From the NCBI RefSeq assembly GCF_023218075.1, contig NZ_JALPTB010000053.1, positions 1 to 45,498 on the forward strand: 45,498 nt of DNA. The letters run 5' to 3'. Below, piece by piece: positions 1-45,498 of this stretch. Under the pieces are notes generated by a model. It saw only the letters and a list, made by a program, of their open reading frames with translations. It did not search any database and was not told the origin of the DNA. Source of the DNA: Rhodococcus sp. HM1 (GTDB taxonomy: Bacteria; Actinomycetota; Actinomycetes; Mycobacteriales; Mycobacteriaceae). A program made the translations under genes and the position numbers. Each line of letters starts with the position of its first letter. The first letter of the stretch is position 1.

Positions 1-32
1 CGGCGGCAGCGTCAGATGTGTAAAAGCGACAG
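1..32. other. Probable residual Nextera sequencing adapter
   Basis: The first 32 bases align without gaps to the Illumina Nextera read-1 transposase adapter, with only three mismatches that I can count by eye. The core GCAGCGTCAGATGTGTA is identical, and the end reads AAAGCGACAG where the adapter has TAAGAGACAG. This is not expected in a GC-rich actinobacterial genome, and its position at base 1 fits an untrimmed contig end. Genuine genomic sequence probably begins near base 33. Confidence 0.85.
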
Positions 33-43
33 CCCCCGCGCCC

Positions 44-85
44 CGTGCGTGGTTTCGGTAGTTGCCGCTACCGAAACCACGCACG
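44..85. terminator. Perfect 18-bp hairpin, probable terminator
   Basis: Arms 44-61 and 68-85 are exact reverse complements of 18 bases around the 6-base loop TTGCCG. No T-tract follows, which is normal for actinobacterial terminators. It probably ends a gene lying to the left of the contig start and insulates the ABC operon that begins at 212. The rest of 86-211 shows only the strong ribosome binding site AGGAGGTG before the GTG at 212; I see no convincing promoter boxes. Confidence 0.6.
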
Positions 86-211
86 AGGCAAGGGTTTCGA
101 TCACGACGATCCGAACCCTGTACGCGGGCGTCACCTCGGCCCCATGATCACCACTCTGAGAATCGAAAGCTGTTTTGGGCCCGGTAATTCCGGCCAGGAG
201 GTGCCGGAACC

Positions 212-1093
212 GTGAACGCCCCCGTCGACACCCTCGACGACCCGACCATCGCGGTCACCGCCACGCCGGCGACCCCGCGACCGGGCAACCCGTTCCTCCG
301 CCGCGTCGCAGGCCGTCTCGTCGCGCTGGGCGCGTTCCTGCTGCTCTGGTGGGCGGTGACCGCTGCCGGCCTGATCGAACCGCTGTTCCTGCCGTCGCCG
401 GGCGCGGTGTGGGACGCGTTCGTGCTGGCCAACACCTGGCATCCGGTCGCACCGGGTGTCGACCGGCTCGTGCAGGGCGCCCAGGGCTATTTCCTGTGGG
501 AACACCTGCTGGCCAGTTGCCAGCGGATCGCCGCGGGTGTCGGCGCCGCCATCGTCGTCGGCCCGCTCCTCGGTTTCGCGATGGGCATGTGGCGACCGCT
601 CAACACCCTCGTCGAGCCGTATCTGAACTTCCTGCGGGCCCTCCCCCCGCTCGGCTACATCGGCCTGCTCATCGTGTGGTTCGGCATCGGCGACACCTCG
701 AAGATCTGGCTGCTGTTCCTCGCCGCGTTCCCAGCGATCACCATCGCCACGATCAACGGCGTGCATTCGGTGCCCCGCGACCACATCGACGCCGTGCGCT
801 CACTCGGCGCCAACCGCCGCCAGGTGCTCACCGAAGTCGTCCTGCCCTCCACCGCACCCGAAGTGCTCACCGGCATCCGCATCGCCGTGGGTTTTGCGTG
901 GACGACGGTCGTCGCGGCCGAACTCAACAACGGCATCCCCGGCATCGGCGGATTGGCGTATCTGTCCGGCACACAACTCGATACACCGCTGACGATCGCG
1001 TGCATCGTTGTCGTCGGGATCACCGCCCTCGTGCTGGACGCAGTCATCAAATGGATCGGCGTCCTCGCCGTGCCCTGGAAGGGAAAATCATGA
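212..1093 (+). CDS. ABC transporter permease, sulfonate/taurine/nitrate type
   Basis: This 293-aa inner-membrane permease is of the SsuC/TauC family and forms the channel of a sulfonate- or taurine-type importer. The N-terminus is hydrophilic, a first membrane segment follows at about residues 32-50, and the binding-protein-dependent transport domain fills the rest. The EAA-type coupling loop reads DAVRSLGANRRQVLTEVVLP. GTG 212 is chosen because AGGAGGTG lies 8 bases upstream. Its stop overlaps the ATG of the next gene (ATGA), so the binding protein, permease and ATPase are translationally coupled. Substrate is inferred from family and from the SsuD-like gene next door; nitrate or another anion is possible. 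Confidence 0.9.
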   Translation: MNAPVDTLDDPTIAVTATPATPRPGNPFLRRVAGRLVALGAFLLLWWAVTAAGLIEPLFLPSPGAVWDAFVLANTWHPVAPGVDRLVQGAQGYFLWEHLLASCQRIAAGVGAAIVVGPLLGFAMGMWRPLNTLVEPYLNFLRALPPLGYIGLLIVWFGIGDTSKIWLLFLAAFPAITIATINGVHSVPRDHIDAVRSLGANRRQVLTEVVLPSTAPEVLTGIRIAVGFAWTTVVAAELNNGIPGIGGLAYLSGTQLDTPLTIACIVVVGITALVLDAVIKWIGVLAVPWKGKS

Positions 1094-2142
1094 AGCGCAC
1101 ACTCGTTGCCGTCACCGCGCTGGCAACGGCCACGCTCGTCGCCGGCTGCGTGTCCTCCGACCGCAGCAGTTCCCCCGACGGTTCCGCTGCAGCGAGCGCC
1201 TGCCCGTTCGAGGTCGACGAATCGATCACCACCACCGCCCGGATCGCCTACCAGGACATCCCGAACGGTGATCTCCTCGTGAAGGATTCGGGCATCCTCG
1301 AGGCGTGCCTGCCCAACGCCGAGATCACGTGGAGCCGGTTCGCGTCGGGTGGCGACGTGGTGCAGGCCTTCGGTTCCGGCAGCGCCGACCTCGGCCTGCT
1401 CGGTTCCAGCCCCGCGACGAAGGCGCTGTCGGCGCCGCTGAACATCGACGTACAGGTCGTCTGGATCCACGACGTCATCGGCGCAGCCGAGTCCCTCGTG
1501 GTGCGCGATCCGGCGATCACGTCGGTCGAACAGCTCGCGGGCAAGACGATCGCGACGCCGTTCGCCTCGACCGCGCACTACAGCCTGCTCGCCGCACTGG
1601 ACCGCGCCGGCATCACCGACCAGGTCACCCTCGTCAACCTGGCACCCGACGCGACGGTCGCGGCGTGGCAGAGCGGCGAGATCGACGGCACCTGGATCTG
1701 GGAGCCGACCCTGTCCGAACTCACCGACGGCCACGTGCTGCTCACCAGCGCCGACACCGCCGCCGCCGGCGTGCCGACCTTCGACCTCGCCGGCGCGACC
1801 CGCGCATTCGTCGACGCCAACCCGGAGTTCGTCGCGGTGTGGACGCGGGCCCAGGACTGGGCCGTCGAACAGCTCCTCACCAACCCCGACGAGGCATCGG
1901 TCGCGCTCGCGGTCCAGCTGGGCATCTCGCCGGAGGAGGTGCGTCCGCAGCTCGACGGGCTGACCTATCTGCGGGCGTCGGATCAGGCGTCGGACGAGTA
2001 TCTCGGGGCCGCCTTCGCCGACAATCTGCTCTCCACCGCACAGTTCCTGCTCGAACAGGGTCAGATCACCGCGGTGAGCGACCCGGAGGTGTACCGGAAC
2101 GGCATCTACGTCGACGCGGCACGCAAGGTCGCACAGCCGTGA
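1090..2142 (+). CDS. Sulfonate/taurine-type ABC substrate-binding lipoprotein
   Basis: This 350-aa protein is a TauA/SsuA-like periplasmic-binding lipoprotein. Residues 1-20 form a lipoprotein signal ending in LVAGC, with Cys20 as the lipidation site, so it is anchored outside the membrane. The body contains the typical NMT1/SsuA stretches, for example FGSGSADLGLLGSSPATKAL and a WEPTLSEL segment close to the ligand-gate region seen in TauA proteins. It overlaps the permease upstream by ATGA and the ATPase downstream by GTGA. Taurine or a short alkanesulfonate is the most likely ligand; the exact ligand cannot be read from sequence. Confidence 0.88.
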   Translation: MKRTLVAVTALATATLVAGCVSSDRSSSPDGSAAASACPFEVDESITTTARIAYQDIPNGDLLVKDSGILEACLPNAEITWSRFASGGDVVQAFGSGSADLGLLGSSPATKALSAPLNIDVQVVWIHDVIGAAESLVVRDPAITSVEQLAGKTIATPFASTAHYSLLAALDRAGITDQVTLVNLAPDATVAAWQSGEIDGTWIWEPTLSELTDGHVLLTSADTAAAGVPTFDLAGATRAFVDANPEFVAVWTRAQDWAVEQLLTNPDEASVALAVQLGISPEEVRPQLDGLTYLRASDQASDEYLGAAFADNLLSTAQFLLEQGQITAVSDPEVYRNGIYVDAARKVAQP

Positions 2143-2936
2143 CCGGCGTCCGGACGGGAACCGACCGGGTCACCTTCACCGGGGTCTCGAAGTCGTACGG
2201 CACCGGTCCGTCGGCGGTGCCCGCGGTGAGCACCGTCGATCTGACCGTCGAGCCGGGCGAGTTCGTGTGCCTGGTCGGCCCGTCCGGATGCGGCAAGACC
2301 ACCCTGCTGCAGATGCTCGCGGGATTCGAATCCCCCACCACCGGCACCGTCGACATCGGCGGCGTCCCGGTGACGGGCCCCGGTCCCGAACGCGGGGTGG
2401 TCTTCCAGAAACCCAACCTGTTCCCGTGGAAGTCGGTGCGCGCCAACGTCGAACTCGGACCGAAGCTGCGCGGTGTCCCCCGGGCCGAGCGCCGCGCGCG
2501 GGCCGACCGGATCCTCACGACGGTCGGCCTGTCCGAGTTCGGGGACCGGCGCACGTACGAGCTGTCCGGCGGTATGCAGCAGCGCGCGCAGATCGCGCGG
2601 GTGCTGGTGAACGAACCGCGAATCATCCTGATGGACGAGCCCTTCGGTGCGCTCGATGCCCTGACCCGCGAGAAGCTCCAGACCGAACTGCTCGCGATCC
2701 GGAACGCCGAGCACCGCACGGTCCTGTTCGTCACCCACAGTGTCGACGAGGCCGTCTTCCTCGGCACCCGGGTACTCGTGATGAGCGCGCGACCCGGCCG
2801 CATCGTCGAGGACGTCAGGATCTCGTTGCCCGGCGACGAGGACGACGCACCGCGATCACCGTCGGTGCGCACGACCCCCGAGTTCGCCGCCTACAAGGAG
2901 CGGATCGCGAGCGAGATCTACCGCGCCCACGCCTGA
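2139..2936 (+). CDS. Sulfonate/taurine-type ABC ATP-binding protein
   Basis: This 265-aa ATPase drives the importer made by the two preceding genes. Walker A GPSGCGKTT is at residues 47-55, the Q-loop at VVFQK near 87-91, the signature LSGGMQQ at 142-148 and Walker B IILMDEP at 162-168, followed by a switch His in LFVTHS. It belongs to the SsuB/TauB family and has the usual length. GTG 2139 overlaps the preceding stop (GTGA), which decides the start. The stop lies only 3 bases from the stop of the convergent ssuD-like gene, and I see no terminator between them. Confidence 0.92.
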   Translation: MTGVRTGTDRVTFTGVSKSYGTGPSAVPAVSTVDLTVEPGEFVCLVGPSGCGKTTLLQMLAGFESPTTGTVDIGGVPVTGPGPERGVVFQKPNLFPWKSVRANVELGPKLRGVPRAERRARADRILTTVGLSEFGDRRTYELSGGMQQRAQIARVLVNEPRIILMDEPFGALDALTREKLQTELLAIRNAEHRTVLFVTHSVDEAVFLGTRVLVMSARPGRIVEDVRISLPGDEDDAPRSPSVRTTPEFAAYKERIASEIYRAHA

Positions 2937-2939
2937 CCG

Positions 2940-4085
2940 TCAGTGCACCAGTGAAAGTCCCTGCGCCGCAGCAGGATGCTTCCACAGTCCACGGCGCGCC
3001 AGCAACGGCAGGACACCCTCACCGAACCAGTACGCCTCCTCGAGGTGCGGGACACCCGAGAGCACGAATTCGTCGACGCCGGCGGCGTGATACTCCTCGA
3101 TCAGCGCGGCGACCTCCTCGTGACTACCGACGAGCGAGGTTCCCGCGCCGCCGCGCACGAGTCCGACCCCACTCCACAGACCCGGGTGGATCTCGAGGGT
3201 GCGGGCATCCCCGTCGTGGCGGGTCGCGCTGCCGTGCAGTTCCCGCATCAGACGCTGGCCCTCGGACTCGCTCGCCGCCAAACCGGCTTGGGCGAGCGCG
3301 ATCTCGTCCGGGTCCATGTCGTCGAGCAGCCGCTGTGCCTGCGCCCACGCCTCTTCCGACGTGTCGCGGCTGATCACGTGCAGCCGGACTCCGAATCGCA
3401 GGGACCGGCCGAACACGGCAGCCTCGGACTTCACCCTCTCGATCTTCCGCGCGACCGCGCCCGGCGGCTCGCCCCACGTGAGGTACACGTCCGCGTGCCG
3501 GCCCGCCACCGGGAGCGCCGCGGGCGACGACCCGCCGAAGTACACCGTGGGCGCCGGATCGGGCGTCCGGTCCAGGCGCGCACCTTCGACGTGGATGTGC
3601 TCACCGTCGAGCGACACCAGGTCGCCGCGCCACAGTCCGCGCAGGACGGTGAGGAATTCGTCGGTGCGCCGGTAGCGCTCGTCCTTGCTCAGGAAATCCC
3701 CGTACGCGCGCTGTTCGCTGCTCTCGCCACCGGTGACGATGTTGATCAGCAGTCGTCCGTTCGAATGATCCTGGTAGGCAGTGGCCATCTGCGCGGCCAG
3801 TGTGGGCGAGAGTGCGTCGGGACGGAAAGCGACGAGGAACTTCAGTCGCTGCGTCAGCGGGACCAGCATCGACGTGGTGATCCACGCATCGACGCACTGC
3901 AGGCCGGTCGGGGTCAGCGCAGCCTCGAAGCCGAGTTGCTCGGCCGACCTCGCGACCTGGCCGAGATAGTCGAGGGTGGCCGGCCGGTCGGCGGCCGAAA
4001 CGCGCAGGTCGGCGCCGTGACCGCCACCGACGATCGAGCGGCTGTCGCCGGAAGTGGGCAGGAACCAGTGGAACGACATGGACAT
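2940..4085 (-). CDS. ssuD: FMNH2-dependent alkanesulfonate monooxygenase (SsuD-type)
   Basis: This LLM-fold enzyme is expected to cleave alkanesulfonates to aldehyde plus sulfite using FMNH2 and O2. From ATG 4085 it is 381 aa, the classic SsuD length. It begins MSMSFHWFLPTSGD, with the SsuD N-terminal FWFLPT-like strand, and contains LLINIVTGG, FGGSSPAALPVAGRHADVYLTWGE and the C-terminal region FVLSGVPHLEEAYWFGEGVLP, all characteristic of SsuD. A second ATG at 4079 is possible. The gene stands alone, converging on an ABC importer that can supply its substrate, and is preceded by its own leader peptide and operator-like palindromes. It needs a flavin reductase partner such as SsuE, which is absent here. 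Confidence 0.93.
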   Translation of the reverse strand: MSMSFHWFLPTSGDSRSIVGGGHGADLRVSAADRPATLDYLGQVARSAEQLGFEAALTPTGLQCVDAWITTSMLVPLTQRLKFLVAFRPDALSPTLAAQMATAYQDHSNGRLLINIVTGGESSEQRAYGDFLSKDERYRRTDEFLTVLRGLWRGDLVSLDGEHIHVEGARLDRTPDPAPTVYFGGSSPAALPVAGRHADVYLTWGEPPGAVARKIERVKSEAAVFGRSLRFGVRLHVISRDTSEEAWAQAQRLLDDMDPDEIALAQAGLAASESEGQRLMRELHGSATRHDGDARTLEIHPGLWSGVGLVRGGAGTSLVGSHEEVAALIEEYHAAGVDEFVLSGVPHLEEAYWFGEGVLPLLARRGLWKHPAAAQGLSLVH

Positions 4086-4125
4086 GACGAGACCTTCGAA
4101 GTGAGGGAACGTGGACCGGTGCAGG

Positions 4126-4233
4126 TCAGCGACGACAGCGAAGCGCAGATACCCGGCACAGATCCACGTACAGACGCCAGCTGTGCCACACGGGACGCAG
4201 CACGCGGGGCTGCGGGTCACCGATGGGCGTCAC
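4126..4233 (-). CDS. Short leader peptide upstream of ssuD (sulfur-gene leader type)
   Basis: A 35-codon reading frame starts at GTG 4233, with GCAGGAG placed about 7 bases upstream, and ends at TGA 4126, 40 bases before the ssuD start. Its C-terminus reads RLYVDLCRVSALRCRR. This closely matches the short actinobacterial leader peptides (typically ...RRHVDLCRVSSA...C) found before sulfur-assimilation and sulfonate genes. The two Cys codons near the end suit control by cysteine availability: ribosome stalling or termination would alter translation or transcription of ssuD. The role is inferred from family and position. I do not see a strong competing hairpin in 4086-4125, so the mechanism is open. 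Confidence 0.75.
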   Translation of the reverse strand: MTPIGDPQPRVLRPVWHSWRLYVDLCRVSALRCRR

Positions 4234-4244
4234 GGCACTACTCC

Positions 4245-4300
4245 TGCACTCGTGCATGTTCGGGCGTCGACAGGCTACCGCACGAGTGCGGAATTCGACA
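4245..4300 (-). promoter_or_regulatory. ssuD promoter with two palindromic operator-like boxes
   Basis: On the minus strand a TAGCCT -10 box lies at 4277-4272, with a weak -35-like TGTCGA at 4300-4295 and a 17-bp spacer. Two perfect palindromes flank the -10: CCGCACgaGTGCGG at 4278-4291, inside the spacer, and TGCACtcGTGCA at 4245-4256, just past the expected start of transcription. Their GCACnnGTGC cores are 33 bp apart, about three helical turns, the geometry expected for cooperative repressor dimers. The regulator is not encoded next to it. Confidence 0.6.
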
Positions 4301-4313
4301 CGGGCGTTCCGGC

Positions 4314-4340
4314 CGGGACGCACGGCTGCCGTGCGTCCCG
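4314..4340. terminator. 12-bp perfect hairpin after the DszC-like gene
   Basis: Arms 4314-4325 and 4329-4340 are exact reverse complements around a 3-base loop. The hairpin sits 8 bases past the stop of the minus-strand gene that ends at 4349. It therefore closes the long minus-strand operon 13241-4349 and separates it from the ssuD promoter. Confidence 0.8.
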
Positions 4341-4348
4341 GCGACCGG

Positions 4349-5584
4349 TCAGAAGAACGCGCCCGTCGGCAACGGCTCACCCGTCAGTTCGTGGGCCCCG
4401 ATGGCCTTTGCCTTGTAGGTGCGCGGGTTGTGTGCTGCCAGGGTACGGATGTTGCGCCAGTGCCGGTCGAGGTGCGAGCTTCGCCGGGCTGCGGTGCCAC
4501 CGCCGACATCGAACAGGTCACCGGCAGCCCGCAGGGCGATCTCGTCCACCACGACCTTGGCCTTCGCTGCACGGACCGCGGCTCGCAGCGAAAGTTCCTG
4601 TTCCTCGTCGGTGCCGTGTGCGGCGTATGCCTCGGACAGGGCTTCGGCGGCCGCGACGACCAGCGCCTCGGCGGCGAACGCCTGGCTGGCGAGCACACCG
4701 ACGGTCTGCTGCAGGATCGGATCCTCGACGGGGCTGTCCGCAGCGGCGTGATAGAACGTGCGCTGCTTGGTCCGGACGAGGTCGGCGGCGTCGCGGGTGA
4801 CCCGCCGCAGGATCCCGGCGATCACAGCGGTGAGGTACAGCTGCGGGAACGTGGCCGAGTACGGCAGATCTCCGTAGTACGTCCCGGTGCCGAGGAAGTC
4901 TTCCCGGTCCACGGCGACGTTCTCGAACCGGGTGGTGCCGCTGCCGGTGAACTGCTGTCCGATGCCGTCCCAGTCCCGTTCCAGGACGACGCCCTCGCGG
5001 TCGGCGGGAACCACCACACGGATCGGTTCATCCTCGGGTCCCTGCGCTGCGACGACGAGATAGTTCGCGTAGAGGTTACCCGTGCTGTAGAACTTGGTGC
5101 CGTTCAACCGAAGCCCGTCCGGTGTCTCGGTCACCGCGGTTTCGAAATCCTGGTTGCGCCGGCCGGCGTGCTTGCGGCTCAGCTCCGTCGACGCCAGGCC
5201 GAACAGCTTTCCGGCCCGGACCTCTTCGAGCCAGCGCCCGTCCGGCCCGTCTGCCCGGCGCAGCGTGCTCTCGACGAAGTTCAGGTGGTTGCGGAGGCTG
5301 TGCGCCACGTTCGGATCCACCTCGCCGAGAGCGATGACCGTCCGGAAGAGTTCGACGAGCGTGGCCCCGCCGCCGCCCTGGTCTGCCGGGAGCCGGAGTG
5401 CGCCGAGCCGTGACTGCCGGATCACCTCGAATTCCTCGAACGGGTGCCGGTGGGCGTCGTCGCGGTCGACGACCTCGGCGTCGATGTAGGCGAGAAGTTC
5501 GTCGAGTTCGCGCGATCCGGCCGTCACGGGGTGTTCGAAGGTCGGTGCCGGGCGGGTTTCCACAGGATCGAGGGTGCTCGTCAT
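4349..5584 (-). CDS. DszC-like flavin-dependent monooxygenase (acyl-CoA dehydrogenase fold)
   Basis: This 411-aa protein has the acyl-CoA dehydrogenase fold but belongs with the DszC/SfnB-type FMNH2-dependent sulfur oxygenases. Signs of this are RLNGTKFYSTGNLYANYLVV in the middle (flavin-binding region), WDGIGQQFTGSGTTRFENV, and the C-terminal block HLDRHWRNIRTLAAHNP typical of DszC relatives. It ends in ...TGAFF. The usual ATG is used with GGAGAAACC just upstream. It is the last gene of the long minus-strand operon, 56 bases after metQ-like, and is followed by a strong hairpin. Expected substrate is an organic sulfide, sulfoxide or similar; the exact compound is unknown. Confidence 0.85.
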   Translation of the reverse strand: MTSTLDPVETRPAPTFEHPVTAGSRELDELLAYIDAEVVDRDDAHRHPFEEFEVIRQSRLGALRLPADQGGGGATLVELFRTVIALGEVDPNVAHSLRNHLNFVESTLRRADGPDGRWLEEVRAGKLFGLASTELSRKHAGRRNQDFETAVTETPDGLRLNGTKFYSTGNLYANYLVVAAQGPEDEPIRVVVPADREGVVLERDWDGIGQQFTGSGTTRFENVAVDREDFLGTGTYYGDLPYSATFPQLYLTAVIAGILRRVTRDAADLVRTKQRTFYHAAADSPVEDPILQQTVGVLASQAFAAEALVVAAAEALSEAYAAHGTDEEQELSLRAAVRAAKAKVVVDEIALRAAGDLFDVGGGTAARRSSHLDRHWRNIRTLAAHNPRTYKAKAIGAHELTGEPLPTGAFF

Positions 5585-5620
5585 TTCGGTTTCTCCTTGA
5601 GGTTGTTCGGGTGGATGTTC

Positions 5621-5630
5621 TTGTATACAA
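5621..5630. promoter_or_regulatory. Perfect palindrome TTGTATACAA, possible GntR-type operator
   Basis: The 10-base perfect palindrome TTGTATACAA lies in the 56-base gap between the metQ-like gene and the DszC-like gene, 36 bases before the latter's start. In this GC-rich DNA an AT-rich palindrome stands out. GntR-family regulators commonly bind GTATAC-centred sites. It may give the DszC-like gene a secondary regulated promoter inside the operon. No GntR gene lies in the window. Confidence 0.45.
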
Positions 5631-5640
5631 ATCGATTCGG

Positions 5641-6570
5641 CTACTTGTCCCGGGGAACGTGTACGGAGACGTACGCTCCTCGGTACTTCTGTTCGAGGTA
5701 GTCGGCCACCTCCTCACCTTCCAGCGCACGGCCGAGTGCCGATACTCTCGGGTCGCCGGCGAGCCGGGACGGCGCGACGAGTACGCGGGCGTATGGATTG
5801 TTCGGTCCCGGTTCCACTTTCAGCGCGTCCCGTTCCGGAATCAGACCGATCGAGGCCGCGGTTCGGGGATCGAGTACAACGGCGTCGTAGTTGCGGTAGG
5901 CATCCGCGGCGAAGTTCGCCAGGTCCAGCCGCCTGATCGACAGATGACGTTGCGATTCGAGGATGTTCGCCTCCGAGACAGCGAGATCCCGCGCGGCGAG
6001 ACCGCCGAACTCCCGATCCAGTGTGATCAGATTCGACTCCTGCAGGAGGTAGAGACCGCGGGCGAATCCGGTGACGGTATCGGCCAATGCGACCGTTGCC
6101 CCGTGCGGCAGATTCGTTCCGGTGACCCTGTCCTCGACGAGTCCGGCGTTCACCCAGTCGTCGGTCTCTTCGATACCCGACCATTTCGCCGAGTACAGCG
6201 CGTAGGGCGCGACATTGACCTCGGAGACGACACTCAACGTGTCCAACGAGTTCGTCGCCCGGTCCTGCAGGAACGCGGGTTGCGTCTGGAAATACACGAG
6301 GTCCGCATGTCCTTCGGCGAGTTGCCGATTCGCGTCGTCGGTGGCGTCGACGAGTTCGATCTCGACGCCGTCCGCCAACCCGTGCGCGGACACGTGCTCC
6401 AGGACGTCGCGGTAACCCTCGTCGCCCACCAGGATCGTCAGTGCGTCCCCGCTCGCGGTACCGTCGCCGTAGGTCACGGTCACTTCGTCCGAACACCCGG
6501 ACAGCACCAGCAACGCGGTGATGCTCGCGAGAATCGTTCCGCGAATGCGACCGGTATCCGATTTTCCCAT
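5641..6570 (-). CDS. MetQ/NlpA-family substrate-binding lipoprotein
   Basis: This 309-aa secreted lipoprotein carries a signal ending LVLSGC, with Cys26 as the lipidation site. The mature part resembles the MetQ/NlpA family, which binds methionine or related amino acids: ALTILVGDEGYRDVLEHVSA, ADLVYFQTQPAFLQD and SVVSEVNVAPYALYSAKW follow the family pattern. The normal partners MetN (ATPase) and MetI (permease) are absent, so it either feeds an importer encoded elsewhere or serves as a scavenging receptor. It starts 9 bases after the CopC-CopD gene with TAGGAGG upstream, so it is co-transcribed. A sulfur amino acid or its oxidised derivative is a reasonable ligand guess. Confidence 0.82.
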   Translation of the reverse strand: MGKSDTGRIRGTILASITALLVLSGCSDEVTVTYGDGTASGDALTILVGDEGYRDVLEHVSAHGLADGVEIELVDATDDANRQLAEGHADLVYFQTQPAFLQDRATNSLDTLSVVSEVNVAPYALYSAKWSGIEETDDWVNAGLVEDRVTGTNLPHGATVALADTVTGFARGLYLLQESNLITLDREFGGLAARDLAVSEANILESQRHLSIRRLDLANFAADAYRNYDAVVLDPRTAASIGLIPERDALKVEPGPNNPYARVLVAPSRLAGDPRVSALGRALEGEEVADYLEQKYRGAYVSVHVPRDK

Positions 6571-6579
6571 GTGCGCCTC

Positions 6580-8211
6580 CTACAACGCCTCGTAGTAGAA
6601 CGACGCCAACTTGGGCCCGCGACCACCCTCGAACCGAACGGTGACCTTCCACTGCCCCGCGACCGGAACGATGAGACCGTCACTGTCCCAGACGAGTTCA
6701 CCGTCAGCGGACATCGTCGTGCGGAGCTCGACCGGCAGGCGTGCGATGTTCGCCTCGGCCGAGGAGAGTTCGACGCCGACATCCGGCATCGGCGCTCCGC
6801 CGGTCGCGCCCTCGGGTCGGTAACGAACCGTCAGTGACCGTGCGCCACGACGGACCGAGTCGATCTCGACGTCGAGGACCTCGGATGCGCCGAAGTCCAG
6901 CGCAGTGCGCACGTTCGTGGTGTAACTGTCCTTGGCCGGCACGACAGATGTCAGCACGGACGTCGCGGCGAGAATCACGATCGCGAGCGCTGCCTCGGCG
7001 ACGAGGATCCGCGGGCGCCGCCGGACCGGCAGCGGTTCGGTTCCCCCGGCCGAACCGACGCTGAACCTGCGGTACGCGAGAGAGCCGGCGATCAGCGTGA
7101 GCACAGCGACCGACACCTTGACGGTCAGGGTGGATCCGTAGACGGTGGAGATCAGCGCTCCGACCGGGTCGACCTGGATGAACGCCAACAGGATCCCGGT
7201 GATCGCCACCAGGGCCACGTGCCCGGCCGCGAACCCGTGCCACCGCCGCAGCGGAGGCACCTGCTCCTGCACCAGCACGAGCAGGAGGACACCTCCGAGC
7301 CAGATCGCCCCGGCGTATACGTGCACACCTGTTCCGAGGAACGACACCGGCCAGCGCTCGGTCGAACCGCCGTGACCGCCGAGCGTGACCGCGACGATCG
7401 CGGACGCGGCCTGCAGGTATCCGGTCGCATCCGACCCACGGCCCCGGCCGGGCGGACGAATCCCGCACGCGAGACTCAGCATCACCGCGGCCGCGATCGC
7501 GATACCCAGCCGGCTGCTCGCGACTGCGGCGACGGCCGATCCGGAGATGCCGGACAGTCCGCCCGACTGTTGCGCGGCCAGCAGAACGACCCTGCCCACC
7601 AGGCCGGCAACCAGAAGCGTCGCACCGACCCGATAGACGAATCGGAACCGGCGGCCACCGAGCACGTTCGGCCACACCCAGCGGGCGACGACGAACAGGC
7701 CCGCCGACAGCGCGACCCCGAGATACGTCGCCCACTTGCTCGGAATACCGAGAAACTGTGCCGTGCCCGCATCCGCCCCGGGATCGTCGGGCACGTTCCC
7801 CAGCCCGGTGACCGACCCCACCGTGAACCGGATCGACAGCGACACCACATGCGTGTCGGCGGACAGCACACGCGCCGTCGCAAGGTAGGCACCGTCGGTG
7901 AGCCCGTCCGCGGGTACCAGCACGAGCCGACGCCCGCTGTTCTCCAGTCGCACCGCCGAGAAGGGGTGCCGCACACCGTCGTGGTCGATCAGCTGCGGCG
8001 AGCCCTCGACGACGCCGACCACCTCGTTCAGCTCGAAGGACAGCAAGGCCGGCGAAACCTCCACACGGGATCCGTCGCCCGGTGAGCTGGACACGACACT
8101 CGCGTGCGCGGAGGCCGGCGCTGCCCATACGGTCGATGCCGACACCACGAGCCATACGAGGAAGCCGAGGCATGCAGCGCGATGCATCGATCGGTCACGG
8201 CTTCGGGACAT
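6580..8211 (-). CDS. CopC-CopD copper transport/resistance fusion (YcnJ-like)
   Basis: This protein of 543 aa from ATG 8211 (GGAG 6 bases upstream) has a signal peptide ending ASA, then a mature N-terminal HASVVSSSPGDGSRV. That exposes the His1 used by CopC domains to bind Cu(II); the CopC pattern ADTHVVSLSIRF follows near residue 120. Next come about eight membrane helices of a CopD domain, and a C-terminal extracellular domain resembling the YtkA-like tail of YcnJ (about residues 450-540). The start overlaps the YcnI stop by 17 bases. The expected role is copper import across the membrane. Finding it inside an organosulfur operon is unusual. Confidence 0.88.
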   Translation of the reverse strand: MSRSRDRSMHRAACLGFLVWLVVSASTVWAAPASAHASVVSSSPGDGSRVEVSPALLSFELNEVVGVVEGSPQLIDHDGVRHPFSAVRLENSGRRLVLVPADGLTDGAYLATARVLSADTHVVSLSIRFTVGSVTGLGNVPDDPGADAGTAQFLGIPSKWATYLGVALSAGLFVVARWVWPNVLGGRRFRFVYRVGATLLVAGLVGRVVLLAAQQSGGLSGISGSAVAAVASSRLGIAIAAAVMLSLACGIRPPGRGRGSDATGYLQAASAIVAVTLGGHGGSTERWPVSFLGTGVHVYAGAIWLGGVLLLVLVQEQVPPLRRWHGFAAGHVALVAITGILLAFIQVDPVGALISTVYGSTLTVKVSVAVLTLIAGSLAYRRFSVGSAGGTEPLPVRRRPRILVAEAALAIVILAATSVLTSVVPAKDSYTTNVRTALDFGASEVLDVEIDSVRRGARSLTVRYRPEGATGGAPMPDVGVELSSAEANIARLPVELRTTMSADGELVWDSDGLIVPVAGQWKVTVRFEGGRGPKLASFYYEAL

Positions 8212-8923
8212 GACTCCGGCGCACCAGCACAAGCACTCCGATCGACGATCCCGCCGCGATCACCAGCGCGGCACCGGCGATCGAACGCCATAACCACAGC
8301 TGTGGCTCGGTTGCCGCCGACGCGGTGCTCGCCGGGTCCGTCGAAGCATCGACACGGTCTCCGTGTCCGTCGTGCCCGTGCCCCGCTCCTGCGGCGGCCA
8401 GCGTGACGACGGGCGCCGGGTGTTCGGGTTCGCTGTCCGCGTCGAGAGCGACCTCGTCCCACCGGACCACGGATCCGTCGCTGTATCCCTGTTCGCTGTG
8501 CAGCGCCACCGATTCGACGTCGTCCGGCCACGGTCCCGCGGAGAGGGTGAAGACACCGAACTCCGAACCCTTCAGCCCGTACGCCGGATCGCTCGTCTCC
8601 CAATCGATGCGCGTCACCCGTTCGCCGTCCGCGGTCGGCTCCCGCAGGATCGTCGCGGTCCACCCCGGAATCGGCAGTGTCCGCGCCGACACGAGGTCGA
8701 CGCCGTCGGGAACGGTGATCGTCAGCCGCACCGTCGAGGCCGTGTCCGACTCGGTCGGGACGATGAGCCGCACCAGGCCGTATCCGCCCTGCGTGGGCCG
8801 GTCGCCGTCGTCGACCCGGACGTGCGCCGCAGCCGTGCCCGCGGCACCGGACAGGCCGAGACCCCCGAGCAGCGCGACAACGGTGAGGCGACCGACAAAC
8901 TGCCTCGTGCGTCTACCGAACAT
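8195..8923 (-). CDS. YcnI-like copper-binding membrane-anchored protein (DUF1775)
   Basis: This 242-aa protein has a signal peptide, then a mature N-terminus HVRVDDGDRPTQGGYGLV after ...GTAAA. In YcnI proteins this first His helps bind Cu(II). The YcnI domain runs to about residue 170 (VRLTITVPDGVDLV, GWTATILRE, WPDDVESVALHSEQGYSDGSVVRW). A His-rich linker GHGHDGHGD and one C-terminal membrane helix with an RRSHVPKP tail follow. It starts 11 bases inside the end of the FMO-like gene and overlaps CopC-CopD, so these genes are tightly coupled. It probably captures copper outside the cell and passes it to CopC-CopD. Confidence 0.88.
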   Translation of the reverse strand: MFGRRTRQFVGRLTVVALLGGLGLSGAAGTAAAHVRVDDGDRPTQGGYGLVRLIVPTESDTASTVRLTITVPDGVDLVSARTLPIPGWTATILREPTADGERVTRIDWETSDPAYGLKGSEFGVFTLSAGPWPDDVESVALHSEQGYSDGSVVRWDEVALDADSEPEHPAPVVTLAAAGAGHGHDGHGDRVDASTDPASTASAATEPQLWLWRSIAGAALVIAAGSSIGVLVLVRRSHVPKP

Positions 8924-10307
8924 CGTCGACCGGTCCCCCGACGGCAGCCGAGCGTGCTCGTCGCAGATCGGCGAGCACCAGATCGCGCGTGATCGCCTCC
9001 ACCAGCCGCGGCACGCCGACGCGCAGGCTCGGGATGTCGCCGACCGGCCGGCCGAAGCTGACAGCCGCACCGATGCTGAAGACGTGGATGTCGCGCAGCC
9101 ACGGCGCCGCACCCGGTTCGCGTTCGGTCAGCTCGTATCCGCTGCCGAGGTACGGCGCCGACGCGAGCAACTCCGATTCCAGTCCTTCGGGTGCCGGATA
9201 GGCATCCGCCCATCGCGCGACATAGGGCGCGATCGTCGACAGCTCCGGCCGGGTGGCCGGATCCTGCTGATAGCCGGTGCCGGCGATGGCGAAGTCGAAG
9301 GTGCGAGTTCCGTCCGCGGCGTGGACGATCACGCGGCCGTCCTCCTCGGACGCCGACAACCACTCTGCGTCGAGGTGGAGGTAGTAGTTCTCGAACACCG
9401 CTGCCCGCTCGACGGACTCCGGAGGAACATTGGCCCCCTGCGCGGCGGTCCGCCACCGCTGACGCCACCGTTCCTCGTCGCCGAGCAGGTGGAATACGTC
9501 CTGCGCCAGCGGGTTCGGTCGTGTTCCGCCGAGCGGGGCGACAACCAGCTCCGGTCGGCGCGTGTACACGTGCACATCGCCCGCTCCGGCCTCGAGTGCG
9601 GTCGCCGCTGCATCGTATGCGGACGCCGCGGCGCCCAGGACCGCAACGGACCTGTCGCGCAGTGCGTCGAAATCGATTTCGTCCGCGGTATGTGCGAACA
9701 CGCGGTCCGACAGGGCCGCCACTGCGGCGGGAATGTACGGGCCCCCGGTTCCCGAGACCCCGGTGGCCAGAACCAGTTTTCGGGTGTCCTCGGTCCAGGT
9801 GCGCTCGTCGTTCTCCAGGTGCAGACGCAGCCGTCCGTCGTCGACAGGCTCGATGTCCGTCAGCCGGACGCCGCGCCGTACCTCGATGCCGACCTGCCGG
9901 CGGAACCATTCGAGGTAGTCCGCCCAGTCCGACGTGGCGATGCGGTCGATTCCGTCGAACGCGCCTTCCCCGTGGGTCGCGTCGAACCAGACCTGGAACG
10001 TCAGGGCCGGGTTGCCCAGTTCGGGGCCCGACACCGTCTTGGGAGTGCGCAATGTGAGATTCCGTGCACGCGACTGCCACGCGAGGTCGGACTCGTCCCG
10101 GCCGGCGTCGACGACGGAGGTCCTGGCCACGCCGGCGCGGCGCAGCGCGTAGGCGATCGCCACTCCGCTCTGACCGCCGCCCACGACGACGACGTCGTGA
10201 TCCGTATCGTCCAGCGGCGCGATCCAGTTCGCGTCGCCGTTACCGTAGCCGAGCAGGTGGAGCGATCGCTGCGCTGCGTCGTCGGGGTTGTCGGAGAGGT
10301 CGGTCAT
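8913..10307 (-). CDS. FMO-like FAD/NAD(P)-binding oxidoreductase
   Basis: This 464-aa flavoprotein has an N-terminal Rossmann FAD site, DVVVVGGGQSGVAIAYAL, near residues 38-55, and a second dinucleotide-binding site, SVAVLGAAASAYDAA, near 220. An FAD-facing ATG box resembling IAGTGYQQDPATRP lies in the last third. The layout fits single-component flavin monooxygenases or lysine/ornithine N-hydroxylase-like enzymes. It follows the ABC permease by 85 bases and overlaps YcnI. S- or N-oxygenation of the imported compound is a reasonable guess, but reaction and substrate cannot be settled from the sequence. Confidence 0.8.
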   Translation of the reverse strand: MTDLSDNPDDAAQRSLHLLGYGNGDANWIAPLDDTDHDVVVVGGGQSGVAIAYALRRAGVARTSVVDAGRDESDLAWQSRARNLTLRTPKTVSGPELGNPALTFQVWFDATHGEGAFDGIDRIATSDWADYLEWFRRQVGIEVRRGVRLTDIEPVDDGRLRLHLENDERTWTEDTRKLVLATGVSGTGGPYIPAAVAALSDRVFAHTADEIDFDALRDRSVAVLGAAASAYDAAATALEAGAGDVHVYTRRPELVVAPLGGTRPNPLAQDVFHLLGDEERWRQRWRTAAQGANVPPESVERAAVFENYYLHLDAEWLSASEEDGRVIVHAADGTRTFDFAIAGTGYQQDPATRPELSTIAPYVARWADAYPAPEGLESELLASAPYLGSGYELTEREPGAAPWLRDIHVFSIGAAVSFGRPVGDIPSLRVGVPRLVEAITRDLVLADLRRARSAAVGGPVDDVR

Positions 10308-10326
10308 CGAGCTGTCATCCTTCTGC

Positions 10327-10357
10327 TGCGTACTTCTGGTTCTTGCGTACTTCTGGT
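10327..10357. repeat. Two direct copies of TGCGTACTTCTGGT
   Basis: The 14-base sequence TGCGTACTTCTGGT occurs at 10327-10340 and again at 10344-10357, a 17-base period, in the 85-base gap between the ABC permease and the FMO-like gene. It may be an RNA or protein binding site within the operon, or a local duplication; I see no palindrome in it. Confidence 0.6.
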
Positions 10358-10392
10358 CTGTCGATTCGTCATCGGCCGACGAGCGGCCACGG

Positions 10393-11244
10393 TCAGCGGC
10401 TCGTGATTCCGAGTTGCCATCCGGTCACGCGCTTCTCGATTCCGGCCAGCACGAGGTTCAAGGTGACGCCGATGATGCCCAGCACCACGATCCCCGAATA
10501 CATCGCAGGGATCTGGTAGCCCTCCTGCGCGGATCTGATGTAGATGCCCAGACCTTCGGTAGCACCGAGATATTCGGCGGCCACCAGCGCGGTGAAGGCG
10601 TGCGATGCGCCCAGTCTCAGACCCGGGAAAATGTTGGGGAACGCAGCGGGAAGCACGATCCGGGTGAAGATGTAGACCCGTCCCGCGCCGAGGGTCCGCG
10701 CGGCGCTGACGAGAATCTTCTCGACGCCCTTGACCGCATTCGTGGTGTTGATGAAGATCGGCCAGAACGCCGCCCAAGCGACGATCGCGATCTTGGATTC
10801 CTCACCGATCCCGAAGAAGAGCAAGAACACCGGAAACAGCGCGAGGATCGAGAGATTCCGGAAGAAGTTCAGGATCGGCTCGAACAACTTGTCGAGTGTC
10901 CGGACCGAACCCACGAGAATCCCGAGGAAGATGCCGAGGACCGTCGCGATGAGGAACCCGGCGAGTCCGCGGCGCAGACTCGGCAGCACCTGCCGGCCGA
11001 GCTTGCCGTCCGCGGAGAACCCGTCGACCAATGCGGTGACGATGTTCTGGGGCGGCGTGAGGAACTTCGGATCCAGCAGTCCGGTCGTGTTGGCGAACCA
11101 CCACACGAACAGGAACAGTGCGACTCCGACCGTCCCGTACACGTACTTGTCGTAATCGGCGGCCCACTCGCTCCACGAACGGGACGGCTTCTCCGGCTGC
11201 GCCTCGGTGCGTTCGTCGGTTCGTGGACGCGTCTCAACGGTCAC
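10393..11244 (-). CDS. ABC transporter permease, sulfonate/nitrate type (second importer)
   Basis: This 283-aa inner-membrane permease is of the SsuC/TauC family. A hydrophilic N-terminus rich in charged residues precedes a first membrane helix (VYGTVGVALFLFVWWFA, about 35-52). The coupling loop reads SAARTLGAGRVYIFTRIVLP. GTG 11244 is chosen because AAGGAGGAGG lies upstream; this start overlaps the ATPase stop by 11 bases. It pairs with the ATPase and binding protein just upstream as a second complete importer distinct from the one at 212-2936. The permeases clearly differ in sequence, so this is not a recent duplication. Confidence 0.9.
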   Translation of the reverse strand: MTVETRPRTDERTEAQPEKPSRSWSEWAADYDKYVYGTVGVALFLFVWWFANTTGLLDPKFLTPPQNIVTALVDGFSADGKLGRQVLPSLRRGLAGFLIATVLGIFLGILVGSVRTLDKLFEPILNFFRNLSILALFPVFLLFFGIGEESKIAIVAWAAFWPIFINTTNAVKGVEKILVSAARTLGAGRVYIFTRIVLPAAFPNIFPGLRLGASHAFTALVAAEYLGATEGLGIYIRSAQEGYQIPAMYSGIVVLGIIGVTLNLVLAGIEKRVTGWQLGITSR

Positions 11245-12079
11245 CAATGTGGGCCTCCTCCTTGAGGATCTGCGCGACCTGGGCACGGATCCGGCCGAAC
11301 TCCGGCGCGGCGCGGGAGTCGTCGTTGCGAGGTCGCGGCAGGTCGACCTCGATCAGTGCGTTCACCTTGCCGGGACGCTTGGACATCACCGCGATCCGAT
11401 CGGACAGGAAGATCGCCTCGTCGATCGAGTGCGTCACGAACAGGATGGTCTTCTTCCGAGCCCCGGACTCCCAGATCCGCAACAGTTCTCCTTGCAGGAA
11501 CTCGCGGGTCTGCGCGTCCAGCGCAGCGAACGGCTCGTCCAGAACCAGAACGTCCGGGTCGTATGCGAGAGAACGCGCGATGGCCACTCGCTGGCGCATG
11601 CCACCGGAGAGCCGATGCGGGAGGTGGTCGGCAAAGCTCTCCAACCCGACGGTCGTGAGGATCCGTTCCGAGATTTCGCGCTTGCGCGCGGCCGGGACGC
11701 CGCGGATCTTCAGACCTGCTTCGACGTTCTTCCGCACGGACAACCACGGAAACAGTGCGTAATTCTGGAAGACGACACCGATGTTCTTGCTCACGCCGCG
11801 GACGGGAGCGCCGTCGAGGAGCAACTCGCCGCCCTCGAAGGTCTCCAGTCCGGCGAGGATGTTGAGAAACGTCGATTTTCCGCACCCACTCGGGCCCAGC
11901 AGGGAAAGGAATTCGCCTTCCCGTATCTCGAGGTCGAAGTCGTCGAGGACTTCGGTGACGCCGTTGCCGGCGCCCTTGCCGACATTCTTGAACTCCTTGT
12001 GCAGGTTCCTGGCCGAAATCTTGACCGGCCGGGCCGCATCGGGAACAACAGCAGGGTGATCGACGACCGATCGGGTCAT
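11234..12079 (-). CDS. ABC transporter ATP-binding protein, sulfonate/nitrate type
   Basis: This 281-aa ATPase energises the second importer. Walker A GPSGCGKST is at residues 62-70, the Q-loop at VVFQN near 102-106, the signature LSGGMRQ at 157-163 and Walker B VLVLDEP at 177-183, with a switch His in LFVTHS. ATG 12079 has GAGGAGG 9 bases upstream. It lies 55 bases after the binding-protein gene and overlaps the permease by 11 bases. SsuB/TauB family membership is clear; substrate specificity comes from the binding protein. Confidence 0.92.
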   Translation of the reverse strand: MTRSVVDHPAVVPDAARPVKISARNLHKEFKNVGKGAGNGVTEVLDDFDLEIREGEFLSLLGPSGCGKSTFLNILAGLETFEGGELLLDGAPVRGVSKNIGVVFQNYALFPWLSVRKNVEAGLKIRGVPAARKREISERILTTVGLESFADHLPHRLSGGMRQRVAIARSLAYDPDVLVLDEPFAALDAQTREFLQGELLRIWESGARKKTILFVTHSIDEAIFLSDRIAVMSKRPGKVNALIEVDLPRPRNDDSRAAPEFGRIRAQVAQILKEEAHIGDR

Positions 12080-12134
12080 GACCGCTGCCTCCTCATCGTT
12101 TGGTTGCCTTCGTTCGTCACCGGCACCGGGCCGG

Positions 12135-13241
12135 TCAGAACTCGGTATCGGTCAGCACTTCGGTGTTGCTCGACTGCGAATCGATCAATGCGGCGGACGG
12201 TGCGTACGGATTGAACTCGTTGGTGGCCACGTCTTCCGGGGTGAGAGCGGCCTCCTCCGGTGTGAGGATCCCGAGTCGCTCGGACAGATCCCACCAGAAG
12301 CCGGTCTGTTCCTTGTCCAGGATCAGATTGTTCGTGTAGTAGTACTTGGTGACCTGATCCTCGGACAGTCCCGTGAGCCGCGCCACCAACTCCTGCTGCT
12401 TGTCCGGGTTCGCATTCACCCAGTTCGCCGTCTTGGCGAGGATCTCGACGAATTCCCTTGTCTGGGCTGGGTATCGACGGATGAACTCTCCACTCGCGCT
12501 GATCGGCGCCAGACCACCGTCACTGCCGGAGTTGTCGTAGTCCGAGAAGGCGACCCGCACCGCATCATTGGTCCGGAGGACACCGTTGAGCGGAGGATGG
12601 ATCACCGCGAGGTCGATCTGCCCCTGCTCGAGGGACTGCGGCAGCAGGCTCTCCGACTGGGTCAGGAACTTGACCTTGTCGACATCGACACCGTTCTTGA
12701 CGAGGTAGTCCTTGAGGATGAATTCGGCGCAGCCCTTCAGGGAGGCCAAGCCGACCGTCTTGCCTTCGAGCTGCCTCAGGTTCGTCTGGTTCAGGTCCGA
12801 GTCCTTGCGCACGAAGTACTCCATGTGCGGCTCGTCCTCGGTGGTATAGGTCAGTGACGCAATCACTTTCAGATCCACTCCGGCGGCGACAGCCGAGAGC
12901 GCCCGGTTGAACATGAAGTAGGCGAAGGTGACGTCGCCGGTTCCGAGCAGGGCCGGAACCTGACCGGCGTCCACGTGACCGAGATACTCCGGCCGGATAC
13001 CCGCCTCGTCCCAGAATCCCAGCTCGTCGGCGATCTTGACGAGCGACGGGCTGTTCGGGTTCTCGGACCACTTGAAGTACACCGGATTATTCGGATCCGA
13101 GACGCTTCCGTCCACGTCCTGAACCACGGCCGATTCACCTCCGCCGCATGCGGCAAGGGTGGCCGCCACCACCCCGGTGACGACGAATGTTGCTGCTCCG
13201 CGGCACAATTTGCCGAACACGCCGGCCTGCGTCTCGCGCAT
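12135..13241 (-). CDS. ABC substrate-binding lipoprotein, SsuA/TauA type
   Basis: This 368-aa lipoprotein starts at ATG 13241, which has AAAGGTG 5 bases upstream; a GTG at 13280 has no such site. The signal ends ATLAAC, with lipidation at Cys32. The mature part is an NMT1/SsuA-like two-lobed binding protein: LGFWDEAGIRPEYLGHVDAG, LLGTGDVTFAYFMFNRALSA and the phosphate/sulfonate-loop-like EGKTVGLASLKGCAEFILKD. It is the first gene of a minus-strand operon of eight genes ending at 4349. Ligand is probably a sulfonate or other organosulfur anion, judged from the oxygenases downstream. Confidence 0.88.
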   Translation of the reverse strand: MRETQAGVFGKLCRGAATFVVTGVVAATLAACGGGESAVVQDVDGSVSDPNNPVYFKWSENPNSPSLVKIADELGFWDEAGIRPEYLGHVDAGQVPALLGTGDVTFAYFMFNRALSAVAAGVDLKVIASLTYTTEDEPHMEYFVRKDSDLNQTNLRQLEGKTVGLASLKGCAEFILKDYLVKNGVDVDKVKFLTQSESLLPQSLEQGQIDLAVIHPPLNGVLRTNDAVRVAFSDYDNSGSDGGLAPISASGEFIRRYPAQTREFVEILAKTANWVNANPDKQQELVARLTGLSEDQVTKYYYTNNLILDKEQTGFWWDLSERLGILTPEEAALTPEDVATNEFNPYAPSAALIDSQSSNTEVLTDTEF

Positions 13242-13398
13242 GATCACCTTTTCTGTCCGAAGGATGTTCCGAATGGCCACCGGCTCTCCGAGGATCGACT
13301 ACTGCTGATTCGCAACCGATCTCGGGGTCGACGATGTACATACGAATCGGCGGCCGCAGGACCCGACATGCGGGGCGGACCGTCCGAATATCGTCAAT

Positions 13399-13470
13399 GC
13401 TAGAGCCCTTCGTCCCATACCCGTAGAGTTCGGATCTCCGTGACGGATTCCCCGCGTGAGACTTTCGAAA
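13399..13470 (-). promoter_or_regulatory. Promoter region with two motifs shared with other sulfur operons
   Basis: Upstream of the binding-protein gene, minus-strand GGGACGAAGGGCTCTAGC (13416-13399) matches GGGACCAAGGGCCCTACC before the dipeptide-type operon in 15 of 18 positions. It contains a TAGCAT -10-like box running into 13402-13397. Further up, GTGAGACTTTCGA (plus strand, 13456-13468) resembles elements in three other intergenic regions. Binding sites for a common sulfur-status regulator are inferred. Confidence 0.45.
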
Positions 13471-13488
13471 CGAGTCCGAAACGACGAC

Positions 13489-13526
13489 AGGTCCGTGCCG
13501 TCGGTGTTCCCGAACGGCACGGACCT
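13489..13526. terminator. 13-bp perfect hairpin downstream of the DszA-like gene
   Basis: Arms 13489-13501 and 13514-13526 are exact reverse complements around a 12-base loop. It lies 73 bases past the stop of the minus-strand LLM gene and upstream of the next minus-strand promoter, as expected of a terminator between two operons. The flank 13517-13580 also holds three CGGACCT repeats. Confidence 0.7.
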
Positions 13527-13598
13527 CTGGTCCCTTTCCACGCGGACCTGCGGTCTGCTCCTACACGGACCTGTCGTCCCCCTGATGCTTCCGCGGGG

Positions 13599-14885
13599 CT
13601 ACCCGACGGCGTGCAATGCCGGCAACGTCGCCCCGAACCGACCCCTGAGCGTCTTCTCGGAGTACTCGTGCCGGAACAACCCTCGTCGGCGCAGGATCGG
13701 CACGACGTGGTCGACGAACTCGTCCAGCCCGGTCGGCAACGCGTCCGGCATCAGATTGAATCCGTCTGCGGCTCCTGCGAGGAACCATTCCTCGATGGTG
13801 TCCGCGACCTGTTCGGGGGTGCCGATGATCGCGCGATGACCTCCGCTGCCGTTCAGGGACCGCAGCAGCTGCCGGATCGAGAGATTGCCCTCCTGCGCGA
13901 GTCCGACCACCGATTCCCGGAACCCGAGCGACCCCTGGTAAGCGTCGAGGTCCTCGGGAACCGCGAGAACGTGCGCCGGAATCGGCTCGTCCCAGTCCAG
14001 GGTCGTGACGTCGACGCCCAAGGTGCCGCTCAGCCGCTCGGCTCCGAAATCGGCGGGCACGTGCGCGCGCAGGGATTCGTGACGTTCGATCGCTTCTCGC
14101 TCGGTGGACCCGATCACGGTGATCAGACCCGGGAGGATCTTGACCTGGTCCGGGTCCCGGCCCGCCCGGGCGGCCGCGTCCTTGACGTAGCGGTAGTGCT
14201 CGATCCCGGCGGCCAGGGTGAGTTCCGCGGTGAAGACCCCGTGCGCCGTACGTCCGGCGAGTTCACGTCCTGCCGGCGATCCGCCCGCCTGGATCAGCGC
14301 CGGGTAACCCTGCGCCGACGGCGCGACCGCGAGACGCCCGGACACCTCGAATCGGGGACCGCGGTGATTCACGGGAACACCGGTCAGAGCCGATTCCCAC
14401 AACTCGGTCACGACATCGACGAATTCGGCGGCGCGGGCGTACCGCTCCTCGCGGTCCGGGAGCGCCTGCAACCCGAAGTTCGCTCCCACCACCGGCGAAT
14501 AGGTCGTCACGACGTTCCAGGCGACCCGCCCACCACTCGCGACGTCCAGCGAGAGGAATCTTTCCGCGAGCTCGTAGGGCTCGTTGAAGGTCGTCGATGC
14601 CGTGCCGATCAATCCGAGGTTCGTCGTGTGTGCGGCGACCGTTGCCAGGACCGCGGTCGGTTCGAGGGCCCGGGTGGGTTTGACCTTCGGGTTCTCCCAG
14701 AATCCCGGGCTGTCGGCCAGGAAGAACCCGTCCAGGGTTCCCCGTTCGGCTGCCTGCGCGATGCGCACGAAGTGGGATGCGTCGAGAAAAGCGTTCGGTG
14801 CGACGCCGAGTGTCCAGGCACCCGGGGAAATACCGACGTCGAGGACGTTGACGTTGAGGACCAGCCGACGGTTCGAGTGAGTCAT
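13599..14885 (-). CDS. LLM flavin monooxygenase, NtaA/SnaA/DszA type
   Basis: This 428-aa cytosolic enzyme has the luciferase-like TIM-barrel fold. Family hallmarks are GLIGTASTTFNEPYELAERF, SGGRVAWNVVTTYSPVVGANFG (flavin phosphate region), ALIQAGGSPAGRELA and the C-terminal block GTPEQVADTIEEWFLAGAADG. ATG 14885 has GAAAGGA upstream. It follows the DszC-like gene by 19 bases; a DszA/DszC-type pair in one operon suggests successive FMNH2-dependent oxidations of one substrate. Length matches the family. DszB-like desulfinase is missing, so this is not the classical dibenzothiophene pathway. Confidence 0.88.
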   Translation of the reverse strand: MTHSNRRLVLNVNVLDVGISPGAWTLGVAPNAFLDASHFVRIAQAAERGTLDGFFLADSPGFWENPKVKPTRALEPTAVLATVAAHTTNLGLIGTASTTFNEPYELAERFLSLDVASGGRVAWNVVTTYSPVVGANFGLQALPDREERYARAAEFVDVVTELWESALTGVPVNHRGPRFEVSGRLAVAPSAQGYPALIQAGGSPAGRELAGRTAHGVFTAELTLAAGIEHYRYVKDAAARAGRDPDQVKILPGLITVIGSTEREAIERHESLRAHVPADFGAERLSGTLGVDVTTLDWDEPIPAHVLAVPEDLDAYQGSLGFRESVVGLAQEGNLSIRQLLRSLNGSGGHRAIIGTPEQVADTIEEWFLAGAADGFNLMPDALPTGLDEFVDHVVPILRRRGLFRHEYSEKTLRGRFGATLPALHAVG

Positions 14886-14904
14886 CTCGGATGTCCTTTC
14901 CGGC

Positions 14905-16137
14905 TCAGAAGAACCCGGTGTCGGGCAGAGGAGTGTCGTTGACGAACAGGTCACCGAGGACCCTCGCCTTGTATGCCGTCGGATTGTGGGCGAACAGGGT
15001 GCGCAGGTTTCGCCAATGCCGATCGAGGTGTGCCGACTGCCGCGTGGCGGAGGCACCGCCCACATCGAAGAGACGGGACGCGGCGCGCAGTGCCGGTTCC
15101 TCGATCGCCACCTTCGCCTTCGCTGCCAGGATCGAGGCCCGCGCCTCGAGGGCCGGGTCGATCCCGGTCGTCCGCGCAGCGGCGGTCGCCTCGTCCTGCG
15201 CTTCTGCAGCGGCGCGCACGATCGATTCCGCCGCGAACGCCGTCGCGGTCAGCGAGCCGATGATCTCCAGCAGCTGCGGATCGTGACGGGGCTCCGAGAC
15301 CGTTGCGAACGCGAAGCTACGCCGCCGGCTGCGAACGAGCTCGGCGGCATCGGTGGCGACGGATCGGAGAATGCCCGCTGCGACGGCGTGGAGAACGAGT
15401 TGCGGGAACGACTGCCGTGCGCGCAGCGTGTCGCCGGCGAGGCGGAACGGGAAGGTTTCGTCCTCTGCCACCCGCACGTCGGTGAAGACCGTTGTCCCGC
15501 TGCCGGTATGGCGCTGGCCGATTCCGTCCCAGTCGTCGAGGTGCTCGACGCCCTCGCGACGAGTAGGAACGACCGCGCTGAGCACGGTGCCGTCCGGCAC
15601 TCCTGCGGTGACCCTCACGTAGTCGGAGAACACGGTGCCCGTGCTGTAGAACTTGGTGCCGTTCAATCGGTATCCGTCACCGTCGGAGGTGAGCGTCGTA
15701 TCGAACTCGTACTTGCCCACCGCGCGGGATGACAGCTCGGAGTTCGCGCCGCCGAACAAGGAGCCGGCGAGAACCTCACCGAGCCACCGCTGCTTCTTCT
15801 CGGTGGTCGGTACCCGGAACAGTTCCTCGACGAAGGCGAAGTGCACCCGCAGAATGTGCGGCACGTCCGGATCCGCCTCAGCGAGATCGATGATCAGGTC
15901 GAACAGATCGCGCAACGAGTAGCCGGCACCACCCAGTTCCACCGGAACCCGCACCGCGCCGATTCGCTCTTCGCGGAGCAGTTCGAGAGCTGCGAGCGGC
16001 GGTTCGCCACCACCCTCGTCCCGGCGGCGCCGTGCGTCGGCGGCAATCACCGAAAGGATCTCGCTGCGTGAACGACCGGATCCCGGTGACAGTCGGTCTG
16101 CCGGACCGGGCCGTAGGTCGACGGATTGCGTTGTCAT
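14905..16137 (-). CDS. DszC-like flavin-dependent monooxygenase
   Basis: This 410-aa protein has the acyl-CoA dehydrogenase fold and is closest in pattern to the gene at 4349: RLNGTKFYSTGTVFSDYV, WDGIGQRHTGSGTTVF, HLDRHWRNLRTLFAHNP and a C-terminal ...TGFF. It is expected to use FMNH2 and O2 to oxygenate an organic sulfur compound. ATG 16137 has GAAGGAC 4 bases upstream. It is the middle gene of a three-gene operon: short LLM protein (22 bases upstream), this gene, then the DszA-like gene. The likeness to 4349 suggests paralogues from an old duplication with different substrates. Confidence 0.85.
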   Translation of the reverse strand: MTTQSVDLRPGPADRLSPGSGRSRSEILSVIAADARRRRDEGGGEPPLAALELLREERIGAVRVPVELGGAGYSLRDLFDLIIDLAEADPDVPHILRVHFAFVEELFRVPTTEKKQRWLGEVLAGSLFGGANSELSSRAVGKYEFDTTLTSDGDGYRLNGTKFYSTGTVFSDYVRVTAGVPDGTVLSAVVPTRREGVEHLDDWDGIGQRHTGSGTTVFTDVRVAEDETFPFRLAGDTLRARQSFPQLVLHAVAAGILRSVATDAAELVRSRRRSFAFATVSEPRHDPQLLEIIGSLTATAFAAESIVRAAAEAQDEATAAARTTGIDPALEARASILAAKAKVAIEEPALRAASRLFDVGGASATRQSAHLDRHWRNLRTLFAHNPTAYKARVLGDLFVNDTPLPDTGFF

Positions 16138-16159
16138 GACGTCCTTCGAATTTTCGGGG

Positions 16160-17044
16160 TTACGAAACGGGAAACAGACTGCGACGGTGCCCACTGAGGA
16201 TGCGAGAGGCCGCAGGCAGACCGAGGCGCTCACGGAGCGTCGTGTCTCCGGCCCCGGGCGGTCTCGGTCCGGCGACGGTCGCAACGGATTCGAGATCGTG
16301 CACGTCACGAATCCTGACGACCACGCCGCCGCGCTCGGGTGCCTCGACGTCCCACGAGCCGTTCCACGTGACCTCACGCAGCGTGAGGATCTGCTGGTGG
16401 GCGCCCTCGTCGGTGCCGCGCACGATCACGACATCGGGTGCGCCCGCGATCGAGTCCGGCGCAGTGTCCGAGAACCGGAACACCGGTAGCTTCCGCTGTG
16501 GCGGCTCCGGCACGTTGAGCGGTCCCGAAACCGAGAACACTCCCTCGTGGTCGATGAAGGTGATGCGTTCCGACTCGACGAACACGGCCCGTTCGCGGTC
16601 GGCGACGATGCTGTCGGCGGGCCAGCTCTCCCACAGCTTGCGCGCGACGGTCACCGCGTCGTCGAGCAGGCTCTCCACGCCCTCGGCGGGGCCGCTCGAT
16701 GCTCCGGCGCCCACCAGCCAGCCGATCCTGCCCCCGCTCAGGTGATCGAGCGACGCGAGCCGCCGCGCGAGGTTGTACGGGTGATGAACCCGAGGATCGG
16801 CTGCGACGACGAGACCGATCCTGCGGGAGTTCGCCGCCAGCAATGCGGCGGCGACGCTCGCGTCGAACCGCTGCTCCGGCGCGACCCGCGGATCGAGCAC
16901 GTCGCCTCCCAGGATGGCGAAGTCGACCGCCGACGCGTCGAGAAGTGCCCCCGCCTCGAGGGGTGACAAAGGGCCGGCCGGATCGAACAACTCCGACAAC
17001 ACCGCAGTGTCGATGTCGATCCCGACCAGCGGTCGTGTTCCCAC
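16160..17044 (-). CDS. Short LLM-family homologue, probably lacking part of the barrel
   Basis: This protein is 294 aa from GTG 17044, chosen because GGAGGAG lies 9 bases upstream; an ATG at 17068 lacks a site. Residues about 60-200 match LLM monooxygenases: RRIGLVVAADPRVHHPYNLA, LDHLSGGRIGWLVGAGASSG, KLWESWPADSIVADRERAVF and FSVSGPLNVPEPPQRKLPVF. After that the usual C-terminal 150 residues are replaced by a short unrelated tail, against about 430 aa for full members. It may be a non-catalytic partner of the two oxygenases downstream or a degenerating enzyme. The reading frame is intact and well translated. Confidence 0.72.
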   Translation of the reverse strand: MGTRPLVGIDIDTAVLSELFDPAGPLSPLEAGALLDASAVDFAILGGDVLDPRVAPEQRFDASVAAALLAANSRRIGLVVAADPRVHHPYNLARRLASLDHLSGGRIGWLVGAGASSGPAEGVESLLDDAVTVARKLWESWPADSIVADRERAVFVESERITFIDHEGVFSVSGPLNVPEPPQRKLPVFRFSDTAPDSIAGAPDVVIVRGTDEGAHQQILTLREVTWNGSWDVEAPERGGVVVRIRDVHDLESVATVAGPRPPGAGDTTLRERLGLPAASRILSGHRRSLFPVS

Positions 17045-17350
17045 CGAAATCGTCTCCTCCGCATGCATTTCCGGTACACAGGCCCGAGAGATGGCCGTGG
17101 CCGGGACTCCAGGGCCACCGGTCGAAACTCTCACCGAATTCCGGCGCCTGCCATCGTTAGGCTCGAGATGGTTCTGAACCGGCCTCTGCCGCAGTCGCGC
17201 CGGCGTCGAGACGACCTGCGTGAAATACCTTCAGGCGGAGGCAAACGCTTCTCTTCGATCGACGCTCGTCCGAGCATTGCCTGCGACATACCGCCTCGCG
17301 AATGCGGAAATGCATGCCGTATAGCGATTTACCTACCTGTAAGGAACATC
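17045..17350. promoter_or_regulatory. Divergent intergenic region between two LLM operons
   Basis: This 306-base region separates the minus-strand operon at 17044 from the plus-strand gene at 17351. TCGAAACTCTCACCGAA at 17122-17138 matches an element in the equivalent divergent region at 25467-25483 in 13 of 17 positions. GTAAGGA precedes the GTG at 17351. I see no hairpin. Likely promoters for both directions, boxes not certain. Confidence 0.45.
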
Positions 17351-18712
17351 GTGCCCCAGAGAAACCCGTCCGTCTTCTTCGTCTCATCCGAATTTCGGTT
17401 CGCCGATCGCTTTCCCCGATGGAAGTTCTCGTCGACGCCGGCCGAATCGGAGGGCAATCACCGAGCGAGGGCCGAGTTCGCACGCGAGCTGGAACACCTG
17501 GGTTTCGACGCGGTGTTCATCGCGGATTTCGCGGGACTGAACAGAACACAGATCGCGTACGACGGCCCCCGCTCGTTCGAGCCGCTCACCCTGGCCACGT
17601 ATCTGGCCGCACACACCGACCGGATCGGTCTCGTGATCACGCTGTCCACGCAGTTCAGTGAGCCCTACACGGTGGCCCGGGAACTCACCTCGCTCGATCG
17701 GCTGTCGGGCGGCCGGGCGGGCTGGAACGTCGTGACGTCGTTCAACGGTGAGGTCAACTACGGATACACCACCCTTCCCGCCCCGCACGACCGGTACCGC
17801 AGGGCCCGGGAATTCCTCGGCGTCACCAAGGCGCTGTGGAAGTCGTGGGATCCCGACGCGATCATCGCAGACCCGGACTCGGAGATCTACGTCGACACCG
17901 ACCGGGTCCGGGACATCGACTGGGAGGGAGAGAACTTCCGGGTTCGGCAGGCCCTCGACCTTCCACCCGCACCCCAGTCGTTCCCGGTGATCGCGCAGGC
18001 CGGGGCATCCGACATCGGGATCGAGTTCGCTGCCGAATCCGCCGAAGTCGTCTTCGTCGCGAGCCCCGATCTCGCGTCGGGACAGAGCTACTACAGGAAG
18101 CTCAAGGACGCGGTCGTCGCCAAGGGGCGGCACCCGGACGACCTGAAGGTGCTGCCGGGAATCCGGATCTATCTGGGCGATACCGAAACGGATGCGAAAG
18201 CGGCCTACCGCGCCGAACTGACCGATCGGGACCTCGAGCGTGCACGTGAAGCGATCCGCTACGAGATTCCGGAACTGGACCTCACGGACCTCGGCTTCGA
18301 CGATCCGATTCCGCTCGACCGGTTCCCCACCCTGGCAGAACTCGAGCAGCGGGGCCGGCGCGTCAGTCGAGCGCTCATCTACCGCCGGTGGATCGAGACC
18401 GGCGAATACGCCACCCTGCGCGACTTCCTCGTGCGGTACGCGACGTCGTTCGGTCACTTCCAGATCGTCGGCACCGCGGAGCACGCGGCGGCGACGATCG
18501 CGCAGTGGATCGACGAGGGTGCAGCGGACGGATTCATTCTTCTCGGTGGCTCGAGTTTCGAACGGATCCGGCGCGACCTCCTTCCGCGCCTACGGGATCT
18601 CGGCATCTTCCGGGATCCCGAGAACGAGAATGGGCACGACATCAGTCTGCGTCGACGTCTCGGAACCACCACACCCGGTCTCGAAACGACCCGGTTGCTC
18701 GTCGAGAGCTGA
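17351..18712 (+). CDS. LLM flavin monooxygenase, NtaA/SnaA/DszA type
   Basis: This 453-aa cytosolic enzyme starts at GTG 17351 with GTAAGGA upstream. LLM hallmarks are RIGLVITLSTQFSEPYTVAR, LSGGRAGWNVVTSFNGEVNY, FPVIAQAGASDIGIEFAAES and the C-terminal IVGTAEHAAATIAQWIDEGA. It needs FMNH2 from a separate reductase. Its closest in-window relatives by eye are those at 13599, 24096 and 28515, but it is longer at the N-terminus and C-terminus. It is a single-gene unit bounded by a divergent promoter region and a strong terminator. Substrate unknown; an organosulfur or aminopolycarboxylate-type compound would fit the family. Confidence 0.87.
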   Translation: MPQRNPSVFFVSSEFRFADRFPRWKFSSTPAESEGNHRARAEFARELEHLGFDAVFIADFAGLNRTQIAYDGPRSFEPLTLATYLAAHTDRIGLVITLSTQFSEPYTVARELTSLDRLSGGRAGWNVVTSFNGEVNYGYTTLPAPHDRYRRAREFLGVTKALWKSWDPDAIIADPDSEIYVDTDRVRDIDWEGENFRVRQALDLPPAPQSFPVIAQAGASDIGIEFAAESAEVVFVASPDLASGQSYYRKLKDAVVAKGRHPDDLKVLPGIRIYLGDTETDAKAAYRAELTDRDLERAREAIRYEIPELDLTDLGFDDPIPLDRFPTLAELEQRGRRVSRALIYRRWIETGEYATLRDFLVRYATSFGHFQIVGTAEHAAATIAQWIDEGAADGFILLGGSSFERIRRDLLPRLRDLGIFRDPENENGHDISLRRRLGTTTPGLETTRLLVES

Positions 18713-18743
18713 GCGTCCCGGCCGAGCGGCGGACGCGAAAGCA

Positions 18744-18786
18744 TATCGCTTGCCGCGGAACGAGATCCGTTCCGCGGCACGCGATA
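18744..18786. terminator. Strong bidirectional terminator
   Basis: Arms 18751-18762 and 18768-18779 form a perfect 12-bp stem with loop AGATC. After a one-base mismatch, an outer 6-bp stem (18744-18749 with 18781-18786) extends it. It lies between two convergent genes with stops at 18712 and 18815, so it probably serves both. Confidence 0.85.
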
Positions 18787-18814
18787 CGAGTATCGGTGAC
18801 GGCGCGATCCGTGA

Positions 18815-20434
18815 TCAGGCTCCGACGAGCAGCGAGCTCCGGAACCGCTGTCCCGGAACGGAGTCGATGAGATTGCGCGTGTACTCCGAAGACGGTTCGT
18901 CGAACACTCGTTGCGTGTCGCCGAATTCGACGAGCCGACCCGACCGGAGAACGGCGACTCTGTGCGAGATCTGACGGACCACCGCAAGATCGTGGGAGAT
19001 GAACAGGTACGTCAGGTCCAGATTGCGCTGCAGATCGATCAGGAGGGCAATGATCTGGTCCTGTGTGACCACGTCGAGGGCGGAGAGCGGCTCGTCCAGA
19101 ATGACGATCTCCGGCCGGACCACCAGTGCCCGCGCGATGGCGACGCGCTGGCGCTGGCCTCCCGACAGTTCGGCGGCGTACTTGTCGAGGGATCCCGCCG
19201 GTAGGTTCACGCTGCCGAGGGCCTGTTCGATCCGCTGTTTTCGCAGCGCGGCGTCGCCGATCCCGAAGGAGCGCAACGGCTCGTCGAGGATCTGCCGGAT
19301 CGACCATCGGGGGTCCAGCGCGGAGTCGGGGTTCTGGTAGACGAACTGGACCTCGCGCCAGTGGTGGCGTCGCTCGCGGTGCCCGAGCCGGGCGACGTTC
19401 CGCCCGAGCACTTCGACCGTGCCGCCGGTCGGTGTTGTCAGTCCGATGATCATCTTCGCGGTGGTCGACTTGCCCGACCCGGACTCGCCGACCAGGGCGA
19501 CGGTCTCGCCGCGCCGCACCGACAGGTCGACGCCGTCGACGGCCCGGTGCACGATCCGGCCCTTGACCCGGAATTCCTTGGTGATCGCGGATACCCGGAC
19601 GACCTCGTCCGAATCGGTGCGGGTGGGCAGCGGCGCCGGCGGTGTGACCTCCCGGATCCGGCCGATCAATGTGCGCGTGTACTCCGACCGGGGCTCGGTG
19701 ACCACCGATTCGACGTCGCCCTGCTCGACGACCCGACCGTCCCTCATCACCACGATGCGCGACGCGTGGTCGGTCGCCACGCCGATGTCGTGGGTGACGA
19801 ACAGGACGGTGGTGCCGTGCTCGGCGACCAGCCGGTCCAGCACCCGCAGGACCTGGCTCTGAACCGTGACATCCAACGCGGATGTCGGTTCGTCGGCCAC
19901 GAGCAGCTTCGGATTGAGGCCGAACGCGATCGCGATGAGGACCCGTTGCCGCATACCACCGGACAGTTCACCGGGATATTGACGGAGCCGTCGTTCCGGG
20001 TTGTCGATCTCGACCTGCTCCAGCAACTCGATGCTGCGGCGACGTACCTCGCTGCGGCTCAGCTTCAGATTCCGGAGTTCGAACACCTCGGCGAGCTGCG
20101 CTCCGATCGTACGCACCGGATTCAGGGACGCCCCCGGATCCTGCGGTACCAAACCGACCGTGCTGCCGCGCAACCCGCTCCACTGCCGTTCGGACAGCCC
20201 CAGGATGCCGTGTCCGTCGAGGACCGCGGTGGTCGCATGCGTGTGCGCCGACTCGGGAAGCAGACCGACCACCACGTTCGCCAAGGTCGTCTTACCCGAG
20301 CCCGATTCGCCGACAACGGCGGTGAACTGCCCCTTCTCCAGTCTCAGGCTCACGTGGTCGAGTGCGACCTTGGCGGTGTCGCCGGCACCGTAGGTGACGA
20401 CGAGATCTTCGATGTCGAGTAGCGGTTCGGACAT
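18815..20434 (-). CDS. Dipeptide/nickel-type ABC transporter, fused double ATPase
   Basis: This 539-aa protein joins two ATPase domains equivalent to DppD and DppF. Domain 1 has Walker A GESGSGKTT at residues 42-50, signature LSGGMRQ at 157-163 and VADEPTSALD around 179-188. Domain 2 has Walker A GESGSGKST at 316-324, then ELSGGQRQRVAIARAL and VILDEPLSALD. Each ends with the C-terminal oligopeptide-ATPase motif (EYTRTLIGRI, EYTRNLIDSV). It is the last gene of an SBP-permease-permease-ATPase operon, 32 bases after the second permease gene. Fused ATPases of this kind are common in actinobacteria. Substrate is set by the binding protein at 22331. Confidence 0.93.
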   Translation of the reverse strand: MSEPLLDIEDLVVTYGAGDTAKVALDHVSLRLEKGQFTAVVGESGSGKTTLANVVVGLLPESAHTHATTAVLDGHGILGLSERQWSGLRGSTVGLVPQDPGASLNPVRTIGAQLAEVFELRNLKLSRSEVRRRSIELLEQVEIDNPERRLRQYPGELSGGMRQRVLIAIAFGLNPKLLVADEPTSALDVTVQSQVLRVLDRLVAEHGTTVLFVTHDIGVATDHASRIVVMRDGRVVEQGDVESVVTEPRSEYTRTLIGRIREVTPPAPLPTRTDSDEVVRVSAITKEFRVKGRIVHRAVDGVDLSVRRGETVALVGESGSGKSTTAKMIIGLTTPTGGTVEVLGRNVARLGHRERRHHWREVQFVYQNPDSALDPRWSIRQILDEPLRSFGIGDAALRKQRIEQALGSVNLPAGSLDKYAAELSGGQRQRVAIARALVVRPEIVILDEPLSALDVVTQDQIIALLIDLQRNLDLTYLFISHDLAVVRQISHRVAVLRSGRLVEFGDTQRVFDEPSSEYTRNLIDSVPGQRFRSSLLVGA

Positions 20435-20466
20435 GTGGATTCTGGCTCCCGTGGTTGGATCCGTGG

Positions 20467-21342
20467 TCAGATTCTGTTGGCCGCGAGCAACCGCCTGCTG
20501 ACCACACCGAGCGCGATGATCACCAGCAGGATCACGATGCCCGGCAGCGTTGTCAGCCACCACGCGGTGGCGATGTAGTTGCGTCCTTCGGCCACGAGCA
20601 GGCCCCACTCCGGAGTCGGCGGCGGGGCGCTGTATCCGAGATAGCCGAGCGCCGCGATCGCCAGGATGGCGGCACTCAGGTCGATGACCGCGAGCGCGAC
20701 CACCGCTCCCACGGCGTTCGGCAGAATGTGCTTGCGGATCACCGCCCATCGGCTCGCCCCGGACAGGAACGCCGCTTCGACGTAGTCGAGTGCGCGCACC
20801 CGGAGCACCTCCGCCCGGAACACCCGCGCGAAGATCGCGATCGAGCCGATACCCACACCGATTCCGACGGACAGCCGTCCCGCCCCGTACGCGGTGACGA
20901 TCCAGATCGACACCAGGAAGCCCGGCAGAGCCAGCAGCACGTCGCTGATGCGCATACCGACGGCGTCGACGACCGGTCCGGACACCCCGGCGAGGATCCC
21001 GATGACGCTGCCGATCACCAGGCCGACTGCGACGGCGATACCGGCCGTCAGGACGGTCTGCGATGTGCCGTGCACGACGCGGGTGAGGACGTCGCGTCCG
21101 AGGTGGTCGGTACCGAACCAGTGTTCCCAGCTCGGCGGCTGGAACTTGTCCACATGGTTGCCGGTGAGCGGGTCGAACGAGGTGAACAACCCGGGCACCA
21201 GCGTCCAGAGCACCACGACGACGAGTAACGACGCGGAGAGCAGCACCGGCAACGGAAGACCGCGCACGACGCCGAGCACCCCTGCACGGTCTTCGGAGAC
21301 TTCGGGATCGACGACGATCCGCTCCGATGTCGATTCACTCAT
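20467..21342 (-). CDS. Dipeptide/nickel-type ABC permease, DppC-like
   Basis: This 291-aa inner-membrane permease has a first membrane helix at about residues 29-50 (VLLSASLLVVVVLWTLVPGL). It then has the DppC signature HWFGTDHLGRDVLTRVVHGT, and the transport domain carrying the coupling loop EAAFLSGASRWAVIRKHILP. Its ATG overlaps the stop of the DppB-like gene (ATGA). With the preceding gene it forms the channel of the importer. Confidence 0.92.
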   Translation of the reverse strand: MSESTSERIVVDPEVSEDRAGVLGVVRGLPLPVLLSASLLVVVVLWTLVPGLFTSFDPLTGNHVDKFQPPSWEHWFGTDHLGRDVLTRVVHGTSQTVLTAGIAVAVGLVIGSVIGILAGVSGPVVDAVGMRISDVLLALPGFLVSIWIVTAYGAGRLSVGIGVGIGSIAIFARVFRAEVLRVRALDYVEAAFLSGASRWAVIRKHILPNAVGAVVALAVIDLSAAILAIAALGYLGYSAPPPTPEWGLLVAEGRNYIATAWWLTTLPGIVILLVIIALGVVSRRLLAANRI

Positions 21343-22307
21343 TGGAACCTGCCTAGGCGAGTGCTGAAACCCTTGCTCTGGGTCCTGGTTACTCGTGGAT
21401 CGAGGATCGGATAGATCAGGTCGACGGCGAGGTTGATCGCGACGATGGCGACCGTTGTGAGCAGGACGAGTCCCTGAATGAGGGAGATATCCTGTGTTGC
21501 AACAGCGTCCATCAGAACCGAGCCGAGGCCGGCCCGCGAGAAGACGGTCTCGGTGACCACCGATCCGCCCAGGAGGGCACCGACGGTGGTTGCGGTGACG
21601 GTGAGAGCCGGTCCGGCCGCGTTCTTGAGCACGTGCTTGCGGATGACCCAGCCGGGTGTTCCTCCCTTCGCACGCGCCGTGGCGACGTGGGGAAGCCGCA
21701 TGGTCGCTTCGGCATTCTTCAGCAGGACCTGCGCGATCGGCGCCGAGATCGGGACCGCGAGCACCAGCGCCGGTATGACGAACGACGCCACCGAACCGTC
21801 CGGGAAGAGCGAGAACAACCCGAGTTGCACCGAGAAGATCTGCAGGATCACCAGGCCGAGCCAGAAGGTCGGTACCGAGCTGAACAGCGGCGGGATGTTG
21901 CGCACCGCCTTGCGCAGTCGCTCGAAACGGCTGGTCGTCGCCAGCAGGACGATGCCGACCGAGATGACGATCGCGAACACGGTTGCGGTCCCGGCAAGCT
22001 TCAACGTCTCGCCGACGACGTCGGCGATGCGATCGGTGACCGCTTGCCCACTCGACAGCGAGAAGCCGAAGTTGCCGCTCGCCAGCTGCACGAGCTGCCC
22101 GAAATACTGTGCGAGCAAAGGCTTGTCGTAACCGTAGAACTGCTTGACCTGCTCGACGACTTCCGGGTTGAAGTATCCTTCCCCCTTCGCCACGAAGATC
22201 GTGGCGGGATCGGACGGGAGGATACTCACACCCCAGAACACGACGGTGTACGCGAGCAGCAGCACCAGCAGCGACTGCCCGATCCTGGAGAGCACGTATC
22301 GCGTCAT
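21339..22307 (-). CDS. Dipeptide/nickel-type ABC permease, DppB-like
   Basis: This 322-aa inner-membrane permease starts at ATG 22307 with MTRYVLSRIGQSLLVLLLAY, the standard DppB N-terminal helix. The family loop VKQFYGYDKPLLAQYFGQLV and the coupling region TARAKGGTPGWVIRKHVLKN are present. It begins 23 bases after the binding-protein gene and overlaps the DppC-like gene by four bases. About six membrane helices are visible. Confidence 0.92.
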   Translation of the reverse strand: MTRYVLSRIGQSLLVLLLAYTVVFWGVSILPSDPATIFVAKGEGYFNPEVVEQVKQFYGYDKPLLAQYFGQLVQLASGNFGFSLSSGQAVTDRIADVVGETLKLAGTATVFAIVISVGIVLLATTSRFERLRKAVRNIPPLFSSVPTFWLGLVILQIFSVQLGLFSLFPDGSVASFVIPALVLAVPISAPIAQVLLKNAEATMRLPHVATARAKGGTPGWVIRKHVLKNAAGPALTVTATTVGALLGGSVVTETVFSRAGLGSVLMDAVATQDISLIQGLVLLTTVAIVAINLAVDLIYPILDPRVTRTQSKGFSTRLGRFQ

Positions 22308-22330
22308 CGCGCGCGCCTCGGCTTCGTCAT

Positions 22331-23932
22331 CTATCCCTCCGCCTGCGAGGACTTCCAGGCACTCTGGAAGAGCGGCTCGGTCAGGTTCGTGAACTCGATG
22401 TGCACGTCCGGCGAGGCGGAGTGCACCTGCACCTCGTCCCACAGCACCAGCGCCAGGTGCTTGTCGACGACCTGCTGCTGCACCTGCGCCAGAACGTCGT
22501 TGCGCTTCTGCGGATCGGTCGCGGACAGTTCCTGACCGGACAGCGCGATGAGCTCGTCGTCCGCGGCGAACGTCAGCGTGTTCTTGTCGCGCCCGAACAG
22601 CAATGCAAGGCCCACGTTGTAGTACGTCCTGGTCCCCAGGAGCGGCTTGCTCGGGTCGGCGACGGCGATGTTGTAGGCGGTGGTGTCGCCTGCGTTGTTG
22701 ACGAGCTTGATACCGAGGTCGCGCCACTGCGACTCGATGAACTCGAATGCCGGCTTGATCACCACGCTCTGCACCGACGCGGACACACTCAGCTCGAGCG
22801 GCCTGCCGTCCTTCTCGCGGATGCCGTCGGGCCCGACCTTCCAGCCGGCCTCGTCGAGCAGCCGTGCAGCCTCGTCGGGGTTGTACTCGATCTTGTCGCC
22901 GAGGTCGACGAACGCGGGATCGTCGTGGTTCAGAACCGAATCCGCTGCCCGGTAGCTGTCGGACAGAACGGTGGCCACGAGGGCGTCGCGGTCGATGCCC
23001 AGTTGGAGGGCCCGGCGCACGCGCACATCGCTCACGTCCTCGTTGCCGATGCGGACAGCGGCGATGTTGGAGGTCAGCAATGGGGCCGAAACGGGAATGA
23101 CCTGCTTACCCGCGGCGGCGAGCCCCGCTTCGTCGGTCGGCTGGATTCCGCGCGCGACGTCGACCTGTCCGGACTGCACCGCCCCGGCACGCAGTCCCGG
23201 CTCGCCGATCGCACGGATCTCGATCTTGTCGAGGTACGCCGGCCCCTGGTTCGGGGACACTGCGGGCGGCCACGCGTAGTCGTCGCGCCGGGTCAGCACG
23301 ACCTTCTGGTCGGGCACGTGGGATTCGTAGACGAAAGCGCCCGAACCGACGACGTTCTCGATCTTGGCCTGGCCCTCGTAGTCGAGCGCGAGCGTCGACG
23401 CCGCACGGATTCCGGCGCGGTGACCGGCCACGACCCGGTAGAAGTTCGTGTTGGGTGCGGACAGGTACACGGTCACCGTGTTACCGGAAACCTCGGAGCG
23501 GTCGTAGCCGACGAAGTCCGTGAACGCGGGAATCTTCTTGTCGGGGTCGCCCTTTCCGACCTGATCGAGGTTCGCCTTGACTATGTCGGCCGTCAGCGGA
23601 GTTCCGTCGCTGAAGGTCACACCGTCCCGGATCGTAAATGTGTACACGGTGGCGTCCTCGTTCCGGGAGAAACTCTCGGCCAGCCATGGTGTGATCTCAC
23701 CGTTCCTCGGATCGGTGTAGACCAGACGGTCCACGATCTGCAGGAACAGGTTGCCGGTCGAGTAGAAGCCGCTGAGGGCGTCCGTCACGTACATGACGTC
23801 GGAGTAGACGACCGTTCCGCCCTGCTGCGGTTCACCGGACGGTCCCGTCGAGGCCGACTGTCCACCTTGCGAGCATCCTGCCAGTACGCCCGCCGCAATC
23901 AGGCCGGCGACCAGCTTCTTTACGCGTGACAT
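22331..23932 (-). CDS. Family 5 ABC substrate-binding lipoprotein (dipeptide/nickel type)
   Basis: This 533-aa lipoprotein has a signal ending AGVLAGC, with lipidation at Cys20, and the SBP_bac_5 fold: ITPWLAESFSRNEDATVYTF, FTIRDGVTFSDGTPLTADIV, DVRVRRALQLGIDRDALVAT. ATG 23932 has GTGAGGA upstream. It heads the importer operon (23932-18815). Members bind peptides, nickel chelates, opines or other organics. The flanking LLM oxygenases suggest a sulfur-containing or chelate-like compound, for example a sulfur-containing peptide or conjugate, but that is inference. Confidence 0.9.
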   Translation of the reverse strand: MSRVKKLVAGLIAAGVLAGCSQGGQSASTGPSGEPQQGGTVVYSDVMYVTDALSGFYSTGNLFLQIVDRLVYTDPRNGEITPWLAESFSRNEDATVYTFTIRDGVTFSDGTPLTADIVKANLDQVGKGDPDKKIPAFTDFVGYDRSEVSGNTVTVYLSAPNTNFYRVVAGHRAGIRAASTLALDYEGQAKIENVVGSGAFVYESHVPDQKVVLTRRDDYAWPPAVSPNQGPAYLDKIEIRAIGEPGLRAGAVQSGQVDVARGIQPTDEAGLAAAGKQVIPVSAPLLTSNIAAVRIGNEDVSDVRVRRALQLGIDRDALVATVLSDSYRAADSVLNHDDPAFVDLGDKIEYNPDEAARLLDEAGWKVGPDGIREKDGRPLELSVSASVQSVVIKPAFEFIESQWRDLGIKLVNNAGDTTAYNIAVADPSKPLLGTRTYYNVGLALLFGRDKNTLTFAADDELIALSGQELSATDPQKRNDVLAQVQQQVVDKHLALVLWDEVQVHSASPDVHIEFTNLTEPLFQSAWKSSQAEG

Positions 23933-24095
23933 GAATTCCTCACTGTGTTGCTGACTTTCGAAATCGGCGCCAGCCGATCCGTGCGAGACTCGACGGCCGT
24001 CCGCATTCCCGACAGACGGTAGGGCCCTTGGTCCCGGGCCTCAATGAATTACTTCGCCCTGGCCGAAACTCTCCACCGAAAGCGACGTGGAGCGC
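23933..24095 (-). promoter_or_regulatory. Promoter region of the dipeptide-type importer operon
   Basis: The 163 bases between two minus-strand genes hold minus-strand GGGACCAAGGGCCCTACC (24035-24018), near-identical to the element before the 13241 operon. They also hold GACTTTCGAAA (plus strand, 23953-23963) and CGAAACTCTCCACCGAA at 24064-24080, the element seen at 17122 and 25467 with one extra base. These suggest shared control of the sulfur operons. Confidence 0.45.
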
Positions 24096-25385
24096 TCAGG
24101 CGAACGCGGCGCGCAGCGCCGCACCCTCGTAGGCGCGCTTGTAGATGCCCTTCTCCTGCAGCAACGGCACCACGTGTTCGACGAAGTCCACGAGACCCGA
24201 CGGCGTGATCGCCGGGTTGATGTTGAAACCGTCCGCCGCGCCGGTGGTGAACCACTCCTCGATCCGATCGGCCACGAACTCCGGGGATCCCACGAATCGC
24301 AGGTGGCTGTTGCCCGCGTCGGTCACTCGCAGAACATGACGGAGGGTGACCTGGGGCCCGGTCACGAACCGCCGGATCGACTCGTGCGAACTGATGCTCC
24401 CCTCGACCTCGGACAGATCCGGAAGCCGATCGACCGGGAACGGCGAGTCGAGTTCGATTCCGCCGAGGTCGATGCCCAGGCGCTGTTCGAGGGCCGCGAT
24501 TCCGCGCTCCGGTGGATTGAGCGAACTGATCTCCTCGTGCAGTCGCTCGGCCTCCCGCTGCGTACTGCCGACGATCGGGATGAGACCGGGCAGGACCCTC
24601 ACCGGCGGCCTCGACGAGGTTCCACCGCGCTGAAGAGCGTGGAGTGAACTGCGGAAGTCCCGTGCCTGCCGGATGTCCTGCGCGACCGAGTAGACGGCGT
24701 CGGCATACTTGGCGGCCAGCTGTCTGCCCCGGTCCGAGGCACCGGACTGGAACAACAGCGGGCGACCGTGTGGTGAACGCGGCGTGTCCAGCGGGCCTTT
24801 CACGGCGAAATGCGTGCCGCGATGGTCGATGGGCACCACCGACGCCGTGTTCACCTGTACGCCTGCGGCCTTGTCGAGGACGATCGCGTCGTCGCCCCAG
24901 CTGTCCCACAGCCGGAGCAGGACGTCGATGTACTCGTCGGCCCGTTCGTACCGATCCGCGTGGGGTGGCAGCGCATCGAATCCGAAGTTCCGTCCCGCCG
25001 ATTCCGATCCGGTGGTGACGATGTTGACTCCCGCTCGCCCGCCACTGAGATGGTCGAGCGTGGCGATCTGCCGGGCGATGTTGTACGGGTGTGTGAACGT
25101 CGACGACACGGTGGCGATGAGACCGATGTGCGATGTCGACGGTGCGAGCGCGGACAACAGCGAGACCGGTTCGAGGGGTGAGAAGAGATAGGCCCAGTCG
25201 TTGTCCGGGACCGCCGGGGTGTTCGCAACGAACAATCCGTCGAACAGTCCCCGCTCGGACAGTGCCGCGTACTCACGGTAGTAGTCGAGGTCGAGAGCCC
25301 CCTCGGGCTTCGCCGACGGGTGCCGCCAGCCGCCCTGCGTGAATCCGATCGCACGAATCACCGAATTCAGAATCAATGTGGACAT
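24096..25385 (-). CDS. LLM flavin monooxygenase, NtaA/SnaA/DszA type
   Basis: This enzyme is 429 aa from ATG 25385. LLM hallmarks are HIGLIATVSSTFTHPYNIAR, LSGGRAGVNIVTTGSESAGR, PLLFQSGASDRGRQLAAKYA and the C-terminal FVGSPEFVADRIEEWFTTGA. It is expected to need FMNH2 from a separate reductase. It sits just upstream of, and on the same strand as, the dipeptide-type importer, 163 bases away; that importer may bring its substrate. The upstream region is shared divergently with the rhodanese operon. Substrate unknown. Confidence 0.88.
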   Translation of the reverse strand: MSTLILNSVIRAIGFTQGGWRHPSAKPEGALDLDYYREYAALSERGLFDGLFVANTPAVPDNDWAYLFSPLEPVSLLSALAPSTSHIGLIATVSSTFTHPYNIARQIATLDHLSGGRAGVNIVTTGSESAGRNFGFDALPPHADRYERADEYIDVLLRLWDSWGDDAIVLDKAAGVQVNTASVVPIDHRGTHFAVKGPLDTPRSPHGRPLLFQSGASDRGRQLAAKYADAVYSVAQDIRQARDFRSSLHALQRGGTSSRPPVRVLPGLIPIVGSTQREAERLHEEISSLNPPERGIAALEQRLGIDLGGIELDSPFPVDRLPDLSEVEGSISSHESIRRFVTGPQVTLRHVLRVTDAGNSHLRFVGSPEFVADRIEEWFTTGAADGFNINPAITPSGLVDFVEHVVPLLQEKGIYKRAYEGAALRAAFA

Positions 25386-25672
25386 GATCGGTCCAGCACC
25401 TTCCTCGGGGTCGCAGTCGCGGGGCCGCAACGGCACCCGTGATCGAGGCTAGGTCGAGCGCCGAGGTTCACCGAGAGTTCCGATCACCCTGAATCAGGAT
25501 GGGAGATGGACTTTTCCGCGCATCGACACGTATCCGAACCAGACTGAGCACAACCCTGTCGGGGAACCCGCGGACGCGAGATTCTGTCGTCTGCGCTCAC
25601 CTTGCGCGCAGCCTCCTTTCGTTTCTTCGCTCGTCCGAGACGAAGCGCCAACCGCCTCTTCACAGGAAACCG
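25386..25672. promoter_or_regulatory. Divergent intergenic region, LLM gene and rhodanese operon
   Basis: This 287-base region carries TTCACCGAGAGTTCCGA at 25467-25483, the same element as at 17122-17138 read on the other strand. A minus-strand TAGCCT at 25452-25447 could be a -10 for the LLM gene, and CACAGGAAACCG precedes ATG 25673. A 13-codon frame at 25506 (AGGA 6 bases upstream) ends HRHVSEPD and faintly recalls sulfur leader peptides, but it has no Cys. Confidence 0.45.
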
Positions 25673-27223
25673 ATGACCACATACATCTCCGGGAAAGACC
25701 TACTCGAGCTCGTGTCCGATCGCGCCCCGGCCGTCGCCGTACTGGACGTGCGCACTCCGTTGGAACGCAGCAAGGGCCATATCGCGGTCAGCGCGTCTCT
25801 GCCGTTCCACGAGATCGAGCAGCGCATCGTCGATCTGGTTCCCGGCACTGCCACCACCGTGGTACTGGCCGGCGAGCCGGATACCGACGGACCCGCTGCC
25901 GACCTGCTCGAATCTCTCGGCTACAGCGACGTCCGGGTGCTCGAGGACGGTCTCACCGGATGGACGAACGCCGGTGGTCGCCTCTACACGGGCACGAACG
26001 TGCGCAGCAAGACCCTGGGCGAGTGGATCGAACACGAGTTCTCCACTCCCACCGTCGACAGCACGACCGTGCAGGGCTGGATCGAGCAGGGCGACGACGT
26101 CGTCATTCTCGACAGCCGACCGACGACCGAGTACCTGCACCACCACATTCCGGGTGGATACGACACCGGCGGCGGAGCCGAGATCGCTTATCGTGCAGGC
26201 AGTGTCGTGAAAAGTCCCGACACCAAGGTCGTCATCAACTGCGCGGGGCGCACGCGCGGCATCGTGGGCGCCCAGTCCCTGATCAACACGGGCATCGCCA
26301 ACCAGGTCTTCTCCCTCTACAACGGCACCCCCGCGTGGGAGCAGTCCGGGCGTTCTCTCGCCTTCGGTGACGAGCAGGCACTTCCGGCACCGCAGGACGT
26401 CTCGGACGAGCTCGCCGCATGGGTGCGTGCCACCTTCGACAAGGCCGGTGTGCAGGTCCTCTCTCCCGACGCCGTCCAGGAACGCCTGGCCGATGCGTCC
26501 ACGACCACCTATGTCTTCGACGTTCGCACGCCCGCAGAGTTCGCGGCCGGCCATTTCGAGGTCAGCGTGTCCGCGCCGGGCGGACAGCTGGTGCAGCAGG
26601 TCGACAACCACATCGCCGTCCCGAACGCCCACGTCGTCCTCGTCGACGATCAGGACTTCGTGCGGGCCGCGAGCACCGTTCAGTGGCTGCGATACCTGCA
26701 CACCGGCCCCTTGTCGGTTGTCGCGTACACCGAGGACGCGGTACTCGATCATCCGCGTCGTGCGCTCCCTCTTCCGGACGCGCAGCACGTGGACCGGTCC
26801 GAGCTCGAGCAGTGGCGAACCGACGGCACCGACCATCTTGTCGTGGACCTGCGGCCCTCCGCCGACTATGCCGCCGGACACATCCCGGGCTCGGTACACG
26901 CCCGCCGCGAGCAACTCACCCAGATCGCCGAGAAGGCACCGGACGCGACACTCGTGCTCGTCGGGAACGACCGGTACTCGCCGGAACACGTCGTCTCCGA
27001 AGTGCCGGCGTCCGTAGTAGTCCTGGCCGGCGGAATCGACGCCGCGGAAACACTCACCACCGATGATCCGCACTACGCCGGTGATATCGCCGACCGCACC
27101 GGACCGCCCCCGTTCGGTCCCGAGCGGGACCGCTGGTACGCAGAGTATTTCGAGTGGGAACTCGCGCTTCTGGAGACGACCAGCGGCGATCCGCACTTCG
27201 CCTTCGCGGAGATCGCGTCGTGA
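25673..27223 (+). CDS. Four-domain rhodanese (sulfurtransferase) with one catalytic Cys
   Basis: This 516-aa cytosolic protein is built from four rhodanese domains, at about residues 5-105, 125-230, 262-358 and 370-462. Only domain 2 has an active-site loop, CAGRTRG at 190-196; Cys190 is the only cysteine in the whole protein. The equivalent loops of domains 1, 3 and 4 read LAGEPDTDG, LVDDQDFVR and LVGNDRYSP. It should move sulfane sulfur, for example between thiosulfate or persulfide and an acceptor. ATG 25673 has AGGAAA upstream. It overlaps the DszC-like gene by GTGA and so is coupled to two oxygenases, suggesting it handles the sulfur they release. Confidence 0.88.
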   Translation: MTTYISGKDLLELVSDRAPAVAVLDVRTPLERSKGHIAVSASLPFHEIEQRIVDLVPGTATTVVLAGEPDTDGPAADLLESLGYSDVRVLEDGLTGWTNAGGRLYTGTNVRSKTLGEWIEHEFSTPTVDSTTVQGWIEQGDDVVILDSRPTTEYLHHHIPGGYDTGGGAEIAYRAGSVVKSPDTKVVINCAGRTRGIVGAQSLINTGIANQVFSLYNGTPAWEQSGRSLAFGDEQALPAPQDVSDELAAWVRATFDKAGVQVLSPDAVQERLADASTTTYVFDVRTPAEFAAGHFEVSVSAPGGQLVQQVDNHIAVPNAHVVLVDDQDFVRAASTVQWLRYLHTGPLSVVAYTEDAVLDHPRRALPLPDAQHVDRSELEQWRTDGTDHLVVDLRPSADYAAGHIPGSVHARREQLTQIAEKAPDATLVLVGNDRYSPEHVVSEVPASVVVLAGGIDAAETLTTDDPHYAGDIADRTGPPPFGPERDRWYAEYFEWELALLETTSGDPHFAFAEIAS

Positions 27224-28518
27224 CCGCAGCACAGGCGGACTCCCTCGTGGCCGCAAGCGCAACGGTGACGGGAGCGACCGGCGAAGAAGCATCCGTCCGG
27301 TTCCTCGAAGAACTCCGGGCACGCGTCGCAACCTTCCGCGACGAGGCACCGTCGCGGGACAGGGAACGTCGCTACCCGTTCGACGAGGTCGAGCAACTGC
27401 GCAACATCAAGTTCTGGGCGTTGAACGTGCCCGTCGAGTTCGGCGGGCTGGGGCTCGACCGCCGGACCCTGATCCAGGCGATCATCGCGGTGTCCTCCGT
27501 GGACGGAAGCCTCGGCCAGCTTCCGCAGAACCATTTCGCGACCGTCGAACGGCTGTTGCTGTCCGGATCACCCGAGCAACGGGAGTTCTACCTGCGCGAA
27601 CTCGGCAGCGGGGCGATCTTCGGAAACGCGACCGCAGAACCGGGTGAGCGCCGGCCGGGTGAAGCGCACACCACGGTCGTCGAGCGCGACGGCAGGCTGT
27701 ACCTGTCCGGACGGAAGGTCTACGCGACCGGCTCGCTCTTCGGCGACTTCATCGCGGTCCAGGCACGCAACGAGGCAGGCGGGCAGGAGACGGTCGTGGT
27801 GCGGCCCGACGACCAGGGCGTCGTCATCCACGACGACTGGGACAGCTTCGGTCAGAGGACGACCGGTTCGGGCTCCGCGGAGTTCGACGATGTCGAGGTG
27901 CAGCCGATCCAGCTCCTCTCCCGCTCCTCGGATCCGGCGACAACCTATCGCATCTCGGCGCTCTCCCAGCTGATCCACGCGGCGATCGACACCGGTCTCG
28001 CGGAGGGCGCGCTGTACGAGGCGCTGGCACTCGCTCGGCGGGTCCACGGCGGACGCGGAAGCGGTGCCGCCGAATTCCGCGACGACGTGCTGGGCGTCGC
28101 GCACCTCGGCGAACTGCGGATCGCAACGACCGCCGCGCGACGGCTCGTCGAATCCGCGGCACGGCGGCTGGACTCCCTCGGTCCCGACACCGCGCTGAGC
28201 GCCGTCATCGACGTGTTCTACGAAGTGGTCCAGGCGAAGGTGCTCAGCACCCGCACCGCACTGAGCGTGACGACCGACCTGTTCGACATCGGTGGCTCGA
28301 GTTCGACCAAGCCGGCGTTCGGCCTGGACCGTTACTGGCGCGATGCCCGCACCCACACCCTGCACGATGCGGTCCGCTGGAAGCCGTATTCGCTCGGCAA
28401 GTGGCTGATCGACGAGGAAGTCGCCGACGCCTGGAGCCTCGCGCGGCCGTTGCTCCCGCTCGCGGACCTCGAGAACGCCGCGGACGATCCGGTCGCCTTC
28501 TACGGGAGCGCTCGGTGA
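27220..28518 (+). CDS. DszC-like flavin-dependent monooxygenase
   Basis: This 432-aa protein with the acyl-CoA dehydrogenase fold has the DszC-type middle block LYLSGRKVYATGSLFGDFIA, WDSFGQRTTGSGSAEFDDV, and the C-terminal block FGLDRYWRDARTHTLHDAV. That last block is nearer to DszC/SfnB than those of the paralogues at 4349 and 14905. GTG 27220 overlaps the rhodanese stop, and the stop overlaps the LLM start at 28515; both overlaps are GTGA. The trio is clearly one translation unit. Expected reaction is FMNH2-dependent oxygenation of an organosulfur substrate that the LLM partner then cleaves. Confidence 0.86.
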   Translation: MTAAQADSLVAASATVTGATGEEASVRFLEELRARVATFRDEAPSRDRERRYPFDEVEQLRNIKFWALNVPVEFGGLGLDRRTLIQAIIAVSSVDGSLGQLPQNHFATVERLLLSGSPEQREFYLRELGSGAIFGNATAEPGERRPGEAHTTVVERDGRLYLSGRKVYATGSLFGDFIAVQARNEAGGQETVVVRPDDQGVVIHDDWDSFGQRTTGSGSAEFDDVEVQPIQLLSRSSDPATTYRISALSQLIHAAIDTGLAEGALYEALALARRVHGGRGSGAAEFRDDVLGVAHLGELRIATTAARRLVESAARRLDSLGPDTALSAVIDVFYEVVQAKVLSTRTALSVTTDLFDIGGSSSTKPAFGLDRYWRDARTHTLHDAVRWKPYSLGKWLIDEEVADAWSLARPLLPLADLENAADDPVAFYGSAR

Positions 28519-29834
28519 CCGAACGCAGGCTGCATCTCAACATCAACGTCAACAACAGCGGCCGGCACCCGGCCTCGTGGCGCGTACAGAACGATCCGCT
28601 CTCGTTCCTCGATCTGGGCTACTACGAGGAGATCGGGCGGCTCGCGGAACGCGGCCGCCTCGACGCCGTGTTCTTCTCCGACGGCTTCGACTACTCCGCG
28701 CCGAACATCACGCGACCGTGGCAGGCGCTCGACCCGATCGTTCCGCTCACCGCGGTCGCGCGGGCGACCGAGCACGTCGGCCTGGTCGCGACCGTGTCGT
28801 CGAGTTTCGATCACCCGTACAACATCGCACGCAAGATCGCCTCCCTCGACTACGCGTCCGGTGGGCGTGTGGCATGGAATGTCGTCGCGACCCGCGCGCT
28901 CGCCTCCGCGAGGCTGTTCGGACTCGACGCCGTGCCCGACCACGACGTCCGCTACGGTCGCGCCGAGGAATCGGTCCGAGTCGTCAAGGCGCTGTGGAAC
29001 TCCTGGGAGCGTGATGCACTGGTCGCCGATCAGAGTTCCGGGAAGTTCGCCGACGTGGCGCGCATTCACCCGATCGATTTCGAGGGCGAGCACTTCCGGG
29101 TTCGCGGGGCACTCAACGTTCCGCGCTCACCGCAGGGCCGTCCCGTCCTCCTTCAGGCAGGCGGTTCGCCGCAGGGCATCGAACTCGCGGCCCGGCACGC
29201 GGACGCGGTCTTCACCGTCAATCACACGCTGGCCGCAGCGCAGGACTTCTATCGGACGGTCAAGTCGAAGGCTGCCGGTCACGGGCGTTCACCGGACGAG
29301 ATCCTCATCCTCCCCGGCCTGTTCCCCGTTCTGGGCAGCACCGAGAAGGAGGCGCGCGAGCGGAAGGACCGGCTCGACGAGATCGCCGGATTCGAGGAGG
29401 AACTCGAATCTCTCAGCAGGACACTCGGTCTGGACCCGGGCGACCTCGCACTCGATGCTGCGTTGCCGTGGGACAAGATCGAGGACTTTTCGGCTCGGGC
29501 CGGGGTGAGTCAGGGCTTCGCGAACGCGATCCTCGATCTCGCGCGGCGGGAAGACCTGACGGTCCGGGAACTGCTCGCGCGCAATCCGAACGGCCATCGG
29601 GTCGTCGTCGGAACACCCGAGCAAGTCGCGGATTCCATCGAGGAGTGGTTCCGCGGGCGCGGCGCCGACGGTTTCAACCTCAACGCCGACTACTTCCCGA
29701 GCGGTCTCGAGCTGATCGTCGACCAGCTGGTTCCGGAGCTGCAGCGTCGCGGCATCTTCCGGCGGGAATACGAGTCGACGACACTGCGCGGCAACCTCGG
29801 CCTGCCGATCCCGTGGGGTGACGACCGCGTATGA
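28515..29834 (+). CDS. LLM flavin monooxygenase, NtaA/SnaA/DszA type
   Basis: This 439-aa enzyme starts at GTG 28515 inside the preceding stop. LLM hallmarks are HVGLVATVSSSFDHPYNIAR, SGGRVAWNVVATRALASARL, PVLLQAGGSPQGIELAARHA and VVGTPEQVADSIEEWFRGRG, the last very like the gene at 13599. With the DszC-like protein encoded just before it, it forms a two-enzyme oxygenase set, and the rhodanese completes the operon. A strong hairpin follows. Substrate unknown. Confidence 0.88.
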   Translation: MTERRLHLNINVNNSGRHPASWRVQNDPLSFLDLGYYEEIGRLAERGRLDAVFFSDGFDYSAPNITRPWQALDPIVPLTAVARATEHVGLVATVSSSFDHPYNIARKIASLDYASGGRVAWNVVATRALASARLFGLDAVPDHDVRYGRAEESVRVVKALWNSWERDALVADQSSGKFADVARIHPIDFEGEHFRVRGALNVPRSPQGRPVLLQAGGSPQGIELAARHADAVFTVNHTLAAAQDFYRTVKSKAAGHGRSPDEILILPGLFPVLGSTEKEARERKDRLDEIAGFEEELESLSRTLGLDPGDLALDAALPWDKIEDFSARAGVSQGFANAILDLARREDLTVRELLARNPNGHRVVVGTPEQVADSIEEWFRGRGADGFNLNADYFPSGLELIVDQLVPELQRRGIFRREYESTTLRGNLGLPIPWGDDRV

Positions 29835-29840
29835 CGGCGT

Positions 29841-29884
29841 TGCCGGCCGGAAACGGTTCGCTTCGGCGCCTTTTCCGGCCGGCA
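29841..29884. terminator. 13-bp perfect hairpin between convergent operons
   Basis: Arms 29841-29853 and 29872-29884 are exact reverse complements of 13 bases, with an 18-base loop that can itself fold around CGCTTCGGCG. The plus-strand rhodanese operon ends at 29834 and the minus-strand operon at 29912, so it probably terminates both. Confidence 0.82.
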
Positions 29885-29911
29885 TCGATCGACGATGCGA
29901 CTTGGCGGGAG

Positions 29912-30586
29912 TCAAGCCGCCGGCAGGACCAGCACCTGACGCTGCCGAACCGTGGGCATGACGATCTCGTCGACCACAGCGGCCGCAAGCGTCTCGTACG
30001 ACAGCGCCGCACCCAGCGCTTCCGGGCCGACGACCTCGGTCAGCGTGTACGCCGACACCTCGGCCGCGTCGGACGACAGACCCGCCGGTGGGGTGACGAT
30101 CAGCCAGTCCGGCGCCGGATCCGCCTGCGACAGAACCGTGCGTTCACCCGCGTGGGCGCGGGCGAACGGAAGCAACTCCTGTGGAAAGAGATCGACGACG
30201 TCCGACACCGCACGACCGTCCGGCAACCGCAGGTTCGCGAACAACCCCACGGTCACGATCCGCACGTCGGGTGAACGCCGACCGGCGAGGATCGCGCCCA
30301 GCACCCGCGCGTAGAACGTCTCGTCGAACCCGTCGAACGACGGCGGCGGGGCCGAGAACGGCGTCACGGCATTGACGGCATCCGCGTCGGCGAGTGCGCG
30401 TGCCACATCCGCCGCATCGGTGGCATCCCCTTCGACCACGGTGACCCCTCGCTGGGCCAACCACGGGTGCCGCGCCCTCGCCCGCACCAACGCGGTGACC
30501 GAATGACCTTCGGTCAGAATCCTTCTCACGACGGCGCTACCCGCGCGCCCTCCGGCACCGAGCACCGCGACGCGGAGCTCGGTCAC
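29912..30586 (-). CDS. NmrA-like NAD(P)-binding Rossmann protein
   Basis: This 224-aa protein has a Rossmann nucleotide-binding motif VLGAGGRAGSAVV near residues 8-20 and an NmrA/atypical short-chain dehydrogenase body (VTVVEGDATDAADVARALAD, DWLIVTPPAGLS). The catalytic YxxxK pair is not evident. GTG 30586 overlaps the ferredoxin stop (GTGA). As third gene after a flavoprotein and a ferredoxin it may supply or sense NAD(P)H for that pair. Function is otherwise unassigned. Confidence 0.78.
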   Translation of the reverse strand: MTELRVAVLGAGGRAGSAVVRRILTEGHSVTALVRARARHPWLAQRGVTVVEGDATDAADVARALADADAVNAVTPFSAPPPSFDGFDETFYARVLGAILAGRRSPDVRIVTVGLFANLRLPDGRAVSDVVDLFPQELLPFARAHAGERTVLSQADPAPDWLIVTPPAGLSSDAAEVSAYTLTEVVGPEALGAALSYETLAAAVVDEIVMPTVRQRQVLVLPAA

Positions 30587-30939
30587 GCCGACCCGCCCAG
30601 AACCGCGGCGGGAAGCCTCGGCGGCAACGGGCCGTGCGGCAGTTTCGGGCCCACCGCCCGCCGAGCGCCGGGGACGCGACCGTTACCCCAACCCAGTTCT
30701 GCCCGGTACCGGCCGATGTGTTCGGCGTCGAGGTCCTCCTCGGACACCGGCGTCGCCTGCGGATGCACGTACAGCGCATCGGTCGGGCAGTACGCCTCAC
30801 ACATGAAGCAGGTTTGGCAGTCGCTCTGGCGGGCGATGACCGGGATGCCGGTGGCGGTGCGCTCGAACACGTTGGTGGGGCATGCGTCGACGCACTTGTC
30901 GCAGCCGATGCACGCGTCGGCGATCAGCAGTTCGATCAT
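30583..30939 (-). CDS. 2[4Fe-4S] ferredoxin, AprB-like
   Basis: This 118-aa protein carries two complete cluster motifs in its first 55 residues: Cys10, 13, 16, 20 (CIGCDKCVDACP) and Cys41, 44, 47, 51 (CQTCFMCEAYCP). A Pro- and Gly-rich tail of about 55 residues follows, as in AprB-like ferredoxins that wrap around their flavoprotein partner. Its ATG overlaps the stop of the flavoprotein gene by four bases (ATGA), so the two are made together. The likely role is electron transfer to or from the FAD of that protein. Whether it is a real APS reductase subunit is uncertain. Confidence 0.87.
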   Translation of the reverse strand: MIELLIADACIGCDKCVDACPTNVFERTATGIPVIARQSDCQTCFMCEAYCPTDALYVHPQATPVSEEDLDAEHIGRYRAELGWGNGRVPGARRAVGPKLPHGPLPPRLPAAVLGGSA

Positions 30940-32525
30940 GACGCCACCAGCAGTGAGTTCCGGACCGCCCCGGTTCGCGTCCACACCGTGTCGAGCCCGC
31001 CCGTCAGAACGTGGTGATGCTGGGCGGGGTCGAGGTCGGGATGATCGGACCGCTTGCTCATGCCGCGGGTTTCGGTGCGGGCCAGCGCGGAATGGTAGAT
31101 CCAGCGGCCGACTGCGGTGATCGCCGCCGCCTGCCGTGCCCGGACCCGCTCCTCGCCCGAGGCGCCGAGACTCCGCGTCGCATCCGCCCACAGCCCGTCG
31201 AGCTGACCCAGCGCTGCTTGCAGCCGGGGGCCGTCGCGCAGCAGGTTCTTCTCGACCGGGAGCAGTTCGTCGCGGGCCGCGGCGAGCACCGTGGCCGTGT
31301 CGAGGGTCGGACGGCCGGTCGGGCGCAGCCCCGCCCGACCGGCCGGGCGCAGATCGGAGGCGGTCACCCGCGCGACCGTGCGCGCGAATCGGGCCGCGCC
31401 GGTTCCCGCCCAGCTGCCCGACGACATCGCCCACGCCGCGTTGTGGCTGCCCCCGCCCGTGAATCCCCCACAGATGCGTTCGCGGGTCGCGGCGTCACCG
31501 GCGGCGAACAGGCCGGGCACCGACGTCGCGCACGTGTCGTCGACGATGTCGATGCCGCCGGTGCCGCGGACGGTGCCTTCGGCGAGCATCGTCACCTCGA
31601 AGCGCTCGGTGAACGGGTTGATGCCGCGACGATCGAACTGCAGGAAGAAGTTGGGTTGTCCGGCCCGCATCATCTGTTGCACCTGCGGGTCGGCGCGGTC
31701 GAGCTGAGCGAACACCGGTTCGGTCAGCAGGGTCCGCGCGATCACCGAACGGCCCTGCGACGAGCCGGCGCCTTCGAGCACGCGACCGTCCGCGTGGAAG
31801 AACGTCGCGTAGCCGTAGTAGGCGGTCTTGGTGACGGTCGAACCGGCCGCCGCGATCCCGTATGCGTTCGCGAACTCCATCCCGGAGAACGACACACCGG
31901 CCTCGGCGGCCATCAGAGCGCCGTCGCCGGTGTCGACGTTGGTGCCCAGCGCACCGGACAGGAATGCGCAACCCCCGCTCGCGATGACCACGGCCCCGGC
32001 GGTGATCCGGTAGTCACGGTCGGCCTGGCGCCGGTATCCCGCAGCGCCGCGCACCTGCCCGTCGGCGTCGACGAGCAGTTCCAGCGCCGGCGAATGGTCG
32101 AGGATCCGCACGCCGGCGCGCTTGATCCAGGCGCGCATCCGTCGCATGTACTCCGGGCCCTGCACGCCGGTGCGAATCTGCAGACCGGTGTCGGGGTCGA
32201 CGGGGAACGGGTAGCGGCCCTCGTCCGCGAGCAGGTTCATGTTCTCGTACGTCTGGTCGAGCACCCGGTCCATCCAGTGGTGATCGGCCAGGTAGCCACC
32301 GAGCGCTTCACGGCTCGCCTTGGCCTGCTCCCGCGCGGACCGCTCGGGCGCGACGTACCAGACACCCGTGCCCGACGGTGCGGTCGCGCCGCTGGTCCCG
32401 CAGTAGCCCTTGTCGACGAGCACGACGTCGGCCCCGGCGCGGCGGGCACGCAAGGCGGCCCACGTCCCGGCGGGTCCACCGCCGATGACGAGAACGTCGG
32501 TACTCAGATCCAGTGGTTCGGTCAC
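30936..32525 (-). CDS. FAD-binding flavoprotein, fumarate reductase/AprA-like
   Basis: This 529-aa protein has a Rossmann FAD site DVLVIGGGPAGTWAALRARR near residues 10-29, then CGTSGATAPSG, and a C-terminal FAD-closing region PGLFAAGDAATRERICGGFT. This is the layout of the fumarate reductase/APS reductase flavoprotein family. It pairs with a two-cluster ferredoxin as AprA does with AprB, and it lacks any quinone or haem subunit nearby, which argues against a respiratory fumarate reductase. GTG 32525 has AGGAG 8 bases upstream. In this sulfur island it may act on sulfite, an adenylylated sulfur compound or an organic acid; I cannot choose from sequence. Confidence 0.85.
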   Translation of the reverse strand: MTEPLDLSTDVLVIGGGPAGTWAALRARRAGADVVLVDKGYCGTSGATAPSGTGVWYVAPERSAREQAKASREALGGYLADHHWMDRVLDQTYENMNLLADEGRYPFPVDPDTGLQIRTGVQGPEYMRRMRAWIKRAGVRILDHSPALELLVDADGQVRGAAGYRRQADRDYRITAGAVVIASGGCAFLSGALGTNVDTGDGALMAAEAGVSFSGMEFANAYGIAAAGSTVTKTAYYGYATFFHADGRVLEGAGSSQGRSVIARTLLTEPVFAQLDRADPQVQQMMRAGQPNFFLQFDRRGINPFTERFEVTMLAEGTVRGTGGIDIVDDTCATSVPGLFAAGDAATRERICGGFTGGGSHNAAWAMSSGSWAGTGAARFARTVARVTASDLRPAGRAGLRPTGRPTLDTATVLAAARDELLPVEKNLLRDGPRLQAALGQLDGLWADATRSLGASGEERVRARQAAAITAVGRWIYHSALARTETRGMSKRSDHPDLDPAQHHHVLTGGLDTVWTRTGAVRNSLLVAS

Positions 32526-32761
32526 GGAAGGGCTCCTGTCACGCGGGGTCTTCCGCGAAGATTCCGCATCCACCCCGTGGACACAATCACCAGAATCAGC
32601 GTGACTCGAACCCAGCCGCCGATCGACTACCCACAATCCACGACCCGCCCTCGTCGGAGTCGAGGACAAGCGGCGCCGAATACAGGTAGCGCGCTACTCG
32701 TGACCGTCGCTACTGCACCGGCACAGACTGAGAATCCGCACCATCCCCACGAGGAGGAACC
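32526..32761. promoter_or_regulatory. Divergent region with palindrome GTAGCGCGCTAC
   Basis: These 236 bases separate the flavoprotein operon (minus) from the CHAT cassette (plus). The 12-base perfect palindrome GTAGCGCGCTAC at 32686-32697 lies 65 bases before the cassette start and is a candidate operator. GAGGAGGAACC gives a very strong ribosome binding site for 32762. No terminator is visible. Confidence 0.5.
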
Positions 32762-32989
32762 ATGACGGATTCCCGAAGCTCTTCTCGCGAACCGGAACCC
32801 ACCGCCGATTTCGGCGCCCCCGTGTTCGCCGGAACGGAAATCGACCAGAGTGTCGGATTCGACGACTCGCCCGGCGTCGCCGACGTCCCGTCCGAGGAGG
32901 GCGCGCACGCGCTCGAGCCGTGCAGCGAAGGTGACATCCCCACGGCATCCGTCGCCGACCTGATCCGCCAGTACACACCTGAAGGGTGA
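32762..32989 (+). CDS. Small acidic protein, first gene of the protease cassette
   Basis: This 75-aa protein is rich in Asp, Glu, Ser and Pro, with no signal peptide or membrane segment and one Cys (EPCSEGD, residue 54). The N-terminal two-thirds look disordered; the last 15 residues (ASVADLIRQYTPEG) could form a short helix. The strong GAGGAGG before ATG 32762 and its place 6 bases ahead of the next gene make it a real gene. I do not recognise a family. In a cassette with two proteases it could be a substrate, inhibitor or pro-peptide, but that is inference. Confidence 0.7.
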   Translation: MTDSRSSSREPEPTADFGAPVFAGTEIDQSVGFDDSPGVADVPSEEGAHALEPCSEGDIPTASVADLIRQYTPEG

Positions 32990-32995
32990 TCGACG

Positions 32996-33340
32996 ATGGA
33001 AATCCGCTTTCGCAACAACTATCCCGCCACGGTATCGGTGGCGGTGATGTTCTACAGCCCCGGAACCTGTGGCAATCACGGTAATTGGGGGACGCGCGGC
33101 TGGTGGAACATCGCACCCGGACAGATGGCGCATGTACTCAACACCACCAACCGATTCATGTACTACTACGCCGAGGCCGGCGACGGCGCCCGGTGGGTCG
33201 GGAACTTCGGTCCGATGTACGTCTACCGGAACAGTTTCGATTCGTGCATCAACATCGGATCCACGGCCGCGATCGGTCGCGTAGGAACACGGCAGATCGA
33301 CACCGGAGGAAAGAACACGATCGTCAACCTGAACCCCTGA
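32996..33340 (+). CDS. DUF1036-like small protein in the protease cassette
   Basis: This 114-aa protein has no signal peptide. It begins MEIRFRNNYPATVSVAVMFY and contains GNWGTRGWWNIAPGQMAHVL followed by a Tyr-rich strand FMYYYAEAG and GARWVGNFGP. This resembles the DUF1036 pattern (N-terminal strand, RGWW..PG, aromatic strand). Two Cys residues are at 25 and 83. It looks like a small all-beta domain. It lies 6 bases after the acidic protein and 58 bases before the metzincin. Role unknown; in this setting it could be a sensor, toxin-like effector or protease substrate. Confidence 0.68.
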   Translation: MEIRFRNNYPATVSVAVMFYSPGTCGNHGNWGTRGWWNIAPGQMAHVLNTTNRFMYYYAEAGDGARWVGNFGPMYVYRNSFDSCINIGSTAAIGRVGTRQIDTGGKNTIVNLNP

Positions 33341-33398
33341 CCCCTACCCGAACCGGGGGGATCGTCCGTCCCGCCGGAAAACCCATCGAGGAAATGCC

Positions 33399-34088
33399 AT
33401 GACCGAAAACAATGCCCGACATTTCTGTTCACTGGTGTTGCCGCCACAGGCCACCGAGAAGACCCGGGCCGCGCTGCTGAAGGAATCGAAATGGGGCGTC
33501 GGAGATCGGGTCACCGTCCGATTCCTCGAGGGCGATCCGGACCTGCGGCGACGGGTACGCAACGTCGCAGAGGAATGGACCGGGGAGAAGATGGCGAATC
33601 TCTCTTTCCGCTTTGTGGATTCGGGTCCGGCGGACATCCGGATCGGCTTCGAACAGGGCGACGGATCCTGGTCGTACCTGGGCACCCAGTGCCGGCAGAT
33701 CCCTCCGGCGGAACGCACGATGAACTACGGGTGGCTCACTTCCTCGTCGTCCGACGACGAGCTGCGCCGCGTCGTCCTCCACGAGTTCGGGCATGCGCTC
33801 GGGCTCATCCACGAGCATCAGAACCCGAACCGTCCGATCGCGTGGAACCGCCGGGCCGTCATCGCCGACCTGTCGGGTCCGCCCAACAATTGGGATCCCG
33901 CGACGATCGAGCACAACATCTTCAAACGGTATGACCCGCGGTCGGTTTCGGCCACGCCCACCGATCCGGACTCGATCATGATGTATCCGATTCCGGCCCG
34001 GTGGACCACCGACGGATTCTCCGCGGATCTCAATTCCGAACTGTCCGATACGGACAAGGAGTTCATCCGTGATGCCTACCCGTGGTGA
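33399..34088 (+). CDS. Cytosolic metzincin-type zinc metalloprotease
   Basis: This 229-aa protein has the full metzincin zinc motif HEFGHALGLIH at residues 128-138 (His128, His132, His138 as ligands, Glu129 as base) and a Met-turn SIMMYPIP at 192-199. Together they resemble astacin/matrixin-type proteases. Residues 38-115 supply the N-terminal sheet (VTVRFLEGDPDLRRRV, ADIRIGFEQGDGSWSYLG). There is no signal peptide, and the only room for a pro-region is the first ~35 residues, so it probably works inside the cell or leaves by another route. ATG 33399 has GAGGAAA upstream. Its end overlaps the CHAT gene start by 20 bases. Confidence 0.85.
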   Translation: MTENNARHFCSLVLPPQATEKTRAALLKESKWGVGDRVTVRFLEGDPDLRRRVRNVAEEWTGEKMANLSFRFVDSGPADIRIGFEQGDGSWSYLGTQCRQIPPAERTMNYGWLTSSSSDDELRRVVLHEFGHALGLIHEHQNPNRPIAWNRRAVIADLSGPPNNWDPATIEHNIFKRYDPRSVSATPTDPDSIMMYPIPARWTTDGFSADLNSELSDTDKEFIRDAYPW

Positions 34089-35772
34089 GCATCGGACTCG
34101 GGAGGCCGGTCGTTCCGTGACCGGCCTCCTGGCACGTACCGTGCGGGCGGTGGCGAAAGTCCTCGCCCGCCTCCTTGCCCTGGTCCACCGCGATACCGAC
34201 CTCGACGAAACCGAAGCGGCACCGGATGCGACAGTGGCCGAGACATTTCCGGAGGATCGAATCCTCGAATCCGCCCCGGCAGCCGAACCGTCGACCGGCA
34301 CCCGCACGGCTTACGCGCGGCTCGACGCGCCCGATCGAGTCGCCCCGGGTGGTGTCTTCGAGCTGGATGTGGGTCTCGCGGAGTCACCCGGACGCGGCGT
34401 CACGAGTCCCCAACCTCTCTCGGTTCCGGACACGGAATTCACTTTGACGGTGACGGTTTCGGCCGACGGCTTCGAGGTGCTGGGTGGCGCCTCGCTTGTC
34501 CGCACCATCGCCGTGAATCCCGACGATCCCTATCCGTACGACGTGATCCGGTTGCGTGCGATCGACGACGTCGCCCTGACGCCGGCCCGCAGCATCCTTG
34601 CCGTGTACGCGATCGAGGGTCGCACGATCGGGATCGCCACTAGGTCGGTGGTGGTCGGCGACGGTGCCGTCCCCGCCGAGCCCGAGCGAGCCGGCGTCGA
34701 TTGGGTGCTGCCGACCGATCCGGACACGCGGCCCGATCTGGAACTGGTGGTCACGCCCGGCAACGACGTCGGCGGGCAGCGCCTGTTCTGGTATTTCCGG
34801 TCTCCGCATCCGACGGTCGGTGACGGCAGTTTCGTCGCCGCGGATCTTCCTGTGACGGTCGCGACCACCGTGCGGCAACTACTGAACGGCGTCGAGGACC
34901 GCACGACCCTCGACGATCTGCCCTACTACCTGCGCGGCGTCGGCCGGCGTATCGCCGACGCGATTCCCGATCCGGTATGGCAGGCATTGAAGGCCACGGC
35001 CGACGCGGTGGAGGGTCCGCCGAGTGTGCTGCTCGCGTCCGCCGACCCGTACATCCCGTGGGAGCTGGCCCGCATCCCGTGGTGCCACGACGACCCGCCC
35101 CTCCTCGGTGCGCAGACCGTCATCGGCCGCTGGCCGTACCTGGCGAACGGCCGGAGCCCCGCTCCCGCTCCCCGCCTCGAACTGGATTCGATGGCCGTCG
35201 TCTTCGGGGAGTACTCCGGCGGTGAGAATCTCGAGGAGGCTGCGCGGGAGGCCGCCCACCTGCGTGCGCACTATGCGGCGCAGCCCGTCGACGCACGGAT
35301 GAGGGACATCCTGCGCTGCCTCGACGGCACCCCGAGGGCAGACGCGCTGCATCTCGCGGTGCACGGCAACTTCGACCCGACCGGCATGCGCGACGGTATC
35401 TACCTCGTCGACGGCAACTATCTGAGCCCGGTGTCCGTCGAAGGAGTCGAGTCGAGCCCGATTCGGCTGGCGTTCCTCAATGCCTGCCAGCTCGCACAGG
35501 GCCGCGAGGTGTTCGGCATCTATGCGGGTATGGCGTTCGCACTGTTGAACATCGGCGCCGAAGCGGTGGTCGCACCGTTGTGGAAGGTGAACGACACCGC
35601 GGCCCGTGAACTCGCGGCGGCGTTCTACCCCGCCCTGTTCACCGATGTGCGATCGCCTGCCGAATTCCTGCGTGAATCCCGGTGCCTGTCAGTGGAGACG
35701 AACCCCGCAGCGACCTCCCTCGCCTACATCTACTTCGGTCATCCGCTGCTGCGGGTGAAGTGGATCCCTTAG
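34069..35772 (+). CDS. CHAT-domain (caspase-like) protease
   Basis: This 567-aa protein starts at GTG 34069 (AAGGAG 8 bases upstream; ATG 34072 and GTG 34117 are alternatives). It has a basic helical N-terminus (15-40), an acidic linker, a beta-sandwich-like domain at about 80-200, and a C-terminal CHAT domain from about 225. CHAT hallmarks are DPYIPWELARIPW (327-339), His432 in LHLAVHGNF and Cys473 in LAFLNACQLAQG, the expected catalytic pair. It lacks the TPR repeats common in CHAT proteins. It overlaps the metzincin gene, so the two proteases are made together. A defence or programmed-death role is likely by analogy with other CHAT systems. Confidence 0.85.
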   Translation: MMPTRGEHRTREAGRSVTGLLARTVRAVAKVLARLLALVHRDTDLDETEAAPDATVAETFPEDRILESAPAAEPSTGTRTAYARLDAPDRVAPGGVFELDVGLAESPGRGVTSPQPLSVPDTEFTLTVTVSADGFEVLGGASLVRTIAVNPDDPYPYDVIRLRAIDDVALTPARSILAVYAIEGRTIGIATRSVVVGDGAVPAEPERAGVDWVLPTDPDTRPDLELVVTPGNDVGGQRLFWYFRSPHPTVGDGSFVAADLPVTVATTVRQLLNGVEDRTTLDDLPYYLRGVGRRIADAIPDPVWQALKATADAVEGPPSVLLASADPYIPWELARIPWCHDDPPLLGAQTVIGRWPYLANGRSPAPAPRLELDSMAVVFGEYSGGENLEEAAREAAHLRAHYAAQPVDARMRDILRCLDGTPRADALHLAVHGNFDPTGMRDGIYLVDGNYLSPVSVEGVESSPIRLAFLNACQLAQGREVFGIYAGMAFALLNIGAEAVVAPLWKVNDTAARELAAAFYPALFTDVRSPAEFLRESRCLSVETNPAATSLAYIYFGHPLLRVKWIP

Positions 35773-35787
35773 GCGGCTCCGCCGCCG

Positions 35788-35827
35788 GTGTGTCGTTGTG
35801 GCGGCTCCAACCGCCACAACGGCACAC
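35788..35827. terminator. 17-bp hairpin after the CHAT gene
   Basis: Arms 35788-35804 and 35811-35827 pair over 17 bases with one G-U wobble around the loop CTCCAA. A short GGCGGC/GCCGCC hairpin lies just before it. It closes the CHAT cassette and lies between convergent genes, so it may also serve the MpaB-family gene ending at 35873. Confidence 0.8.
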
Positions 35828-35872
35828 CGAGGGATCGGCGCCGCTTCGACGGCGGCAAGAAGTAGGGCTGGG

Positions 35873-37057
35873 TCAGCGCGGCGCCGCGTCGACCAGGTCG
35901 TGTTCGACGCCGTAGTCGACCCGCATCCGCTCGATCGCGGCATCGCGACCCTTGTAGGCGCGGAGCGTCACCCGCTCGCGGTCCGGGTGGCGACGGTCCT
36001 GGATGCGGTTGACGAGAGCGAGGACAGGGCCGACGTGGCGCAGCACGTGCTTGATCGGCCCGTCCGAGATGTGGAGGGCGTCGGCGTCGGCGTCACCGAT
36101 GAACACGCGCTGCAGGCCGTACATCAACGTCCGCGACACGGCCCGCTTGATGCGCTCGTTGCCCGGCAGCAGGTTCGCCAGTTCCGGGACGAGGTAGTCG
36201 TCGGTGAGCGCGACGACGAACTCCCGGTCGTCGTCGCCCGGGCCGGGCGAGGTCAGCCGGTACAGCTCCTCGACGAGGATGTGGTCGGCTTCCTTGCACA
36301 GGTTCAGCTCGTCGCTCATCCCGATGACGTGGCCGACGTAGCGCCACAGGTGGTAGATGTCGTCGCGCTCCTCGTCGGTGAACCGCACCCCGAGCATCTC
36401 CATCGCTTCGACGGCGATGTGCCCGAACTCCGCCATCGTCAGCGCCATGTAGGACTGCGGAATCGGCACTCCCCACGCCTCCTCGTCCCAGCGTCCGCTC
36501 GCGAGGATGCCGCGACGCACGTGCGCGTGGATCAGCCGGACTCGCACGGTGAACGCGAAACCGGCTGCATCACGGCGCATTCCACCGCGGGTCAGCACAT
36601 GCCGCAACCACTCCCCGACCTCGACGGACCGCACCGCCGGTTGGCTGACGTACCGACCGGTCAAAGCCAATGGCTTACCGGCGATCTCGTTGCCGGCACC
36701 GCGCACCAGCGAGGCGGCGCCGAGCACCATGCCGAGGATCGGGGTGTGCCGGACCAGCGCGTCGGCGGCGTTGTCGAGACGGTCGTGGTCGACCCAGGCG
36801 GGTTCGTCGTCGAGGAATTTGAACAGCAGACGCAGCGATTCGGGGGCGTCGGCGACCGAGTCGATTCCGCCTTCGAGGGCGGCCCGCACAGCTTCCGTCG
36901 CCGACAGGGCCCCGAAGTCGTCGGCGACCACGGCATCGGCCAGCGGATCGGCCTGCCACATTCCGTCCAGCCACCGGTGTCCGAGGTCCCCGTAGCGACG
37001 CACCGCGATGTCTGCGTTGGCAAGGTCCCGAGGAATCCGTCGCTCCATGCATCTCAT
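35873..37057 (-). CDS. MpaB/latex-clearing-type oxygenase family protein (DUF2236)
   Basis: This protein is 394 aa from ATG 37057; GTG 37078 and ATG 37048 are alternatives. The DUF2236 core appears as EIAGKPLALTGRYV and VRVRLIHAHVRRG. In Lcp-type members, Arg/Lys near the first block and a His like that in RLIHAHVRR support haem b binding. No signal peptide is visible, so unlike Lcp it is probably cytosolic. Members are haem oxygenases or mycophenolic-acid-type enzymes, but most are untested. It diverges from the TetR gene only about 40 bases away, which strongly suggests TetR control. Confidence 0.83.
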   Translation of the reverse strand: MRCMERRIPRDLANADIAVRRYGDLGHRWLDGMWQADPLADAVVADDFGALSATEAVRAALEGGIDSVADAPESLRLLFKFLDDEPAWVDHDRLDNAADALVRHTPILGMVLGAASLVRGAGNEIAGKPLALTGRYVSQPAVRSVEVGEWLRHVLTRGGMRRDAAGFAFTVRVRLIHAHVRRGILASGRWDEEAWGVPIPQSYMALTMAEFGHIAVEAMEMLGVRFTDEERDDIYHLWRYVGHVIGMSDELNLCKEADHILVEELYRLTSPGPGDDDREFVVALTDDYLVPELANLLPGNERIKRAVSRTLMYGLQRVFIGDADADALHISDGPIKHVLRHVGPVLALVNRIQDRRHPDRERVTLRAYKGRDAAIERMRVDYGVEHDLVDAAPR

Positions 37058-37073
37058 GGAAACACGAGGAATC

Positions 37074-37099
37074 CTCACTTACTATTCACTTTCTGTGAG
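37074..37099. promoter_or_regulatory. Shared promoter/operator of MpaB-family and TetR genes
   Basis: The gap between the two divergent starts is under 40 bases. CTCAC (37074-37078) and GTGAG (37095-37099) form an inverted repeat, and CTCACTT/TTCACTT repeat at 12-base spacing. The AT-rich stretch TTACTATTC between them is unusual here and could hold -10 boxes for both directions. Likely the TetR operator; the TetR transcript may be leaderless. Confidence 0.45.
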
Positions 37100-37727
37100 C
37101 TCCCGTCAGCACCGAAACACCCCAGGTAGAAGCATACGGAAGTCGCCGACTCAGCAGCGCAGCCGCGAAATGCGCAAGCATCTGCTCACGTCTACACACG
37201 AGCTGCTCGCGAAGGGCCCGTCGGCGCGTCCCACCACGACCGCCCTCGCCGAGCACGCCCACGTCAGCATCGGCACCGTCTATCGCTACTTCCCGGACAT
37301 CGACGCGATCGTCGAGGAACTGCGGATGTCGGCGGTCCACGACATCACCACCACGCTCTCGACCGCGATCGGCCGGGCGATGGATCAGGAGCCCGCGGTC
37401 GCGATGGTCACCGTCGTCGAAAGCCTCACCGCGGCGTTCGAGAAACACGCGGCCGTGCTGCGTGTGTCGTACACGTCCGGTGAGAGCGAGTTCGGGCTGG
37501 CCTGGGCCGAGGTCGAAGGACCGCTGCGACCGCTGGGGCGGATCATCCCGGCCCGCCTGCGCCCGGATCTCGACGACGCCGCACTCGACGACCTGGTCTT
37601 CATCATCATGGGCGCGACCGCCAGCCTGTGCTCGCGGATCGCACTGCTGCGTCCGCCGAAGTCCGACCGGGACAGGCTCGTCGCGGTCGCCACCCGCATG
37701 CTGCTCGCCGCCGTCGAGGACGCCTGA
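37095..37727 (+). CDS. TetR-family transcriptional regulator
   Basis: This regulator is about 210 aa from GTG 37095. The helix-turn-helix lies at about residues 25-70: MRKHLLTSTHELLAKG, TALAEHAHVSIGTVYRYFPD, where the last part is the canonical recognition helix and turn. The C-terminal ligand-binding half is variable, as usual. The start is uncertain: GTG 37095 keeps the basic arm of the DNA-binding domain, while ATG 37170 would cut it off, and ATG 37056 would overlap the divergent gene. It most likely represses the MpaB-family gene and itself. Confidence 0.88.
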   Translation: MSSRQHRNTPGRSIRKSPTQQRSREMRKHLLTSTHELLAKGPSARPTTTALAEHAHVSIGTVYRYFPDIDAIVEELRMSAVHDITTTLSTAIGRAMDQEPAVAMVTVVESLTAAFEKHAAVLRVSYTSGESEFGLAWAEVEGPLRPLGRIIPARLRPDLDDAALDDLVFIIMGATASLCSRIALLRPPKSDRDRLVAVATRMLLAAVEDA

Positions 37728-37774
37728 GCTGCGAATACCGGCAAAGGTCGTGTCGTGCTGGCACACTCGCGGGC

Positions 37775-38473
37775 ATGAACGATCTCCCCGTCACGATCAC
37801 GGTCGCCGGTCACGCCGAACGCGAGTACGCCCCGAACCGATGCACGGTCGCCCTGCAGGTACACGCGGACGGTGCGACGCGGGAGCAGGCCGCCGACCCG
37901 GTCGCGGTGGCGATCGCCACTGTGACCGGTCTCGTCACCGAGCTGCGTGAGCGTCCCGACAGTCCCGTGAAGCGCTGGACGTTCGACCAGGTGCGGCACA
38001 CCCGGTATCGCCCGTACAACAACGAGGGCAAGACCCTCCCGTGGCGGTACACGTCGTCGGCGTCGATCACGGTCACGTTCCACGAATTCGACGCGGTCGC
38101 TGCGTTCGTGGACCGGGTCTCGGGGATCGAGGCCGTCACGGTGTCCGACCTGCGCTGGTGGATCACCCGCAAGTCGCGGCAGAGGAAGCTCGCCGAAGTC
38201 CGCGACCTCGCGGTGCAGAACGCCCTCGATAAAGCGAAGGGCTACACGAAGAGCTTGGGATACAACACTTTCCGCGCGGTCGCGATCGCCGATCCGGGCA
38301 TGCTCGGGCTGCCGACGCCCCCGACCCCGTACCCGGGTGGTGGACCCGTGCTGCGGTCGGCGATGCGCGCGGAGATGGCACCCGCCTCCGCGGAGAGCGG
38401 TCCCACGTTCGCCCTCGAACCCGATCGCATCGGCATCACCGCGGACGTGGAGGCGAGATTCGAGGCGTCGTAG
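37775..38473 (+). CDS. SIMPL-domain protein (DUF541)
   Basis: This 232-aa protein without a signal peptide opens with VTITVAGHAEREYAPNRCTV, the typical first strands of the SIMPL/DUF541 fold. It continues with ASITVTFHEFDAVAAFVDRV and the helix LAVQNALDKAKGYTKSLGY, also typical. Members are poorly understood; some are linked to oxidative stress. Its TAG stop directly abuts the stop of the convergent fusion gene (TAG|CTA), with no spacer or terminator. It follows the TetR gene by 47 bases and might be co-transcribed with it. Confidence 0.82.
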   Translation: MNDLPVTITVAGHAEREYAPNRCTVALQVHADGATREQAADPVAVAIATVTGLVTELRERPDSPVKRWTFDQVRHTRYRPYNNEGKTLPWRYTSSASITVTFHEFDAVAAFVDRVSGIEAVTVSDLRWWITRKSRQRKLAEVRDLAVQNALDKAKGYTKSLGYNTFRAVAIADPGMLGLPTPPTPYPGGGPVLRSAMRAEMAPASAESGPTFALEPDRIGITADVEARFEAS

Positions 38474-39463
38474 CTACAGATCGGTGACGTCGGTCAGTTC
38501 ATAGTGCAATGTCGACGTGCGCATCACGCGGTGCGCAAGGTGCACCCCGACGTGTTGCACCAGCGGGAACTTCTTGTCGATCAGCTCACCGGCGGCCCGG
38601 GATTCCTCGCCGGACAACAGGTGTGCCGTCGCTTTGGCGGGCGGACCCGTCGGCTTTCCCGACCACGTGCACGGACGGATCCGTACCTCCGGGAAGTTGC
38701 GCAGCCGCTTGTTCTTCGACGCTTTGCCGGGGGTACGGAAGTAGGCGTGGCCGTGGTCGACGACCAGGTTGACGGGCGTATCGACCCAGGTGCCGTCGCG
38801 TTTGCGGGTCTGGAGTTGCACGACCTTCTCTCCGGCGAACCGTTCCAGGGCCGGTGATTCGTTTCCGGGCATGCTGCTGTCACCTGCTTTCGAGGAATTG
38901 GGATGCGGGCTTTTGTGGACGGTCGGTGCGTAGACCAATTGCTGGACGCGGCCGTCGAACGTGTGGGATTCGAGCAGTTCGAGGTCGAACTCGGCACCGG
39001 GCACGAACACCGGATTCCGGCCGCTGGTGCCGGTGATCGCCGGGAAGATCGTGATCACGAGTCGGTCGACGAGCCCGGCCGCCATGAGCGCGCGGTTCAT
39101 CGACAGGCTCCCGTGCGACCACAGCGGCAGGTCGGATTCGGCCTTCAACCGAGGGATCGCGGTGAGCGCGTCCTCGGCGATCAGTGTCGTGTTCTCCCAC
39201 TTCAAAGGCGGTTCGAGTGTCTTCGAGAGAACGATCTTCCGGGCCCGGTTGATCAGATCGAAGGTGGGATCGTCCCCGGACCGGACGATCCGATAGAAGT
39301 CCCGGTAGGTGTTGGCGCCGAGCACGAGGATCCGATCGGATCCGAACGCCTCGGCACGACTCGCCACCAGTTCGGGACCCTCCTTCCCCCAGTACCCGGG
39401 CCAATCCACCGCGGTACCGAACCCGTCGAGACTGACGAAAACGTCGAATGTGTAAGTGGCCAT
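38474..39463 (-). CDS. Fusion of RibD_C/DHFR-like reductase and PPOX flavin-binding domain
   Basis: This 329-aa protein has two parts. Residues 1-185 (MATYTFDVFVSLDGFGTAVD, LVLGANTYRDFYRIV, LPLWSHGSLSMNRALMAAGL, LVITIFPAITG) are a RibD C-terminal/dihydrofolate-reductase-like NADPH domain. After a linker KSPHPNSSKAGDSSMP, residues about 205-329 (LERFAGEKVVQLQTRKRDG, VVDHGHAYFRTPGKASKNKR) match the PPOX class of F420- or flavin-dependent proteins. These are usually separate genes. ATG 39463 has GGAGG upstream. A self-contained NADPH-to-flavin/F420 reductase is possible. The joint is in frame with no sign of a sequencing error. Confidence 0.82.
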   Translation of the reverse strand: MATYTFDVFVSLDGFGTAVDWPGYWGKEGPELVASRAEAFGSDRILVLGANTYRDFYRIVRSGDDPTFDLINRARKIVLSKTLEPPLKWENTTLIAEDALTAIPRLKAESDLPLWSHGSLSMNRALMAAGLVDRLVITIFPAITGTSGRNPVFVPGAEFDLELLESHTFDGRVQQLVYAPTVHKSPHPNSSKAGDSSMPGNESPALERFAGEKVVQLQTRKRDGTWVDTPVNLVVDHGHAYFRTPGKASKNKRLRNFPEVRIRPCTWSGKPTGPPAKATAHLLSGEESRAAGELIDKKFPLVQHVGVHLAHRVMRTSTLHYELTDVTDL

Positions 39464-39675
39464 GGTGTTTCGAACCTCCGCACGCGACGACGCGGGCGTA
39501 CGTTCACCGCTGGGTCGAACAGTGATTCTCGAGACTGCCACTTTCAACCGTAGCGCGGACACACTTACATGGCACTAGAACCGAATTGCCGAGGCCCTTA
39601 CTCGTAACCGTGGTTAATCGGTCCTGCGCGTGTCCCGCCCCGGTTTTTGCGGTCCGTCGTGGCAATCTCGACAGA
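39464..39675. promoter_or_regulatory. Divergent intergenic region with TAACCgtGGTTA
   Basis: These 212 bases separate two divergent genes. TAACCgtGGTTA at 39605-39616 is an inverted repeat with perfect 5-base arms, a candidate operator. No ribosome binding site precedes ATG 39676, and a CAATCT -10-like box about 8 bases before it suggests a leaderless transcript. Confidence 0.35.
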
Positions 39676-40446
39676 ATGCACCCCTACGACGAGGGATTCG
39701 AGCCCCCGAAAGCATGTTCGGAGTGGTGCCGGGCGCGCTCGTTCGACCTGCAGGTACTCGACGAGGGCGTCACCGTCGACCTGGAGTGGTGGAACAGCCA
39801 CCTCGAACGCGCCGGCCACGAGATCCGACTTCGCGGCCGCAACCTCGACGGACGTGTCGTCACCGAGGGCGATGCGATCGTCCCGCGGAACGACCTTCGG
39901 CTGGGCAGCGAGTTGATCGACGCCGACCACGAGGGACTGGGCCTGCTGTTCCTGTGCGCGGCCTGGCGCAGTGCGCATCCACGACGACGCGGCGCCCGCC
40001 GCTTCCCCGACGTCCGCGACGCACGCGCCCCGAAGAACCGGGACAGGTTCGCGAAGATCAAGGGGGTCCTCGACTACTGCGCGAAGACGAAGAAACTGCC
40101 CGAGGCGTCCCGGCAGACCTGGTCGGGGTGGCCGGACACCCCCGGGATCGGCGTTCCACTCTTGGCGACGTACCTGTGGGCGGTCGGGGTCCAGACGGAC
40201 GCCGGGCCCGCGCAGCTGCTGGACCAGCACGGGGTGTCGACGCTGGTCCACGAAGGATGGCTCGAGGATCCGTCCGTCGCCGACTTCACGCTGCGCCGCT
40301 ACCACCGGTACGTCGATCTGCTCACCACGTGGGCCTCGCTCATGACCACCCGGCCCGAACTGGTCGAGATGTGGCTCGTCGACCGCTGGCACGCCCGCAT
40401 CACCGAGGCACGAGACGGATCGCACGCGACCCCGCGGCTGTTCTGA
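39676..40446 (+). CDS. Hypothetical protein, 256 aa
   Basis: I do not recognise a family. The protein is soluble, with no signal peptide or membrane helix, and rich in Trp and Arg. An N-terminal part (residues 1-95) contains DLEWWNSHLERAGHEIRLRG; the middle has a basic stretch RRRGARRFPDVRDARAPKNR and KGVLDYCAKTKKLPEASRQT; the C-terminus is helical (FTLRRYHRYVDLLTTWASLM). ATG 39676 is supported by the lack of coding pattern before it and a possible leaderless promoter. A hairpin repeat follows 36 bases after the stop. Confidence 0.7.
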   Translation: MHPYDEGFEPPKACSEWCRARSFDLQVLDEGVTVDLEWWNSHLERAGHEIRLRGRNLDGRVVTEGDAIVPRNDLRLGSELIDADHEGLGLLFLCAAWRSAHPRRRGARRFPDVRDARAPKNRDRFAKIKGVLDYCAKTKKLPEASRQTWSGWPDTPGIGVPLLATYLWAVGVQTDAGPAQLLDQHGVSTLVHEGWLEDPSVADFTLRRYHRYVDLLTTWASLMTTRPELVEMWLVDRWHARITEARDGSHATPRLF

Positions 40447-40481
40447 CCCCCGGTAACACTCACCCCCGATATCCACCGACC

Positions 40482-40525
40482 AGAAAGACAGCAGCGCGAT
40501 GCATGCACCGCGCTGCTGTCTTTCT
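40482..40525. repeat. Hairpin repeat copy 1 (17-bp stem)
   Basis: Arms 40482-40498 and 40509-40525 pair perfectly: AGAAAGACAGCAGCGCG with its complement, loop ATGCATGCAC. It is followed by CGTCTGCGGCTCTGGTAACG, also conserved in the other copies. Lying between convergent genes (stops at 40446 and 40551), it can act as a bidirectional terminator, but its near-identity to copies at 43824 and 44416 marks it as a repeated element. Confidence 0.88.
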
Positions 40526-40550
40526 CGTCTGCGGCTCTGGTAACGCGTCC

Positions 40551-43500
40551 CTATCCATCGGGGTGGGCCGACTGCTCGACGTGGCGAGCCAGTTCCCGGG
40601 CGAGCACATCGAAGCGCGGATGCCGCGACCACGCCGCGCGGTCCCCGATCACATACAGGCGCTTCTTCGCCCGACTGACCGCGACGTTCGCCAGATTCGG
40701 TTTCGACGAGGCCCAGCGTTTCGCACCGTCGCTCGCCGGATCGCCGCCCAACACGAGGAAGACCACATCGGCTTCCCTGCCCTGCGCGGTGTGCACCGTC
40801 CCGGCGGTGAGTCCGCCGAACCGCGCGGGCAACGCCGTGAGCCGTCGCGCGACGTCCCGGAACGGGCTCAATACGATCACCTCACCCATGTCCTGCCCCT
40901 TCCGGGCCAGGTCGTCGAGGAGTTCGACGAGTCGGTCGTACTCCGCCCGAATGAAATGACCGCTGGAGGGTCCGGTGATGTCGATCCACCGCGACGACGG
41001 CAGCGGCCCGCGCGGGCGCGGATCCCTGCCGTGCAGCATCGTGCCGCCGTAGGCGATGGTGTTGACGATCGAGAACATCGGCTCGTCGCAACGCCGGTGC
41101 ACCCGCAGCGGTGCACCCACCCAGATCGGCCCCTCGTCGCCGGGCAGGGTCGTTCCCCATCGGTTGAGGCGATCGGCGATCGACTGCGCCGACGACCGCG
41201 CCGGCAGCCACCGCTCGTCCACGCCGAACTCGCGGCGTACCGCCTGCTGAGCCCGGAACGGCAGTGTGACAACGGGTTCGAGCTGAATCGGGTCGCCGAC
41301 GACGACCGTACGGCGAGACCGCCAGATAGCGCCCACCGGGTTCTGCGGCGTGGACTGGCCGGCCTCGTCGATGAGCAACCAGCCGAGCGCTTCCCGTCCG
41401 AGTCCGCGGAACACCCGGTCGAAGGACGCGAAGGTCGTCGAAACGAGGGGGACGACGAAGAACAACGCGCGCCACGCGTCGGCAACGGCGGCCGGATCCA
41501 GATCCCGGGGTGCGCTTCCGGAAACGACGTCGGTCGCCCCGTGCAGGCTCTGCCGCATCTGAGTGGGCACGTGGGCGAGGAATTCCCGGTGCAGGTCGAG
41601 GGCGGCCAGGAACACACGTGATCGCGCCTCGGTGACCTCCTCGTCCGACCACGGCGCGGCCAGTTCCCTCGCCGGGGTGGTGTCGCTGTCCTCACCGGGG
41701 ACCGATGCACCCCACCGCTGCCGCGCCGCGTCGAGCGCGCAGTCGAGTTCTGCGAGACGCGCGCGCGTGCCGCGATACCGGTGGGTGAGTTCGTCCTGCG
41801 TGCCCTGCAGGGCGACGAGCGCGTGCGTCGCTTCTTGATGGGCGGCAAAGGCCTGCCGGTAACTCTCGTCCCAGCGGGCGAGGGCCTCGGCGAGTTGGTC
41901 GCGATGGGCCTGCCATCGCCGTCGTTCCTCGCGGGCCTGCCGGCCGATGCGCCACCACGGGACTCGCGTCGCATCGTGCGCGGCGAGTTCCGCTTCGACC
42001 GTGGTCTTCGCCTGCTGCGTTCGTTCGACGGTGCCACGCCGTACGTGCTCGGCCTCGACGGCACTGCGAACCGTAATAGCGTGCGCCGCCAGCTGGTCTT
42101 CGATCGCCCCCAGTTCGCTGCGTCGATTCGTGCGCTCGCGCAGTTGCTCATAGGCCCGCTGACGTTCGCCGAGCATCGTCGCGACCGCGTCACGCCGGGC
42201 ACGATATGCGGCAACCGCCTCTCGCCAGGGACGTTCCGGTCCCGTGGATTCGAGTTTCTTGAGAATCGACTGGATACCTCGTCTGGCAGGAGCATCCCGC
42301 CCCGTGGCCTTTCCGTCGAACCACAGGGTGCTGGTGAATCGGGACCGGTAGCTCTTGCGACCGAGCCGGGCAGCGGTCAGCGCCCACGCCCGGGCCGGTT
42401 CGGCATCGCCGGCGGCGTCGACGTTCAGCAACGCCGTCGCGATGTCGGTGAAATAGTCGATCTCGAATCGTTCGCCGTCGATTGCGTCCGCGGCGGGCAT
42501 CTCGAAGCTGATGTTCTCGACCGCCCCGTTGTTGGACGACGCCACCACCATCTCGAATCCATGGAACGGCCCGGTCCACCGCTGCACGATCCGCGTATAG
42601 TCGCCGGTCTTCCAGCGGTGCGGGGTGGCCGCGAACGCCTCGGCCGGGTTCGCGAGGCCCGCGAGCCGGTCTGCGCGTTCGACGACGATCGCCGCAACGA
42701 GATCGCGCAGCAGCGTGGACTTTCCGGTGCCCGGAGGACCGTTGACCGCGAAAATTCCGGCGCCGCTGTGCAACTCGTCCATGATGGTGTTCACAGCGAA
42801 CTGCTGGCCGAGAGCGAGGGGATGCTCGGGTCTGCTCGGCCAGCGGCCGGGCGGGGTCGCGGCGGGGCGGCAGGCCGCCAGCGATGCTTCGGGGACGGCG
42901 CTCAGGTCGACCCGGGCGGCCACGTCGAGCCCGGTGTCGTCGGTGAGGTACTGCGCGAGCCCGGTACCGATGTCACCGTGAGCGACCTGTTCCGCCACCC
43001 GATCGAGATCATCGGCGATGAAGCTGTTCAGGAAGTCGGTGCCGTCGATGCCGTCGGACTGGTTGACCTGCACCGAGCGCACTCTGATCTCGGCGCAGTC
43101 GACCATGCCCTCCAGCCCGGTCAAGGTCGCGATGCGATTCCGCAGGTCGGTGAGCATCCCGACGCTCAGAGGGCGCCGGCCGCCTCGTTGCACGTCGACC
43201 TCTTGCCCGTCGTCGAGCAATTCTGTCAATTGTTCCTGCGCCTCGCGGAATCCGCGCAACCACGACGGTGACCCGGGTCCGGGGTTGCGGGTGCGACCTG
43301 CCGCCCACGCAAGGCCGGACAACACCTCGGACTCCGGGATGTAGCAACCCTCCTTGTCCAGGACGATCGCAGCAAGCGCACATTCCCCGGCCGGCCGGGG
43401 GTCGTAGTTCTCGGCACCCGGATCGAGGATCCCGTCGACGGCCGTCCACACCTCGTCGATTCGATAGACACCGAGGTAGACGATGTACTGTCGCTCGTTG

Positions 43501-43688
43501 CCTTTCCGGCGCAACGGCTGGCGCAGTTGACGGCAGAACATCCACGGCAGTGGGATTTCGGCGGCCACCTCTTCGACCGGTTCCAGACTGTCGAACCTGT
43601 CGACCTTCGGAACCTGCTGTGGACTGAACAACTCCACGGCACGCCAGAACTCGATGACGTCGGCCTGCCGACGGTACTCCCCGGTCAC
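40551..43688 (-). CDS. Large SF1 helicase (DNA2/NAM7/UPF1-like) with coiled-coil insertion
   Basis: This protein is 1045 aa from GTG 43688 (AGGGGGAG just upstream; GTG 43763 would add 25 unlikely residues). Residues 1-300 are a family-specific N-terminal region. Helicase motifs follow: Walker A GPPGTGKST at 317-325, motif II DEAGQ at 774-778, motif III GDPIQLEP at 798-805, motif V HTAQGREADV at 966-975 and motif VI NVAVSRAK at 1001-1008. Between motifs I and II about 450 residues are inserted, including a charged coiled-coil (about 485-660). The order and QGREADVV/SRAK pattern are UPF1/DNA2-like. DNA or RNA unwinding is expected; a phage-defence role is possible. Confidence 0.87.
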   Translation of the reverse strand: MTGEYRRQADVIEFWRAVELFSPQQVPKVDRFDSLEPVEEVAAEIPLPWMFCRQLRQPLRRKGNERQYIVYLGVYRIDEVWTAVDGILDPGAENYDPRPAGECALAAIVLDKEGCYIPESEVLSGLAWAAGRTRNPGPGSPSWLRGFREAQEQLTELLDDGQEVDVQRGGRRPLSVGMLTDLRNRIATLTGLEGMVDCAEIRVRSVQVNQSDGIDGTDFLNSFIADDLDRVAEQVAHGDIGTGLAQYLTDDTGLDVAARVDLSAVPEASLAACRPAATPPGRWPSRPEHPLALGQQFAVNTIMDELHSGAGIFAVNGPPGTGKSTLLRDLVAAIVVERADRLAGLANPAEAFAATPHRWKTGDYTRIVQRWTGPFHGFEMVVASSNNGAVENISFEMPAADAIDGERFEIDYFTDIATALLNVDAAGDAEPARAWALTAARLGRKSYRSRFTSTLWFDGKATGRDAPARRGIQSILKKLESTGPERPWREAVAAYRARRDAVATMLGERQRAYEQLRERTNRRSELGAIEDQLAAHAITVRSAVEAEHVRRGTVERTQQAKTTVEAELAAHDATRVPWWRIGRQAREERRRWQAHRDQLAEALARWDESYRQAFAAHQEATHALVALQGTQDELTHRYRGTRARLAELDCALDAARQRWGASVPGEDSDTTPARELAAPWSDEEVTEARSRVFLAALDLHREFLAHVPTQMRQSLHGATDVVSGSAPRDLDPAAVADAWRALFFVVPLVSTTFASFDRVFRGLGREALGWLLIDEAGQSTPQNPVGAIWRSRRTVVVGDPIQLEPVVTLPFRAQQAVRREFGVDERWLPARSSAQSIADRLNRWGTTLPGDEGPIWVGAPLRVHRRCDEPMFSIVNTIAYGGTMLHGRDPRPRGPLPSSRWIDITGPSSGHFIRAEYDRLVELLDDLARKGQDMGEVIVLSPFRDVARRLTALPARFGGLTAGTVHTAQGREADVVFLVLGGDPASDGAKRWASSKPNLANVAVSRAKKRLYVIGDRAAWSRHPRFDVLARELARHVEQSAHPDG

Positions 43689-43823
43689 TGCTCCCCCTGT
43701 CGATTCCCCCCGCGGTTCGTTCCGGTGCGCGAGAACGTCCGCCCAGCGAACACAATTGCACACACTCTCATCCGAAGCGCCGCGGGAGAGTGTGGCAGTG
43801 CCCTCGCCCCGGTAGCCGCAATC

Positions 43824-43867
43824 GAGAAAGACAGCAGCGCGATGCCGGTCGCGCTGCTGTCTTTCTC
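43824..43867. repeat. Hairpin repeat copy 2 (18-bp stem)
   Basis: Arms 43824-43841 and 43850-43867 pair perfectly over 18 bases; loop ATGCCGGT. The flanks GCCGC (before) and GCGGC (after) extend the symmetry, and GCGGCTCTGGAAACGC follows as in copy 1. This copy lies upstream of both neighbours (divergent starts at 43688 and 43957), where a terminator makes little sense. Confidence 0.88.
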
Positions 43868-43956
43868 ATTTGCGGCTCTGGAAACGCTCCGAACCTCGCC
43901 GCCTACTCGCGGTCGTCATCCCGTGCAGTAGGGCATCTTTCGGCTAGGTTGGTGCG

Positions 43957-44376
43957 ATGAGAACACTCTGGGCCGTGTCGGTCGTCTCGGTGTTGTGCAC
44001 CGTGCCGATGTGGGTGATCGCCGTACCGCAGCTCGTCTTCTCCGGGGTTGTCGATGTCGGCCCGTATACCGGACTCGTGCTGGGACTCCCGACCCTGATC
44101 GGGTTACCGTGCGCGGTCGCCGGAGTGATCGCTGGATCGGTGTCTCTCGTGAAACAGCGCGCACGCAACTGGGCCGCGAACCTCATGACACTCGGGCAGG
44201 TCGCGACCGTGGCGCTGGCCGCCGCCATCGTCGTGTGGGCGCTGGGCTACGCGTCGACCGGCTGGGAACTGCTCGCGCTGCCGACGTCGCCTATGGTCGG
44301 CCAGATCGTGGTCGCGGCGGGGCTGCTCAAGGCCGGACGGCCGCGGATGTCCCGCTCGGTGCGCGCATCGTCGTGA
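43957..44376 (+). CDS. Small membrane protein, four predicted helices
   Basis: This 139-aa protein has about four hydrophobic segments: residues 3-30, 38-62, 76-97 and 105-126. It has a short Arg/Ser-rich tail (GRPRMSRSVRASS). No family is recognised. ATG 43957 has no ribosome binding site but follows a TAGGTT -10-like box by 6 bases, so the transcript is probably leaderless. It lies between two copies of the hairpin repeat. Confidence 0.75.
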   Translation: MRTLWAVSVVSVLCTVPMWVIAVPQLVFSGVVDVGPYTGLVLGLPTLIGLPCAVAGVIAGSVSLVKQRARNWAANLMTLGQVATVALAAAIVVWALGYASTGWELLALPTSPMVGQIVVAAGLLKAGRPRMSRSVRASS

Positions 44377-44415
44377 CTATCGGGGTCACCGCCGCGCCCT
44401 GCAAGACCCGCAGTC

Positions 44416-44461
44416 GAGAAAGACAGCAGCGCGATGCCGGCACCGCGCTGCTGTCTTTCTC
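44416..44461. repeat. Hairpin repeat copy 3 (18-bp stem)
   Basis: Arms 44416-44433 and 44444-44461 pair perfectly over 18 bases; loop ATGCCGGCAC, sharing ATGCCGG with copy 2. It is followed by GCGGCTGCGGTAACCC, a slightly diverged form of the common tail. It lies between convergent genes (stops at 44376 and 44482). Confidence 0.88.
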
Positions 44462-44481
44462 GTCGGCGGCTGCGGTAACCC

Positions 44482-44808
44482 TCACGCGGAGTGCGAACCG
44501 ACCTCGATCGCAACAACTCCCGCCATGATCAGCGCAATGCCGATGACCATCCGGAAAGTGAGAGGGTCCCGGAACAGAAGCCTCCCGAGAACTGCGGTGA
44601 GCGCGACCCCGCAGGCGACCCAGATGCCGTACACGACGCCGACGGGAACGTCGCGCGCCAGCACCAGTGCGACGAGCCCGAATGCGACGACGTAGCAGGA
44701 GACGGTCGCCAGGACCCAGCGGGTGCGGGCCATACCGTCGGACAACTTGAGGCAGATCGTGCCTGCCACTTCGACAACGATCGCCGCAGCGAGAATCAGC
44801 CAGGTCAC
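44482..44808 (-). CDS. SMR-family multidrug/cation efflux subunit
   Basis: This 108-aa protein has four membrane helices, the normal SMR size. Glu13 in IVVEVAGTICLKLSDG is the conserved proton/substrate-coupling residue of EmrE-type proteins, and GVVYGIWVACGVALTAVLGR is the family's helix 3. GTG 44808 overlaps the stop of the next-upstream SMR gene (GTGA). Two coupled SMR genes usually make a hetero-dimer. Substrate could be quaternary ammonium compounds or guanidinium. Confidence 0.92.
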   Translation of the reverse strand: MTWLILAAAIVVEVAGTICLKLSDGMARTRWVLATVSCYVVAFGLVALVLARDVPVGVVYGIWVACGVALTAVLGRLLFRDPLTFRMVIGIALIMAGVVAIEVGSHSA

Positions 44809-45164
44809 CGTGCCGCGACCTCGTCGTCACGTTCGTCCACCGGGTCGATTCTGGGATGCGAGCCCAGTTCGACGATGACCACTCCCGCGATCACCAGCGC
44901 CATGCCCAGCGCCATCAGCGGGGTCATCGGATCGCCGAAGAGGACGGTCGCGGCAACCGCGGTCAGCAGGATGCCGGCGGCGCCCCAGATTCCGTAGGCG
45001 ACACCCACGGGCATCAACCGCAACGCGCGGGCGAGGAACGCGAAGGACGCGCAGTAGCCGGCCACGACGAGCACGTACCAGACGGGATCGTCGGTGGCAG
45101 CACGCAGCGAGAGGGTGGCGGTGACCTCGCACGCTATCGCCCCGCCGAGCGACCACCATTTCAT
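44805..45164 (-). CDS. SMR-family efflux partner subunit
   Basis: This 119-aa, four-helix protein is paralogous to the overlapping downstream gene. Glu13 in GGAIACEVTATLSLRA is conserved, and GVAYGIWGAAGILLTAVAAT corresponds to helix 3. A hydrophilic tail of about 15 residues (PRIDPVDERDDEVAAR) is absent from its partner, as often seen in paired SMR systems with fixed opposite topology. ATG 45164 has GGTAGG upstream. The divergent promoter with TACGCAAT boxes lies 97-167 bases upstream and may control it. Confidence 0.9.
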   Translation of the reverse strand: MKWWSLGGAIACEVTATLSLRAATDDPVWYVLVVAGYCASFAFLARALRLMPVGVAYGIWGAAGILLTAVAATVLFGDPMTPLMALGMALVIAGVVIVELGSHPRIDPVDERDDEVAAR

Positions 45165-45260
45165 GCCGGCCAACCTACCGCCCTCCTCTCGGATCCCGCG
45201 GGTCCGCGCGGTCGCGTCGCGTCGCGGCGACGCATTCCCACCATCGGATACCTGCAACTT

Positions 45261-45331
45261 TACGCAATGCGCAGTCTATTTCACGCTTTTTCTTGACATT
45301 GCGTATCTGTGAGCCCATGCTGGTACGCAAT
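45261..45331 (+). promoter_or_regulatory. Promoter with three TACGCAAT operator boxes
   Basis: TTGACA (45293-45298) and CATGCT (45316-45321) with a 17-base spacer form a good promoter reading right. TACGCAAT occurs at 45261-45268 and 45324-45331, and its reverse complement ATTGCGTA at 45298-45305, overlapping the -35/spacer. Three exact copies of an 8-base box around one promoter are very unlikely by chance and suggest a repressor. The bound protein is not encoded nearby. Confidence 0.7.
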
Positions 45332-45384
45332 TCGATGTGACGCACACAACAGCCCCGTGCGCTCCCCCACCGAAAGGACTCTCA

Positions 45385-45396
45385 ATGATCCTGTCA
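45385..45396 (+). pseudogene. Start of a gene apparently cut off by an IS110-type element
   Basis: GAAAGGACTCTCA followed by ATG at 45385 is a convincing translation start behind the promoter at 45293. Only a few codons (ATG ATC CTG TCA) precede sequence that reads as transposase on the opposite strand from 45394. This looks like a regulated gene broken just after its start codon. The exact junction cannot be set without the other end of the element. Confidence 0.4.
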
Positions 45397-45498
45397 AGCC
45401 GCAACAGCGGTACCCGGCAAGCTCGGTTGCCAGGTGCGGTTGTCGCGGATGAGGGCATAGAGAACATCGACGCGACGCCGAGCCAGACAGAGGGTGGC
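45394..45498 (-). mobile_element. IS110-family transposase, C-terminal fragment, runs off the window
   Basis: On the minus strand the last 105 bases encode 34 residues then TGA: CLARRRVDVLYALIRDNRTW and QPSLPGTAVAA. The ARRRxDVLYAxxRD pattern is typical of the C-terminus of IS110-family (DEDD) transposases. The N-terminal part lies beyond base 45498. An assembly breaking at an IS copy would explain why the sequence ends here. Confidence 0.75.

What the first reader, a model, noticed from the sequence alone, without database searches (positions are those of the whole stretch)
32762..35772. Undescribed-looking cassette: acidic peptide, DUF1036-like protein, metzincin and CHAT protease
Four tightly packed genes (gaps of 6 and 58 bases, then a 20-base overlap) place two unrelated proteases with intact catalytic residues next to each other: zinc site His128/Glu129/His132/His138 and CHAT His432/Cys473. 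They are preceded by two tiny proteins of unknown function. None has a signal peptide, and the unit has its own palindrome-bearing promoter and terminator. CHAT proteases are activated in several bacterial defence and death systems. A cascade in which one protease activates the other, or cuts one of the small proteins into an effector, is a natural hypothesis. I know of no named system with this composition.
Basis: partly seen in the sequence, partly recalled or inferred. Interest (0 to 1): 0.85.

Follow-up and report, generated by a model that had tools for sequence, protein, structure and literature searches.

The report
Bacterial zymogen protease with its activator
A soil bacterium (Rhodococcus) carries, side by side, a zinc protease predicted to be made in a locked form and a caspase-related protease that likely unlocks it by a single cut; such pairs recur in distant bacteria and would be a bacterial counterpart of the protease cascades behind cell death in animals.

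Summary
The four genes are real. Two findings change their meaning. (1) The metzincin's nearest solved relative is myroilysin (about 44% identical), an M12A protease with a proven cysteine switch. The window protein belongs to an apparently cytoplasmic subfamily with Cys10 in 118 of 118 homologues that have the N-terminus and Lys/Arg23 in 116 of 120, directly before the residue aligned with the start of the myroilysin chain without prosegment (5zjk). It is most likely a zymogen activated by a cut after a basic residue. (2) In 15 of 17 loci of this subfamily the next gene is a clan CD cysteine protease: caspase-like in 12 (Actinobacteria, Proteobacteria, Eremiobacterota), CHAT in 3 Rhodococcus. 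The two loci without one carry Glu23. Metacaspases and separases cut after Arg/Lys, so the partner is likely the activator. The acidic peptide and DUF1036 protein form their own pair, also found beside metzincin-caspase loci in two Arthrobacter. Nothing was tested at the bench; trigger and targets are unknown. My searches of the held library found no description of this pair; the closest published logic is the caspase-nuclease (canu) system.

The parts
32762..32989 (+). 75-aa acidic peptide (pI 4.1), motif REPEPTxxF ... DIPxxxVA(D/E)LxR; role unknown
   Evidence: conserved in R. zopfii, R. phenolicus, Arthrobacter mobilis and a second Arthrobacter (G667); a small acidic ORF precedes DUF1036 in 9 of 10 loci examined
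32996..33340 (+). 114-aa DUF1036-like protein
   Evidence: PF06282 E 5.8e-7; 34 homologues
33399..34088 (+). 229-aa metzincin of the myroilysin (M12A) type, predicted cysteine-switch zymogen
33426..33428 (+). Cys10 codon, predicted zinc-blocking switch residue (motif N-x-R-H-[FY]-C)
   Evidence: Cys in 118 of 120 homologues, the other two lack the N-terminus
33465..33470 (+). Arg23-Ala24, predicted activation cleavage site
   Evidence: K/R23 in 116 of 120; residue 1 of the 5zjk myroilysin chain falls at Ala24
33780..33812 (+). zinc-binding motif HEFGHALGLIH (H128, E129, H132, H138)
   Evidence: sequence; invariant in 120 of 120
34069..35772 (+). 567-aa CHAT protease: helix 17-41, beta-domain about 78-198, separase/Csx29-like CHAT fold
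35362..35364 (+). CHAT catalytic His432 codon
   Evidence: invariant in the 34-row alignment
35485..35487 (+). CHAT catalytic Cys473 codon
   Evidence: invariant in the 34-row alignment
35786..35829 (.). hairpin between the convergent CHAT and MPAB-type genes, possible bidirectional terminator without a T run
   Evidence: 19-base arms, 95% complementary

Best explanation
The cassette encodes an apparently cytoplasmic zinc protease of the myroilysin family, predicted to be made as an inactive cysteine-switch zymogen, directly followed by a CHAT protease that likely activates it by cutting after Arg23, so that one protease would switch on the other. Shown by sequence: the four genes, intact catalytic residues in both proteases, invariant Cys10 and nearly invariant Lys/Arg23 in the metzincin subfamily, the match of Ala24 to the first residue of the myroilysin chain that lacks the prosegment, and a clan CD cysteine protease (caspase-like or CHAT) as the next gene in 15 of 17 close loci. 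Inferred: Cys10 blocks the zinc; the neighbour makes the activating cut; the freed Ala24 N-terminus then pairs with Glu139 as in astacins; the active metzincin degrades cytoplasmic targets and stops growth or kills the cell in response to an unknown trigger (phage, rival or stress). The acidic peptide and DUF1036 protein form a separate conserved pair that likely controls the proteases, for example as substrate, inhibitor or adaptor. CHAT and caspase-like proteins look like interchangeable activators of one conserved executioner zymogen.
For: Zymogen: best fold and sequence match is myroilysin (5gwd 44%, 5czw 43%, Foldseek E 2.5e-25; [quoted passage not shown] Cys10 is present in 118 of 118 homologues that have the N-terminus and K/R23 in 116 of 120 (these are the best 120 of 4418 hits). 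In 5zjk, which lacks the prosegment, residue 2 aligns with window residue 25, so residue 1 falls at Ala24; the pro-form chain has Arg just before it. Glu139, the astacin glutamate, is invariant. Partner: in 15 of 17 close loci the next gene is a clan CD peptidase, from a 64-base overlap (L093, start not refined) to a 28-base gap in 14 measured loci. The 12 caspase-like partners keep the His/Cys pair and an Asp (12 of 12, read from the alignment) that aligns with the ND motif of metacaspase-9 for L019. Metacaspases cut after Arg/Lys and separases after Arg (PMC4357240, Table 2 passage); the window CHAT has the Csx29/separase/gingipain R fold. Natural contrast: the 15 metzincins with such a neighbour all have K/R23, the two without (L017, L027) have Glu23. 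CHAT outside Rhodococcus: four exact contig-length coincidences between the CHAT and metzincin homologue lists, no near-miss within 5 bases. Small proteins: the peptide-DUF1036 pair lies beside metzincin-caspase loci in both Arthrobacter genomes that carry it, of 10 searched.
Against: Arg at the cleavage site is not unique to loci with a clan CD neighbour: myroilysin has it, and so do 7 of 24 distant relatives by an automatic anchor (L044 was mis-anchored and reads Arg by eye). The Glu23 contrast is one lineage (L017 and L027 are close relatives); P0002, P0037 and P0060 also have Glu23 with unknown context. Of five partner caspases scanned whole against Pfam, only three reach C14 (L019, L022, L093; not L026 or L092); the others rest on a profile built from five of the twelve, on PADLOC (L026) and on the aligned His/Cys pair. 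The metzincin model is uncertain in residues 1-30 (block means 47-60), so the switch was not seen in it. Distant CHAT relatives have no metzincin nearby in 8 distinct loci. The window CHAT lacks the N-terminal region of its longer homologues, so no sensor is evident. No trigger or substrate is known, and CHAT specificity for Arg23 is not shown.
Confidence: 0.55

Rival explanations
1. The metzincin is a zymogen but activates itself or is activated by any trypsin-like protease; the CHAT or caspase neighbour is a parallel effector sharing a regulator, not its activator.
For: Arg at the same site in myroilysin and in 7 of 24 distant relatives. Kineococcus L020 and the more distant Bradyrhizobium locus L094 also have trypsin-like genes nearby.
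Against: Immediate downstream clan CD neighbour in 15 of 17 close loci, overlapping or within 28 bases in the 14 measured; the site is basic in 116 of 120 subfamily members against 7 of 24 distant relatives.
Confidence: 0.25
2. [quoted passage not shown] the CHAT protein is the responder.
For: Published modules pair a zincin-like peptidase with a small rapidly diverging protein, one type being acidic (PMC7159879 section 24). The peptide has a conserved C-terminal segment.
Against: [quoted passage not shown] The peptide profile matched in only 5 of the 17 close metzincin loci (window, L015, L016, L021, L101); DUF1036 with a small acidic ORF also occurs where no metzincin is near (L038, L041); no MoxR, vWA or VMAP gene among the 17 window proteins scanned.
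Confidence: 0.12
3. An anti-phage system in which CHAT is the infection sensor and the metzincin its suicide effector.
For: Partner caspases L019 and L026 match the PADLOC caspase model (E 9.1e-15 and 1.9e-15) and a Kineococcus neighbour matches the PADLOC model named nacht (E 2.5e-70). Accessory, patchy distribution beside a conserved gene pair.
Against: No PADLOC hit for the four window proteins below E 0.05; the flanking genes that were scanned look metabolic; no phage assay.
Confidence: 0.3

Closest known systems
Myroilysin (MEROPS M12A)
   Same: Fold, about 44% identity, HExxHxxGxxHE, Arg before the chain start of 5zjk; cysteine switch likely shared
   Different: No visible signal peptide here (by eye); genetically paired with a clan CD protease
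Caspase-nuclease (canu) and nuclease-protease pairs of Hachiman and AVAST (PMC12799240; abstract, part of the introduction and section 8 read)
   Same: A protease encoded beside a pro-effector that it activates by site-specific cleavage
   Different: There the effector is a metallo-beta-lactamase nuclease; here it is itself a protease
Peptide-processing modules of VMAP/FtsH ternary conflict systems (PMC7159879; section 24 and passages read)
   Same: Zincin-like peptidase beside a small acidic protein; the caspase with alpha/beta-hydrolase pairing resembles the R. zopfii extension
   Different: No MoxR, vWA or VMAP component among the window proteins scanned; different partner genes
Craspase (gRAMP plus TPR-CHAT/Csx29)
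   Different: No Cas gene recognised among the window genes; a beta-domain instead of TPRs in front of CHAT

Membership tests
Myroilysin-type M12A metzincin | HExxHxxGxxHE zinc site with Met-turn | tested here: met
   H128, E129, H132, H138, E139 invariant in 120 of 120; SIMMYPI in the sequence
Myroilysin-type M12A metzincin | prosegment cysteine that blocks the zinc | tested here: inconclusive
   Cys10 conserved but N-terminal model confidence low; zinc contact not shown; alignments to the pro-form start after Cys10
Myroilysin-type M12A metzincin | secreted with signal peptide | tested here: inconclusive
   by eye no hydrophobic N-terminal stretch before the NxRHxC motif; no dedicated predictor was run
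canu caspase-nuclease system | caspase plus metallo-beta-lactamase pro-nuclease | tested here: not met
   no nuclease and no C14 domain among the four genes
Craspase | gRAMP effector and Csx30 beside TPR-CHAT | tested here: not met
   none among 17 window proteins scanned with Pfam or recognised in the window gene list; the rest of the genome was not searched
VMAP ternary system with peptide processing | MoxR, vWA and VMAP genes beside the peptidase | tested here: not met
   none among 17 window proteins scanned; other window genes judged from the list only
CHAT domain protease (PF12770) | CHAT domain with His and Cys pair | tested here: met
   Pfam E 2.2e-15; His432 and Cys473 invariant; fold
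bacterial gasdermin operon | gasdermin gene next to the protease | tested here: inconclusive
   no gasdermin hit among the four proteins, but no dedicated bacterial gasdermin model was used

The most novel reading that the evidence does not exclude
A widespread bacterial cytoplasmic protease cascade: a matrix-metalloprotease-like executioner zymogen locked by a cysteine switch and released by an adjacent caspase-like or CHAT initiator, with the initiator exchanged between lineages and with a peptide-DUF1036 regulatory pair, used for immunity or programmed death.
Probability: 0.35. Interest if true: 0.87.

Novelty: new variant of a known kind. Interest (0 to 1): 0.72.

Why it matters
If right, bacteria would have a protease-to-protease zymogen cascade inside the cell, the logic of animal apoptosis and of matrix metalloprotease activation, built from a caspase-family initiator and a metzincin executioner. 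It gives one-residue tests (C10, R23) that can be run in a laboratory strain, and it extends the protease-activated pro-effector principle, shown for nucleases (PMC12799240), to a protease effector. It would also give a role to a subfamily within a large group of homologues (4418 hits at E below 0.001, of which only the best 120 were examined).

Tried and rejected
Considered and dropped: (a) a conserved four-gene system across bacteria: rejected, since the full order was seen only in the three Rhodococcus. (b) The peptide as a precursor cut at a PR-S site: four of five sequences have Arg there but the window has Cys. (c) The 'third gene' ending in YGGWRLP, found in 10 of 12 caspase loci (not L019, L093) and in both loci without a clan CD neighbour, was looked for in the window and in L015, L016 and L054-L056 and not found; eight of its hits belong to the sequences its profile was built from. 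(d) A K/R23 rule unique to clan CD-linked loci: rejected, 7 of 24 distant relatives have Arg (the anchor is also doubtful for L028 and L083). Those 24 are not all relatives found: 11 of the 17 other class genomes and 7 of the 11 viral loci were used. (e) The metzincin-DUF1036 contig-length coincidence of 1085 was dropped as likely chance, since three near-misses within 1 base occur. (f) Plasmid and viral searches with the metzincin gave 15 plasmid records and 11 viral loci; the regions of 3 of the 15 plasmid hits were fetched. L092 and L093 show the caspase pairing by profile, L094, a more distant relative, by its annotation and Pfam; no viral locus matched the caspase profile. (g) The part of the CHAT model before residue 80 is barely covered in the VIA-align list, so nothing is said about its fold. 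(h) In one search, L101 and L038 also offer a basic overlapping ORF (pI 12) with a longer gap; the acidic one was taken.

Literature searches for the combination: CHAT domain with metzincin, DUF1036 with CHAT, caspase with M12 family metallopeptidase, and a five-term search on caspase, metalloprotease, zymogen, anti-phage and bacterial each returned 0 papers; these cover only the held open library, and the broader listings were seen only as capped lists. PMC3501461, PMC8195603 and PMC4357240 were seen only as passages.
Full report
What is there. The window is Rhodococcus: its genus in the genome set includes genomes that match R. zopfii and R. phenolicus records. The four ORFs exist as described. 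The peptide has no Pfam match; the others match DUF1036, M10/M12A metallopeptidases and CHAT. PADLOC gives nothing better than E 0.07 for any of the four. The cassette lies between an FAD oxidoreductase (PF00890) and a convergent MPAB-type oxygenase gene, in a region with luciferase-like monooxygenases and an acyl-CoA dehydrogenase; transport genes further off are read from the gene list only.

Distribution. In the genus, the metzincin is in 3 of 18 genomes; the same three carry the CHAT gene at high score, a fourth has only a weak match. The MPAB gene is in 12 of 18 genomes at E 1e-100; in nine of these the match to the window stops at the edge of the cassette. So the cassette is accessory at one site. 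In R. zopfii, between the same flanks, it continues with a second CHAT protein (DUF7363-CHAT) and a protein with a C-terminal caspase domain (PF00656 E 5e-20) and a GHSAG motif in its N-terminal part that looks like an alpha/beta-hydrolase (my reading; no Pfam hit). The window and R. phenolicus lack these two genes.

The metzincin is a predicted zymogen. Foldseek and HMMER both put myroilysin far ahead of every other structure. A review states that myroilysin is latent through a cysteine switch (PMC9848320, passages). The window protein has the motif N-A-R-H-F-C; Cys10 is present in 118 of the 120 listed homologues and the other two lack the N-terminus. The 5zjk chain of myroilysin lacks the prosegment (taken here as the mature form; the review cites a 2020 structure of mature myroilysin); its second residue aligns with window residue 25, so its first falls at Ala24, and the pro-form has Arg just before. 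Window Arg23 is Lys or Arg in 116 of 120 homologues, followed by Ala24 in 118 of 120. The AlphaFold model has mean pLDDT 83 but is poor for residues 1-30, so latency is inferred.

The neighbour is a clan CD protease. Of 17 loci of the close subfamily with readable context (window, L015-L027, L092, L093, L101), 15 have a clan CD cysteine peptidase as the next gene: CHAT in three Rhodococcus, caspase-like in twelve, from Pseudonocardia, [Mycobacterium] manitobense, Kineococcus, three Arthrobacter, Modestobacter, an Eremiobacterota MAG, Antarcticirhabdus, Janthinobacterium, Sinorhizobium and Cupriavidus. L101 came in through its DUF1036 gene, not the metzincin. The two exceptions (L017, L027) are close relatives, Smaragdicoccus and a Nocardiaceae MAG. 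The caspase profile was built from five of the twelve (L019, L020, L022, L025, L026). Pfam C14 is reached by L019, L022 and L093 but not by L026 or L092 of the five scanned whole; L026 matches the PADLOC caspase model. A third gene ending in YGGWRLP is in 10 of the 12 caspase loci and both exceptions. All 12 partner caspases keep the His/Cys pair and a conserved Asp; in L019 it aligns with metacaspase-9 (E 0.018). That this Asp lines the S1 pocket is recalled, not shown. Metacaspases cut after Arg or Lys and separases after Arg (PMC4357240, passage). The window CHAT model (pLDDT 82) matches Csx29, separase and Arg-gingipain. The 15 metzincins with a clan CD neighbour all have Lys or Arg at the site; the two without have Glu. 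Together these make the neighbour the likely activator.

Limits. Arg at the site occurs in myroilysin and in 7 of 24 distant relatives by an automatic anchor that misread at least L044. Outside Rhodococcus, CHAT-metzincin proximity rests on four exact contig-length matches between 119 metzincin and 51 CHAT entries. The longer CHAT homologues carry an N-terminal region (LRR in one, P0168) that the window protein lacks.

The small proteins. A small acidic ORF (pI 4.1-5.4) ends within 12 bases of the DUF1036 start in 9 of 10 loci (L039 has none). The pair lies directly beside, and divergent from, metzincin-caspase-third gene in one Arthrobacter (L101) and one gene away in A. mobilis (L021). In four other actinobacterial genomes with DUF1036 no metzincin was found nearby (L038-L041, L040 being only 5.8 kb), and [Mycobacterium] manitobense has both on different contigs. 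DUF1036 of this kind is rare (5 of 394 class genomes), so its presence beside the metzincin in both Arthrobacter that carry it (2 of 10 searched) is unlikely to be chance. Its function is unknown.

Setting. Several loci gather more proteases: Kineococcus adds trypsin-like and subtilase genes, the trypsin matching the PADLOC model named nacht; Pseudonocardia nigra adds a second clan CD gene, a CHAT protein with a SAVED_CHAT match; the more distant Bradyrhizobium locus has a trypsin protein. Published parallels are the protease-activated pro-nucleases and canu (PMC12799240, abstract and section 8) and the zincin plus small protein modules of ternary conflict systems (PMC7159879 section 24). A conflict or death role is therefore plausible but untested.

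Verdict. The best reading is a protease-zymogen pair in which a clan CD protease likely unlocks a cysteine-switch metzincin, with exchangeable activators. It is a new variant of the protease-activated pro-effector principle.

Noticed in passing
L015:12626-16635 (R. zopfii): Cassette extended by a DUF7363-CHAT protein and a caspase protein with a GHSAG motif in its N-terminal part; absent from the window.
   Followed up: partly
L020:5077-7159 (Kineococcus indalonis): Trypsin-like gene matching the PADLOC model named nacht (E 2.5e-70) and a subtilase gene beside the metzincin-caspase pair.
   Followed up: partly
L018:13827-15785 (Pseudonocardia nigra): CHAT protein (weak AAA match) with SAVED_CHAT and BovA model matches downstream of metzincin, caspase and third gene.
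   Followed up: no
L017:10678-11205, L018:13127-13678, L021:13089-13649: Unnamed 'third gene' family ending in YGGWRLP with no Pfam hit in the two members scanned, accompanying the metzincin even where no caspase is present.
   Followed up: partly
[not shown]
   Followed up: no
window:39676-43688: OGG-like glycosylase gene (PF21790) and a 1045-aa SF1 helicase-like ORF on opposite strands, about 4 kb downstream of the cassette.
   Followed up: no
L081:8001-8591 (viral contig): Metzincin relative (49% identity) with an N-terminal YC motif on a viral contig.
   Followed up: no
L025:6854-8221 (Antarcticirhabdus): Amidase_3 gene with a C-terminal M15 peptidase domain just upstream of the metzincin.
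   Followed up: no
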